A stretch of DNA of 64,000 nt from Thysanoteuthis rhombus (Eukaryota > Mollusca > Cephalopoda > Oegopsida > Thysanoteuthidae). The stretch covers positions 2,859,586 through 2,923,585 of the forward strand of contig OY735225.1 of the NCBI GenBank assembly GCA_963457665.1, written 5' to 3'. This document shows, one piece after another, positions 1-64,000 of the stretch. Every line of letters starts with the position of its first letter. The first letter of the stretch is position 1. Position numbers and translations under genes: made by a program. The notes beneath the pieces are model-generated. The model was not told the origin of the DNA, did no database searches, and saw nothing but the letters and a program-made list of their open reading frames with translations.

Positions 1-93
1 TACCTTGATGAGTTCATGGTGTGCAATCTGATAAAGATGTTTTCAATTTCATTATTGTGTTAATTCCTGATGAATAAGTTGTTTAATTATACT

Positions 94-98
<5 letters not shown>

Positions 99-136
<38 letters not shown>
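99..136. repeat. (TA)n microsatellite
   Basis: About 19 TA units. Confidence 0.95.
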
Positions 137-139
<3 letters not shown>

Positions 140-1272
140 TTTTAAAGACTCACTATGCTAGTCCAAGTCTGTCATAGGTTTATGTAGATCAAAACAAATA
201 TTTCTATAAAGAGATATTGAAAAACCAATTATTTTATTTCCAGTCTTGTTGATGCTTAGACAATTGAAATGTTGTTACTGCTTTGTTTATTCCAAGCCAT
301 TTATGGATGGATCATCTGAAACTTAGTTGTTAAATTGTGTGTGGTATCTTGATGGTTTTGTTCAGCCTTTGAAGATGAATTCTCTGAGAAATATTTCTTT
401 GTGGAAATGTTTGGGTCACCATCTAAATGAAATGTTTGTTTGTAGAGAAATGTATACATATATATTTTTTAGTACTGCTTGTACTTTAGTCAAATATGAC
501 AGTGGAATACATTTAAAATGAAATACAAGTCAGGCAGATATTTTCCTATAAAAATATAAACAATCTGATTGATATAGTGAGCATAATAATTAATTGGAGT
601 AATTAAAACCTGTTGAATAGAAAGAGAAGATAAAAATGTGCACAATGAGAAGTTAGCTCCAAAGCAAATTTAAATGATATTATAAAAAGGAGTTTTACGT
701 CTGCTGAGAGCTGACTGGCTGGTGTGCATTTGATATTGGTGGGCTTGCTTTCCTGCTTGAGGATTGGACGTAACACAAAGCATGGAGAAGCAGTTACAAA
801 TACATCAGTTAAAACGGCTTGTTATCTGTGTTAGTTTTATATTTAAAATCTTTCTATGAGAGCTTATTTTAAGAGCTATCGTGTTCAAAGTTAGAGGAAA
901 TGTGTGTCTACGTCTGTACTAAATTTATTGTAATAAATATAAAATCTTATTTTTTGTTTGGTTTGGACTCAGTAGAAAGTTATTCCTTAGTGGATAGTTC
1001 TGTTTTATAGTAATAACGTCAACAAAACCGAGATGTTCAATTGTTGAAACAAAACAAGGAATTTTAATAACTTCACTCGATCTTAGAGAAAACCAATTGT
1101 TTTAATTGATATTCTGTGTTTCTATTTTGGGTTATGCAAGTTTAAAATTGTTTACATTCAAAAATCAATCGTCACGTTCACTAAGTGACAATCGATATAT
1201 TTTCAAATTGATGAAAAAAATATTCAATTTGAAAGACTTATCATTTATAGAAATCTTTCAAGAAAAGTCAAT
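137..1272. other. No gene recognised
   Basis: AT-rich sequence, presumably CCDC43 intron or flank. No CCDC43-like N-terminal exon and no known repeat was seen; ORFs of 64-90 codons look random. Confidence 0.5.
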
Positions 1273-1705
1273 GATTAATCACCACTACCCACAACAGACC
1301 GGTTTTATCACTGTTGCTGGGTCTAGGTCATTCATGTGTTCTGACATTAAATATATCTATCTATGTATCTGCACTTAGCCCAGCCCTAATTGTTCATAGT
1401 AGAAACTTGAAATTTGGCATGTACCCCCCCTCTCAATGAGGGGGGGGTGATTGAATTTTTTTTTTTTTTTTTCTCCAAACCTCCCCTCCTTGTAAATTGG
1501 TTTTTATTTGGGAGAGGGATTCAATTTACGATGGAAGTTCAAGAAATGGGACTTTGAGCTTGTGTCCATGTTTTGTTAATTATAAATTTATAATTCTGAC
1601 CCTACTGATTGTACGTTTTCATGAAGGTAACTTGCTGCTTAATTTACGAGGTAGAAAGCAGTGCATATGGATGGTCGTGATTCATAATTTCCTTTGGAAT
1701 GCTGG
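1273..1705 (+). repeat. R2 dispersed repeat
   Basis: Starts ttaatcaccactacccacaa-cagaccggttttatcactgt and ends near tggtcgtgattcataatttc; matches 4219-4730 over most of its length. Shares with R1 the block ggttcaatttacgatggaag. Three ORFs overlapping it are not conserved. Confidence 0.6.
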
Positions 1706-1944
1706 TTGTGTTAGTGTTGAGAATAAAAAAAACCTGTTTTTACTAATTTCCAAATGAAATTTTATGATTTTTTTCATGTGTCTTTCTAACAATGCTTGAG
1801 AAATTAAGATATGGTGAAGATGATAGACAACGGAAGGACATTACCTTTTTTTTTACATCTGCAACACGTAGGAATCAATTTGCTTTTTCAATTGTAATCA
1901 TTTGCAAAGAAAATTGAAAGGGGGTGCAGATATTTATTGTGAAT

Positions 1945-2297
1945 TCTCAACTAAAACTGCCATCATTGATTTTTTTTCAGTTTTTAAGTAAGTCCAGTTT
2001 ATTGACTATGTATCTATCTTGCATACAAGCCATACCAATGTAGATAGAGAACTGAAGATTTAAACATTTACTCCTTATATTGTCAAGGAAAGGTGTTTAG
2101 TTTAGTGTCCGACTGTCTTCATGTTTGATTTTTGGTAATACAGACTTTTTTGTGATCACAGCCCAACAAAAGGCAAGCAAAGTAATTCATTCTTTGATAA
2201 CCTTTTTTTCCAATTTTTTATTTGATCACCCCTCAACAGGCATGCTGCCCAAAAGATGTTGGTCACATAAGTCTTTATTGAGTGACAAACCACACCT
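1945..2297 (+). repeat. R1 dispersed repeat
   Basis: R1 blocks in order: aaaactgccatcattg, taaacatttactccttatat, acagcccaacaaaaggcaag, aggcatgctgcccaaaagat-gttggtcacat, gagtgacaaaccacacct. Confidence 0.65.
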
Positions 2298-2570
2298 ATT
2301 TATTTATTGTAAATATCCCCACCACATTTTTACTGGCAAACCTTAAAATGTAATTCAATTGCCTAAGAACCATTGTATTATAGATTGGCGGGAATCATAA
2401 TTTGATCCGTTTAACCAAAAAGGATGATTCTCTGTGGAATTGCTATAAAATATCTTGAGTTTTTTTGTGTTTGTTTTTTATCAGACCTTTTTTTTTTTTC
2501 TTATTGTTTTTCAAAAAAAAATGATTCCTGATTTTCTCAATGCATTGAGCGAATCAAATCAATTTTGATT

Positions 2571-2950
2571 TATTAGAAACTATCTAACAAAACTGTAACT
2601 AGAACTGCCAACATAGGTTTCTTCAGTTTCCAAGTTGGTCTGGCTGGTTATGTATGTATAACATGTACAGGCTGCACCAATGGAGCTAGAAGGCTGAAAA
2701 TTTAAACTTTTACTCCTTATTATTTAAAAAACCTTTTTCCATTTTTTTTTTTTTTTTCAATTTGTGTCTACTTGATTCTTGAAAGTTCAGACATTTTTAG
2801 TGATCACTACCCCAAAAAGGCAAGAGAAGTAACTCATTCATTGATCACCCCTTTTCTCCATTTTTTTAATTGATCATCCCAAACATGGCATGCTGCTGAA
2901 ATACATTGGTCAGTTGACGGTTTCTATTGGAAGACTGACTAGACCTGTTA
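2571..2950 (+). repeat. R1 dispersed repeat
   Basis: Well preserved: tagaaactatc, ctgccaacataggtttcttc-agtttccaagttggtctgg, aaatttaaacttttactcct, tggcatgctgctgaaatac, ggtttctattgg...agacctgtta. Confidence 0.7.
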
Positions 2951-3984
2951 TTGTTTACTGAAATAAATTGTCTTTTTTTTTTTTTTTTTTTTTCTTTTTT
3001 CTTACCCTTTCATAATCATCCTGTTGAGGTGATTTATGCCTGAATTGAAATGTTATAACAATCATAGAAACTTGGGATATATATGTCCCATGAATCTGAA
3101 AGGTTCAATCAGATTGTCTCGTTTTTTACTTGAAGTTATTTTAAGTTATTATGAGATACTTTAAGTGTTGCAAGAACACATTAGAAATGATTTAATTTTT
3201 ATATGCTGAAAATTCTTGACTAGAAGACAATGCTTTTTTGTTTTTTGTTTTTTGTTTTTTTGTTTGTTTTTTGTTTTTTTTTGTTTTTTACCAAAAATTA
3301 GTCCCAAATCAGCTGTTCGTTCGACTTGTACTCAAGTCAGTTAAAAATGGCCGTCAGTAGACACAATGCATATTGATGGGAAATAATTCCCATTGTTTGA
3401 ACTCCATTCATTACCATGTAATGCCATATGTAGATAGAATACAATGCATATTATGTAACATCATTTTAAATCATTTTTTTAGGTAAATTCATCTCCAATG
3501 GTTGTTTTACTTTAACGTCCTGGAAGCAACAACGAATATGTTGAAGATGAAAGAAATTCATGTTTTGGTGACAGCTGACCAAGTGCCATAAACTGTGTGT
3601 CCATAAAGGAGTATCTCTTATTACAATAATTTGAGAAAATAGCGGACTCTGCTTATATTTGAGTCAATTGAATTTTGGGCTCAGTTCTTAACTTGTCTCG
3701 TACTCACTGTCAACTTATATTCTAGAATATCCAATATTTTGTTACTTGCTTGAATTTTAAAAATTTCTGAGATGAGTCATTATTATTGCCAAGTTAGTGC
3801 CTCTTCCAAAGGTGCATGTTTGGGAGGGTCTGGACTCTTCGGTGTGTTGAGCAGCATGCCATGATTGCAGAATAATTTTTCGTCTGTCATACAAAACTAC
3901 GGCTTAAAAGTACTTCAGTTACTTCTCTTCAGTGAGATATTTCATTTCTAAATTTAGATAATCTTTAATATTTTATTCATTTTT
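2951..3984. other. T-rich CCDC43 intron or flank, no gene
   Basis: Long T runs (2971-3002) and a TTTTTTG repeat (3233-3291); otherwise unremarkable. Confidence 0.5.
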
Positions 3985-4190
3985 TATTAGATTTCCCTAG
4001 TACCACTGATCCCCGACACTTCAAACTTGACACTGCACTGCCTTGTATATTGACTAATATATCTGGCAAATGTCCTCTTCATACAATGGCTTGTTGTTGA
4101 ATAATCCAAGTGCATGCACACAGATTTCTTCCATTCTAGTTGGATTATACATTGATCTATTCGGACTAGTGTCCACATTGAGGAAGAATT
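3985..4190. repeat. R4 repeat, copy 1
   Basis: Shares ttcaaacttgacactgcact, tacaatggcttgttgttgaa and gtgcatgcacacagatttct with 10470-10680 at moderate similarity. The antisense ORF here is not conserved. Confidence 0.45.
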
Positions 4191-4218
4191 AACTGAAACA
4201 ATATATCGGCCAACAATG

Positions 4219-4730
4219 TATTAATCACTGCTACCCACAACAGACCGGTTTTATCACTGTTACTGGGTTTAGGTTATTCTTCTATTCTGTCATCCATTTG
4301 TATCTATCTATCTTGACTTTTCCCAGTTCTAACCGTAGTAGAAACTATAAGTTTTTCACACATATCTCCCTCAGAGATGATGGAAAACTTTTTTTGTTTT
4401 CTGAAAGTTCCACCCCCAAATAGGATTTTATTAGAGGCTTCAATTTATAATGAAGGTTCATGCCAAATTTGTTCCCCATAGTTTGTGTCCGGCAACTTAT
4501 TTATTGATCACCCCTTACTGTGAATTTCAATTGATCACTTTATGTAGTGACTAACCAGACCTGTTTTAGTTTTTTTCTTTTTATCCAATCTTGAATTCAT
4601 GATTCAAATCATATTGGTAGTATTTTCATCAAGGTAACTTAATTTCACCACCACCACTGCTTGATATATGAGGTAAAAAAGAATCCTATATGAGTGGTGG
4701 TGATTCATAATTTCCCTTGGAGTGCTATTT
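4219..4730 (+). repeat. R2 dispersed repeat
   Basis: Second R2 copy (ttaatcactgctacccacaa ... gtggtggtgattcataattt). It ends about 46 bp before the CCDC43 acceptor at 4775. Confidence 0.6.
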
Positions 4731-4775
4731 CAATACTTGAATTTATTTTTTTGTTTTTTTGTTTTTGTTTTTCAG

Positions 4776-4857
4776 GAAGAAGATAAAGAAGCCGTATGTG
4801 ATGAATTGATACAAAAATGGGATGAAATGTCCAACACTGACAGTAAAAAAGCAGATG
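4776..4857 (+). CDS. CCDC43: CCDC43 exon (second coding exon by comparison), partial gene
   Basis: First recognisable exon of a coiled-coil domain-containing protein 43 orthologue. It follows a T-rich tract ending in ttcag and reads EEDKEAVCDELIQKWDEM in phase 0, matching as I recall it the EEDSLL..CKEIVERW segment of animal CCDC43. It ends after GCA GAT G with donor gtaaat (phase 1). The exon encoding the N-terminal part of the protein is not found in 1-4775 and is presumably beyond the left edge. CCDC43 is a small, poorly characterised protein with a conserved N-terminal region and a basic coiled-coil C-terminus; I do not assign a molecular activity. An R2 repeat in sense orientation ends about 46 bp before the acceptor. 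Confidence 0.8.
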
Positions 4858-4979
4858 GTAAATTACAGCTTTAATGAAGCCGTTAATATTTGTTTTTTAT
4901 GTTACTAGATGGACCCGTGGAAATTCCATAGGTGTTAAGATATCATCCTCACCTTGCATTTACATTTTGGCAATTAAAG

Positions 4980-5183
4980 TACTGTATTTCCCAGCGTCTA
5001 GGATGCTCTCACTTGAAGGACACACCTGAATATTGACTTGTAAGATTTCGGAAGAAAAAATCAAGTAAATATTGGAGAGGCCAATGAAAAATAGTAATGT
5101 TTCACGTGTTGGAAGCAGGGTAAATTTTCAAGCTTTTTTTTTTTTTAAGGAAAATAGGGTCTTTGACACTGGGAAATACAGTA
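4980..5183. mobile_element. TA-flanked MITE in CCDC43 intron
   Basis: The left end tactgtatttcccagcgtct and the right end (reversed) tactgtatttcccagtgtca form near-perfect inverted repeats; the outer TA may be the target duplication. The 204-bp element has no ORF. Ends of the form CTGTATTT..C(A)GCGTATAAGAC are widespread in animal MITEs; superfamily left open. Confidence 0.7.
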
Positions 5184-5263
5184 TATAATTTGAGATAAAT
5201 GATTTATTTCTTATTGAATGTATCAAACTCTGATAATATACAAAGGCAAATGAAACTAATATC

Positions 5264-5520
5264 TGCTATAAAAAACCCTCAATTAAATCTGTCAAGATAA
5301 GTTTTCTCAGTTCTCAAACTGGCTATGTATGTACGTATGTATGTATCACAAATACAGTTCACATCAATGGAGCTAGAGACTGAACATTTCAACTTTTACT
5401 CCTTGATGTCCACAAAAATGTTTTTCATTTTTACCCCCCCCCCCCAGGTTTTTAGCTGGGGGGGTCAATTTGCAATGTAAGTTTATGCTAAATTGATCCT
5501 TAGTTTGTCGAGTCCCTGTT
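5264..5520 (+). repeat. R1 dispersed repeat, 5' half
   Basis: ctgtcaagataagttttctc-agttctcaaactggctatg ... aacttttactccttga ... aatttgcaatgtaagtttat-gctaaattgatccttagttt. Truncated after this block. Confidence 0.6.
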
Positions 5521-5667
5521 GCTCCTGTTCAAGCATATGCATCCTCTTCTATTCATACCCTTGTTCATTACATTACAAGAGTAGGAGGTTTGGGAGAAAA
5601 CAAAGATCCTGGCTGATCCAGAACACCTCCCTCTTTTCATATATTTATATTCACTCATATTTGTTTA

Positions 5668-5800
5668 GATAATATCTCCAAAAGTTCTCAATGAATTTCA
5701 AGTTAGTCGGGCTGGCTGGCTATGTATGTGTACAAGACATCCCAATAAAGGTAGAAAGCTGAAAATTTCAACATTCACTCCTTATATGTCTCGTAAAAAT
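5668..5800 (+). repeat. R1 dispersed repeat, 5' fragment
   Basis: aaaagttctcaatgaatttc-aagttagtcgggctggctgg ... gctgaaaatttcaacattcactccttatat. It ends 46 bp before the CCDC43 exon at 5846. Confidence 0.6.
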
Positions 5801-5845
5801 GTTTGCTAACTGGACCTTTATTTCCCTTTTTTTTTTCTTCTCCAG

Positions 5846-6011
5846 AACCCCAGACTGCAATGGAGGAGAGATTGTCCCAGATGCTGAGTAACTCTCATGT
5901 CTCCACAACCAATTCTACTGAGAAGAAAAGTAAGCAGTTGAGTGAAGAGGAGAAAGCTCGCAAGGAAGCCATTTTGGCTCAATACTCAAATGTTTGTGAT
6001 GAACCAGACCT
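5846..6011 (+). CDS. CCDC43: CCDC43 exon
   Basis: Acceptor ttctccag at 5839-5845; the first two bases complete the phase-1 codon left by the previous exon (G+AA). It encodes PQTAMEERLSQML, a Ser/Thr/Lys-rich linker, then the family hallmark LSEEEKARKEAILAQYSNV (compare VSEEEKQ.KAALLAQYADV in vertebrates). I end it at 6011 (GAC CT, donor gtatcc). This leaves phase 2 and joins cleanly to the T that opens the next exon. Reading through the donor adds non-conserved sequence up to a stop at 6130. An R1 copy ends about 46 bp upstream of the acceptor. The identity of this exon is the strongest evidence for the gene name. Confidence 0.85.
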
Positions 6012-6249
6012 GTATCCTTTGAAAAAAATCAGGTTTTACAACTGTCCTCATCTCTGTGGTAGTAGTCTCAATTTTCAGCAATTGTATCTTCTGGTCTTCT
6101 TCATATGTCTGTCATATTTGGTAAACTTTTGAGAAATTTCAAGCAAAACCCATTATTCAACCCTTGGAAAGAGATTATTTTCATTCCTCTGCGCCTGCAA
6201 AGGGAGATCTCATTCATTTTGATTTTTTTTTATTGTATCAGAACAAAAT

Positions 6250-6335
6250 ATGCTTTTACTGCCTAACCCGAAGATTGAACAGATGCTCACCCGGTTACTA
6301 GGGCGATCGGGTAGTGGAATTAGAACCCGTAAACT
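6250..6335 (-). repeat. Possible tRNA-like SINE fragment
   Basis: On the - strand: acgggttctaattccactac (B-box-like) with GC-rich flanks in an otherwise AT-rich intron. No core recognised. Confidence 0.3.
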
Positions 6336-6589
6336 TTGGTTGATTACATTGGTCAAGAAAGACTTCAACCCAAGGGGAATGACTCTTATTTTTCATGCAT
6401 AGTATATAGGTAGGTACCCTACTTAGATCAACTAAAAACAAGATTCTACACAACTTTTATTATGTTTTAAAACATTTGAAGTGGAAATCATCTTGTGCAA
6501 AAAGTCCACTCTCTTGGATATGGTGCCTTTCATCGATAGTCAAGGTGACTGCGAAGCTGTAAGTTTTATGTCAGAGTTACCTTTTCTTT

Positions 6590-6650
6590 GACTCACTGCC
6601 TTACAGGACCAAAGGACTTCATCTGCCCCACTATTTTACTAATAGCCTCG
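6590..6650 (+). repeat. R6 repeat fragment
   Basis: actgccttacaggaccaaag-gacttcatctgcccc; resembles 60797-60835 (actaccttacagggctaaag-gactccaactgccct). Confidence 0.35.
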
Positions 6651-6954
6651 GCCACAAGAGCATTAGTACAAATTCAACACCAACTACCTCTGCTAGAATA
6701 AGAACTTGACTGATTGCATTTTCTGTGCTGTTAGCAGTCAGGCCATTCAGCACCTTTACTGAATATAAACCACTGCACTAAGGTTTAAATGCTGGTGACA
6801 TATAGAAGTTATTTGCACCGTGGTACAGTTTGTTGGGTTCAAATTTTCGGTACTTTCAGAGAAAAAAATTGTACATTCACTGAAAAGGTTATCTCCCTTG
6901 CAAAAGTAATTTGAAAGAAGAGTAAAACGACAATGAATGGAGAAAAAATGGATT

Positions 6955-7215
6955 TTCTTTCCTTGACTTGGATAAAGCATTTAAAAATTTGAAAAAATGG
7001 AAATGAAATAATTCAAGAGAAATGAATGAGATGAACAAAACTGGGAGGGGGTGAGAGGGAGAGTGGTAAAGACTGAAAAAAGTGAGAGAAAAAGGGACAG
7101 AGAGAAGATAGAATAAATACAAAGGAAATGCTTGAAAAAGACTGAAAGAGAAAGGGATTGACAGGGAGTAGGGTTGAGAGTGAGATCCATAGAAGATTAA
7201 AATCCAAGGGAACGA
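6955..7215. other. Purine-rich (GA-biased) intronic tract
   Basis: About 260 bp of the + strand of a CCDC43 intron is mostly A and G (gggagggggtgagagggaga, gtgagagaaaaagggacaga). Four overlapping antisense ORFs rich in Leu/Phe/Ser are by-products of the bias. Confidence 0.6.
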
Positions 7216-7420
7216 AATGTTAAAGGTTTCACTTTTTTATATTTCTCTCCTGAATTTGTAAAAACTTGACTAAATTTATCCAACAAACAAACCAAGGAAA
7301 AAAGTTAATACAACACATATTATTCTTGAAATGACTTTTGCAAGGGAGATAACTCTTATTGTGAATGTACAGACGTATTTTCCTAGAAAATACCATTTTC
7401 CCTTATTCTTCTATTTTAAG

Positions 7421-7778
7421 CTATCAGAAACCGTCAACTGAATGGAGCTAGAGGGCTAAAAATCTGAACATTTACTCATTATGCTTAGAAGAAAAGACTT
7501 TTTTTTTAAATTTTGAACCCCCCCATCCCAAATAGGTTTTTAGTGAGGAGGCGAGGAGTTCAATTTGCAATGCAAGTTTATGCAAAAGAGTTCACACTTT
7601 TATTTTCTTTAAAGATTCAGACTTTTTTTTATGTTAACTGCAACAAAAGGCAAGAGAAGTAACTCATCAATTGATCACTTTTTTTTCTTTCTTGATTTCC
7701 CCACCTACACCCACACAGCATGCTGCCCAAATACGTTGGTCACATGACGTTTTCTATTGTGTGACTAACCAGATCTGT
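7421..7778 (+). repeat. R1 dispersed repeat
   Basis: ctatcagaaaccgtcaactg, atggagctagagggct, tttgcaatgcaagtttatgc, gcatgctgcccaaatacgtt-ggtcacatgacgttttctat, gtgtgactaaccagatctg. Confidence 0.65.
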
Positions 7779-7886
7779 TTGTTTTTATCTTTTAAACCAA
7801 ATCTTTCTGTGAATTCTGTTATTGCTGATCTGTATTCATTTATTTTGTGAAACTATCCAATCTATCTGTCCTTAATTTTATATCAG

Positions 7887-7993
7887 TGAAGTGGAGCCAG
7901 TTGAAGAGGTTGTTGATGCCGGGGGAGCAGCTCCTACATCATCACAAGCTTTGATAGCAGCAGCAGCAATCCTTCCAGTAGCACCACCCGCTG
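7887..7993 (+). CDS. CCDC43: CCDC43 exon, acidic then Ala-rich segment
   Basis: Acceptor tatatcag at 7879-7886. Spliced to the previous exon it reads L-EVEPVEEVVDAGG followed by an Ala/Ser-rich stretch (SSQALIAAAAILPVAPPAG). The acidic start corresponds to the variable DEE-rich segment of vertebrate CCDC43; the Ala-rich part is lineage-specific. Two donors are possible: after 7993 (gtcgta) or after 7996 (gtatcc). Both leave phase 1 and differ by one residue in the product, so the exact 3' end is uncertain by 3 bp. An R1 repeat in the same orientation ends about 110 bp upstream. Confidence 0.7.
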
Positions 7994-8284
7994 GTCGTAT
8001 CCTTTATCAGCAAGAATTTCTTTTTCTTTTTTTACCCCTTCCCTTTGAAAAAAAAAAATTGGAACCTTTTGTGGCTATGATAATTATTTAGTTTTATTCT
8101 GCCGTCAAAATAGCAACATTCAGTCCTTCTTCATTTGAAGCATTTATGTCTTTTCTCTGACGAGTGTCTTTAAGATCTTTCTGTTTTTTGCCTGATCTTA
8201 ACTTTCCCTGTACAGTCTCGGGTTATATTATGAAATATTTATAATTTGAGAGCCAGTTCTTCAGTATTCATTGATTTTATGACA

Positions 8285-8480
8285 TTATTATTAATTTTGA
8301 CAAGTTTTTATCTTCATCCTACTGTCAGTTGCTTTTTAATACAACTTTGAATCAGACCGTAATCTTATAGCAATGATTGAACAGTGGAAGTAAAGAGTAA
8401 GCCTATGGTGAGAGTCAAATTCACTCTCTTTAGCCAGAGGGAGTCCAATATACACCTGGCTGCTTTAACCATTCAGCCAT
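8285..8480 (-). repeat. tRNA-derived SINE
   Basis: On the - strand the head reads catggctgaatggttaaagc (A-box-like) ... gagtgaatttgactctcacc (B-box-like), resembling a Ser/Leu tRNA. It is followed by the shared core word gttgtattaaaaagcaactg near 8325. Intronic in CCDC43, antisense. Confidence 0.7.
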
Positions 8481-8639
8481 GGGGAAGCTGATTTTACACC
8501 TTGAACCTAACTGCTTACATCCAATATTCAACACTTGTTGATGTTTGCAATTGTGATCTAGAAGTCTTTTTTTATTACGATATTTAAAATTTTTTTCAAA
8601 TTCATTCTTGTAGAAAGTGGGGTAACATTATTTTTAATT

Positions 8640-8840
8640 TTGATCAGTTTTTTATTCATTCTAACTATTTATTGCTTTTCATCAAAAATTTGAATCAGAC
8701 CGTAATCCTACTACAATGATTAAACTGCACAAAATAAAAAAAAGCAAGCCCAAAGTGAGAATTGAACTCACACCCTCTAGTCAGAAAGGGATCCATTACA
8801 CACCTGGCCACTTTTAACCATTTGGCCATGGGGACTTTAT
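8640..8840 (-). repeat. tRNA-derived SINE, second copy of the same family
   Basis: - strand head: ccatggccaaatggttaaaa ... gtgtgagttcaattctcact, a better preserved B box than the copy 360 bp to the left. It is followed by the same core (aaaagcaataaatagtt). The two lie in the same orientation with similar flanks, so they may come from a local duplication. Confidence 0.72.
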
Positions 8841-9214
8841 AATTGAACAGAAGCTGATTTTACAAGTTAAATCCTGTAGAGTTATGGTCCAATTCAAAGT
8901 TATGATGAAAAGTCCTTGAAAGTTACAATGAAGGTTGGAACTCCTGAAAATTAATAATGTTACATTTCTTCATCCGAGAATAAATCTGAACAAAAATTGA
9001 AATGTTGTTTTGATTTTCATCTACCTATATCTTCAGTGTTAGGAAAAAAATATTTGCAACTTTAATTTATAAATTTTGTAAATTTCTATTTTTATTGAAA
9101 AAAAGTTTGGAATGACTAAAAGTAGATAGAAATAAATATCTGGAAAACTGTCTCTTGTACCCTGTAGGATACCGATAAGTACTTTTAGTTTATAATACAT
9201 ACTAGTTTACCAAT

Positions 9215-9515
9215 GCCATATATGAAATATTTGGATATACAATTTGCATTTTATAGTAGATAATAAAGATTTGCATTGTCATGAACTTAGAGAATAGCAT
9301 TCTGTTGGTCATAGACATTTTTTTTGGGTTTTTTTGTTTGTTTTTTTTTATTCATTTAACTTCAGCATTTTTATTACATCATCATAATATGGATGAAATT
9401 ATTTTCTATGTCAGTCACAGGAATGAAATTCTCTATTACTACATGAGTTACATACCTTGGCATGTCAGAAGACATCTGCATATTGCTACTTATTATATTC
9501 ATGGATGTTAGAATT
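9215..9515. repeat. R5 repeat, copy 1
   Basis: tttggatatacaatttgcat-tttatagtagataataaaga ... agagaatagcattctgttgg ... ttcagcatttttattacatc ... cagaagacatctgcatattg-ct, matching 22680-22998 in the same orientation. The RTE-like LINE tail lies 20 bp to its right. Confidence 0.6.
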
Positions 9516-9537
9516 TTATATCTGATTGAGGAATGAA

Positions 9538-9563
9538 TCGTCATCATCATCATCATCATCATC
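9538..9563. repeat. (CAT)n microsatellite, tail of the RTE-like LINE
   Basis: About 8 units of cat, which is (TGA)n in the LINE's - strand orientation, directly after the LINE stop codon. Confidence 0.9.
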
Positions 9564-10245
9564 AGTCTTTTAACATCTGCTGTTGGACATAGACCTTCCC
9601 CAGGATTCGCCACAATTCTCTATCATGGGCATTGTGGAGCCAGTATTTCCTAGATTTGTCTAGTTCATCTTTCCATCTTGTGTTCTGTCGGCCTTAGTTT
9701 CGCTTGTGATCTCTGGGGATCCATGTTGTAAGTTGTGATGTCCATAGGTTGTCTTTCATTCTTGCAACATGGCATGCCCATTGCCATTTTGATTTTTCAA
9801 TAGTTTCTATGATTTCTCGGACTCCCGTATTCTTCCTGATATACTGTGCTGTCTTGTGATCTCTCCAAGTAAGGTTGAGCATGGTTCTCTCACGCATGCG
9901 TCACACAGGTCCTCAGTTTGTGGGTTTGTCTCTTGGTTAGGTTCCATGTTTCAGCTCCATAAGTGACTATTGGGAGAATGCACTGGTTATATACTCTTCT
10001 TTTTAGGATTATTGGGATTGTCTGGTTTTTTAAAGTTGAGCTTGCTCTGCCAAATGGTTGCCACCCTAGAGTGATTCTTCGCTTGATTTCATCCTCTTTT
10101 GAGGGTCTCATGGAGATTCGTTGTCCTAGGTAGATGTAGTGGTCTACCTTGCTGAGTTTTGCATCTTCTTTCTTGACAGTTATGTCCTTATTCTCAATAT
10201 GATTGTTGCACATTAATCTGATCTGTTCAATCTCTTATTTAGATG
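9538..10245 (-). mobile_element. RTE-like LINE, 5'-truncated 3' end with (TGA)n tail
   Basis: - strand frames give DAKLSKVDHYIYLGQRISMR, RRITLGWQPFGRAS, RRVYNQCILPIVTYGAETWN and, after a frameshift near 9890-9900, ERTMLNLTWRDHKTAQYIRK, EKSKWQWACHVARMKDN and WTSQLTTWIPRDHKRN. The frame continues through RWKDELDKSRKYWLHNAHDR to VYVQQQMLKD and a stop, then a (TGA)n tail at 9538-9563. These are the C-terminal motifs and microsatellite tail usual for RTE-type LINEs. It lies in the last CCDC43 intron, antisense to the gene. Confidence 0.8.
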
Positions 10246-10469
10246 AGCAAGAATACTGTGTAGAATCTTCTTTTAGCTCTGCTAGTTTATTGTAAAATCT
10301 GTGCCAATATGTGTTGGCTTATTCCTCTCAAGGGAGGATATTTCTGCCTGTCTATTTGGATATTATGTATGTAAATTTAAATCTATTGCCAATTTAAATA
10401 TTTTGTATCTAGATTTAGATCTATAATTTCAGATGAAAAGATCTATAATTTCATTTATTATTTTTAGAT

Positions 10470-10680
10470 TTTCTCGAGAACTACTATTTCAAACTCAACT
10501 CTGCAATGCCGGGTGTGTTAACTAAAATATATGGTAAATATCAACTTTGAACAATGGCCAGTTGTTGAGTTATCTTGTTGCATGCACACCCACAGTGATT
10601 TCTCAAATAATAGTTGGAGAATTGATTGGCCGAAATGTTGTGTTGACAATATCAAGGACGTGTAGAATAGAAATTTCTCT
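10470..10680. repeat. R4 repeat, copy 2
   Basis: Counterpart of 3985-4190 (tttcaaactcaactctgcaa, gaacaatggccagttgttga, tgttgcatgcacacccacag). Confidence 0.45.
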
Positions 10681-11617
10681 TCTGACTTATTTTTGTATGA
10701 GTGACATTTGTGATGATATTGTTCGTTTTATTTTCTGAGAATTTTCTCTTAATCTGTTTTGTTTCTTATAATTAGTGTCTGTTTTTGTATTTAATAAGTG
10801 ATCCTGAAGGGGGTAACAAAGGGGCAAAAATCGTTCCATGGCTCAAAATTGAGTTGTGTTAAGTCTTTACTGATCAATTTATAATTATACAATAAACTTT
10901 TAATTACAAATCTTACTCTAGATCCTCCAGTAATGAATGCTCAATTTATAAACTTTGTGAGGTATTGAAGGGATGAGATAGTTTTTGTTCTTATTTTATT
11001 TCTCACAAAAATATTACAATTTAGTTAATCCATTAAAGTTCATGCGTTAGTATTTTTTACAAAGAATTTGCCACATGATACTGTGCGTTCCAAAAAAATG
11101 TGCAGAATGTAAATTTAGAAAAAGATTTTTGACTTCTCCTGCCTCAGTTGTATGGCCACACGAATGATTTGAAAAAGCTTGGTTTCTGCTGGAGAGGAAT
11201 CAGAGCCAGTTATTGAGGAGATACCAACCTGCGTTAGCTGGTTCGACTTGCATTCATCACATTCAATCACCACATGGAAAAAACAAACGACACATTCTCT
11301 GACCGTTTGTAATGTTAGGTCCGAAGGCAGAAAAGTTACTCACTTTCAATTGTTTGTTGACAAGCATGAACTAAACCTTTTCAAAATCCTTTCTGTGGTC
11401 ACAAAACTGAAGTGTAAGAACTCAAATTTTGTGGGAAAGTTTTAGCTCTCTTGTAGTTTCTGCAGTTAAAATTTCAGTTTGAAATCTCGATGCAATTGAA
11501 ATTTATTCTAAGTTTTCATTGTTTTCAAATTTTTTTGTCTGTCGTGGTGGGGCCTGGATCAAAACTAGTCAAGAACCACCATTTTAAATCGTAAATGATC
11601 CTTAACCTCATACCCAG
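10681..11617. other. Remainder of last CCDC43 intron
   Basis: Contains an 88-codon frame at 11179-11445 of fairly balanced composition that I could not match to anything; no splice signals argue for it being a CCDC43 exon. Confidence 0.4.
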
Positions 11618-11808
11618 TCAGTCTGGTGCATAATGTGAACAAGGAGAATGTGTCAAAACGGGAAAAAGAAATGAGGGACAAGATGAAACAGGATAATGAG
11701 AGGAAGAAGGAGAAAGACAAACAGGATCGGGAAATGCAAAAGAGCAAGAAGCAAGATCGCAAGGATACGGAAAAGAAACGCACTCAGAAAGGAGAACGCA
11801 GAAGATAG
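11618..11808 (+). CDS. CCDC43: CCDC43 terminal coding exon
   Basis: Acceptor cctcatacccag at 11606-11617. After two bases completing the split codon it reads SLVHNVNKENVSKREKEMR, then a long Lys/Arg/Glu/Asp-rich helix (KMKQDNERKKEKDKQDREMQ) and ends EKKRTQKGERRR with TAG at 11806-11808. The KKRTQ.GER.R ending and the charged coiled coil are characteristic of the CCDC43 C-terminus. An alternative acceptor 4 bp downstream (tcag, exon from 11622) does not fit the phase of either upstream donor, so 11618 is preferred. Confidence 0.87.
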
Positions 11809-12245
11809 CATCACTTCTGCCAAGGAGACTTTGAATTTTTTTCAATCCCCCCTCCCCTTTTGTTTTTTTTTCTCCCGTCCCCTTAAATTTCAATTGAAAG
11901 GTCCTTGTGTCATGCTACTCCATATTTGCCCCGGCCTGACCCCCCTGCTAGCCTCTCCCTCCTCTTCCTCCACAGCTGCTGCTGCTGCTCTTTTGTACAT
12001 AGACAGGTGAAGAATTTGGAGTGTGTTTTCCTTTCATCAATTACTCCTGCATCGAATATGGAAGCCAGGCTTCGGCTTCTGCCAACATTTGAAGCTATAT
12101 TGCTTTTAAATAAATGTAGAAATTTTGCTTTGTCAGATTTTGCCTCAATTCCTTGTTCTATGTGATAGGTGCAAAAATAATTGTGTTTTTTCTTATTTTG
12201 AACTTGGTTGCTTATTTTGGAATAAACTATCATTTGATTATGTTC
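11809..12245 (+). other. CCDC43 3' UTR with two AATAAA signals
   Basis: Non-coding sequence after the CCDC43 stop. It holds a CT-rich tract (11845-11990) and a short GCT run near 11975. AATAAA hexamers occur at 12109-12114 and 12221-12226; either could direct polyadenylation, and the second is followed by T-rich sequence. The ORFs that cross this stretch in both directions look like chance frames in low-complexity sequence. The transcript end is inferred, not observed. Confidence 0.55.
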
Positions 12246-12344
12246 CGGAAAAGCACCATTTTATAGTCTGAATTTTGCTCTATTTATTTGATCTGAATGT
12301 TTTCTTCTCGTTATTCATTTTGGTTTATTTGAGGCTGTCAAATC

Positions 12345-12870
12345 AAAGATGGAGATGGGCAAAAACTGCTTGCAATATCTACTGAATATTTGGCCAGGGG
12401 ACTGTCAACGAACATACCGCTCTACATTGGTTCCAAAAATTTCAAAACAGTTGAGAGCCTTGAAGATATGGACATCCCTCTGTGATTGACGACATTCAAT
12501 TGAGGGCCATTATTGAGGCAGACCCAGCAAAACAACTGGTTGCAGAGGAACTAAACATTGATCATCAGTTTACTATTTTTACCAAATTGAAAGAGCAAAA
12601 AAGCTGAAATGAAAAGCAAAAAAAGAAAAAGCTTTCATGACCCTGCAGAAATTAAATGGAACATCTTGGCTGCAAAACTCTTCCTCACCTAGTTTGCTCA
12701 CGGGACCTCTCCACCGTTCACAGCTTTTTCAAGTATTTCAAGCACTTCCTGCAAGGGAAGGTCTTCCAGCAGCAGCCCAAAACGTCCCCAAAGAATTAAT
12801 TGATTCCAGGATCCCAGAATTCTATGCTTCCAGAATAAATGGACTAGTTTCTAGTTGGTGAAAATCCTGA
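12345..12870 (+). mobile_element. Mariner transposase pseudogene, internally deleted
   Basis: Just downstream of CCDC43. Shifting + frames give the mariner N-terminal HTH region (GTVNERT.R.WFQKFQ, GHPSVIDDIQLRAIIEADPA, KQLVAEELNIDHQFTIFTKL). It then jumps to the C-terminus (STVHSFFKYFKHFLQGKVFQ, SRIPEFYASRINGLVSSW), without the central catalytic domain. Stops and frameshifts abound. The ORF at 12637-12861 is part of this fossil, not a gene. Confidence 0.7.
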
Positions 12871-13381
12871 AGGTTTTAATTCGATTATCAATCTTTTATT
12901 CTGAACTGACTGCTTCAAAGTTGATGGTGAAAAACCACTATTATTTTTGCACCAATTTATAACAGGTGTTTTGATCATTGTATTTTGTTTAATCAGACTG
13001 CAGATAAACCTTGATGATCTTAACAAGATTTCAAAGTCCAATAATTCACTCCCCTTTTTCTTTTTTTTTTTTTTTTCTTTTCATGATTGGATCGGTTATC
13101 CAAACAAAATATTCCCTGCCACCTCATTGGGATAACTGGGGGTTTCTCTGTATTTTCCCTCCCTTTTTTGTTCATTTTTTTTGCAATGTTCCGGCTGTGT
13201 CCTCTCCGCCCTTTGATGTCATTTCATCATTCCAGGACAAATGGAACATGATGAAGGTCAGATGGTAATCGACCACACTTTGTGAAAGAATGAACAACAA
13301 GGATGAAAAAAAGTATCTGACTAAACCTTGTACAATGTGTTTTTCAGACTATTGAACTCCTTCATGTTGTTCATGTTGATA

Positions 13382-13425
13382 ACCCGATAGTTCAGCCAAT
13401 CCATTCTATGGCCTTCTCCAGGTGT
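13382..13425 (-). repeat. R9 core fragment
   Basis: - strand: acctggagaaggccatagaa then tggattggctgaactatcgg; the R9 core without most of its body. Confidence 0.5.
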
Positions 13426-13909
13426 GCAGGTTCTCTAAATGTGATGTAATGGTGGTAATTATAGACTGGGAACGCTCACAGAAACCAAGAAAAATCAGAC
13501 AGACAGTATTGCTCGATGTGTTGACTTTGGTACATGTCATACTAGTGCAGAGTTCAACTCTATGAGGATTTTCACCACTCCAACATTAAAAGCATCATTA
13601 CCATTGAAAAAAAAAATTGTTTTCTACTAACATGTTCGGATTGTGCATCTGAAGAGGGCTGTAGAATGGATGATCTTTGACTCAAAACTACAGTCTTTAA
13701 ACTACATAAAATGCTTATTCTAACTTTCAGATTTTCTTTTATAGGCTTATAAAAGTATTCATTCACTAAATCCAAGGAAAGAATTTGTCTTGTTTCATTT
13801 ACACTGTTCATATTTAAGATTCATAACTGCTGATAATCTCTTTAATTTTTTTTTTTTTTTTTTTGCTTATGTTTTTTACAGATTTTTTTCTCAATGTGTA
13901 TTCCTACAT

Positions 13910-14400
13910 TGGTGGTTCTCAAACTACGTATGACGGACACACTAAAAATTATATTTGACTCGCGTGACACACCAACTCTTCATTTGATCAAAACCTGAAT
14001 ATTCACTGTGTTAGATTGTAATGTTTCTTATTTTTCAAATTATTTTCATTATTTTAAGAGCTACACTGTTTGACTTGTATATTATTTCAAAGCTTGAACA
14101 ATCTATGAATCATAATGCAGTGTATTTGAGCCTCAAAACAAGAAAAAACTGAGCATTGTAGCTCTAAAAGTAACAACTTTCTAAAAATGGTACATTGGGC
14201 ACTTATGCACACACCAACACGCATTCATATATATTAAATTCCTTTGGAAATGATATATAAAATTATATTGCTGTATTAGAAAGAAAGTGACATAATACCT
14301 GTATTGGCACATTCAAAACTCAAAACGTGTTTGGATTTTTTGAGAAAATTCATGTAGTACACTCGGAAGATAGTTGCATGGTACAGTTTGAGAACCACTG
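13910..14400. mobile_element. hAT-type non-autonomous element
   Basis: The ends are inverted copies of the motif (ca)gTGGTTCTCAAACT (left 13910-13925; right 14385-14400), flanked by an 8-bp target duplication tcctacat (13902-13909) and tcctatat (14401-14408) with one mismatch. Length 491 bp with no transposase. The CAGNGGTTCTCAAAC end and 8-bp duplication are typical of the hAT superfamily. Confidence 0.8.
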
Positions 14401-14408
14401 TCCTATAT

Positions 14409-16170
14409 AGATGATTTTTGTTACATGTAGATTCTCTGATGAAAGCATCAAGTTTCAACCTTGTATTAACAGAGGTTCAATTAGTTAGTATCTATAGTTT
14501 GTATCATAATCTCATGTATTAGATGCAAATGTTGCAGAAGGGTTTAAAATATTTATGTCTCCTTAATTGAACAACAGTAGCCATCAAAGATGGCAAAGGA
14601 TTCTATCCTTTTTTTGTGTTAGTGTTTTTTCCAGCACTCCTGACCATACTGTTTTGTCTATCAACTAGAAAATTAGTATCAGTACTCCACTAAACCCCTT
14701 CTGGGAATATTTTTTGGAAAAAAGGCTTTTTTGACCTTAACTTGGTGCCTTTAATAATAACATCTAGATTCTCCAGAATCTACAAGTTCAGGTTTTTATA
14801 CTCCATTTTAGATGTTTTTCACTGGAAAACGCCAGTGATGTCATAAGAAGAATTTATCCTAGCCATATTTATTCTTTGATATTTTTTTCTCAAATTGGTT
14901 TTCATAAATGAAATAAATTAATTAAATTTCCTGTTTAGAGAAAATTATGATTGTATTAGACTCCTGTGATTTTTGTACCACCTTGTGTTATAAGTATAAA
15001 ATTTTCTCTCTGATACTTAAGGGACCAGACCTTTTTTAGAATTTTTCAGATTTCGGAATAGTTGTACAGGCACCATATATAGGGTAGACAATGTCTTAGC
15101 AGTGAACCTTGTAAATATTCACACTGTGAAGTAAATAAAAATTATAAATACTACAGTTTATTTGTACAAATAGTGAATGAAATGAGATAAAGATAAACCA
15201 TGAAATTACCGGCATATTATTTAATTTCAAGTCCTTAGAGAAAATATTTGATTACTTTTTATTTTCATGAAAAAATGATATAATTAAAATATATGAAAGC
15301 TGCAATACAGTCTCTAGAGAGCTGATGCCTGAACCCTAAGAGACTTGAGAATAGTCCTGATTTGCACAGGAAAAGTATTGCTCTTGGGAATTGGGCCAAT
15401 TAATGATTGGGATATAAGAGCAAAACCTCAGAAGAATTACCAGACAAAAAAAATCAATCCAAAGATAGATTCCACCAGGGGATAGGGTGGCCAGACGTTT
15501 GGCTTTGAGCCTGACAGACTGGCTTTGATGTACTTGATCCTCCGTCCGGTATGAGGGTCACACTGGACGTTAATTTATCCTCCTTTTTGGGATCAGACTA
15601 GAAAACTTATTCCAATTACTTCAGACATAATTGAAACAGTGGGAAGTGAAAGCCAACTGCATATAACAAAAATACACTAATGGTTGTGAACTGTTAATAC
15701 ATTTTTTTTATTACATTTTGTTGCCATTGTCAATATTGTTGAGCTGAAGTGTAGAGTCACATCAACAATTCAATTCTCAACAAGTCTCAATTCAGATTTG
15801 TCAACCAATCATAAGGGGATCTTACTACACGTGTGAATAGACACTCCTGTAGAGTTACTTGGTCAACAGTGATCTTGGGTACTGTGTGACCATCACTTTC
15901 TCAGTGACTGAGCAAAAAATTTCTTCATATCTCAGATTTTACTCCCAAAAACTTCTGTTTTTTTCCCCAGAATCTAAAAATCACCATGAGCAAGATTAAG
16001 GAGAATGTTGAAGCTGCTCATAGCAATCCTGAAAGAAAAAGAAGAAAAAAGGGAAGAGATACTAGGATAAGTGTGTGAGGTCCCCAAGGGAATATCTTTG
16101 AAGGGGACTGAAGTACCATTGCCTCAAATAGTTAATATTAGCAAAAACAAATAGCCTGACTGGATACTTT
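14409..16170. other. Intergenic, no gene
   Basis: AT-rich. A GC-richer patch at 15478-15600 (agggtggccagacgtttggc) resembles a transposon end but has no partner that I can see. Confidence 0.45.
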
Positions 16171-16194
16171 CCAGACGGACCTTGTATACTCGTA

Positions 16195-16540
16195 CCTTTC
16201 CATTTGCAGTTTTGATAATTTGCGTCTTGAATGATTTAATGGGAATCTTTTGAGGAGTTTTGCGGCATACCACGAAGATTCACATCATAGAAAATACATT
16301 GTACAATATGAAAAAAACGTAAAAAGTTTAGGAAATCATAAATACATATATTTCTATAATATAGCAACTACCACAGACCTTTGACAAAAAGTGATGTGTC
16401 GATAAGAATGTCTAAAACTTGTAATCCATTAAGTTTATCATAATAATCTTCGTGTTATTAAGAAAGACTGATTGCAGAAAATTATCAACTAAAAATTATT
16501 TATGTAAAAATAAAACCCTTAAATAATTGTGGTTGAAAAC
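16195..16540 (+). repeat. R8 repeat, copy 1
   Basis: tttgataatttgcgtcttga-atgatttaatgggaatcttt, gtaaaaagtttaggaaatca, caactaccacagacctttga, attgcagaaaattatcaact-aaaaattatttatgtaaaaa. Matches 49150-49495. Confidence 0.6.
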
Positions 16541-17112
16541 TTGTTTACATTACATTTGCAAACCAGTTAATCGAACAGGCATTAAATCTTTTTTCCCCCA
16601 ATTCATTTATGAAACTTATGGTTTTCGTGAATTAAATGTATTTTTTTTTCACTACATTGCTTTGCAGAATCCATTTGTTCATCTATACAATTCAGGAATT
16701 GTGTAGTGTTCATTTTTCAAAAGGCTTATGGGAGAAGATTTATGGTTTTGGCAGACCAAAAGGGTTGGATGGAAGGGGTCAGCAAAAATTATTTGTGGAT
16801 TTAGTGCATTCATGCCCCAGTGAATATCAAGGGGTAACTGTATAATAGTGACGTAACATTTGATCTAAAAAATTCAGACAAAAATTGTATAGCACATTTT
16901 ATTGATGAGAAAAATTGGAGTATTACAGTTTTTCTTTTCTTTGAAATAAATAAGATTTTTTAGGATAAAAATAAAACCAGAGAAAACAAAATGTATCTCA
17001 AAAGAAAACAGGAAAACAAAAACAAAAAAAAATGAAAAGACGAGTTTCTTTAGATCAGTCACGCCAGTCAAACACTCAGTTTTTTGCTCTTGAAATCTTC
17101 AGCTTTTTGTAC

Positions 17113-17508
17113 TACTGTATTCTGTAGCATATAAGACTCACTCTGTTAGGATATTAGTAATAAACCATTTTGTATTCGTTCTTGAATTCCCTGGATCATT
17201 AACCAAAGATGATGGAAATTTCTATCATTGCCATTTTATGGCTAACTCGATAAAATTTCCGTTTTCTTGTGAATGATGGCAACTCGATCCTATCTGCGAA
17301 TCAGGACTCTCATCTTGCAATAGACAAGAACTTTTATCTTTCAATGAAAAACTATTACATTTGCCACCTTCCACGTTTAAAGGGTGGTATGTTGATCCCA
17401 AGCATGACCCCAAGTCTGACCTTCACTGTTTAGGATACAGGGTGATTTTGAGTGTCAGATTGTGAAAAAAAAAAGGGGGTGGTGTCTTATATGCTGCAAA
17501 ATATGGTC
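17113..17508. mobile_element. TA-flanked MITE, same end family
   Basis: The left end tactgtattctgtagcatat-aagac and the right end (reversed) gaccatattttgcagcatat-aagac are inverted repeats about 25 bp long. Length 396 bp, no coding sequence. Confidence 0.65.
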
Positions 17509-17869
17509 ATTTCTTTCAATCATTTCTGATGTTTGTTCTTTCTCCTCAGTGCACTCAATCAAGCCAACAGCTTTATACTCAGTTCCTGTTTTGAGTTTAG
17601 TTCTCAAGCAATCAGGTACCTTAGGCACTTGAGTACCTGACGAGAAATCAAGTACCTGGGTACCTGTACCAACAAGCCTACATACCTAAGCAGTTGTGTA
17701 CCAAATGAAAAAAAAAAAAATAAAACAAAAATGAAGCAACACTTCCAATGAGGATATATAGAAAGATGAGGTAATCGAAATGTGACAGGTCTTGGGTCCC
17801 CAGCAGCAAATGGGAGAATGGTGGTTGCCATGGTAACTGAAAGCAGAAATATGTACACAAAAATCACAT

Positions 17870-18215
17870 GCACACACACATACGCACACAGAGTATTCCT
17901 CACTTTCAATTTCCATATACTTCAGTTTCAACACATCCATACATATAAATACTGGTATTCTTCATTTATCCAACCATCACTGGACACTCAAAGATTTTTT
18001 TTTAGACAATTGAACTAAATCTTGTTTCTTTGTAGTTCCCACAATGTTTTGGCCAATCCATTCTATGGCCTTCTCCAGGTGTTCTATCTGCAGTAAAAAA
18101 CAGAATTTTTGTCTTTAACACTTGGAACATAAGGTTGCAGATGTTTTTTAGCTCCATTTTTTAATATTCTTTTAAACTAAGACTCCCATAGTTGTCCATG
18201 CTGGCACTACCACAA
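17870..18215. repeat. R9 repeat, copy 1 (contains a hammerhead-like core)
   Basis: gtattcctcactttcaattt-ccatatacttcagtttcaac, tcactggacactcaaag, ttcccacaatgttttggcca, tgcagatgttttttagctcc, gcactacc. Matches 45785-46135 block by block. On the - strand 18081-18038 carries the CTGGAGA...AAAAC core discussed in findings. Confidence 0.65.
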
Positions 18216-19404
18216 ACAGAGGGTCCCTCTCTTTACATACGGATAGTACTTTTAAAGAAGGCTTTAAAATGGATTGGTTGAGACGCGAAAACAAGAAAAA
18301 TGAGTCCAATTGGCCCCCAAAAAACTATTTGAATGTAAAGGACTTCTCAAAATTATTGACAATATCACTGGACATATTTCATAAATGCAGATAAGCTTAA
18401 TGTGTTTTTTGTATAAATGAAACCTTGTGGAATCAAGAAATGACATCATTGTATGTGGTTTGTGGTTTGCAAACTTACGTATCAAAGGGAGATAACATGA
18501 CCGTTTCAAATATATTTCATAACTAAGTATATAAACTAATTCTAAGTAGTTTTAGTGATTGGTCAATGGATTTTTATTAGTTACTAATTAATCTGAAGAA
18601 AGTTGCCCCTGTGTGCTAGTGTGAGGGGCTTCAAAATTTAACCGTGGCCTATAATGCCTGTTAATATTTATGGCCATCCTTAGGATATGACGCAACTACC
18701 CCAGGTGCTGTCTCTGCTCTGGGTAGAGAGAGCCCTTGCCATATCACAAAAACAAACCACATGCAATGATTAAACACCTTGTCTAAAATAATTCAGACAA
18801 AAAAAAAAAAAAAAATGACATATTTGTCAATCAAATCTGAACATGATTTTAATCCTTTGTGGAAATTAACGAAAAGCTGTGTTCAAGAGGATTTCATAAA
18901 TTATAATGATCATCTTGGAAATGATCATTCATTAGATTGTTTTTTTTTTTCCATTCTGGTTCAGTCCTTAAGTTTCTATCAATACAAGCAAAAAATTTAC
19001 ATTTAAATTCTTACAAAAGTCTCAAGTTTGTAAATTCAAAAGTCATTTTTTAAAGTATTCTTTACAATGTACAAAAGCCAAAATAAAGTTTATCAAATAA
19101 TAATGTACAATTCAGCTTAATTCTAACCCCGAGTCAATGAAAATTGCAAATTAGATACAAATCCATAATTGAATGAGATCAAAGAAATATCAATTCATGG
19201 AGGCTGCAAAATGGCTGATGAAAAACTTATCAAATTAGAGGCTGTTGACAAAATAATGAATCATGGTAGCAGTCCACTATATCATTAGAAATCAATTTTC
19301 TTCTTCGATCTTTCTGTGAAAAATAAAAAACCTGCAATACATGTAGAAAATATAAATTATAAAGGGAATTATCAAAACCATGAATATGAAAGGGGAAAAC
19401 GCAA
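18216..19404. other. Intergenic, no gene
   Basis: AT-rich with an A run at 18799-18814; nothing recognised. Confidence 0.45.
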
Positions 19405-19730
19405 TACAGAATTTAGGTTGTGAAAGCTATATAGCAGGAAGTGCAAATTAGGTAAAAAAAGCAATATAGAAAAAGGGGAAAAATGTTATTGTCAGTAGGC
19501 ATAATCCAAACTGGTGTAAAAACAGATTGAAAACTGAAAGATAAAAGTTAGGTAAGGAAAGCTAAATAGCTGGAGTAGAAAATTAGGTTAAGAAAGCTAA
19601 ATGGTGGAAAGAAAGAAATTATTGTCAGTTGGCATAAATCAAACTGGTATAAAAACTGAAAAACAGAATTTAGGTAACAAAGCTGGAGGAGAAAATTACA
19701 TAAGAAAGCTATATAGTAGAAGGGGGTAAA
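19405..19730. repeat. Degenerate tandem repeat, about 2.5 copies of 145 bp
   Basis: The blocks gaatttaggtt-gaaagctatatagc, attgtcagtaggcataatcc-aaactggtgtaaaaac and gaaagctaaatagctggagt recur with similar spacing (attgtcagttggcataaatc-aaactggtataaaaac near 19625). Confidence 0.6.
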
Positions 19731-19926
19731 AATTGATTTCAGGATATATAGTGAACCACTAACTCGATTTACAATAAGCATCATCAGAATATGATGCTGT
19801 TTACAAAAACAAAAAAGAAAAACTGAATTCATGAGGGAGTGATCAAGATGATAAAGTTGTTCAATAAATGATAGCTAAAATTTGCAAACTTTCCGATTGA
19901 AAACTATTTCTGAAATTCAGGAGATG

Positions 19927-19950
19927 CGCACACACACACACACACACACA
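19927..19950. repeat. (CA)n microsatellite
   Basis: About 12 CA units preceded by gatgcg. Confidence 0.95.
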
Positions 19951-20029
19951 ATTGTATCTATCAAAATTTACCCAGGTTATTTTCCTGAATAAAAACAGAA
20001 AGGAGTTTATTTAATAATTATGTTAAACT

Positions 20030-20300
20030 ACTATAAATTTTTGACTAGTATTTCCTTCCACTGTAAATTTTTCAAAATCCTTTTTATCACAACTTTACTC
20101 GGACCACCAGTCTATGGCAGTGGGTAAATGGCAATGATCAGAAATAATCATTAAAGAAAAAGCTCTATAATTATTTCTTTTTATTTCCATTGTTTAGTCA
20201 CTGTTGTAGACTGACAGTCTGAGTAAAAGTGTGATAAAAAAAACAACTCATAAAAATTCAAGATGGAAGAAAATACTAGTCAAAAATTGATTGGTTAACA
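20030..20300. repeat. Inverted pair of SINE core segments (foldback)
   Basis: The left arm (tttttgactagtatttcctt ... tttttatcacaactttactc, 20040-20149) is inverted against the right arm (20168-20292: gagtaaaagtgtgataaaaa ... aaaatactagtcaaaaattg), separated by about 20 bp. The arms contain the SINE core word gtgataaaaa..caa....aatt seen at 29840 and 39390, so this is probably two SINEs inserted head to head. Confidence 0.65.
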
Positions 20301-20699
20301 ATGTTTCATCTAATAAAAAATGAATCTGATTATTTTTAATTCAGTATAAAATTTTCTCAGGAAAGATTTGAAGTGGGAGAGATGTTAATTTGCTCCCTGT
20401 TAATTCAGCAGCTGTAAATTATTTTTCTTGAGATGGAACAGTCATAAGTAGTGAATGCAATGTGCCTAAAAAGTCAATCAGCCTTTGAAATAGGAATAGG
20501 AATAGATCACAAAAATGGGAGCTCTCAGACAGGTTGGAACCCAGGCTTTTATTTTTATTAAATTGCATGGTTGATTGAAAAAAAATCTTTTTAAAAATCC
20601 CTAAAAACACATCAATATACTGTCATCATCGCTTAAACCTGAAGAAAATTCAAGTTTTCATTTTTTTTCTTAAAATATTTTTATTTGATGAAGCACTAT

Positions 20700-20818
20700 G
20701 AATCATTATTTTTATTCAATTTCATGACTACTTTTTGAAAAAAAAAAAAAAAAAAAAAGGCAACAAATAGTTATGATGGAGGTAAAAAGTAGTCATAAAA
20801 TTGAGAAAAAAATGTTTT
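20700..20818. repeat. Short foldback with poly-A in the loop
   Basis: ttattcaatttcatgactac-ttttt is inverted against aaaaagtagtcataaaattgag-aaaa, with a run of about 20 A in the loop. About 28-bp arms. Origin unknown. Confidence 0.5.
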
Positions 20819-21096
20819 TTTTTTCGTTATAATGAAAATACTTCCCATTAATTCAGCTCGAAAGCAGCATTAGACGATGTTCAGATAACAGAATTTGAAC
20901 AGTCATAATACTAAGTTCCAGATTCTAGTTCAAAAATTTTTAATCCATAATTAAAAGCTGAAAAAGACTATTTTGATGCTGGCTGAACATCTGTATATAT
21001 GTACGTGTTTATACACTTTGTATACATACATACTTATGTATTTATAAATAGCACTGTGGTGAATTTTTTTTAATAGATAATGAAGAAAACACGAAT

Positions 21097-21195
21097 CGGG
21101 TGAATAGATATTCACAGATATTTTGTAGGGTGTGAGCCCAAATCATCAGCAAGGTAGGCTCATCCCCTGCAAAATGTCCGTGAATAAATACCTAT
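21097..21195. repeat. Palindromic repeat with CTGATGA core
   Basis: The - strand from 21150 reads gctgatgatttgggctcaca-ccctacaaaatatctgtgaa; the adjoining + strand sequence ggctcatcccctgcaaaatg-tccgtgaataaatac is its inverted counterpart. Local hairpin of about 40-bp arms. Confidence 0.6.
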
Positions 21196-21829
21196 TTATC
21201 TATATTTTCCTCTTTGTTTATAGAAATTTTCACCATTTTGTTGGATATGACCATTCCATCCATTAATCACACAGCACTGTATATGAATATTTGTAAATAG
21301 CACTGTATATTTACAAATGTATATATTTGCACATAGCATTTGTGGTATATATATATTTACATATGGCATTGTTTATACACACCATATATAAATGTATATA
21401 TTATATGTAGAATTTGTATATATACATTTGTACATAGCAATTATGAGTAAATTTTTTTGTAAACATTCTCTTTCATATACATTCGAATACAGCCTCACAT
21501 GATTGATTCAGTACACATGTATTTTGTTATGTGAAATGCATATACCAACATAGATATATATATACACTTAGTTTTTTTTTTAATGATGAATTGCATAATA
21601 ATTTCTTGTACAAATTTTTCCTGCTTATTCAATTGAGTAAGGGAGGTTGAGAAGTACTAATCCCATAATAATTTTGTGCTAAAATAAAAAATTTTTTAAA
21701 AAATCACTCTGATGTATCAGTTGAATAAATATGCTAATTAAAAAAAATTACGGGCTGACACAAAACGAAGACATCTTATACATGTACATTTTATACATAG
21801 AAAACATACAACCGTGGACATTCGCTTGG

Positions 21830-22010
21830 GATAGTGGTGCAAATGGGGCTTTTGCCTCCCTCCAGATCCAACCTTTTCAGGGAGGGTTGGGAAGAGGTCA
21901 CTTTGAACAGTGAGAGCTTAGTCCCTTACTTGACAACCACCCACCCTATTCCCCGGTATATATCCTTCTGTCCCTAGGTGGAAAAGTAGCAGCAGACACC
22001 CATTCACACA
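21830..22010 (+). repeat. R3 repeat
   Basis: gagcttagtcccttacttga-caaccaccc, ccggtatatatccttctgtc, gtggaaaagtagcagcagac-acccat; shared with 34845-35130 and 42700-42900. Confidence 0.5.
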
Positions 22011-22679
22011 ACTGAGTTTATGTCCATAAAACCTGGAACACAGACACATCACTCATGCTCTTCCGTCTTTTATTATTATCTGCATAATCAAAATAAATGT
22101 TTGCTCTAAGAGAATCATTGATTGGTTGTATGTCATTAAAGTGTTCCAACAGAGCTAGACAAAAAAGCTCTATAGCAGTCCGCAATCAGTTAAAGGGTGG
22201 ACATTTGGTCAACATTTATTCATATAGAATGATTAATTTTAAAAACCAGAAAGAAATGTGAATGAAAATAAGAAAATCAAGCCTTACGTTTTCTTCCCAA
22301 AAGTTATCAATATCTAAATATCAGGAATTTGTTGTTTTTAGCTAATTGATTAAGAAAATAGTCTAGCATTGTGATTTTGCTCGATCAGTTCTCCCCCTCA
22401 TCTGCATTTATCCTTCTAATCTACTTATATAATGAACAGTGAGATTTTTTTTTTTTTCGGTTTCTCTGTCCGTAACAATGGACTCGTTCACTTAAAGGTA
22501 ACATTATAGTTGAGAAAAATATTGAAAACAATGGAATCTTCCTCCGGAACAAGTTCAGTTGTTTCTTTTCTAAAAAAAGAATCGTCTCATAAAAATTCAA
22601 AAATATCCGTGAATTATTTCATGGGGATCAACTAATTATTATATATTACCAGCATATCTATGCAGTCAAAAATGACGGC

Positions 22680-22998
22680 ATGTACGAAATATATTGATAC
22701 ACTTTGCATTTTATAAACGTAGAAGATAATATAAATTCGCATCGCAGTGAGTTCAGAGAACAGCATTCTAATGACCACAAATGGATTAATAAAATAATTT
22801 TTTGTTCTTATTTTCATTACTTTTTCTATTTTCCTATCATTCTTTAAATTCAGCATTTTTATTTCATCATTAGAACATGAATGAAATTCTATTTTACTAC
22901 AATAATTGCATGGATGAAGTTTCATTTTACTACGTCAGTTGCATCTCTTAGCGTGACAGAAGACATCTGCACATTGCTGATTATTACATGTTCGGATT
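22680..22998. repeat. R5 repeat, copy 2
   Basis: atacactttgcattttataa ... cagagaacagcattctaatg ... ttcagcatttttatttcatc ... acagaagacatctgcacatt-gctgattattaca. Confidence 0.6.
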
Positions 22999-23340
22999 GA
23001 CCTACATATACTATGAATTTCAAAGTTATCATTCAAAGAGAGATCAAACATATTTCATCATGAAGGGTGTTGGCAGGTTGCATTGTTTTATGAAATATAT
23101 ATGTATACAAACACACACTAACATTCGCTCACTCGACATTAAACATTCACACATGTACTGATAAATAAATATAACAGTAAAATAAACAGAGCGCGGCCTA
23201 AAATATTGAATGAGATCAGGAATTAAAACAGCAGATAGATGGACCACCAATTCAAATGACATTAGATCCCTTTCTTTGCAAAATAATTATCAACATATAT
23301 ACATAAACATTTGGAAAAAATATTCATTTTTCTATACTTA

Positions 23341-23630
23341 TTTTCAATAACGTGTTTCATTGACTGGCAACATCATCAGATCAGTTCTAAATTATATTTT
23401 GGGGGGAAATGTTTATCGTTTTCATGCGTGATCATGCAATGTTATTATGTTTTAGTAGTGTTATTTGACAGTTATAGATGTATTTTTTATAAATATTTCC
23501 TTTTTGTTGTTGACCTTCATCAGCATTTTATTTCATTTTGATATACGCTTCGCCAATACAGAAGAGACGTGGATTTTTCCAGGATCTGATGACACTGCCG
23601 GTCAACAAAATACGTTATTGGAAATAAATG
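23341..23630. repeat. Inverted pair of CTGATGA...(G/A)AAA(C/T) motifs
   Basis: The - strand of 23382-23341 reads ctgatgatgttgccagtcaa-tgaaacacgttattg; the + strand of 23586-23630 reads ctgatgacactgccggtcaa-caaaatacgttattgg. About 200 bp lie between the facing copies. Differences between copies are mostly CpG-type transitions. Confidence 0.7.
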
Positions 23631-23798
23631 CATGAAAATAATAGGCTTTCCAAATTCATTAAATCATAACTTATATATTGTCGGAAATATCATTCCAATT
23701 ACAAAGAAACATAAACATAACAAAATATCATAATTAAGATAAAATACAGAAATTATGATGAAATCTTACAGGATTTAATTTAAGTCTTATAAAATTTA

Positions 23799-24007
23799 TA
23801 ATATTTGCTGGTGTATAAGACACATTTTGAAAATTCTTTTCAAAATCTGTGAATATCATACTGTGTCCGATGCACTGGTACTATGACTAGAGGGCCGTCT
23901 ACTGAAGCTTGAAATAGACAGCTATGAGGCTTGGATGAGTTGTAGTGAGCAGTAGTCCTCACAAAACTCTTGTAAACAATGTGTCTTATAGGCAAGCAAA
24001 TTTGGTA
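23799..24007. mobile_element. TA-flanked MITE, same end family
   Basis: The left end taatatttgctggtgtataa-gacacatt is inverted against the right end, which reversed reads taccaaatttgcttgcctat-aagacacatt. 209 bp with TA at both outer edges. Ends resemble the elements at 4980 and 17113. Confidence 0.6.
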
Positions 24008-24479
24008 AATCAAATCTTGAAAGGTTCAATTCAAATCTTATGAGATTCAATTGTTAGAAATGAAAAAAAAAAAAAGAAAAAAAAAAAGAGTCTAAACTAA
24101 CAGACATTTCAGCAAATATTTTTCCTTTACATGAAATCCTTCCTGCATAGAGTTGGCCATCATTAAAAAGAAGAAAAAAAGAAAAGAATCCAAGGTGTAT
24201 TTATCTATTGGGTTGGATGGAGAAAAATGGCTGATTTTAAAAACCAAGTTTGGTCATATCTTACATTAGTATAGTATATCATATATATTATAAATATATA
24301 TACACACATGTATAGCTTGTTTTAATGATTAAAATGTGCTCTTTCCACTAATATTCACCATTCATTTTCAGAGTTGTCAGTAGACGGTTTAGACCCTTAG
24401 ACTAAACAATGAAAAAAGAAGACTCATATAATCCTCTTGAATGAGTACAAATTTTGTCATGAGTCTCAAACAGCTTCCA

Positions 24480-25270
24480 ATATCAACTTAGCATTGGACT
24501 AAGGAACCACTCTCCATTGTACAGTGCAGCATTGGTTTCAAAAGTTTTGTTTTGGACATTTAAGGTCTCAAAATTCAAGAGGGCAAAGGACGTCTATCAG
24601 CAACTGAAAATGAACATGTGGAAATGTTCATAGAACAAACTGTCAGAGATATTTCAGATACTGGGTATTGACACACAAGCATTTTCCAAAATCGAAATTG
24701 CACCAAAAGGAAGATTCTGGTGACAGTACGATGATCTGCAACCAACGTTATCCATTACAGCTTTTTTTGACTCTGGTAAGAGCATCAAAGCAGAGATTTA
24801 TTGCAAACAACTGAATGAAATGAACAAGCATTAGTCTTGCTTCATGATAATACTCGGCCACACGCTGCACAGATAATGATAGATGAGTGTTCAGAGTTGA
24901 TACCCAAGGTAGCACTAGATTAACACTGGTAGCAGAGTGTAGTTCTATCAAGGGGGATAATTCCTTATGTCAAGGGCATTAACTCTAAACACACAACTGT
25001 CTGATGATACTGCAGAAGCTCTGACTCAGGCTACAAAACTTTGCCTCAACCACGATATTCCCCCTGAACTGTCACCAACTGATTCCTAATTTTTCAAGCA
25101 CCTAGACAACTTTCTTCGACAGAGAAATTCAGTTTCAGGATAGAGGCAAAGGCAGAGAACAGATTCAAGTAATTTCTGGAGTCCAGAACTCCAGAATTTT
25201 ATCATGTAGAAATGAATAGCCTTTGTTCTTGAGGGCAGAAGTGTATAGATGCAGGCATTTCCAATTTTGA
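24480..25270 (+). mobile_element. Mariner transposase pseudogene (nearly full length, decayed)
   Basis: Across shifting + frames: GRLSATENEHVEMFIEQTVR (HTH region), SIKAEIYCKQLNEMNK, VLLHDNTRPHAAQIM (the catalytic LLHDNARPH motif), DIPPELSPTDS with FFKHLDNFLRQRN, and SRTPEFY-like sequence near the end. All are D34D mariner landmarks in the right order, with several frameshifts and stops. It lies between the two genes. Confidence 0.7.
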
Positions 25271-25603
25271 CTGCTTAAAATATTATTTGATTAATAAACT
25301 TGGCATTCGGAATCAGACATTTTTTCCAAGCAACCTAATAAAAGCTTAGTTTTCCATTTTTTTCCTTTTCATGACAGTCTTTACTGTCATCATTAGATCA
25401 CAGAACTTGGAGACAGAAACATAAGGAACTACAAGGATTTGAGCTAAACTATCATTGTCTTGGCACTGTAGTAAATTTGTTTTTTTATACTATGGAGAAA
25501 ATTATGGGGGGAGGGGGTGAAGATGACAACATTTTTAACTGACTTCATTGGACAATGAAGACGTTTGGCTGACTGAGGTTTGGCCAAGAACACTGGTCTA
25601 AGC

Positions 25604-26050
25604 CAGGGCTTCTCAAACATTTTTCGTTTGTGACCCCTTTTTAGAGACAAATCATTTAGTACCCCTCTCTCATTGTTATAAAAGCAATAGGTACTAATAC
25701 TATATATTAGTCTTTAGTTGTAATCTAACCATTACTAAACATAGAAACAAATAAAGATTTTTTTAAATTGTCGAAAACTGCAACACATTTATAGTTTATA
25801 AATTTTATGGCATATATTACAAAAAAATTACTTTTTAATAATGAATTATAAAAACAAATTTATATTTTAGAAATTAGTGAATAGCCTTGGGCCATTTTAC
25901 AATAAGCACCAGAAGGAGTACAATTTTGTGTAAGGATGAAATCTTTTTCTTTTAATTTAGTTGCATAATTCTTTTAAAATATTTCTGTGACCTCCAATAA
26001 ACCTTATGCAACACCCAGGGGGGTCCTGACCCCTACTTTGAGAAGCCCTG
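25604..26050. mobile_element. hAT-type non-autonomous element
   Basis: The left end cagggcttctcaaaca and the right end (reversed) cagggcttctcaaagt are inverted repeats, flanked by gtctaagc (25596-25603) and gtctaaac (26051-26058), an 8-bp duplication with one mismatch. Length 447 bp; subterminal CCCC/GGGG-rich segments are also hAT-like. No coding sequence. Confidence 0.82.
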
Positions 26051-26058
26051 GTCTAAAC

Positions 26059-27839
26059 AATATTGGTCAAAATTATTGCCAGTTTCACCTTGAATGGATT
26101 AGTCATCTAAACAAAAAAATAACTCTCTACAATATAAGTAAATTATTATTTATCCTACATATGCCATAAACTAGGTATGGACACAGAAATCGGCCAAAAA
26201 TCCACCCCAAAGATAGTCAACGCATCACACTGAATTCGAAATTATACTGAACATGGAAATAAGGAACCATAAAAAATAGTATAAAACACTAGATTATTAT
26301 ACAAGAATCTACGCAAATTTATAATAAATTCATAAGCTTCAGTCTTGGAGATGCAGAGCGGTACAACAGTTACAGACATGGAAAATGGAATTGGTGGATC
26401 AAGTTTGAGTTTTGGCTAAGGCTGCTTAAATCCACTTCACACTAATACCCTTGGGAAAGCTATGAAACAACTTATTCCCCCAGCTATAGGTAAATAATAG
26501 AACAGTTGGAACCTTTCAGCCCAGTATGGCAGTCCATCTAAGAGAAGATTACTTTGACAGAAAACCTACAGCTTGGCAGTCCCAATAGCTGGTCCCTTGC
26601 GCTGGTAAAGGCAGAAGGTTGAGCGTGCAGCTAGCAACTCCATCCAGCAAAACCTAAGAGCTATCAAAATCGCAGCAGATTGATTGTGGCCCTATGCTCC
26701 ACAAGGAGTCAATGGGAACACAAACAAGCTTCAATTTTAAACTATTTATACAGATAACATTTACTTATGAATAAGAATCTTTAAGGAAAATCAATGATTT
26801 TATTAAGATTATTCATGTATATATTCTTAGGTACTTAATTGCCAGTGGGGGGTAGAATAAGCTGTGGGGGTAGGAAATAAAGTTGTTAGAGAAAGATTTA
26901 TAGTTGGGGTAAGATAGGCACATGGAAAGTAAAAACGTACAGTGTTAAGGGGGATGAAAAGATTCTCTAATTTTTGAAGAAAAATTAAACTGAGAAGTCT
27001 TTTGGTGCCGTAAAATTCAGAAAAGAAAAAAGAAAAAAGAAAAAAAAAAAAAATCACTGAAATTAGTATGTACTATTGAACTTGGATGAACTAAAAGGAC
27101 ATTGTTTATAATAGTCGTCTTTTGATAGGAATATTTTGACAAAACTGTAATAGTCAACTCCGTTCCACCACCAAGCATTATGGAGGAGAAAGTAGAGAAA
27201 GGCTCTCAAAATTAATTAAAGAACAAGAACTTCGTAATAAGGTGGGGGCAGATTTTTCCAAAATAAATAAGGGGGGGATTAGGCACCTAAGAGTGAGGTT
27301 TTCACCAATTTTACAAATGAAATCTGCAAGATTTTTGCTCGTATGTACTCCTTGTCACTTGTAAAATATTGACTCAGACCTCTTAAATCTACATCAAGTG
27401 ATTAGATAAAATGGAGAAAGCATATATACCTTTCTCTTGAACGTGGTATTTGTCGGAAATTAATGTGTTAAATTGTTTAAGGCTTTTCTCGGCAGCTAAT
27501 GTTCATAGAAAATACGGGACATGGAAAGGAGGGGTACCCATAAAGTCTTTAACTATTTTATTACACTGTTTAAACAAAAATGGATAGGGACTTAATGGAC
27601 ACCCAGTATTACTGAGAATTTGTTTTTCTAATGGGCCCACAATTGTTTTTTGTTTTTTTTTTACTTAACTGTTTTTAAGTGCTAATGAACATTGAATTGA
27701 ATTAATGTGCTATGCATCAGCAAGCAGAGTAATTTGGTCCTTTTGGCCTACCATAAAATGGAGGACCTTTGCACAGACTTGCATATTCAAGAAAATAGTT
27801 GCAAATGTTTCATATTTGCTCTGGATTGTCTTAAAATAT
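26059..27839. other. Intergenic, no gene
   Basis: 26580-26715 is GC-richer (gctggtaaaggcagaaggtt, ctatgctccacaaggagtca) and looks like a fragment of a dispersed element; the phrase ctcctcatggagcataatg near 60651-60669 on the other strand is similar. The rest is AT-rich without features. Confidence 0.4.
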
Positions 27840-28062
27840 TTTTGTTTTTGTTTTAGATGAAGCATTTTCACTATCATTATTATATTGCTAGTTTTATTTT
27901 TTTTATTGATGCTTTTTATCACAATACTTTGGAATGATTAACTCTTTGACTGCTAAAGAAAATAGCATATAACCAGAAATAAAGAAGCCTTCAACAAGAT
28001 TTGAACTCCTATCTGACACCTTGAAAGCCAATCTTTCATAGATGTTACCTCAACAAAAAAAA
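27840..28062 (-). repeat. tRNA-derived SINE
   Basis: On the - strand: gttgaggtaacatctatgaa ... gataggagttcaaatcttgt (B box) and then the core tattgtgataaaaagcatca and tail gaaaatgcttca. Same family as the copy at 29715. Confidence 0.65.
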
Positions 28063-28922
28063 AAAAAAAAAAAATTCCGGCCATAGATAATTGCTCAGAG
28101 CACAAATCTGTAGTCATTCCAATACGATTCCTTCTGATTCTCAACATCATCTTCATTTTTATATCAAGTAATCGTAGAGTTAATAGATAATGTTTTAAAA
28201 GAATCAGAAATTAAAAAAAGAAATGTGATTTGACTTATAAGCCCAGCCTCATTATTTAATAGCCAAATCTCATATATAGTACTAACTTATGTCTGAAAAG
28301 TAAATCGATTCCTTTTGTAAAATATCTTTAAATATGTCCTTTTTAAAATGATATAACTTTCAAGTGTGAACATAGGGTTGGGTTTTTGGTTGATTTTTGT
28401 GTCCATACCTACCATAAACTCATTAACCTTATTTTCAAAAAGTAACCAATTGCAGAAATTAGAGGAACTTCATCTCCTTAAAAAGAACCCCTTTTTATGC
28501 AATATATCTCATTTCTTTGTTGCATAAAACATTTATCGACAAAAAACATTTTTTTTCAGAAGCAAAGGGAAAAGTTTTGTCAGCAAAATGAAAAGAAGTA
28601 TAAGAATATCTTTCTGTTATTATTGATATCAGCAATAAAAACAGTAAATTTTCAAGCTGATGTCAATTATACAAAAGTTGTAGCTATTCTTTTAACTGTC
28701 CGCGGTCCATTCTGTCATCCCAATGGCATTTTTGACGGCTTGAAAATATTTTCTTGCGCCTTTGCAAATTTTACCATTTATCATTTTGGAATGTTTTTCA
28801 TTCAAAAAATAAATAAATAAAAAGTAGCATTTTACAGAATTGTTTTTTTTAAAAAGCTTTCTCCCGAGAATTTTTTCCAAGAATGTAAAAAAATTGTTCC
28901 TTGCAAATATCCTTGAACTGAT

Positions 28923-29285
28923 TTTATTGAGTTGAAATTATTTTTTTTTTCTTCAAAGTAAAATTTGTCCATAAAAGAGACCAAGTCACAGTCAATGGAT
29001 AGCAAAAGATATGCAGCTATCCTTGTCATATGTAAGATAGATGGAGGATGCTTAACCACAAAGGAATCATGGGAAGAGAACACTAATGGTGATGGGCAAA
29101 ATCACAGCTGCTGGAAGACAAAAGAAAGAGAAACACAGTAGCAAAAGACTTTTCTTTCTTTTTTTTTTTTCTTTCTTTCGTTCCAAAACTAAATGCAATT
29201 TCAGGTCTCACTCATTGTGTTGTGCTGTCTCCACTTGGCCGTTTATGGTTGTGGTTGCAAATGGAACCAGTTTGTTTCAGATATA
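28923..29285 (-). other. Probable clavesin 3' UTR
   Basis: Follows the clavesin stop on the - strand. It contains a long purine/pyrimidine-biased tract (29115-29180) and an AATAAA hexamer on the - strand at 28923-28928, about 360 nt after the stop. No ORF in it looks conserved. The 3' end is inferred only from the hexamer. Confidence 0.4.
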
Positions 29286-29391
29286 TTAGTCTATCAGAAA
29301 AAATTCCTCATCCAGATGAGTTCCACGAGAAGCTTCGTTTGGTTTTGTTTCACTTGAGAATTGGTCCAATGGAAAGGTTTCTGATCTAGTC
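29286..29391 (-). CDS. Clavesin-like terminal coding exon
   Basis: Too short for a simple ORF scan. Acceptor tgttttattgtttcag precedes 29391. The single leading G completes the AA left by the previous donor, giving K, then TRSETFPLDQFSSETKPNEA, SRGTHLDEEFFLID and TAA at 29286-29288. Phase, a good polypyrimidine tract and an acidic-hydrophobic tail ending in a stop support it as the last exon. Vertebrate clavesins also end with a variable hydrophilic tail after the CRAL-TRIO domain, with little sequence conservation, so the call rests on splice phase and coding appearance. Intron to the previous exon is about 8.4 kb. Confidence 0.75.
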
Positions 29392-29574
29392 CTGAAACAA
29401 TAAAACAAAAAGACATTAACATATTAAGAGACCAGCCACATTCAATCAGTAGAAAATTCATTATCTTTTATACAAGAAATCAAATGGACCTAAACAGTTA
29501 AAAAATGCTGTATTCATCTGAGTTTGAAAGAGTTGTTCAATAGATTCATAGCCTGTCACAGTTATTAGCTATAT

Positions 29575-29680
29575 TTTGATCTGAAATTTTCATTGTATAA
29601 TGTTCAACTAGTCTTTCATTTATCTTTTGCTTTTTATTGTAACCCCAAGGTCGACTTTACATTCATTCCACAACCATTAT
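29575..29680 (-). repeat. SINE core fragment
   Basis: On the - strand: ggggttacaataaaaagcaa then aagataaatgaaagactagt. This matches the core of the SINE at 29715-29935 in the opposite orientation. The two together form an inverted pair about 170 bp apart. Confidence 0.55.
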
Positions 29681-29714
29681 AGCTATAAGACTTATTTCAT
29701 ACAAGCCTTCAGGG

Positions 29715-29935
29715 CTAAATCAGTCTTATTGGTATTACAATGAGTGTCCTCAAAATAAGAGATGCGAGTTCAAATCTCAGTAGAGGCTTATTTATTTTTG
29801 ATTCATGCTGCTCCTAATGGCTGTAGAATAATGGAGATTTGTGATAAAAAGCGACAGAAATTAAGATGAATGAAAGACTAGTCAAAAATGAATAAGAATG
29901 AAAATGCTTCACGTAAAAAATTTGAAGAGAAGTGA
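29715..29935 (+). repeat. tRNA-derived SINE
   Basis: B box gcgagttcaaatctcag near 29762-29778, then a spacer, core gtgataaaaagcgacagaaa, attaagatgaatgaaagact, and tail gaaaatgcttcacg. It lies just upstream (on the - strand gene) of the terminal clavesin exon, within its intron. Confidence 0.65.
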
Positions 29936-29947
29936 AGAAATTTGGAA

Positions 29948-30304
29948 AAGGGATGATCAATAAATAAGTTACTTCTCTAGCCTTTTGTTGGATAGTGATC
30001 ACTAAAGAAATCTGAATTTAAAAAAAACAAAAAATAAAATAGGAATGCTGCTGGACACAAACTAAGGAATCAATTCAGCATAAACTTACATTACGAACTG
30101 ACCCTCCTAAAAACATGGGGGTGGTTAAAAGATAATAGCAACAAAAAAGCATTTTTTTTCAGGCATAAAGAGTAAATGCCCAATAATTTCATTGGCATAG
30201 CCTGTACATATAATACATACATGAATAGCTAGCCAGCCAGATTAATTTGAAAACTGAAGAAACCTATTTTGACAGTTTTTAGTGACAGTTTTGGTTGATG
30301 GTTA
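29948..30304 (-). repeat. R1 dispersed repeat
   Basis: Reverse orientation: agggatgatcaataaataag, ccttttgttggatagtgatc, acacaaactaaggaatcaat, agccagccagattaatttga-aaactgaagaaacctatttt, gacagttttggttgatgg. Confidence 0.65.
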
Positions 30305-30339
30305 CTAATTCTATGTTCTTGAGTTGTTTTTGTGATACA

Positions 30340-30430
30340 TTTTTACAATTCAAAATACTTAACAGGCTTTCATTTATTTTGTTGCTTTTTATTGCAAATA
30401 AACAGACCTTAGATTGGTCTGGCACAAGGT
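30340..30430 (-). repeat. SINE core fragment
   Basis: On the - strand: tttgcaataaaaagcaacaa then aataaatgaaagcctg, the shared SINE core without a visible tRNA head. Confidence 0.5.
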
Positions 30431-31009
30431 CAAATCAAAATGGTATTTATACTGTTATAAATATCCATAAGCTTAGCTTATTCTGGTTCTAGGTTGAATG
30501 AAAAATATATTTTTCACTCTGATGAATGTTTACTAAACTTAGTTTAGAGTAACACATAGCCAAATTTTGAAAGATGTGTTTCTACTTTTTAAATTAATAT
30601 AGAGGGAGCCACTCATCAAAATTAGAGATAATGTAATCAAAATCAGTTGATACCAAACAATTTATTTAAAAAAAATAAAATAAAAGTGATTTATTCCACA
30701 TATCTTTAGCATAATTTTATCAGCTGGTTATTGTTTTCTAAAAGACCTTGCCCTGAAGTGATCGAAATAAATGGCTTTCAAGGTATTTAAAAATCAATTT
30801 TTTTGCAGTATTTAAAGGTGGATAAAAATAAACAGTTTTCCCTTGAGAAGATTATTATAGATTTGTGCTTGTTTGACACTTTATTCAAAACTAAAATCAA
30901 CATTTTTTATCTTATTTACATCATTACATAAAGTATTGTAAATCATTATTATTAATTTTTTGCTACCATTCTAATTCATTTGCAACTAAGTTGATTCACT
31001 AACTGACTT

Positions 31010-31100
31010 CTAAAAGGAGCCCAGTCTCAGTTTAGTTGTGATAAAAAGCAACAAAAATTAAAGTAATATAATAAAAGAAAGAAAATAATAGCAAAAAATC
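31010..31100 (+). repeat. SINE core fragment
   Basis: Contains agtttagttgtgataaaaag then caacaaaaattaaagtaata, the best preserved copy of the core word in the window. No B box recognisable upstream. Confidence 0.5.
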
Positions 31101-32136
31101 CATTATTTAAAAACTGTACATGCAAATTAGTAAATTTGGTTGGTTGTATAATTATCTGTCTGATCAGTCTTGTTACAACCTAAAAGTTATAATGGATTAG
31201 TCTATGTGAAATACATTAACAGAGCTAAAAAAAAAAAAAAGTTGTAAAATGGGGAAGCTGTTGCTGAAACAATAAAGGTTTAATAGTATCACAGAAATGT
31301 TGAAAGGAAGAAATAGACATTGAGTGAGTGGAGAGAGAGTGATTGATTTAGTGAGTAGGAGAGTCTCTTTCTCCTAATCTTTCTTTCGTCTCTTAGATGT
31401 AGCCAATTTTATGAAAATATCACCACCAGACAGGAAAGGGAATGCAGAGTTGCTAGATAGTTGTAGACATTTCTGGCCAAAGAAAGAAAAAAAAAAAAAA
31501 AAAAAAGGCCAAAAACATTGTAATACTGTATGCATACAAACCAAAATAAAAATTGACTTTTCTTACGTGACATTTTGTCTTAAGACTTTGTCTGATCACA
31601 TCTCGAGTTGATTTGTGAATGAAAATAAAAACTGAAATTAGAATACTACAATTATCTTAAAAAATTACTTGATAGAAGCTTCAGGCTCTTTAGTGCTAAT
31701 CCATACATAAATAGCCCTGTCATTTTTTATAGGTATATGCTATTAGATAATAATTATTTAGAATTAAAATGTTTTAAGAAACAATATGGCTTCTCAAGGT
31801 TGTAATTAATCAAATCTTTCACTCTGTTGATTTGAATTTGGAATCTAATTCTGACCTAGATTTAATGCTGCAGATTAAAAAGGAATTAAATATTGCATAA
31901 GCAAAAATTGCATCAGGATAATCTGTTTTGTGAAACAAGATTCATTATGCAAAACTGTTTGCATTTTAATCTCTGCTCTTACTGTTTTTTGTTTCAGTCC
32001 ATGAAACTAGGATGTTTATATAAGTGCAAATGAACAATGAATAAACATCAGAATTCAACTGGAAAATTACCAACATTATTTACTTGAATAATTACCATTA
32101 AGGTATGAAACAGATTGTTATAGAACATATTAACAA

Positions 32137-32138
<2 letters not shown>
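31101..32138. other. Clavesin intron, no gene
   Basis: AT-rich with poly-A runs (31489-31506); nothing recognised. Confidence 0.45.
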
Positions 32139-32203
<65 letters not shown>

Positions 32204-32316
32204 TAATAAAATTAATAAAATAATAATATATATATATATAATATAATAAAATATTAATGAAATTAATAAAATAATAATAAATATATATATATCTATATAT
32301 ATAATGATAATAAAAT

Positions 32317-32360
<44 letters not shown>

Positions 32361-32428
32361 AAATTGATAAAATAATTATAATAATAAATAAAAATAATAA
32401 TAATATATATACATATATATATATATAT
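32139..32428. repeat. Compound (TA)n / (AATA)n microsatellite
   Basis: Almost pure A/T for about 290 bp: TA runs alternating with aataaaattaat-type words. The long antisense ORF rich in Ile/Tyr is an artefact of this tract. Confidence 0.95.
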
Positions 32429-32681
32429 TTTATCATTATCATATCTAAACATATCTATATATTTAATTAGATAGATATATAATTTGCAGAGAGTTTAGTG
32501 TCCATATTAAATTTGTTTTCCGTAGAAAACTAACCTTTTAACCACTGAAAGGTATACACATGCTACTGAAGATAGGTACCCTTCCCCCAAAATATAAATT
32601 ATTTGATAAGTTAATCAATTAATCAGCTAATTAAGTCTCCATATATTTTCACTCCTGAATTTGGTGCATTCTGATTAGTTC

Positions 32682-32683
<2 letters not shown>

Positions 32684-32729
<46 letters not shown>

Positions 32730-32764
32730 CGCATTTACAGTGAGTTTGATATATATATATATAT
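32684..32764. repeat. (AT)n-(GA)n-(AT)n microsatellite
   Basis: Two AT runs around a gagagagagagcg segment. Confidence 0.9.
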
Positions 32765-33344
32765 GTATATGTTTATATTGTGGATGTGAACTGATCCAAC
32801 AGAATTTTGATGAAAATGACAATTGCAAGGTGAAGAGAAAAACTCAATTTTTTTTATTATTCCAAGGGCAAATTTCAGTTCATTTTGATTTGTCAGAGAA
32901 AATATTTGCAGCTGTTCACAGAAAATTTTGCTGTTTACATGTTTTGATGCTGAAGAGAGAAATGGGTATATTTCTGTGTTGTTTGTTTGTTCAGAGAGGG
33001 GGCAGTAGGGGAGGTGTTTGTATCTATGTAGAGGAGAGTAACATTTGGTTTGAAACGAGATTGGTCTGTAAGAAGCGGGGTCAGAGAGTGATACAAAATA
33101 TGAAGCAAGGTGAAAAAATAGAATAAAAAAGATAGTGCAAGAAAGATATGGATATTTGATAAGCTTAACTTAGTGTGGTACCAACCCACAAGAGTGAGGC
33201 ACCCAGTGAGAATCAAAATTACTACAATAGCAAGTGTCTGTAAAACTAGCCATCCCTCAATGGCAAGCAACTCCTTTCAGATAGTGTAAGGGGAGGTTAC
33301 TACATAGCCATCAAATTGTACTAAAACATCCATACCTCACATAA

Positions 33345-33605
33345 ATGAATCACTGTAGCCCACATGTGTACCAGAACTATTTATCTAGAAAATTATCAAA
33401 AAATCATCTTCAAAAAGTAGATCTTTTATCTAAAATTAGCTGAAAAAAAAAAATCCAACGCAAAATTTTGGTATTGTTGATCCCGAAACGACAATGGAGA
33501 CCCCAAAAAGCATTCTTTAAAAAAAAAAAAAAATTGTTTTTAAATGGTGCTTTGTGATGTACATATGTAAGTTTCCATGGTTGTATCCCCTAAAATGTGA
33601 CCAGT
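33345..33605 (-). repeat. R7 repeat, copy 1
   Basis: - strand: gtttccatggttg..., tggggtctccattgtcgttt, ataaatagttctggtacaca-tgtgggctacagtgattcat; matches 50800-51045. Confidence 0.5.
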
Positions 33606-33794
33606 AGCGAACACACACAAACACACACATGAACAAAGAGAAAAAAATCTGTACCAAACTTGGTTGGTTGGTCAGGCGGGCCATTTGTGGGTCTATGATG
33701 ATTTGATAGGATTAATTTGCTCATTTTTTTACCAATCCCCACCAAATTCTGACGGCAAAATATAAAATATATTTTCAAGTCAATTTTTTTATTT

Positions 33795-33975
33795 TTTGAA
33801 AATTCCCTCCAAAATAGGGTTTTAGTAAGTGGTTCAATTTACAAATGTAAGTTTATGCTGAATTGGTCACTTAGTTTGTATCCAATAATGCTCACAAATG
33901 TTTTTTGAAAATATAGACTTTTTTGATGATCACCACCAAACAAAAAGCGAGAGAAGTAATTTATTCAGTCACGAC
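33795..33975 (+). repeat. R1 fragment (central block)
   Basis: ccctccaaaatagggtttta, gttcaatttacaaatgtaag-tttatgctgaattggtcac, ccaaacaaaaagcgagagaa-gtaatttattca. Confidence 0.55.
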
Positions 33976-34844
33976 TTTTACAAAAAAAAATAGAAATAAA
34001 ACAATTTGTCACTTTGCACTACAGTGCACAACTGTGCAGTTGTATAGCTACTAGATTCATTAGATTTTTAGAAAAAAAATGTCAATTTATTGAATTGTTG
34101 AAAATCAGAGAAAGGTCAAGCAGAGCTGGCTTTAAGCCGATTGGAACAATTGCTCCCACACCCAAGGGGGGGCACCGCATTAGGGTATATTCTAGTCTTA
34201 TCAAATACACACAATGCCTGATTGTAGATGAACAAGATGATTTATAGCAAGGATATTAATTTTCTTCTGAATTCGTGAAAATCCAACAAAGTTTGTTTAC
34301 ACTGTTTATATCTTGAATTATTTTTATTGTACTTGAATTAAATAATGTTAATCAGATAGAGGAGAACATGAATAATTATTTCTGTAAGATTTTCAACTGC
34401 ACATTTGTTTTCTGTTTTACCACAGAAATATAAGGATTGTTTATACTTCTAAGATTCAACAGACTTTGACTGTTAACTGGGAGCCCTGCAAAAAAATGTT
34501 TCCAATTTGACCCCACAACTCCTGAAGCCAGCATGGAGGTCAAGGCAATATCAACCTAAAAATAAGGCAAAACAGTGTTTCTTTTCTCGGAGAAGAAAAA
34601 ATATGTTCATGAGACATTGAAAAGAAACCACTGATTTCCTTCATGCCAGCCACAACAGGAAACAGATGACATAATGATCTTTAAATATTTATGAGAAGAG
34701 AAAGAGAAAAATCAATTTTCAAGTATCAACAGCAGGAGCTCACAAGGGGCTGCAAATGTTTGTACATCAAACTCTCATGGTAACAACCCCTATTCTAACA
34801 CCCCCCCCATCTAACGACACATTTGTTTTTTCATGTTCTCGCAC
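33976..34844. other. Clavesin intron, no gene
   Basis: AT-rich; a GC-richer patch near 34117-34185 (cagagctggctttaagccga ... acccaaggggggg) may be another repeat fragment. Confidence 0.4.
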
Positions 34845-35130
34845 GACAATTGTCAGAGATTAAATTGCAGCTACACGTCCACTGGATCGGGCCTTCTTCC
34901 TGAGGGTGAGGGGGGTCGGAAAGTTGAAACCCTGAGGCCGGGGATCAATAGGTCATAATGAACAGTGACAGCTTGGAAAGGGGTAACAGTTTAGGCACTC
35001 TCTAGTCCTTTACCAGACAACCAGCATTTGGATATATCCTTTTGCCCTATCCAATATATCTTTCTGTCACCCCCAATCCCCTGGAATATGTTCTTTTACC
35101 CTTCCATGGAAATGTGGCAACAGACACCCA
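34845..35130 (+). repeat. R3 repeat
   Basis: ctagtcctttaccagacaac, ggatatatccttttgcccta, ccatggaaatgtggcaacag-acacccatg. Confidence 0.5.
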
Positions 35131-35694
35131 TGTTTGTAGCAACAACAAATGAAGATTACTGTGCATTATCTCAAAAACTGAATTTAGTAAAGCCTTAAAA
35201 TGATGCAACCTCGATTAATTGCTCCTATAACCTTTTTTAAATATAACATTGCTTCATTTTGGCATTAAACTTTTGCCTCTCCATGGTATTATCCAAGTAT
35301 TTACTGATGCATTCAGTGAACAATTAATTACATACCATCATGTATATGTTGAGCATAATTAATTTTGGGTCAATTTATTTCATTTGTAGACCATTATCCG
35401 GTATATGGGGCATTAGACTATGAAAGGGTGATAAAAAGTCATTTTTGTCCGTACTTTTTGATTTCTCATTATCAATACACTTTGTATAAAATTCATCCAT
35501 CATAATAGCAAATTCATAATAACCTTCCCCCGAGAGGGCTGTAATAATGGGAGTCTATTATATTAGGTTATTACACATGAAATGCTTTTTTCACATTGGT
35601 GAATAATACTAAAAGTGAAAGGTTTACTAATGTGCTTCCAAATGTTTCCCAGCTCCTCATCTATTTATAATGGTTGAGGGTTACATAGTAGGAG

Positions 35695-37150
35695 AATGTG
35701 TTACTGTATTTGTCTCAACTGGACCCTTCCTTCTCTAAGCTAAACTCAAATGTATTCACATTCTCTGCAGTGACTATGGCTTTGCTCAGACAGTTCCAGT
35801 CTAATGTCACTCTTGCTGTGAAAAACTGTTTCTTTGCAACAGTTTCAAGTTGTGTTTATAGTTTGTATATGTAGCATCTTGTATGTTTTCTTTGGAAAAT
35901 TCAGCATGTGTTTGAGTATATAGTCAATGCTCACTGTTGTGGCCCTGAGTGTTGGTCTACGCTCACTGTTGTGGCCCTGAGTGTTGGTCTACGCTCACTG
36001 TTGTGGCCCTGAGTGTTGGTCTACGCTCACTGTTGTGGCCCTGAGTGTTGGTCTACGCTCACTGTTGTGGCCCTGAGTGTTGGTCTACGCTCACTGTTGT
36101 GGCCCTGAGTGTTGGTCTACGCTCACTGTTGTGGCCCTGAGTGTTGGTCTACGCTCACTGTTGTGGCCCTGAGTGTTGGTCTACGCTCACTGTTGTGGCC
36201 CTGAGTGTTGGTCTACGCTCACTGTTGTGGCCCTGAGTGTTGGTCTACGCTCACTGTTGTGGCCCTGAGTGTTGGTCTACGCTCACTGTTGTGGCCCTGA
36301 GTGTTGGTCTACGCTCACTGTTGTGGCCCTGAGTGTTGGTCTACGCTCACTGTTGTGGCCCTGAGTGTTGGTCTACGCTCACTGTTGTGGCCCTGAGTGT
36401 TGGTCTACGCTCACTGTTGTGGCCCTGAGTGTTGGTCTACGCTCACTGTTGTGGCCCTGAGTGTTGGTCTACGCTCACTGTTGTGGCCCTGAGTGTTGGT
36501 CTACGCTCACTGTTGTGGCCCTGAGTGTTGGTCTACGCTCACTGTTGTGGCCCTGAGTGTTGGTCTACGCTCACTGTTGTGGCCCTGAGTGTTGGTCTAC
36601 GCTCACTGTTGTGGCCCTGAGTGTTGGTCTACGCTCACTGTTGTGGCCCTGAGTGTTGGTCTACGCTCACTGTTGTGGCCCTGAGTGTTGGTCTACGCTC
36701 ACTGTTGTGGCCCTGAGTGTTGGTCTACGCTCACTGTTGTGGCCCTGAGTGTTGGTCTACGCTCACTGTTGTGGCCCTGAGTGTTGGTCTACGCTCACTG
36801 TTGTGGCCCTGAGTGTTGGTCAACGCTCACTGTTGTGGCCCTGAGTGTTGGTAGGTCAAGATACAGTAAGTTTCTATCACATCAGCTTTTCTTTGTCTCT
36901 AGACAAGAGTTTGCATATCAAACTGTAATAATCTGCTAATGTGAGGGAGGTCTTGTTTGGCAACTAGTTTAGTGGCTCTCCTTTGAACTTTTTCAATCGC
37001 ATCTTGGCCATGTTTCAGTTGAGGAGACCATGCACAGAAGGTGTATTCTGGATGTGGGAAGACAAGGGATTTAAATACGAGAGTGAATATTTTCTTATTC
37101 ATGAATTTGAATGTGTGCCATAAAGATGTTAATATGAAAATTTTCACAAA
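35695..37150 (-). mobile_element. CR1/L2-like LINE 3' fragment split by a minisatellite
   Basis: On the - strand, 37147-36899 encodes reverse-transcriptase C-terminal sequence: LVFKSLVFPHPEYTFCAWSP, then DAIEKVQRRATKLVAKQ and a degenerate RL..L segment. After the 32-bp array, 35928-35695 continues with a frameshifted SFSQQE / ARVTLDWNCLSKAIVTAENV, matching the FFS.RVV..WN.LP..VV.A..VN.F ending of such LINEs. Stops and frameshifts show it is dead. Clade assignment is by motif memory only. Confidence 0.7.
35929..36852. repeat. 32-bp minisatellite, about 29 copies, inside a LINE remnant
   Basis: Near-perfect tandem array with a unit reading ctacgctcactgttgtggcc then ctgagtgttggt (32 bp; identical phase after 480 bp = 15 units). 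The first unit (caatgctcac) and one near the end (caacgctcac) differ slightly. On the - strand the unit continues the reverse-transcriptase reading of the flanking LINE fragments (...TYQHSGPQQ, then a stop). Because 32 is not a multiple of 3, the array breaks the frame. It lies in the clavesin intron between 29391 and 37805. Confidence 0.95.
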
Positions 37151-37582
37151 ACTTCTTACACACAGAATTTAAAAAAATTTTTTTATTTCTTATCATTCCA
37201 TTATATGTCATGTAAGTCAATTATTCGCTAAGTACTGTTTATGAAAGATGTTTATAGAGATTTGTTTTACACACACACACATACATAGTCTGATGTGGAA
37301 GAAAATGTGTTGGTTGCGATATCCATGAAATGCAATATGTACAGCACTCATTATGCAAAAATAAGATCAAATATCCTAGTTTGGATTTATTTTGATAACA
37401 TTTTTTTTTCCTACAAAAACCAAGTTGAAATTTCCACTAAAGTTATATTGCATCTTTGGCTTTTAACAAAAACAAAGCTCAGGCAGTGACACCAAAAAGT
37501 AATTCAATTAATTCATCTGCGTCATTATATTTGCCATTATATAGGACAGGATCTACACAGACCAGCCATACTGTTGGAATAC

Positions 37583-37790
37583 TCCCATGAGGGGCAGCAT
37601 TTCCCCTAATCATTGAGGTGGGTGGCGGTGCCAATTTTCAAGTTCCACAATGAACAGTTTGGGATAGGCAAAGTCTGCATTGATACATAGATAGATAGAT
37701 ACATGCATACATACATACATATAAATGTCAGAAAACGTGAATAACTTAAATCTAGCAACAATGATTAAACAATCTGAAAGTAGAGAACAA
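37583..37790 (-). repeat. R2 fragment
   Basis: Contains caattttcaagttccacaat and atgtcagaaaacgtgaataa, similar to 43490-43640; interrupted by a (GATA/CATA)n stretch at 37683-37722. It ends next to the donor of the clavesin exon at 37805. Confidence 0.45.
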
Positions 37791-37804
37791 CAACCAGTAC
37801 TTAC

Positions 37805-37989
37805 TTAAAGTTGCCATGATTTGGCCAGTAAATGTGTTTGTCTCCAAAACTGAAGTTTTCGTCTCCAATTAACTGCTTCGCCCAATATTGATTGTTGTAC
37901 GGTGGTTCCAGTCCTCCTAATTCTGCCGGAAGGACTTCTTTGTGGATATGTTGATGAAGTGTGGTTAAGTTGATTCCATGCATGAAAAT
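37805..37989 (-). CDS. Clavesin-like exon (end of CRAL-TRIO domain)
   Basis: Acceptor acaattgttcag; phase 0 start IFMHGINLTTLHQHIHKEVL, then PAELGGLEPPYNNQYWAKQL, matching the clavesin segment LHQ.IHPEILPSEFGG..PPY....WA. It continues GDENFSFGDKHIYWPNHGNF and meets a strong donor AA/gtaagt at 37805/37804, leaving phase 2. Without splicing the frame is AAG TAA, an immediate stop at 37801-37803. The donor joins in perfect phase to the terminal exon at 29391, so splicing is favoured. Confidence 0.9.
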
Positions 37990-38191
37990 CTGAACAATTA
38001 CAAAGAAACCAAAATATTCAATAAACACATTAAGATATAATCGAATATTTGTCAAATAACGATCGAATTTGTTATCATTAATTCTTTGCTAATACAGGAG
38101 TTACCTCTCATAGCAAAAGACTCTTAATGAAATTTCACTTAACGAGAGATTCCTATTGGCAAAAAGAAAATCTCTCAGTAAAATAAAGAAG

Positions 38192-39181
38192 TGACGTTTT
38201 GGATATCTAGCTAAAAAGAAGAGTTTCGTACTTAATTCCTAACTAAAAGTATAGGGGGCACTACAGTACTCCATCCTAGTTTAGGAGCAGTGTGTGTCTA
38301 TTGTTGAATCCGAACAGCAATGGATTGTTGAGAGACGAGGGGATTAGATCCTCATGGTTTGACTGTAGTGCACCGGCCCTGTAGCTGTGTAAGGAAGGAT
38401 GCTGTACGAAGAGAAGGGAATGCGCACCAAGTATGAAGTTGGACACGCATTGAAATAAAGAGGAATGAACACATACAAGAATTATGGCCAGACAAGAGAC
38501 GTACGTTTAATACAAGAATAAAGATGAGGTACATGTACGGGTAACATTGATACGATCGATCGTGAGAAGTAAAGTTAGGAGAAGAGATAGTGAAAGGTGG
38601 GAGCTCTCTTGTTTTGATAGTGCTGGCATCAGAGTTGTAGCAGAGTTGTCTGAACATATGGATTCCGTATGGTTGGATTGCTCCCAGATACGTGGAAACC
38701 GGGTTCAGTGTGCGAGCCTTACTGCCAAGTAAGTGAGTTAACTTGGGGGCTATTCTCAGACGCTGTTAGACTCTTGACAAACAGACTATGAAAGACATAA
38801 AACAGAGTTTTATCCATGCGTGTTTCCCAAAGTGAGGATGGTGGTTAAGATTGGATTGGCCAGTGGGTTGGCGAAATGATAACAATCTTAGAGAGGAGGA
38901 AAGAGTATGGTCGGCCGCAAAGGCCAAGGCCAGAGGCATGGCCAGCTAGGAATACTGGCACCAATGAGCATTGGACCAAGGAGAAGGAAAGAGAGAGAAT
39001 GGCTGGCCGCAAAGGCCGGGGCTAGAAGCGTAACCAGTTAGGGGTGCTGGAGCTAGTGAGCATTGGACCATGTGTGTCCAGGGGTTTTATAGGGGTCGTC
39101 AGAGGAAGTGACGTTTTGGATATCTGGCTAAAAGAAGAGTTTCGTACTTAATTCCTAACTAAAAGTATAGGGGTCACTACA
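38192..39181. mobile_element. LTR-like (TRIM-like) element with 74-bp direct terminal repeats
   Basis: A 74-bp sequence starting TGACGTTTTGGATATCT and ending ...CACTACA (38192-38265) is repeated directly at 39109-39181 with few differences. Each copy has TG...CA ends, and the right copy is preceded by purine-rich agaggaag. The internal 840 bp is less AT-rich than its surroundings, has no long ORF, and includes a local tandem duplication of about 90 bp. No target duplication or primer-binding site was identified, so the LTR interpretation is tentative. Confidence 0.45.
38897..39072. repeat. Two tandem copies of an approximately 90-bp unit
   Basis: aggaaagagtatggtcggcc... (38897-38985) and aggaaagagagagaatggct... 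(38985-39072) share the blocks ggccgcaaaggcc and gtgagcattggacca / atgagcattggacca. They lie inside the LTR-like element. Confidence 0.6.
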
Positions 39182-39364
39182 TATTTATACATTATTTAGA
39201 AAATAATTTGTACCTTATAAATTATTTACAAGGTTATTATTAAGGTTTTAGGGGTCCAATATTTTTATTTGGAAACCCGTTGGTTTAATTATTCCCATAA
39301 TGTATTTTCATTTAATGAGACGTTTTGAGGAACAGATCATCTTCATTAAGAGGGGAAATCACTG

Positions 39365-39560
39365 TATTTATCTTCATCTTAATTTTTGTTGCTTTTTATT
39401 CCAACTAAACTCAGGACGGTTTCTCTTCAGTAATGAGTGAATAAACGAACAGCATAGGTCAGAATAAAGAATATGTTCCAGGTGAAATCAAACTTACAAC
39501 CCTCTATGCCGGGTTGGAGTGGCTAACTTAATGCGTGACAACTCTTACTACTGAGCTACT
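39365..39560 (-). repeat. tRNA-derived SINE
   Basis: - strand head: cagtagctcagtagtaagag (A box) ... ttgtaagtttgatttcacct (B box), then core agtttagttggaataaaaag, caacaaaaattaagatgaag. Head and core are in the expected order. Confidence 0.75.
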
Positions 39561-40784
39561 GGAACTAAGAGTGAATTTTAATGAAACCCTTAAAATAATT
39601 CCTTATCCCCGTCTCTTCAACCATGTTTGTTATTAAGTGGTTGTTTAGTATTGGTAATCTAATTTAATTTTATTTTATTTATCTTATCCAATGAAGTAGT
39701 GTAGAGTCTTCATCTGAAAGAATAAAATAAAATTGGGTTGTTTTGACTGGTAAGTGCTAAGAATCAAAGGGAATAAATTTAAAAGAAAAAAAAAAAAAGA
39801 AATTAACAAACACACTAATTGTGTATGCTTAACCAGTGTACTGAAAATTCCACCCATGAAAATTTTACCCCATGAATTCCATACATGGAAAGTTCTACCA
39901 TGGAAATTTCAGCCAATAAATTCCATGCATGGAAAATTCCATCCAGTATTTTCTTTTAAATGGACTATTTGCTGTCAGGGCTGGATTAAGCAAGGGTTTG
40001 AGATCATATAAATTTAGTTATATATCAAGTGTTGTTATAGGGTGTTATTTTTCAGTAACACTTTCAGGGACCCAAATCTGATACATCCGAAAGATTAATT
40101 TTTTGGTTTTCACTGGTACTCATCTATTCAATTAGTAAAAGTTTGTCAAAAAATAAACAAATAAAATCATTCAGTGTAAAGATATATCAGAAATATTTAA
40201 AAATAGAAATTGCAAAATTTTACTCCTCTCTCTCACCAAAAATGTAATTCAATTTAAATCAGACAAGGGTCAAAGCATTGTGAAAAAATGGTATCACAAA
40301 ATTGAAAAAAACTTTAATCCAAACAAAAATTGTGTTATTAGATAAATGACTATCAGTGAAGACTGAAAAATGAGTCTTTTGGATAGATCAAATTTTGGTC
40401 CCTGAAAGCATTATTGTGCCTTTTTACCATCTAATTTAAACTTAAATTGTATATCTTTTGGGGAGAATTGTAGCGTAAAAAATAACATTTGCCTCTCTCA
40501 TATGGTCCTTCTATACCCGCTAATTTTGGGCCAAGGAATAGCAAATAACGAATCAACATGAAAAATATAAAATTATAAATTTTAGCAATACGTGTATTGT
40601 TTTTAGGTAATTCTATCTATACTTAAATTGAAGAAAAAAAGAAAAAAAGATTTTGCCTGTAACATCAAAGGGGGAGAGACGAACACGTGGATAATATAAT
40701 GGGTAATCATTAGTTGTCAATACCCGTGGAATTCACATGGGTTCCGCTGGAGGTGAATTATATGTACAACGCAAAACTACTCAC
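39561..40784. other. Clavesin intron (2.8 kb), no further gene
   Basis: Apart from the short ccatgg repeat, plain AT-rich intron up to the donor at 40784. Confidence 0.45.
39845..39950. repeat. Short degenerate repeat of ccatggaaa-type words
   Basis: Repeated words cccatgaaaattttacccca, ccatacatggaaagttctac, ccatgcatggaaaattccat; partly palindromic (catg). The ORF across it is low complexity. Confidence 0.4.
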
Positions 40785-40895
40785 CTTATCACGATTCTTC
40801 TCCTTTAGGAAAGGTTTGATCATTTTAAAAATGGCTTCGATGTACCATGGTTGATTAATAAAGTGTATTCCACCAAATCTCGCAGGAAAACAATC
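40785..40895 (-). CDS. Clavesin-like exon (CRAL-TRIO core)
   Basis: Exactly 37 codons between acceptor tttttattcaaag and donor gtgagtag, phase 0 on both sides. It encodes [20 protein letters not shown] and then [17 protein letters not shown]. Joined to the previous exon this gives the clavesin signature [21 protein letters not shown], part of the lipid-binding pocket, with FLKEK before the next junction as in vertebrate clavesins. The preceding intron is about 17.5 kb and the following one about 2.8 kb. Confidence 0.92.
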
Positions 40896-41029
40896 CTTTG
40901 AATAAAAAGAAAAATTTCAGAACATTTATTTTTGTATGAAAAAAGTACACAAATTGTATATATAAGCACACATGATAACACTCATATTTACACAATATCT
41001 AAGGTCTTACACATTTGAGGTATTGTAAT

Positions 41030-41560
41030 AAACATGATTCTTTCGTAACTCATTTACATCTGATGATAGCACCACATATTCTGGAAATCTATTCTATAGT
41101 ACCAGTATTCCATTGCATAAAAAGAATTTTCTGATATTCAGTCTACTCTGATTCAATTCTTCAGTATATTGAACACACTTGAACTCCCTTCTATTAAGAA
41201 ATACATCTGAGTCTACTAATTCTAAAACATGCATAATCTTGAACATTTTCAGTAAGTCTTTCTTATCCCTCCAATTTTCTAATGATATTAACCCTAACTC
41301 TTGTAACCTATCCTCTTGACTTTTACTTTTTAATTCTGGTACTAACTTAGTTGCTCATCTCTGGACTTTTTCTAGAAGATTTTTATCTTCTTCCAAGTAT
41401 ATTGATCAGACCTGTACATAGTACACTAAGTACAGACAGAAATAACTCTTATATAGTATAAAGAACAAGTTCTTGTCCGTGTATGAAAAAGTGTGTTTAA
41501 TCAATCCCAATACCATTTGCCTTGGCAGCAGCCCTGGCAATATACTCAGAAAATGAATAT
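41030..41560 (-). mobile_element. CR1/L2-like LINE reverse-transcriptase remnant
   Basis: The - strand reads VLGLIKHTFSYTDKNLFFIL, YKSYFCLYLVYYVQ, LEEDKNLLEKVQR-ATKLVPEL, DRLQELGLISLENWRDKKDL and KMFKIMHVLELVDSDVF, ending NIRKFFLCNGILVL. These align with the LYKS...LE.VQRRATKLV.EL...ERL..LGL.SLE.RR end of LINE reverse transcriptases. Internal stops and a frameshift mark it as a pseudogene. It sits in the clavesin intron left of... the 17.5-kb intron start, antisense status equal to the gene strand. Confidence 0.65.
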
Positions 41561-41611
41561 TAAACATTATCACATGTAAAGGATTTGAATGGACTGATAT
41601 TGACTCTATAA

Positions 41612-41803
41612 CAGGGGTTCTCAAACTCTACGCCAAGCACAATAGTGTGCCGCACCTATTTCCTAAGTGTGCCACGTAAATTTGCCCAAATACGCAGCAT
41701 GTATAAATGTCCCTTTTCGTAAATCATTCTTATTACTATACCAAACAAAGAACAAAATCATTGTCACATGCAAACAATTTATAGACCCCAAGTTGAGAAC
41801 AGC
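41612..41803. mobile_element. Short hAT-like remnant
   Basis: The left end caggggttctcaaactctac is a clear hAT-type terminus. A decayed inverted end (agttgagaacagc) lies near 41791-41803. No target duplication could be matched, so the right boundary is uncertain. Confidence 0.45.
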
Positions 41804-42699
41804 TAATCATACAAAAGAAACTAGATTCTTCTAGGATCTTGAAACTTATTTATGACTACGTTCATGAAGAGCACTTTATTTTTGTTGATTTCATCTCTAT
41901 GAACACTCATTATACGTAACCCAGATAAGCGATCATCAGACATTGTGGATCTTTGCCAAGTTTCAACTCTCCTTAGTGTAGCAAAGATCATTCTACACAA
42001 CATAATGTTGCTGGTAAGGTCAAGGCCAACAACAAAGCCTTGCAAACGGCTGGAAACAACAAAGTATCATCCATTACATCAGTCATATCTTCCACAACAA
42101 TAGATTTGGGGGACCATAAGTCAAAACAAGTGAAAGCTTCAGTGCCGTAATTTTCAATTCTATACATTGATTCAATGACAATTTACATTTACCAATACAA
42201 GTCCAGAGAAATATACTCCAAACATAGCCAATTTCAACTTCAGGAACTTACTTCAAGCTTTATGTTTGTAGTTACTTCTTGTAATTATAACATCTAGATG
42301 AGATATTATAACAGTTCTCATCTAATTTTTATATTTTTCAAACGAATGGGCAATTTTTACAAGGAAGAAGTACCAATTTTGGGATATCTTGACCCTTATT
42401 TGATCAAAAACAATTTAAACCTTTTTCAGGCACAGCAGACCTCCCATATTATTCTCACATTTTGGCTTAGTGTTTGTTGACATTATAGCTACGTGTACTG
42501 CATACACACTGCGTGAACATATATTAACATATTGACAGCTACTTCTTGTACTATTTTGACACCCCTGACTCTAATACAAACAATTAAAATACAAAGAATT
42601 AAAATTATAAAATTACTTCCTAATTTCAAGACTTTGTTTTTGAATAATTTTTGATTCCTTTGGGCTATTAAGAAAAAATAAAAAAGGGTGTCTGGTCCT

Positions 42700-42900
42700 C
42701 AGTTAATGCTCTTTCAGAAAATGTATTAATTAGGGTCCTACAACTCATGGACATTTTTGATCTGATCACTCTAATAATAGCAAAAATCGGAAATAAAGGG
42801 TAAGTCTGAGCCGAATATATCTTTTTGTGTCTACCTCCCCGAGAATATGTCCTTTTGCACACGCCAGGAAAAGTGGCAGCAGATGCCAATGTCTAACACT
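42700..42900 (+). repeat. R3 repeat fragment
   Basis: ccgaatatatctttttgtgt, agaatatgtccttttgcaca, aaaagtggcagcagatgcca-atg. Confidence 0.45.
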
Positions 42901-43241
42901 TACAATAACACTACGAGAGTGGATCAATGAGTCTGTAGCCTGATACGATTATTAGTTGACTTTTGATCTAAAATTTCCATTGCATAATGTTTTATCCATG
43001 TGAGCAATGGAGAAGCATTAGATTAAGTGCATTGATAAAGGAAGTAATCAAGGCCATACTTGAAGAGGTATAAAAAGTGAAGCTGAACAGGGCCTTACGT
43101 TTAAATATTTTAATATTTTTTTTTTTTTTTCCTTTTTAAAAAAGGTAAAAAAGTAAAGTGTCATGATTAAACTTGTTTGGAAATTTTGTTAAACTCTAGT
43201 CCAAGTCTGGAGTTGACTATGTTTTTCCACTGAAACGAAAA

Positions 43242-43640
43242 AAACTAGCATTCCAAAGGAAATTATGAATCACCACCACACATATATGCTATGTTTGGGG
43301 TGATCAAATAAGATGTCAGAAAATGGAGTGATCAATGTATAAGATACTTATCTTGCCTTTTGTTGGGCTGTGATTCCTAAACAAGGTTTGAATTTTCAAA
43401 AAGCAAATGGGCACAAACTAATAACCAATCTAGCATACAATTACATTGCATATTGACCCCCCCCCCACTAAAAATCTATTTTGAAGCAGAATTTTCATAA
43501 AATCAAACCTACTCATTGAGAGGAGTGCGTGTGCAAAATTTCAAGTTTCTACAAGGAAATGGTCTGCATAGATACACCTAAACGTCAGAACACATGAATA
43601 ACCTGAACGCAGCAAAAGCAATTAAACTATTTTGTAGTGG
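43242..43640 (-). repeat. R2 dispersed repeat with R1-like centre
   Basis: Reverse copy: the tail aaaggaaattatgaatcacc at the left, an R1-type middle (43295-43480), and the body ggagtgcgtgtgcaaaattt ... gtcagaacacatgaataacc at the right. It shows that R1 and R2 share their central module. Confidence 0.5.
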
Positions 43641-43719
43641 ATAGCAGTGTTTAGTAAGAACAAAAACAATCACTATTAAATTAAATTGATACCGATATGT
43701 AAAATCAACATTCCACTAC

Positions 43720-43955
43720 TGTGATTTGAAATCGCAACCAACTGGTTGTCAGTAAGAGAGCCACCTACCTAAGCTAAATTGACAAGTCTCATAAATATAC
43801 AAAATTTAAGGTCAGAAATGCACGCAGGCTTATTTCATTCTAATGAATAAATACATTTATAAAATTAACGTTTTCCCATTGCGATTTTAAATCCCAACTA
43901 AGTGATTAGTAACCAGCTCTCTTACCGAATGAGCCAAACTGACATGTCTATGAAT
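43720..43955 (-). repeat. Two tRNA-like SINE heads in tandem
   Basis: On the - strand, 43955-43880 reads gtttggctcattcggtaaga (A box) ... gttgggatttaaaatcgcaa (B box). The 43795-43720 copy reads caatttagcttaggtaggtg ... ggttgcgatttcaaatcaca. Spacing is about 165 bp. Neither can fold as a functional tRNA by eye. Confidence 0.6.
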
Positions 43956-44130
43956 TTATTCACTATACATACAATACAAAATTTAGTTCATCTTCAGTCA
44001 CAGTAGAATAGGAGTGGAGTTTGACACTGCAGCAGCCAGGCTTGTATCATGTTACACAAAGATAGATTATTGATCCATGAAGAATTTTACCTCAAGTCAA
44101 ACATGATTCTATGAATAATTTTATCAATAT

Positions 44131-44540
44131 TAGAAACTATAAACCAAAACTGTCAACATAGGTTTCTTTCAGTTTTCTAGTTGAAATGGCTGGCAATGTA
44201 TGTATGTATCATGTGTACAGGCCGCTAAAGGGCTGAAAATGTAAACATTTACTCCTTACTATGTCTAGAAAAAAAAAAAAAAACGCTTTTTTGTTTCTTC
44301 AAAATCCCTCCCCTAAATACCTTTTTAGGAAAGAGGGTTCAGTTTGCAATGTAAGCTTATGCTAAATTAATCCCTCAGTTTGTTTTTTTGAAAATTCAGA
44401 CTTTCTTAGCGATCACTACCCAACAATAAGGTGAGAGAATCAACTTTTCCAATTTTTCTAATTGATTACCCCAAACACAGCATGCTGCCAAAAGTCATTA
44501 ATCACGTGATGATTTATAATGAAGAACTAAACAGACCGAT
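44131..44540 (+). repeat. R1 dispersed repeat
   Basis: tagaaactataaaccaaaac-tgtcaacataggtttctttc, cagtttgcaatgtaagctta-tgctaaattaatccctcag, acagcatgctgccaaaagtc, gatgatttataatgaagaac. Confidence 0.65.
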
Positions 44541-44776
44541 TTCATTTTTGCTTTGATTTTTTAAAAATACCTAAATGCAAAAATTGACCAACCCACCCCC
44601 GTAGTGTTATGCACTTGGCCCCATAAATTTCATATTTGGCCCTGGAGCTGGGGGTTACGTTCAAGAATTGATCAGAAGTGTTATGAAATTCAAATAAGAC
44701 ACGTCTTGATTATTGATTCAAATATATTTTTAAAATAAAGGCAAGTGAAAAGAAGATCCTGAGAAAGAAGCAGTCA

Positions 44777-45230
44777 ATAGAATCTGTCACAAAAACTCTC
44801 AATATTGGTTTCTTCAGTTTTCAAGTTGGTCCAGCTGGCAGGCTGGTTATGTATGTACGTATCATGTGTACAGGCCACACCAATGAAGCTAGAAGGCTGA
44901 AAATCTAAACCTCATCAGGTCTACAAAAAAAAAAAACACTTTTTTTTTAAAAATCCCATCCCTCGAATTTGGATCGGGGGGGGGGGTCAGTTTGTAATGT
45001 AAGTTTATTTTAAATAGATCCTTTGTTTGTGTCCTCTAGTTTTTTTGTTTTTTTTTTTTTGAATACGAGACTTTTTTTCAGTGATCACAGCCTAACAAAG
45101 AGTGAGAAGCAACTTTTTTGTTGATAACCCTTTTTTTTCCAATGTTTTAATTGATCACCCGCAAAATGACATGCTGCCAAATGAGGTTGATGACGTGGCA
45201 GTTTCTATCGAATGACTAACCAGACCTGTA
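44777..45230 (+). repeat. R1 dispersed repeat
   Basis: tagaatctgtcacaaaaact-ctcaatattggtttcttcag, cacaccaatgaagctagaag, cagtttgtaatgtaagttta, acatgctgccaaatgaggtt, cagtttctatcgaatgacta-accagacctg. Confidence 0.7.
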
Positions 45231-45784
45231 TATACATTGATGTGGTTCTATCTATAATGTGCATTATAAATAGAACTGCATTAATAATATATTCCTATTG
45301 AATGAGATTCATAAGCATATATACATCTTTTTCTAAGCATCTTCATCCACGCAAAGAGCAAAGGGTAGGAGTAACTCTCACTACTTCAATGCACAATCAC
45401 AATGCTCCACTCTCAAGAAATAATTGCTGGATTTTTAGTACGAATACATTTTTGCCCCTCAGCCTCTAAACCTGTCAGCAAGCAGATAAAGAATACGAAG
45501 TGTAGTTGCATTGAGAAACACTTAGAAATATTCTTGTATTGATCAGAGAGATGCACATAAATGAAAAAAGACCATGATCTGCACAAAAAGCTATGGAAGA
45601 CTAATAGGTTTAATATGGATACACAACCCAGTACGCATAAGTGACAGATCAATGAATACAGGTCTTATATTTATAGATTTAGGTGCATGCATAGCACATA
45701 CAAAAAATGCATTAAGGCCAACCAAACTCTATCAGAGAAACACTAATGAGATTTTGTGCACACACACAAATACAAAGATAGGCA

Positions 45785-46135
45785 CACACACACAAAGGAT
45801 TCCTCACCTTCAATTTCCATGTACTTCAGTTTCAAGACATCCATACATTTAAATACTGGTGTACCTCATGCATCGATACATCACTGGACACTCAGAGAGT
45901 TTTTAGGACAATAGAACTGATTCATGTTATTTTAAAGTTCCCACAACATTTTGTCCGATCCATTCAATGGCCTTCTTCAGTAATTTGCATGAAAAAAAGA
46001 GAGACTTTTCTCTCTGTAGAGCCAAACTTTTTTTTTTCTTTTTATCAGCAACACTTGAAACAAAGAGTTACAGATGTTTCTAGCTTTTTTTTCTCTGCTG
46101 AACTAAGACACCCGTAGGTATCCCCGTTTGCACTA
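45785..46135. repeat. R9 repeat, copy 2 (contains a hammerhead-like core)
   Basis: gattcctcaccttcaatttc-catgtacttcagtttcaaga, tcactggacactcagag, ttcccacaacattttgtccg, gttacagatgtttctagctt, gcactactg; same orientation as 17870. Core at 45981-45939 on the - strand. Confidence 0.65.
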
Positions 46136-46340
46136 CTGAGAAAAAAAAAAAGTTCCCCTTTTTACATCACTATTACAATAACTCCATATTTAGGTGTAAA
46201 CAAACTTGAAACAGTTCAGGGATTTTCAGGGAAGTCAAATTTCAATCAATTAGATCTGAGCTGATTAACCTCGTTATAAGTTGAATAATTTTGTAAAATG
46301 TATAAAATGTTTCAAATAGATATAAGATGTTCAGTGTAAA

Positions 46341-46680
46341 AAGGGTAATCAATGAAAAAATTACTACTCTCACATTTTTTGATAACTAAAAAAGTTTGAA
46401 TTTTCAAAAAAAAACAGATGATGCTGCTGGAAGCAGACTAAGATTGTAAATTGGAACCCCAACTAAAAACCTATTTTGGAGAGGAATTCTAAAGAAATAA
46501 GAAATAGAAAAAAAATTTGTTTAAAAAAGAAAAAAAAATCAATTTTTTTAGAAATAAGTAAATATTTTAATTTTCAGTCACCTAACGCCATTTGTGTGGC
46601 ACGTACAAGTGATACGTACATAGCCAGCCAGACTTATTTTAAAACTGAAGAAACCTATGTTGACAGTTTTGGTTGACCGT
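46341..46680 (-). repeat. R1 dispersed repeat
   Basis: Reverse copy: gggtaatcaatgaaaaaatt, aactaaaaacctattttgga, agccagccagacttatttta-aaactgaagaaacctatgtt, gacagttttggttgaccgt. Confidence 0.6.
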
Positions 46681-46907
46681 GCTTCAACCACTAAAGAAGT
46701 GCCAAAATCAGTCTCAAATACCAAAGTATAATCAATTTAATGTTTCGATTTCTTGAAAGCAGTTGTGCATAATCTTAAATCTTAATATTTCAATATCTAC
46801 AGTGTAAAAATTCAGTTTCATTTTTTTTAATTTTGAACATTTCTTGGAGATGGTGACTAATTGTATGATCAACACAACTGACCTCACAAACAATGAGCAA
46901 GGTGCCA

Positions 46908-46908
46908 T

Positions 46909-46973
<65 letters not shown>
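46908..46973. repeat. (CA)n(TA)n microsatellite
   Basis: About 10 CA units followed by about 23 TA units. Confidence 0.95.
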
Positions 46974-46975
<2 letters not shown>

Positions 46976-47029
46976 GTGTACTTTAGAGAGTGAGACAGAC
47001 TCGGGAGTGAAGTTTTTGGTGGTAAGGTT

Positions 47030-47095
47030 TATTAATCCTTATATGTCAATAGTCCATACATGTTTCAGGATTTCTCCCATCATCAGTGGTGTGCG
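47030..47095 (-). other. Hammerhead-like motif between microsatellites
   Basis: - strand: cactgatgatgggagaaatc-ctgaaacatgtatgg. CUGAUGA and GAAAC flank a short stem (GGGA/UCCU); the following AUGU pairs with ACAU about 11 nt later. Cleavage triplet and stem I are imperfect. Confidence 0.35.
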
Positions 47096-47163
47096 TTGTG
47101 TGAGTGTGAATTAAAATGTACCATGTGGAACCAGAGTCCACTGCCAGGGGCTATGCATTGTGG

Positions 47164-47172
47164 GTATATATA

Positions 47173-47251
<79 letters not shown>

Positions 47252-47262
47252 CACACATACAC
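47164..47262. repeat. Compound (TC)n(TA)n(TATG)n(CA)n microsatellite
   Basis: ctctctctctct, then TA run, then (tatg)7, then cacacatacaca. ORFs here are repeat artefacts. Confidence 0.95.
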
Positions 47263-47744
47263 AGGAAAACCTTGGATAGTGAGAACTGCTGTACAAATTA
47301 ATGTGTCAAAGTATAAGCTCAAAAAAAAAAAAAAAAATGCTCATTAAATTATGATTAGACCTCGAGCAGTACGGTCTTGAATAGTATAGGATTATTTTTT
47401 AACAAAATAACCGCACTAATCAAGTACTAAAGATGTTCCTGACAGCGTACAAATGACCGTTTCTGGAAATAGATACACCTTATTTTGTTCTCAAATTTGT
47501 ACTTCAAGGTATCAAGAATTTTTTGCATCCTGGAACGGCCATTTTGGTCACTTATGAAGCTGTAAAACTGAAAGGGATCAACATAGACACAGTGTTGGGA
47601 AACCGTTTGGATTAATACCAAGAAAATGTACGGCTTCAAGGAATAATGCCATAAGTTTTGAAAAAAAAAAAAAATTTTCTCCTTCCACTTTCCTTTCATC
47701 TATTCTTCTAAATAGATTTAGAGATATTTCGGGACAACTACCTC

Positions 47745-47880
47745 AACTCAAAAGAAACAAACTAAGGGACCAATTTAGCATAAACTTATATTGAAAATTG
47801 AGCCCCAAACTAAAACTTCATTTTGGAGAAGAATTTTAAAAAAATGAATGAAATAAAATAAAATACCTTTTCAAAATCAG
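47745..47880 (-). repeat. R1 fragment
   Basis: agaaacaaactaagggacca-atttagcataaacttatatt, then ccccaaactaaaacttcatt-ttgga; reverse orientation, ends missing. Confidence 0.5.
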
Positions 47881-48424
47881 AAACTGCTTATAAAGTGCAA
47901 TAACATTGATTTTTGATGCCACCTTTTGAAAATTAAACATGAAGTCATCTACATAAGTTTTTTATTCAAACCTTAAAAAGGGAGGACAAATTATTTGTTC
48001 TTACATGACATTTAGTCATGAGACTTTATGTCCGATCACCCTTTGAAACAGCTTTATGACTTGAAAATTTAAAAATCAGAATACTTAAATCATCAAAAAC
48101 AAATTACCAAATGAAATATCTTTACGTTCCTTAGTTCTGATCTATACATGAATAACCTGGTCATTTCAGACGGGTATACGCTAGTATATAAATAAGCACA
48201 CGTATGTAAACACATATCCATTGGCTTATATTAACTCGTCTTCATGTACCAAGTACAGCAGCATTCAAGCATGTAGACATTTACCCTCAGAAACCCAGTC
48301 CCATCCACTTATACTCAGGTTTCTTGATTTTGGCAGAGAGTACAGAAGGGGTAGAATGAAATGGATGGTAGGTATGAATAACAGAAAAGCCATGAAAGAG
48401 ATGGAAAAGAAAGAAAAGAAAATG

Positions 48425-48898
48425 GGTCTGGTTAATCACTCAATAAAAATTGTCAAGTGACCAACATCTTTCGGCAGCATGCCATGCTGGGGGTGATCAA
48501 TTGAAAGAATTAAAAAGAGGGTTATCATTGGATAAGTTATCTCTCTTGCATTTTGTTGGGTAGTGGATACTAGAAAAGTCTAGATTTTCAAAAAAAAAAT
48601 AAAATAAAATAAATAAATAAAATAAATGAATAAATAAATAGATATATGAATAAATAAATGAATGAAATAAGCATGAATGCTGCTGGACACAAACCAAGGG
48701 ATCAATTTAGTATAAACTCACATTACAAATTAATTGCCCCCCCCCCATACGACGAGGAATTTAAAAAAACATTTTTTTCTAGACGTAATAAGGGCGTATA
48801 TGTTCAAATTTTCAGCCCAGTTGCTACATTGATGTAGCCTGTAAATATACATACATACACACATATATACACATATGCATATATGTATATACATATAC

Positions 48899-48930
<32 letters not shown>

Positions 48931-48988
48931 AGCCAGCCAGACCAACCTGAAGAAACTCGTGTTGACAGTTTTGGTTGACAGTTTCTGA
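48425..48988 (-). repeat. R1 dispersed repeat, enlarged by microsatellites
   Basis: Complete reverse copy from tctggttaatcactcaataa-aaattgtcaagtgaccaaca to gaagaaactcgtgttgacag-ttttggttgacagtttctg. It has an (AAAT)n expansion (48592-48670) and a (TA)/(CA) tract (48845-48931) inside. Confidence 0.7.
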
Positions 48989-49149
48989 AAAAACGATGAG
49001 AGTCAAGTTCAGAGAAATCAGTTTGCCTGCATTCGTTGAAAGATGAGGCTTGAAAGATCCTGTCATATCCAGCAGCTTTCATGGAAAGTAGACAGCCAGA
49101 AGGATTCAAAAGATCAATACACCATCTATATAAAGTTACACTGTGCCAT

Positions 49150-49495
49150 TTACAGGTTTTCCATTCACAGTTTAGATAATTTGTGCTTCAGTCATGAATA
49201 ATTTAATGGGAATATTTGGGGGGAGTTTTGTGGAGTACCCAGGAAAAACCCGCATCGTGGCAAATATGCTGCACAGCTTGAATAAAACTGTAAAAAGTTT
49301 TATCAATCATGAATGCACAAATATCTACGATGTAGGAACTACCACGGGCTTTCGACAAAAACTGAAGGGTGTCAATAAAAATGTCTGGAACATGTAGTCT
49401 ATTAATTTCATCATAATAATCTATGTGTTATCAAAAAGAAAGGTACTTTGTAGAAAATTATCAACTAAAAATCATTTATGTAGAAAATATAAACC
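49150..49495 (+). repeat. R8 repeat, copy 2
   Basis: tttagataatttgtgcttca, aataatttaatgggaatatt, gtaaaaagttttatcaatca, aactaccacgggctttcgac, gtagaaaattatcaactaaa-aatcatttatgtagaaaat. The short ORF inside is not conserved in copy 1. Confidence 0.6.
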
Positions 49496-49573
49496 CGGAG
49501 AAAATAATGATGGAAAATGGATTCACTGATTCACACCGCCTGACTCACCAACCCCTGCAAATGGCAAGTGATT

Positions 49574-49578
49574 ATATA

Positions 49579-49643
<65 letters not shown>

Positions 49644-49652
49644 ATATATATA
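49574..49652. repeat. (TA)n microsatellite with tt interruptions
   Basis: Three TA runs separated by att steps. Confidence 0.95.
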
Positions 49653-50644
49653 TGCATACAGAGGAAAATTACATAAACAGATATAAAGGGAAATGACAAA
49701 TGACATTTTGGAAAAAAAAGATTTTCTAATATATTAAGTGTTCAAAGCTAAAAAGCTTTGAATATATATATATATATATTACACTAGCATATATCTGTGA
49801 AAAAAAATGATGGTATTATCTATGTATTGATCGGCTCTAAGAGCTTATAGCTATTTTAAAAGAGAATTTATTTTTAATAATTCAATTATCCTAATTTTTA
49901 ATTTTTTTCAAGTTTCAACTCAAGCTGTTTTAATGTATGATCAAACAAAGTCGTAAGAGTTTCTATGATGTAATCTTCATTGCTTGGTCACATTCTTTAA
50001 TTGTTTCATTAACTATGTTATTCCATTTCACATGGACCAATCTATCATGAGTTTTCAGTTATAATAGAAATCATTATGAAACGTTATCCTCCAATTCATA
50101 CTGTTGCATGATCATATCACACAGCATGAGATTAGATACAAAAATATTTTAATGATATCAAAAAAATGTCAAAATTGGCTAAGAAAAAAAAGAAGGGTAG
50201 GAATAAATACACATTACAGGTCCTCTATGGTCTTCATTTCAAACATGAATCCCCATAAATTCGAAGAAAAATATGTATTAAATGTATAAATGAAGTCTCC
50301 AACTACTACAGACCATATTCTTCTGTGCCTGTAATAATCATGAAGACATTTTTGTTTGTTATTAAGGGCACAGCGCTATCATGTGTTCCCAATAGATAGA
50401 TGGTGAAAATCCAATATGATTCAATGACCACTAAATCATATACTATGACTTTCATTTGACAGCTAGACATACTGATCAATTATCTTAGTAATAACAATAA
50501 TTTTCATAACCTGTAAATAACATTAGGCCAAGATCAACATGTCTGATGAGATATTTACACAGCACATCCTTATAATGTTATGATAGTAGAATATTGTCTT
50601 AAGCCAAACATACAATCTGTCAACTGTAGCAGCTGTTGTATTGA
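49653..50644. other. Clavesin 17.5-kb intron, unremarkable stretch
   Basis: AT-rich, one short (TA)n at 49764-49780; no repeat family or exon recognised. Confidence 0.45.
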
Positions 50645-50735
50645 AAATATACATACATAGCCAACAAGCTAGACCCACTTGTAAACTGGAGAAACCTATG
50701 TTGACAGTTTGGGCTGACGGTTTCTAATTAAAACT
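50645..50735 (-). repeat. R1 terminal fragment
   Basis: agacccacttgtaaactgga-gaaacctatgttgacagttt, gggctgacggtttctaat. Confidence 0.5.
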
Positions 50736-50799
50736 GGAAGTTGTATAAGATTGAGGGTTGGGGTTTAGGCATTTTTTTTAACCTGATAACAAATGTTCT

Positions 50800-51045
50800 A
50801 AAATCACTGTGTGTCCATGGGTGTTCCTGGTCATAATTTTGGGGTGATAACCATGGAAATTTTCATGAGTATACCAATAGGCCCTATCTAAAAACTTTTT
50901 TTTTTTTCTTAAATGGGTTTTTTGGGTCTCTATGGTCATTTTGGACCAACAATGCCTTTATCTTGTAAAAAAAAGATTAAGGAGTTTAGATAATTAGTTC
51001 TGGTACACATGCAGGCTATGGTGATTCATTAATGCAAGGAACAGA
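50800..51045 (+). repeat. R7 repeat, copy 2
   Basis: ggtgataaccatggaaattt, tgggtctctatggtcatttt, ataattagttctggtacaca-tgcaggctatggtgattcat. Confidence 0.5.
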
Positions 51046-51232
51046 TATCTATTCTCTTTTTAAACTACCCAATCTTTCCCTTATGTTATTACTGAAGGTT
51101 TAACATTCAAATGTAGTTAGGAACAAGTACAATAATATAATAGATGGTTAGGATTTTGAAACTTGAAAAATTTCAAATTGCTAATTTTCTGAGAAATACA
51201 AGGTCAATTTTTCTAAAAATCTACGTCAGTGG

Positions 51233-51565
51233 TTTGGGGACTTAGAAAACTAGAGGACCCTTTCTGTAAAGGGATCATTCTGGCAGACCCCTAGTATTGG
51301 CATTTAGTTTTCTAGACAGTACAGAATGAACTACGGTAACAAGCAACTTTTGACCTTTAAATATCATATTTTTTCTGAATGGATTACATTTATTTGGATT
51401 TTTATTGGTCCGTACACAATTATTTTTTTCTATAACTGAGGGTTGGATGATGATTTTTCTCTACCACAAGATTTGCAATGTCAGGTACAGAGAGAACCTT
51501 CAAGGATTATTTGTCAGACACCCAGGGGTTTGCAGACACCAATTTTGAAACCAATGCGCTAATCA
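51233..51565. mobile_element. Possible hAT-like remnant
   Basis: The left edge cagtggtttggggacttaga and a right edge whose reverse begins cattggtttcaaaattggtg are weakly inverted, with internal gaccc(c)t blocks, as in hAT MITEs. No 8-bp duplication was found; treat as tentative. Confidence 0.3.
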
Positions 51566-52586
51566 GATAGTAATTTCATTCTGCTTCTTATATTTTAATG
51601 ATACTGGTGAATATCATAATGATTGAATCACTAATTAAATGAAAGCATAGATGACTATTAGTTATGTGGAGTGTGACTAAAAATAGACCTTTGATCAGTG
51701 TATCATATTCAAGCAGATCAAGTGAATAGAGATACGCAAAGGGTGGCACATGTGCCGGCGCCAATTTGCAAATTACACGCAGCCAGAATGAGGTCCATTT
51801 TCCCATTTTTTGTGACTATTAGAATATACATTACCAGATGGCATTCTTGGCTATGCTTGGACATTATATAAAGCTTCTATAACACCTAAATGATGTGGCT
51901 TTGTTACGTATATCTCTTAGGTTTTTTAGAAGTGTCCACACAACTCTTTTGGTAAGTCAATTGGTCAGCTAGACAGTTCCATTTATGTAAACAACAGAAA
52001 GAGGAAAAAAGAGAATATGTGACATCATTAAAAAAACATCTATTTTGATCAATTGATGACATATCAAGCATTTGTTTTTCTCAGTATAATCTGTTGATAA
52101 TAGCTGAAACAGTCTCCAAAAATGTTATATATACTCATTTAAAGTCCACTCATAAAATATAAATATTATATAATATAAATAACCAGACATTAAGACTCCA
52201 GAACAAACTATTAATACAAATTGTACTCTTTAATTTAATCTTGATAATTGTTTTTTTTGTTTTTTGATATACAGATTTTCAGGTGGACCAACCTCACTTC
52301 CCTCTTCCTGCTACAACTACCATGACTATTAATGCTACTACTACTACTATTTTATTTAGAATACCTTAGAAATCAGAAATCATAGATATGGACATAAGGA
52401 TGGGAGATACATTGTTGAAATTATGGTACTTGTCTATTTATCTTGCAATGTTGTATTATTTGTTAACGAGATAGACATAAATTTAAAATAAATTGTCGAC
52501 TATCGATAAATACTTATCAGATGAACATTGTAATTTTCTTAGTTCTCGGTCTGTAATCATGGACTCTTCCACTTAAAGGTAAAAAA

Positions 52587-52910
52587 GTTTGGTCTGGTTG
52601 GCTGGCTCCATATGTATGGAGCATTTACTCCATATAATGTCTTGAAGAAAAAAACGTTTTTTCTACCCCCCCCCCACCAAAGGATTTTAGTAGGAGTTCA
52701 ATTTGCAATGTAAGCTTCTGCTAAATTGATCCCTTAGTTTGAGTCATGCTTGTTTTGAAAATTCAGACTTTTAAGTGAACATTGGCAAACAAAAGGCTAG
52801 AGCAGTAACTTATTCATTGATCACCCCTTTTTTTCAATTTTTCAATTGATCACCCTCTTACCAGCAAAAGATGTTGGTAGTTTCTACTGAGTGACTAAAC
52901 AGACCAGCTA
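52587..52910 (+). repeat. R1 dispersed repeat
   Basis: tttggtctggttggctggct, aatttgcaatgtaagcttct-gctaaattgatcccttag, ctagagcagtaacttattca, agtttctactgagtgactaa-acagacc. Confidence 0.65.
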
Positions 52911-53027
52911 ATATTTTTTCGGTAAAGATTAACATTACTATGAATGTTCAATTGATATTTTTACTAATCATGTACAAATAATAATTTAGTATGAATATGC
53001 TACTGATCCCTGACATGTTAGAAAAAA

Positions 53028-53037
53028 AAAACAGAAA

Positions 53038-53070
<33 letters not shown>

Positions 53071-53090
53071 CCAAAAAACAAAAAACAAAC
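53028..53090. repeat. Poly-A-rich tract
   Basis: A run of 30 A plus flanking A-rich words, next to a SINE on its right; could be an old retroposon tail. Confidence 0.8.
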
Positions 53091-53124
53091 TTGCAGCTCT
53101 ACAAGATCAAATTGTTCGAGTAAC

Positions 53125-53395
53125 GCTGCTATAACAAATTTCCTTAGTTATTGGTGCCGTAACTCAATACAAGAGACGGAAAACCCTGTACTGTGTTGTT
53201 GGGACAACCATTTTCACTGGAGTCTCTGTCTCTTCGGTTCTCTTTATCCTACTCTTTATGCTGAGTGTTAACCAGAGAGCCATTGAGTACAAATGAGTAC
53301 GACTCGACCATGAACTGAACCCACGAGCTAGTGAACCGGATGCAAGCTCTATACCTCTGGGTCACTGCGATCGGTAGCAGACACATTTATTGACT
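53125..53395 (-). repeat. tRNA-derived SINE
   Basis: - strand head: gcagtgacccagaggtatag (A box) ... ctagctcgtgggttcagttc (B box), then about 180 bp of body. More GC-rich than its surroundings. Confidence 0.6.
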
Positions 53396-54261
53396 GCTAA
53401 ACATCAATAAGAAAAAAAAAAAGCTAAGAGAACAATGAATGTCAATCACAAAGATAATTAGCAATCAGAAACTGATTTTATTGAAAATTATTCGGTTTGG
53501 GAGGAGTTTCTATTGATTATTATTCAAGCAATATTTGGCTTGGAACCATTTTTGGATCTGGCGTGTTGTCGTGGAGGAGAGAAGACCTCAAACACTGGGG
53601 GTTGGCTTACAGATAATGGGGCTTTTGAAATTCAGTCAGCCAGTAAAGTTGAGTGCTTTCCAGTAATCTTAGATGAATCATTCTCCTGATACTGTCTGCA
53701 TGGGAGATCGAGCTGGATTTGGACTGACTGATGAATTCATCGACTGTCAGCCCATAAATTCACTAAATACAAACCCATTTTAGAAGTCCACTGGGATGTA
53801 TGAAAAATGAAGTAAATGAGATTTTCCAGGCTTATACAACCATAAACAATGACGTCATCATAGCATGAAACCTTTACAGAAACTACTTAGTATCCAACGA
53901 TTGAACAAGAAAGACATGTAGGTGAAGTGATCATGCTAATTTTGTGATTTTTATCTCTCCTCGGATAAATGACTAATGAGACAAATGTATCCCATCATAA
54001 TTTTGGTTCTTCAAAATTTGGAAAATTTTTTTATCTATTAAACAAATAGTTATTTTTTAACCATCAAATAAAGGTCGACACTTTTTGGCTTTTTCTTAAC
54101 CTTTAAAAAATGTGGGTTTATCCAGATTAACAAAAATGATTTGTAAAAATTTAATCAATTATCAATTGTAATTTATAATCAATACTGTTGGGAAAGAAAT
54201 AATAATAAAAAAAACTCAACAACAAATACAAGTGAGAAATTTTTTCGAACACAATGAAATA

Positions 54262-54670
54262 AGTCTGGTTAGTCAATCATTAGAAACTGTCATGAGACCA
54301 ATGTCTTTTGGTAAGATGCCATGTTGGGGATGATCAATCAAAAAATTGGAAAAAGGGTTGATTAATAAATGACTTCTATTGGCTTTTGTTAGATTACTAA
54401 AGAGTTTGAATAAAAAACAAAAAAAACATGAACACTGCCAGATATGAACTTAGTAACCAAATTAGCATAAACCTACATAGTAAATTTGAACCCTCTACAA
54501 AAAAACCTATTTTGAGGGTGAATTTTCAGAGATCAAAAAAAATGTCTTTTGTAGACATAATAAGGGGCAAATGCTCAGTTCGTGTGTCCTGTATGCATGA
54601 CACATAGCCAGCTAGAATTGCTTAAAAACTGAAGAAATCTATGTTGACAGTTTTCGTTGACATTTTCTGA
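54262..54670 (-). repeat. R1 dispersed repeat
   Basis: agtctggttagtcaatcatt-agaaactgtcatgagaccaa at one end and tcttttggtaagatgccatg, agtaaccaaattagcataaa, gaagaaatctatgttgacag-ttttcgttgacattttctga at the other. Both ends clear, so useful for defining the element. Confidence 0.7.
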
Positions 54671-54805
54671 AATATACTGGAATTTTTTTGGAAATTGCTA
54701 GATCAGTTGAAGAAAAATATACAAATAAATATTCAAGAGTTGTTTTGTTGTCACCAGAAAGTTCGTATTGATCTATTTATTCTATGGCTTTGAAGAAAAA
54801 TAATG

Positions 54806-55185
54806 TTAGAAACAATCAATCAAAACTGTCAACATAATTTTCTTCGGTAATTAAATCAGTCTGTCTATATATGCATTGCATGTACAGGCCACATTAATGG
54901 AGCTAACGGATGGAAAATTCAAACATTTACTCCTTGTTATGCTTACAAAAAACATTTTTCTTTATTTTTACCCCCCCCCCCAAATTAAGTTTTTAGTCGA
55001 TGATTCTATTTGCAATGAAAGTTTATGCTTGAGTAGTCCCTTAGTTTGAGTACAGCCCCCCAAAAAGTTGAAAGAAACAACTCATTCATAGATCACCCCT
55101 TTTTCCATTGATCACTGCAGACATGGCATGCTGCCAAAAGATGTTGATCACATGGCAGTTTTTATTGGGTGACCAACCAGACCTT
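54806..55185 (+). repeat. R1 dispersed repeat
   Basis: tagaaacaatcaatcaaaac-tgtcaacataattttcttcg, catgtacaggccacattaat, ggcatgctgccaaaagatgt-tgatcacatggcagttttta, gggtgaccaaccagacct. Confidence 0.7.
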
Positions 55186-55545
55186 TCTCTGCTTTTGTAT
55201 TGAGAGCAATTTTTCCAGTCATTTGAAATCAACAATCATAATTTTACGAGATGCATTAAAAATGTTCTCACTTTCGGAAATTCTTGGCCATTTTTCAAGT
55301 ATAAAGGCCAAGTTTCTCATTACCCTAGGAATTGCCTAAATCTCAGCCAATTAGGGGCCCCTAATTTTGGCCAACTCTCAACTATTTGACTAATCTTCTA
55401 TCCAAGACAAAACTTCCTGTCCATTTCTTAACGGCATCTTTCATTTATGGCATATTTGTCACAATTCAGAACAAAATTTTTTTTAACAGATTATTACACA
55501 TGAAATATTTCTCTTTACATTATCCTTACAATGATTTTAGCAATC

Positions 55546-55571
55546 TGTGTGTGTGTGTGTGTGTGTGTGTG
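55546..55571. repeat. (GT)n microsatellite
   Basis: About 13 GT units. Confidence 0.95.
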
Positions 55572-55745
55572 CACTAAGACAACTCGACAACTGGCCACTG
55601 GACAAAGTTGATATCCACCAGATATGTTGGTCTCTACGTCAGATATTGCAATGTTAAGTTTGAAGTTGTTTAGGTGACCAGTATGAGGGTATGTGTGCTC
55701 AATTTACAATAAAAATCCACACTAAAATGAATATATTTTGTGGGA

Positions 55746-55748
<3 letters not shown>

Positions 55749-55817
<69 letters not shown>
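55749..55817. repeat. (GA)n microsatellite
   Basis: About 34 GA units, uninterrupted. Confidence 0.95.
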
Positions 55818-55819
<2 letters not shown>

Positions 55820-56430
55820 CAGTTTTTCGGACAAATTTTTCTATAGAATGACATTGAATTAAATGATAATCAGATGACAGAACAGCATTTTTTGAAAATT
55901 CTGTTTACTATTAATGATATTTCTGTTTTGATTTTTCCTATTTACAACATCACACATAAAGAATAGCATCTCATTATATCAAATCTAAACCTCCTGAAGC
56001 TTTTCATGAAACATGACATAACTTTTGAACGGGCATGCCCTAAAATGAAATAATGTTAAAAATGAAAGATTTACTAATGTACTTGCTTTTTTGTATATTT
56101 AATGTAAATACAAATATGATTCTTTATAATTGGAGGTTTTTGAACCCTTAGTAGCAATGGCGTAGGCACAAGAAGCTAGACTAATTTTCAAGAGCTATTT
56201 CAAATTAGAACATAATGCTGCTCAATCTGATGATAACATCAACAAAACATTTTGAGTGAAGTCTACTACAATGTGAACAATTTAGCATTGGTTTGATAGT
56301 ATCATGTCTAGAAATATGGATAACAAAAATAAATCTAGAGACAGGCCTAAACATGTTGTTGATGATCAGTTAACAACAACAGTGGCCAACAACCTGTGAA
56401 CAATGGTTTGCAGAGGATGAACATCAAATT

Positions 56431-58398
56431 TTGCAATCATTAGATATTTGCTTTTACGAAATACATCAACCAACAAGTAACCCTTCAAACATTGAAGATT
56501 CACTCTTGTAAAAGACATTGACCAAACAGTAACCCTTCAATCATAAAAGATTCACTCTTGTAAAAGACATCGACCAAACAGTAACCCTTCAATCATTAAA
56601 GATTCACTCTTGTAAAAGACATCGACCAAACAGTAACCCTTCAATCATTAAAGATTCACTCTTGTAAAAGACATTGACCAAACAGTAACCCTTCAATCAT
56701 TAAAGAGTCACTCTTGTAAAAGACATTGACCAAACAGTAACCCTTCAATCATTAAAGATTCACTCTTGTAAAAGACATTGACCAAACAGTAACCCTTCAA
56801 TCATTAAAGATTCACTCTTGTAAAAGACATTGACCAAACAGTAACCCTTCAATCATTAAAGATTCACTCTTGTAAAAGACATTGACCAAACAGTAACCCT
56901 TCAATCATTAAAGATTCACTCTTGTAAAAGACATTGACCAAACAGTAACCCTTCAATCATTAAAGATTCACTCTTGTAAAAGACATTGACCAAACAGTAA
57001 CCCTTCAATCATTAAAGATTCACTCTTGTAAAAGACATTGACCAAACAGTAACCCTTCAATCATTAAAGAGTCACTCTTGTAAAAGACATTGACCAAACA
57101 GTAACCCTTCAATCATTAAAGATTCACTCTTGTAAAAGACATTGACCAAACAGTAACCCTTCAATCATTAAAGATTCACTCTTGTAAAAGACATTGACCA
57201 AACAGTAACCCTTCAATCATTAAAGAGTCACTCTTGTAAAAGACATTGACCAAACAGTAACCCTTCAATCATTAAAGAGTCACTCTTGTAAAAGACATTG
57301 ACCAAACAGTAACCCTTCAATCATTAAAGATTCACTCTTGTAAAAGACATTGACCAAACAGTAACCCTTCAATCATTAAAGATTCACTCTTGTAAAAGAC
57401 ATTGACCAAACAGTAACCCTTCAATCATTAAAGAGTCACTCTTGTAAAAGACATTGACCAAACAGTAACCCTTCAATCATTAAAGAGTCACTCTTGTAAA
57501 AGACATTGACCAAACAGTAACCCTTCAATCATTAAAGATTCACTCTTGTAAAAGACATTGACCAAACAGTAACCCTTCAATCATTAAAGATTCACTCTTG
57601 TAAAAGACATTGACCAAACAGTAACCCTTCAATCATTAAAGATTCACTCTTGTAAAAGACATTGACCAAACAGTAACCCTTCAATCATTAAAGAGTCACT
57701 CTTGTAAAAGACATTGACCAAACAGTAACCCTTCAATCATTAAAGATTCACTCTTGTAAAAGACATTGACCAAACAGTAACCCTTCAATCATTAAAGATT
57801 CACTCTTGTAAAAGACATTGACCAAACAGTAACCCTTCAATCATTAAAGATTCACTCTTGTAAAAGACATTGACCAAACAGTAACCCTTCAATCATTAAA
57901 GATTCACTCTTGTAAAAGACATTGACCAAACAGTAACCCTTCAATCATTAAAGATTCACTCTTGTAAAAGACATTGACCAAACAGTAACCCTTCAATCAT
58001 TAAAGATTCACTCTTGTAAAAGACATTGACCAAACAGTAACCCTTCAATCATTAAAGATTCACTCTTGTAAAAGACATTGACCAAACAGTAACCCTTCAA
58101 TCATTAAAGATTCACTCTTGTAAAAGACATTGACCAAACAGTAACCCTTCAATCATTAAAGAGTCACTCTTGTAAAAGACATTGACCAAACAGTAACCCT
58201 TCAATCATTAAAGATTCACTCTTGTAAAAGACATTGACCAAACAGTAACCCTTCAATCATTAAAGATTCACTCTTGTAAAAGACATTGACCAAACAGTAA
58301 CCCTTCAATCATTAAAGATTCACTTTTGTAAAAGACATCGACCAACAAGTAACCCTTCAACCATTAAAGATTTGCCTTTACAAAAGACATCATCTTAC
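56431..58398. repeat. 52-bp minisatellite, about 37 copies, in the clavesin intron
   Basis: The period is exactly 52 bp: line patterns recur at 780-bp (15x52) offsets. The unit contains gtaacccttcaatcattaa, then a-gattcactcttgtaaaag and acattgaccaaaca. The middle copies are nearly identical apart from a T/G variant (agattc versus agagtc); copies at both edges are more diverged (catcaaccaacaagt; cactttt). The array runs into the 3' end of the clavesin exon on the right, where the same 19-bp word (one mismatch) is exonic sequence. See findings. Confidence 0.95.
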
Positions 58399-58829
58399 CT
58401 GTAAGCCTTCAATCATTAACTTGAGTATCTTTGGATTCAGCCACGTTGATTGTTTAAAGGTAAATTGACTCCAATCAACAATAATCACAAATCCGTTGAT
58501 TTGTGTCTCTTCATCATCGATCAGTTTTTCTAAAGTTAGTAAGATTGCCCGGTAGATGGCAGCCAGTCCATACCGTGTATTGTCCCAATTGGCAGAGTAG
58601 AGCACCAAGATTTTGCGACCAAAATGGTCATGGTGGGGCAATACCCCGGGGAGTCCGTCAAATAAAGCTTCTTTGGTGCTTGGCTCAGCAGCCTGAAATT
58701 TGCGGAACAAATTGCTGTTCTCTTGTCGGTACTCGAAATATCGCGTATAGAGCTTGAATGCTTCACATACATCGAATTTTCTAGCTCGTAGAAATCGAAG
58801 AATGAACACATCGTCAGTTCGCAGGAAAT
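58399..58829 (-). CDS. Clavesin-like exon (CRAL-TRIO N-terminal helix and first part of lipid-binding domain)
   Basis: 143 codons of a clavesin (CLVS1/CLVS2-type) Sec14/CRAL-TRIO protein. Acceptor ttgtcttgcag lies just right of 58829; the first two bases complete a split codon, then [20 protein letters not shown] (CRAL-TRIO N motif), [63 protein letters not shown] and [10 protein letters not shown]. It ends CAG/gtaagatg, phase 0, at 58399. In vertebrates clavesins bind PtdIns(3,5)P2 and act on late endosome/lysosome morphology from clathrin-coated membranes in neurons; the role here is by homology. The 52-bp minisatellite abuts and overlaps the 3' end of this exon. The N-terminal exon was not found between 58830 and 64000. 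Confidence 0.92.
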
Positions 58830-60156
58830 CTGCAAGACAAATAAAAAGGTAACATAAATCGAACAAACATATAAAAATCAAATTAATTTCCACACCTTGC
58901 CTGTTTACAAAAGTAACAAATGTATGTTATATGGATGTGAGGTAATCCGACAAAACCATGGTAGTAACTTGACAATGTGAAAGTGAAAGATTTAAGAAAA
59001 AGTCTGTTACACCTCAAAAATTTCTAATATCATAAAGACAGGCATGATGCATTTTGCTGAAATTTCATTAACATTTTCAAGAAGCACTTTTGCAACGCTG
59101 GAAAAGTGCAGTAAAATGAATTCTTCACACATCTGCATGTCATGAATATGGGGAAATGTATGTAGTAATTTTAGTGTTGGTTGTTGGAGGAGAGAAAGGA
59201 GGAAGAATATCCAAGGTTTGAGTAAGAAGCGGTCAAACTTGAGATGTTTGCCATCGCAGTAAGGATGAAGTGAGAAAGATGATATGTTTGTTTTGACTCT
59301 AAGGAATTGCAGATTGACATGTAAAAAAAAAAAATAAGATTTGTAAAGTAACATGAAAACAACTAGTAACATACCAGTATCTAACAGTATACTTTAAGGT
59401 GGAAATCGAAAGCATTCATGGGCGTTGTCTGTAGTGTCCATCCCAAGCACTTGACCAAATTTTTCTCTCACAGACACTCAAAAGCAAGTTAAATTCCAAC
59501 TTATTTTACTTTCTCACCTATTTTCAACAGCTGGATTCAACCATGCCCCTCAAGTAAATATCCTCATGTTTAACCCCCCACCCCACCCTTTGGTGTACAC
59601 CTTCCTTGCATCTCTCTCCATCACTCCACCCTCTTTGCAGCCTTTGTGTTGCAATTTCATTCTCAGAATATCTCCTCTACCTTCTTCTGAGTAAAATTTG
59701 CATTTTCAAACGTGACAGACGGAAGTGTGACAGACAGAAGTGTATGGACACTTTGATTATTATAATATATATTAAAAAATTTGTTTTTAGATGTGATATT
59801 TGATATCATAGACATTTTTTGATATATTATGGTCCTTCAGAACATCCATATTATGAATTATTCACTTGATTCCAGAAATCAAAACAATTTCAATCTTTTG
59901 GTCTCCAAGCAAAAGAAATTAAACAAAATACATCATTTCTTATTTTCCCCTTCAGCTGAGATTTTAAAATATAACTTTATTCATCTTTAGGGTCATATCA
60001 TACTACATGTAGTTTGTTTTATTTTATATAGGGTATTGAGATAATTGAAATTATCAAAAATGATATTTTTTTATACGAAAGAATCATTTCATTTTCTTGA
60101 AAAACTTGGATTACATAGTTTACACAAAAACTGTAGAGGAGGGATTAATAAGTATA

Positions 60157-60159
<3 letters not shown>
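58830..60159. other. Probable upstream clavesin intron
   Basis: I looked for the exon preceding FLRTDDVF (expected to end near RPDI with a phase-1 donor) and did not find one. The 121-codon antisense ORF at 59007-59372 has no clavesin similarity. Confidence 0.45.

Positions 60160-60209
<50 letters not shown>
60160..60209. repeat. (CA)n(TA)n microsatellite
   Basis: Forms the outer edge of the left foldback arm. Confidence 0.9.
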
Positions 60210-60211
<2 letters not shown>

Positions 60212-60640
60212 CATGAAATGGCTTAGTTATTGTGTGTATCCAGGAAATTTCAGTACAATTCGTACTTGTTAGACATTATGGGGAAAATATTTTGACCTTT
60301 TGAGGAGAATTCATGAAAAAGAACGCGAATGACACCATGAGGAAGTCAGGATTGAAAAATATATTGTGATATGTCTGAAAAAAATAAAAGATTTCCCAAA
60401 CATACTAATATGCACGTATACATGCATACATAAGATATGTATGGATATTTTAAATATATTTAATATATTTTTCAATCCAGAATTCCTTATGGTGTCATTC
60501 ACATTCTTTTTCATGAATTCTCCTCAAAAGGTCAAAATATTTTCCCCATAATGTCTAACAAGTACAAATTGTACAGAAATGTTGTGAATACACACAATAA
60601 CTAAGCTACTTCATAATTATACACATATATCATATATATT
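60163..60640. repeat. Long foldback: about 190-bp inverted arms around a 105-bp loop
   Basis: The left arm (60210-60362: atggcttagttattgtgtgt ... ttgacctttt ... gaattcatgaaaaagaacgc ... gattgaaaaatatat) is matched in reverse by 60465-60615 (atatatttttcaatccagaa ... tcattcacattctttttcat-gaattc ... acacacaataactaagctac). Similarity extends into (CA)/(TA) repeats at both outer edges. By eye about 90% identical. Short ORFs here are shadows of the palindrome. Confidence 0.85.
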
Positions 60641-60796
60641 CTTGTTGACTCCTCATGGAGCATAATGAAGTGATAACAATGCCAGCAGACAAACACTGGG
60701 CTGAGGTGATGCTAATGTGGTTTCTGTAGCAAGTAAGTTTTATTGGATCGAGTTGCCAGATTTTTTTTCTGTCTGAGTAACCTTCTCTTACATAGA

Positions 60797-60850
60797 CTAC
60801 CTTACAGGGCTAAAGGACTCCAACTGCCCTGCTGGTAGGAATAAAGGATT
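60797..60850 (+). repeat. R6 repeat fragment
   Basis: Counterpart of the 6590 sequence (see that entry); followed by a short unrelated stretch. Confidence 0.35.
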
Positions 60851-60980
60851 CATACCTTTCCCAAGGGTAGGAGTGGAAAATGAATACAAATAGCTGAAGC
60901 CCAAACTTGTCCAGAGTATACTTTATAACTAAGCCATTACATTCCATACATATATATATATGTATACACCTTTACATTAC

Positions 60981-61062
60981 TGGCGATTGTTTGGCCCAAT
61001 GGTAAGAGCAACACTACATTGAATCAGCTACCCTATAGGTTGCAGGTTCGATTTGCAGCCCC
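60981..61062 (+). repeat. tRNA-like SINE head
   Basis: Reads tggcgattgtttggcccaat-ggtaagagc (A-box region) ... ataggttgcaggttcgattt-gc (B box) over about 80 bp. The acceptor ends do not pair convincingly, so I call it a SINE head rather than a tRNA gene. Confidence 0.6.
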
Positions 61063-61213
61063 ATTTTATTTGATTGTTTATTCCATCTATGTTGTCTAGG
61101 CCAAGTGATACATTCACTGTGTAATAACAGGAGATCATTTCAAATAGAAGTTTCAATATAATATAACGCAATTTATAATCATTTTGTCAAATCATGTATC
61201 CATTTCTTAATAA

Positions 61214-61243
61214 CGCGCGCGCGTGTGTGTGTGTGTGTGTGTA
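61214..61243. repeat. (CG)n(TG)n microsatellite
   Basis: cgcgcgcg followed by about 10 TG units; alternating purine-pyrimidine throughout. Confidence 0.9.
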
Positions 61244-61293
61244 TGTGCAAGATTTACCAATAACAATAATTTGATTGCAATAAAAACACATCC

Positions 61294-61744
61294 AGTTGGT
61301 CATTTAATAGAAATTATTACATGATCAACCAACATCATGTTGGGAATGATCAATTAGAAAATTGGAAAAAGGGGTGATCAATGAATAAGTTACTTCTCTC
61401 ACCTTTTGTTGGATGGTGATCACTAAAAAAGTCTGAATCAAAAAAAAACAAAACAAGTATTAATGCCACTGGACACAAACTAAGGGACCAATTTAGCATA
61501 AAACTACATTACAAATAGACCCAACCTCGACTAAAAACCTATTTAGGTGGGTAATTTAAAGAAAAAAAATAACGGTCTATATTGATAGAATAAGGAGTAA
61601 ATTTTTCAATTTTCAGCCTTTTAGCTCCATTGGTATGGCTTGTACGCATGATACATACATAGCAAATCAGTCTACTAGATCAACTTAGAAACTAAAGAAA
61701 CCTGCGTTGACAGTTTTGGTGACAGATTTGGTTGACGGTTTCAA
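61294..61744 (-). repeat. R1 dispersed repeat
   Basis: ggtcatttaatagaaattat-tacatgatcaaccaacatca, cttctctcaccttttgttgg-atggtgatcactaaaaaagt, actaagggaccaatttagca, gaaacctgcgttgacagttt-tggtgacagatttggttgac. Confidence 0.7.
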
Positions 61745-62073
61745 ATAAATAACATCTCATCGACTATCCTTATCCCAGCAGGAACCATTTTCATTCTTTT
61801 ATTTTATCTCGAGTATTATAAATATTCTGTTTCATAGCCATTGTTATTGATTTAGTCACTTGGAGACCATTAGGCCTCCATAGAAAGCAGCAAGAAAACA
61901 TTCTGCCAATCTATCTGGATAATTTTGTCTTTGCTTTTAACACTTACAAGTGAAAAACTTAATGAATCAATGGTTTCTACATAATATTCAGTGTTAGAGA
62001 ATTGATTTTGTATAGTTTATGTTCAGTATTTTTGGCTCATATCAAAGCACTCAGGAAACCAATAGAGTTAATA

Positions 62074-62379
62074 TGAGGTCTGTCTAGAAAGTAATGAGAC
62101 AGGTTGATAATAAATACTTTTACGCAATCAAATAACAAATCAACTTTATCTCTTTCAAAATAGTTCCCTTGAGAAGCCACACACTGACGAAGATGTTGTT
62201 TCCACTCCTGGGAACAGTGCCTGAAGTCTTTTGAAGTCAGATGGTTCATCACGATCTGTTGAATGTACTCAACAATTTAGGAAATAGTGAAAGATTCAGA
62301 TCTTGGACGTTGATTTGCAATTAATTTGATAGTAAATATTTTTACACAATCCATCCGATTACTTCTCAGACAGACCTTG
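62074..62379 (-). mobile_element. Mariner-derived MITE retaining the transposase C-terminus
   Basis: Terminal inverted repeats gaggtctgtctagaaagtaa (left) and its counterpart aaggtctgtctgagaagtaa (right, reversed), flanked by TA at 62072-62073 and 62380-62381. The - strand ORF inside reads SQEWKQHLRQCVASQGNYFE, the RWQKCV...G.YFE end of mariner transposases. At 306 bp it is an internally deleted derivative. A lone copy of the same end (ttccagacggaccttgta) occurs near 16171-16189. Confidence 0.72.
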
Positions 62380-62399
62380 TATGTTCATACTTTGAGTTG

Positions 62400-62575
62400 A
62401 GCCTTTGCTCCCAAACATAGAGATCAAGTTTTGTTTAAACATTGGCTACCAAATTTAGAGATCAAGTTTGGTTTGAGCATTTCTTATCAAATATAGAGAT
62501 CAAGTATTGCTTATCAATCAGTGATCAAATTTCGGTTAGGCATTTGCTAACAAACAGAGATCAACTCTATTCTGA
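62400..62575. repeat. Degenerate tandem repeat, about 4 copies of 45 bp
   Basis: The unit is close to gcatttgctaccaaatatag-agatcaagtttggttt, seen at 62404, 62443, 62481 and 62544 with substitutions. Confidence 0.6.
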
Positions 62576-62684
62576 ACTAATCATATGATTTTTGCCATGA
62601 TAGAATAAAATCATTTAATGTTCTTCACACAACAAATTACCATTCACTGTTTTCAGAGAACTTTTGAAGATTCGTAGAGTTATT

Positions 62685-62960
62685 CAAACTATTGATCTTA
62701 TTCTCTTTGTTGCACAATGTTTTGGCCAATCTATTCTAGAGCCTTCTCCAGGTGCACAACCTATATGAAACATACTTTCTGTAATTTTGAGTATCACAAA
62801 TGTTGTTCGGTCTATTGATCTCTTTTTTGTTGTTGCTTTCTTTGTTACCTCAATGTTTCAGCCAATCTATTTGATGGCCTTATACCAGTGTACAATCCGT
62901 ATGGAAACAAAAGGTCTTTTCCATGGAACAAAACCAGACACTTAACTTGCACATAATTTT
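62685..62960. repeat. R9-related tandem pair (two hammerhead-like cores)
   Basis: Two related 135-bp segments: tattgatcttattctctttg-ttgcacaatgttttggcca and ctattgatctcttttttgtt ... tacctcaatgtttcagcca, each followed by the ggcct...ccag block. The second keeps a GAAAC on the - strand (62855 region). Confidence 0.6.
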
Positions 62961-63947
62961 TGTCAGAATTTCTGAGATGGAGTGTTGCTACTTGAACTCT
63001 AAAGGATACTAAAATAAAAGCAATCAGTTATGGCTCCCTCACACCCGGATCTCTCAGAGAATATTTTCAGCTGATAAGAATTCTGAAATATATCAATGTC
63101 AGAATAGAATGACTAAACAAATATCTTCCTTTGCATTTTGCATTCCCAGCCAAACTCTGTTAACCCCACCAGCACCATTCCATTTCTGAAATAAGACAAA
63201 TTTCTCCCTTTCTCAGAATTAATTTGAAATTCTGCTGACTTCAATATTTGGAGTATATCTTGCTTACTTGCGATATTCTAGGTATATTTTGGTTGCTTGT
63301 AAAATCCAGTTACTCATAGTATCACATTGCCAACTCTTGGTTTTGAATATTGTCATAAGTATTGTAATAATTTTGTTTTGAAAACAATCATACACAAAGT
63401 CTTCATAGAATTATAGGGCACACAGACAAAGAGACAGTGTAGTACAGGTGACCCCAATTATAAAACAGGTTGGGGTACAAGAAAGCCAACCACATTATGA
63501 TCGAGCCACTCTAACAGTGGAATGGTTATGAGCAATATTCACAGGCAGGCAGTACTTGAAATATGGTAGACATTGTCTATCATATAAAAACAAAGTGGGA
63601 TTTAACAAATTAAACAAAGTTATTCTGTAAAGTTTGTTTTTCAATAAATAATACCACCAAAGCAACTACAATATGCAACAAAGTATAACAAATATCATTT
63701 TTTAAAAACAAAAAATTTATACATTTACATTAACGACCTAACCCTTTCAACTCTCAGTCACCGCACCTTCAGATAACCTGTAACTCTGCTCCTGAGTAGC
63801 AAAGCAAAAATTTATACATTTTAAAAAGTTTTGTACATTGACTACTGAGATGTTTGTCTAATTCACTTCGTTTTTACAGTTTTACCAGCAGAAGTCATTT
63901 CTTAGTAGAGGAGTTGGGTGGGAATTGAGTCAACTCTGTCCTCAATG

Positions 63948-64000
63948 GACTTACAGTGTAGTAAGAAGAGCGCTCATCCTGAGATATCAGGGTCATGAGC
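63948..64000 (+). repeat. tRNA-like SINE head cut by the window edge
   Basis: cagtgtagtaagaagagcgc then tcatcctgagatatcagggt; the layout of an A box and anticodon-arm region, truncated before the B box. Confidence 0.4.

Follow-up and report, generated by a model that had tools for sequence, protein, structure and literature searches.

A 52-bp minisatellite at a clavesin exon–intron boundary in Thysanoteuthis rhombus, probably grown from the boundary after weakening of its splice donor

Boundary repeats in other animals

The original paper on mirages is said to be Canestro 2002. Mirages are tandem repeats that lie over exon–intron boundaries, and in amphioxus they occur in Adh3, the globin genes BflGb6 and BflGb9, TnC and PGBD5 (PMC3087553, PMC3902484; excerpts). 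Their units measure 10-72 bp for Adh3 and 150-160 bp for the globins, with inner units homogenised and edge units left out (excerpts of PMC3087553 and PMC3902484). AG/GT signals are present in many, not all, of these repeats, and the data suggest regular splicing (excerpt of PMC3087553). The array described here, which lies in a clavesin intron, resembles the amphioxus mirages in its boundary-spanning units, a unit length within their range, a homogenised interior and excluded edges. It differs from them in its host, a mollusc and not a cephalochordate, and in its size, with 38 units compared with 6 and 3 in two BflGb6 haplotypes. Moreover, none of the extra clavesin units keeps the donor, whereas many mirage repeats keep AG/GT, a trait that is common among mirages and not defining.

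Turri 1995 reportedly described a minisatellite with multiple splice donors in human IFI6. Two downstream repeat units of the minisatellite in this gene (6-16, G1P3) serve as donors (PMC4526556, excerpt). The clavesin array is like that of IFI6 in having minisatellite units that bear splice-donor sequence, and unlike it in that no extra unit keeps a donor.

Tandem genomic duplication that includes splice signals is a described route of intron gain (PMC4974935, PMC3443670; excerpts), and the excerpted text of PMC2812944 discusses boundary repeats as a possible cause of novel introns. The duplication proposed here would likewise be intragenic and include splice signals; unlike intron gain, it would have made an old intron merely longer. 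Indeed, intron gain was ruled out for this locus, as the intron position is old and common to a paralog (L004). Haber and Louis 1998 proposed that minisatellites originate from short direct repeats of 5-10 bp (via the excerpted text of PMC6947457), a seeding model also described in an excerpt of PMC3389668. A 9-nt in-register direct repeat at the edge of the clavesin array may be such a seed or, equally, the remains of a degraded partial unit; in contrast to the model, one member of the repeat pair belongs to a coding exon. Intronic minisatellites are also reported from an earthworm metallothionein gene, for which the excerpt names no boundary repeat (PMC12783039). Among the literature matches listed, as titles and abstract starts, there was no molluscan boundary array. 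The clavesin array joins a known kind; it is set apart by its mollusc host, by how large it is and by having no donor left in any extra unit.

The clavesin gene, its array and the donor states

The window (the whole stretch of 64,000 nt that was analysed) carries the clavesin gene on its minus strand, with an exon at 58399..58829 that gave the CRAL-TRIO Pfam hits PF00650 and PF03765 (Table 1). This exon also matched chains of retinaldehyde-binding protein 1 and of alpha-tocopherol transfer protein. Together with the two exons that follow, it showed 96% identity to the O. vulgaris clavesin-2-like isoform X2. The protein search returned 443 proteins at E <= 0.001, and the homologs used below come from the best 120 of these 443. 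The first coding exon of clavesin was not found within the 64,000-nt window. The last base of the exon is 58399 and the first base of the intron is 58398; the intron, which follows ...LMIEGLQ, is 17,503 bp long, and the array occupies its initial ~1,965 bp.

Tandem Repeats Finder placed the array at 56469-58372 (52 bp x 36.6 copies, 98% matches). Read in register with the exon boundary, the stretch 56444-58419 holds 38 full units, junction included, 37 of which are extra units; this copy number comes from a single assembly and may be an assembly choice. A preliminary description had counted "about 37" units of 52 bp and pointed to a motif that they share with the exon, gtaagccttcaatcattaa at 58401-58419, which indeed differs from the unit at one position in 19. 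It had also stated that the stretch before this motif matches over 14 bp. The 12-letter strings quoted for that stretch do match, at 10/12 positions, but the ~10 nt in between are the donor block and are mostly mismatched.

The repeats span the exon–intron boundary, and the inner units are homogenised, with only 4 distinct sequences (24, 8, 2 and 1) among 35, whereas K1 and K37 are divergent. The copy of the exon tail, which reads LMIEGLL in frame, is identical in 34/37 extra units. One variant is common to 8/35 inner units (56496-58315); a two-in-four pattern in its arrangement may reflect block duplications of about four units.

Table 1. Positions of clavesin exons, splice signals and array units in the window
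Feature	Position	Strand	Evidence
Junction unit k0, 21 exon nt (codons LMIEGLQ) + 31 intron nt, parent segment (putative)	58368..58419	-	
Proximal outer unit K1, donor CTT/GTTGGT	58316..58367	-	
35 homogenised inner units, donor CTG/TTTGGT	56496..58315	-	
Distal outer unit K37, donor CTT/GTTGGT, closest unit to junction (40/52)	56444..56495	-	
Distal edge CTAATGATTG, 9/10 to exon-tail start; putative seed repeat or remnant of a partial unit	56434..56443	-	
Clavesin CRAL-TRIO exon, end ...LMIEGLQ, phase 0 at 3' end	58399..58829	-	PF00650, PF03765, homologs, tblastn
Acceptor AG of clavesin CRAL-TRIO exon	58830-58831	-	
Authentic predicted 5' splice site CAG/GTAAGA	58393..58401	-	sequence; 9-mer also at boundary of paralog L004
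Clavesin exon after array-bearing intron	40785..40895	-	
Clavesin exon, IFMHGINL..., next after 40785..40895	37805..37989	-	
Last clavesin coding exon, ...THLDEEFFLID + stop	29286..29391	-	

The aligned donor 9-mers are CAGGTAAGA at the junction, CTTGTTGGT in K1 and K37 and CTGTTTGGT in the 35 inner units. CAG/GTAAG is found in no extra unit (0/37). The outer units (CTT/GTTGGT) retain GT in register, and the inner 35 (CTG/TTTGGT) have lost it. According to the preliminary description, the donor was replaced by TTACTGTTTGG in every unit; this holds for 35 of the 37 extra copies, but the two outermost read TTACTTGTTGG, with GT in register. Scored with human frequencies, the authentic donor reached 11.0 and CTTGTTGGT 0.5. 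On the same human frequencies, the inner 9-mer, which has no GT in register, scored -1.5 for a GT one base off, and the best of the other GT sites in the array, which follows 58324, scored 5.2 (once), with the repeated AGAGTGAAT next at 2.9. By these sequence scores, the units of the clavesin array are not predicted to serve as donors as those of IFI6 do.

Other repeats are present in the window. The clavesin intron that leads to the last exon contains a second minisatellite, at 35929-36852 (32 bp x 28.9 copies, 99% match); we ruled it out as a second boundary array, its unit having no window match better than E 4.8. A short 38-bp tandem repeat occupies 62407-62513 (2.8 copies, 78% match). The open frame at 9890-10234, which had no Pfam hit, presumably resembles the C-terminal part of a non-LTR reverse transcriptase.

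Proposed birth of the array and loss of the donor

We regard it as very probable that the boundary was duplicated, that the extra copy lost its donor early and that a form without GT then expanded. By this account, a 52-bp segment made up of the last 21 exon nt and the first 31 intron nt of clavesin would have undergone tandem duplication, with slippage or unequal exchange as the probable mechanism, acting on two short direct repeats 52 bp apart, TTAATGATTG in the exon and CTAATGATTG in the intron. The empty site before the array would read exon-CAG/gtaagatgatgtcttttgtaaaggcaaatct and then ctaatgattgcaaaatttg. The exon-nearest copy would have retained the real donor, and the extra copy would have gone from CAG/GTAAGA to CTT/GTTGGT, the state surviving at both array ends. 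One descendant would then also have lost GT (CTG/TTTGGT) and expanded to ~35 near-identical units. The array, carried in the intron, should be removed by splicing from the single real donor.

The distal edge CTAATGATTG and the exon-tail start TTAATGATTG agree at 9/10 positions in register and contain the 9-nt direct repeat TAATGATTG. A match of 9/10 occurs at 8 of 61,995 other places on the same strand. The direct repeat suggests that the first duplication was seeded by microhomology; the 9/10 in-register match at the distal edge is as for short direct repeats flanking the founding unit, and a worn partial unit would look alike.

For the order of events among the units, the best quartet, ((junction,K37),(K1,inner)), required 22 steps, compared with 26 and 27; this tree is independent of the majority ancestral unit. 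Four of the six sure changes on the founding branch, plus one ambiguous change, fall in the donor 9-mer, although the quartet is unrooted and these changes could belong to the junction side. By contrast, the K37, stem and K1 branches together have 0/11 changes there (Fisher p 0.006 versus the founding branch; p 0.014 with the inner branch added). Comparing single units with the junction gave weak clustering at the donor (p 0.033 for K1, 0.022 for K37 and 0.048 for the inner unit), and a scan permitting any 9-bp window gave p 0.045. All of these clustering tests are post hoc and involve few changes. A hypergeometric value of 0.002 was set aside because the ancestor behind it, a majority sequence built from the junction, K1 and K37, is biased towards the junction, and because a position left undecided had been scored as differing. 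We also rejected a mutational hotspot at the donor block, against which stand the 0/11 changes on the later branches, a small count.

Taken together, the quartet and the donor state common to the outer units indicate one founding unit that was already donor-weak. The donor was thus probably weakened before the array expanded, and the form that expanded appears to have lost GT in addition to the earlier donor changes. The preliminary description had proposed that only units without a working donor persisted. The absence of CAG/GTAAG from all 37 extra units agrees with this, but repeated filtering is unneeded when a single donor-weak founder is indicated.

The reading frame continues into the intron such that splicing from an array donor is expected to yield a truncated clavesin protein, which is a plausible reason for donor loss. 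Selection fits the loss of the donor; with one genome in view, chance or a single complex mutation is also possible. We offer as a tentative idea, somewhat unlikely as it stands, that the array preserves a trace of past selection against decoy donors, having expanded only after a two-step breakage from CAG/GTAAGA to CTT/GTTGGT and on to CTG/TTTGGT.

Nearly an even chance goes to a reading with the same exon origin, in which donor loss was a neutral accident (for example, one complex mutation in the founder) and played no role in the expansion. One mutation of GT is enough to kill a donor, so the 4-5 clustered changes exceed the need and could be one complex mutation, and the counts are few. 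Many amphioxus mirage repeats also keep AG/GT with regular splicing seemingly undisturbed (PMC3087553, excerpt). The concentration of changes at donor positions on the founding branch only speaks against such an accident, as does the additional loss of GT in the very form that expanded.

It is very unlikely that the array has a function in splicing or expression, with donor-less copies of the exon tail acting, for instance, as enhancers or decoys. The same exon-tail copy in 34/37 extra units and the near identity of the inner units would suit such a role, but recent homogenisation accounts for the likeness without function, and the stretch on the donor side shows nothing unusual in its predicted RNA folding (z -1.55; 11/200 shuffles as stable).

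Relation between exon and array

The junction equals each of the 37 extra units at 37-40 of 52 positions, and K37, 1.9 kb away, reaches 40/52 in register. At the 123,640 places of the window that lie outside the array (both strands), 52-bp matches went up to 31 for K37 and to 29 for the junction. These values bear out the view in the preliminary description that the exon–intron boundary is itself the last unit of the array. It had named as refuting a match no better than chance given the array length. The best 21-mer shared by exon and unit matched at 19/21 positions; among 1000 dinucleotide-shuffled versions of the exon (58399-58831 for this test), none scored 19 and one scored 18. Tandem copies stand beside only one of the seven clavesin exon boundaries found in the window, the array-bearing one. 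The array DNA had a single match in the 2.73-Gb genome (514 contigs), at its own locus, in a search that skips very common words.

We see hardly any likelihood of a chance resemblance, in which an unrelated intronic minisatellite or a dispersed-repeat fragment happened to lie beside the exon. Short matches do occur, as shown by an unrelated 18/21 match to the unit at 23157, and the genome search omits very common words. However, chance would have to produce the agreement in exact register of all 37 extra units, at a boundary that is alone among those of clavesin in having copies and with no other genomic copy reported.

The direction of copying can be read from the exon. E143, G144, Q146 and D147 at its end are invariant in 24/24 aligned rows, vertebrates included; the alignment comprises the window protein and 23 homologs hand-picked among the best 120 of 443. 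The usual form at the exon end in the molluscan rows is LMIEGLQDCFPARF. An O. vulgaris protein (P0001) reads LMIEGLQDCFPARF without an insert; its sequence differs from the window's and says nothing direct about the present allele. When the genome was searched with the exon and 7 candidates were scored, two diverged relatives emerged in addition to the exon, with 41% and 33% identity over parts of it. The exon of paralog L004 ends at the equivalent point, with the donor CAG/GTAAGA, and there is no tandem repeat in the 3,219 bp of this locus. The boundary and its donor therefore predate the array. Another CRAL-TRIO-like exon, at L003 1501-1728 (G000:C30:2987064-2987291), lies ~69 kb beyond the clavesin exon on the same contig and on the opposite strand, and has 41% identity over residues 3-80 of the clavesin exon.

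Because the exon end is conserved protein and the boundary is array-free in paralog L004, the exon is, on this comparative sequence evidence, the source of the array, in line with the duplication across the 5' splice site that the preliminary description had suggested. That the array came first, with the exon end copied from it by conversion or recruited from it as exon, is scarcely credible: sequence similarity is directionless and the unit tree unrooted, but the E, G, Q and D residues, unchanged in every one of the 24 rows with vertebrates among them, and the array-free boundary and donor of L004 speak against it.

The clavesin array extends boundary-derived minisatellites to a mollusc, beyond amphioxus and human IFI6. 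It offers a readable order of events, from the source exon through the weakened donor seen at both ends to the expanded form in which GT is lost, and would represent one route by which an intron gains ~2 kb from its own exon. If the pattern is general, duplicated boundaries may be free to expand into minisatellites, and so to make introns longer, only once their donor is dead.
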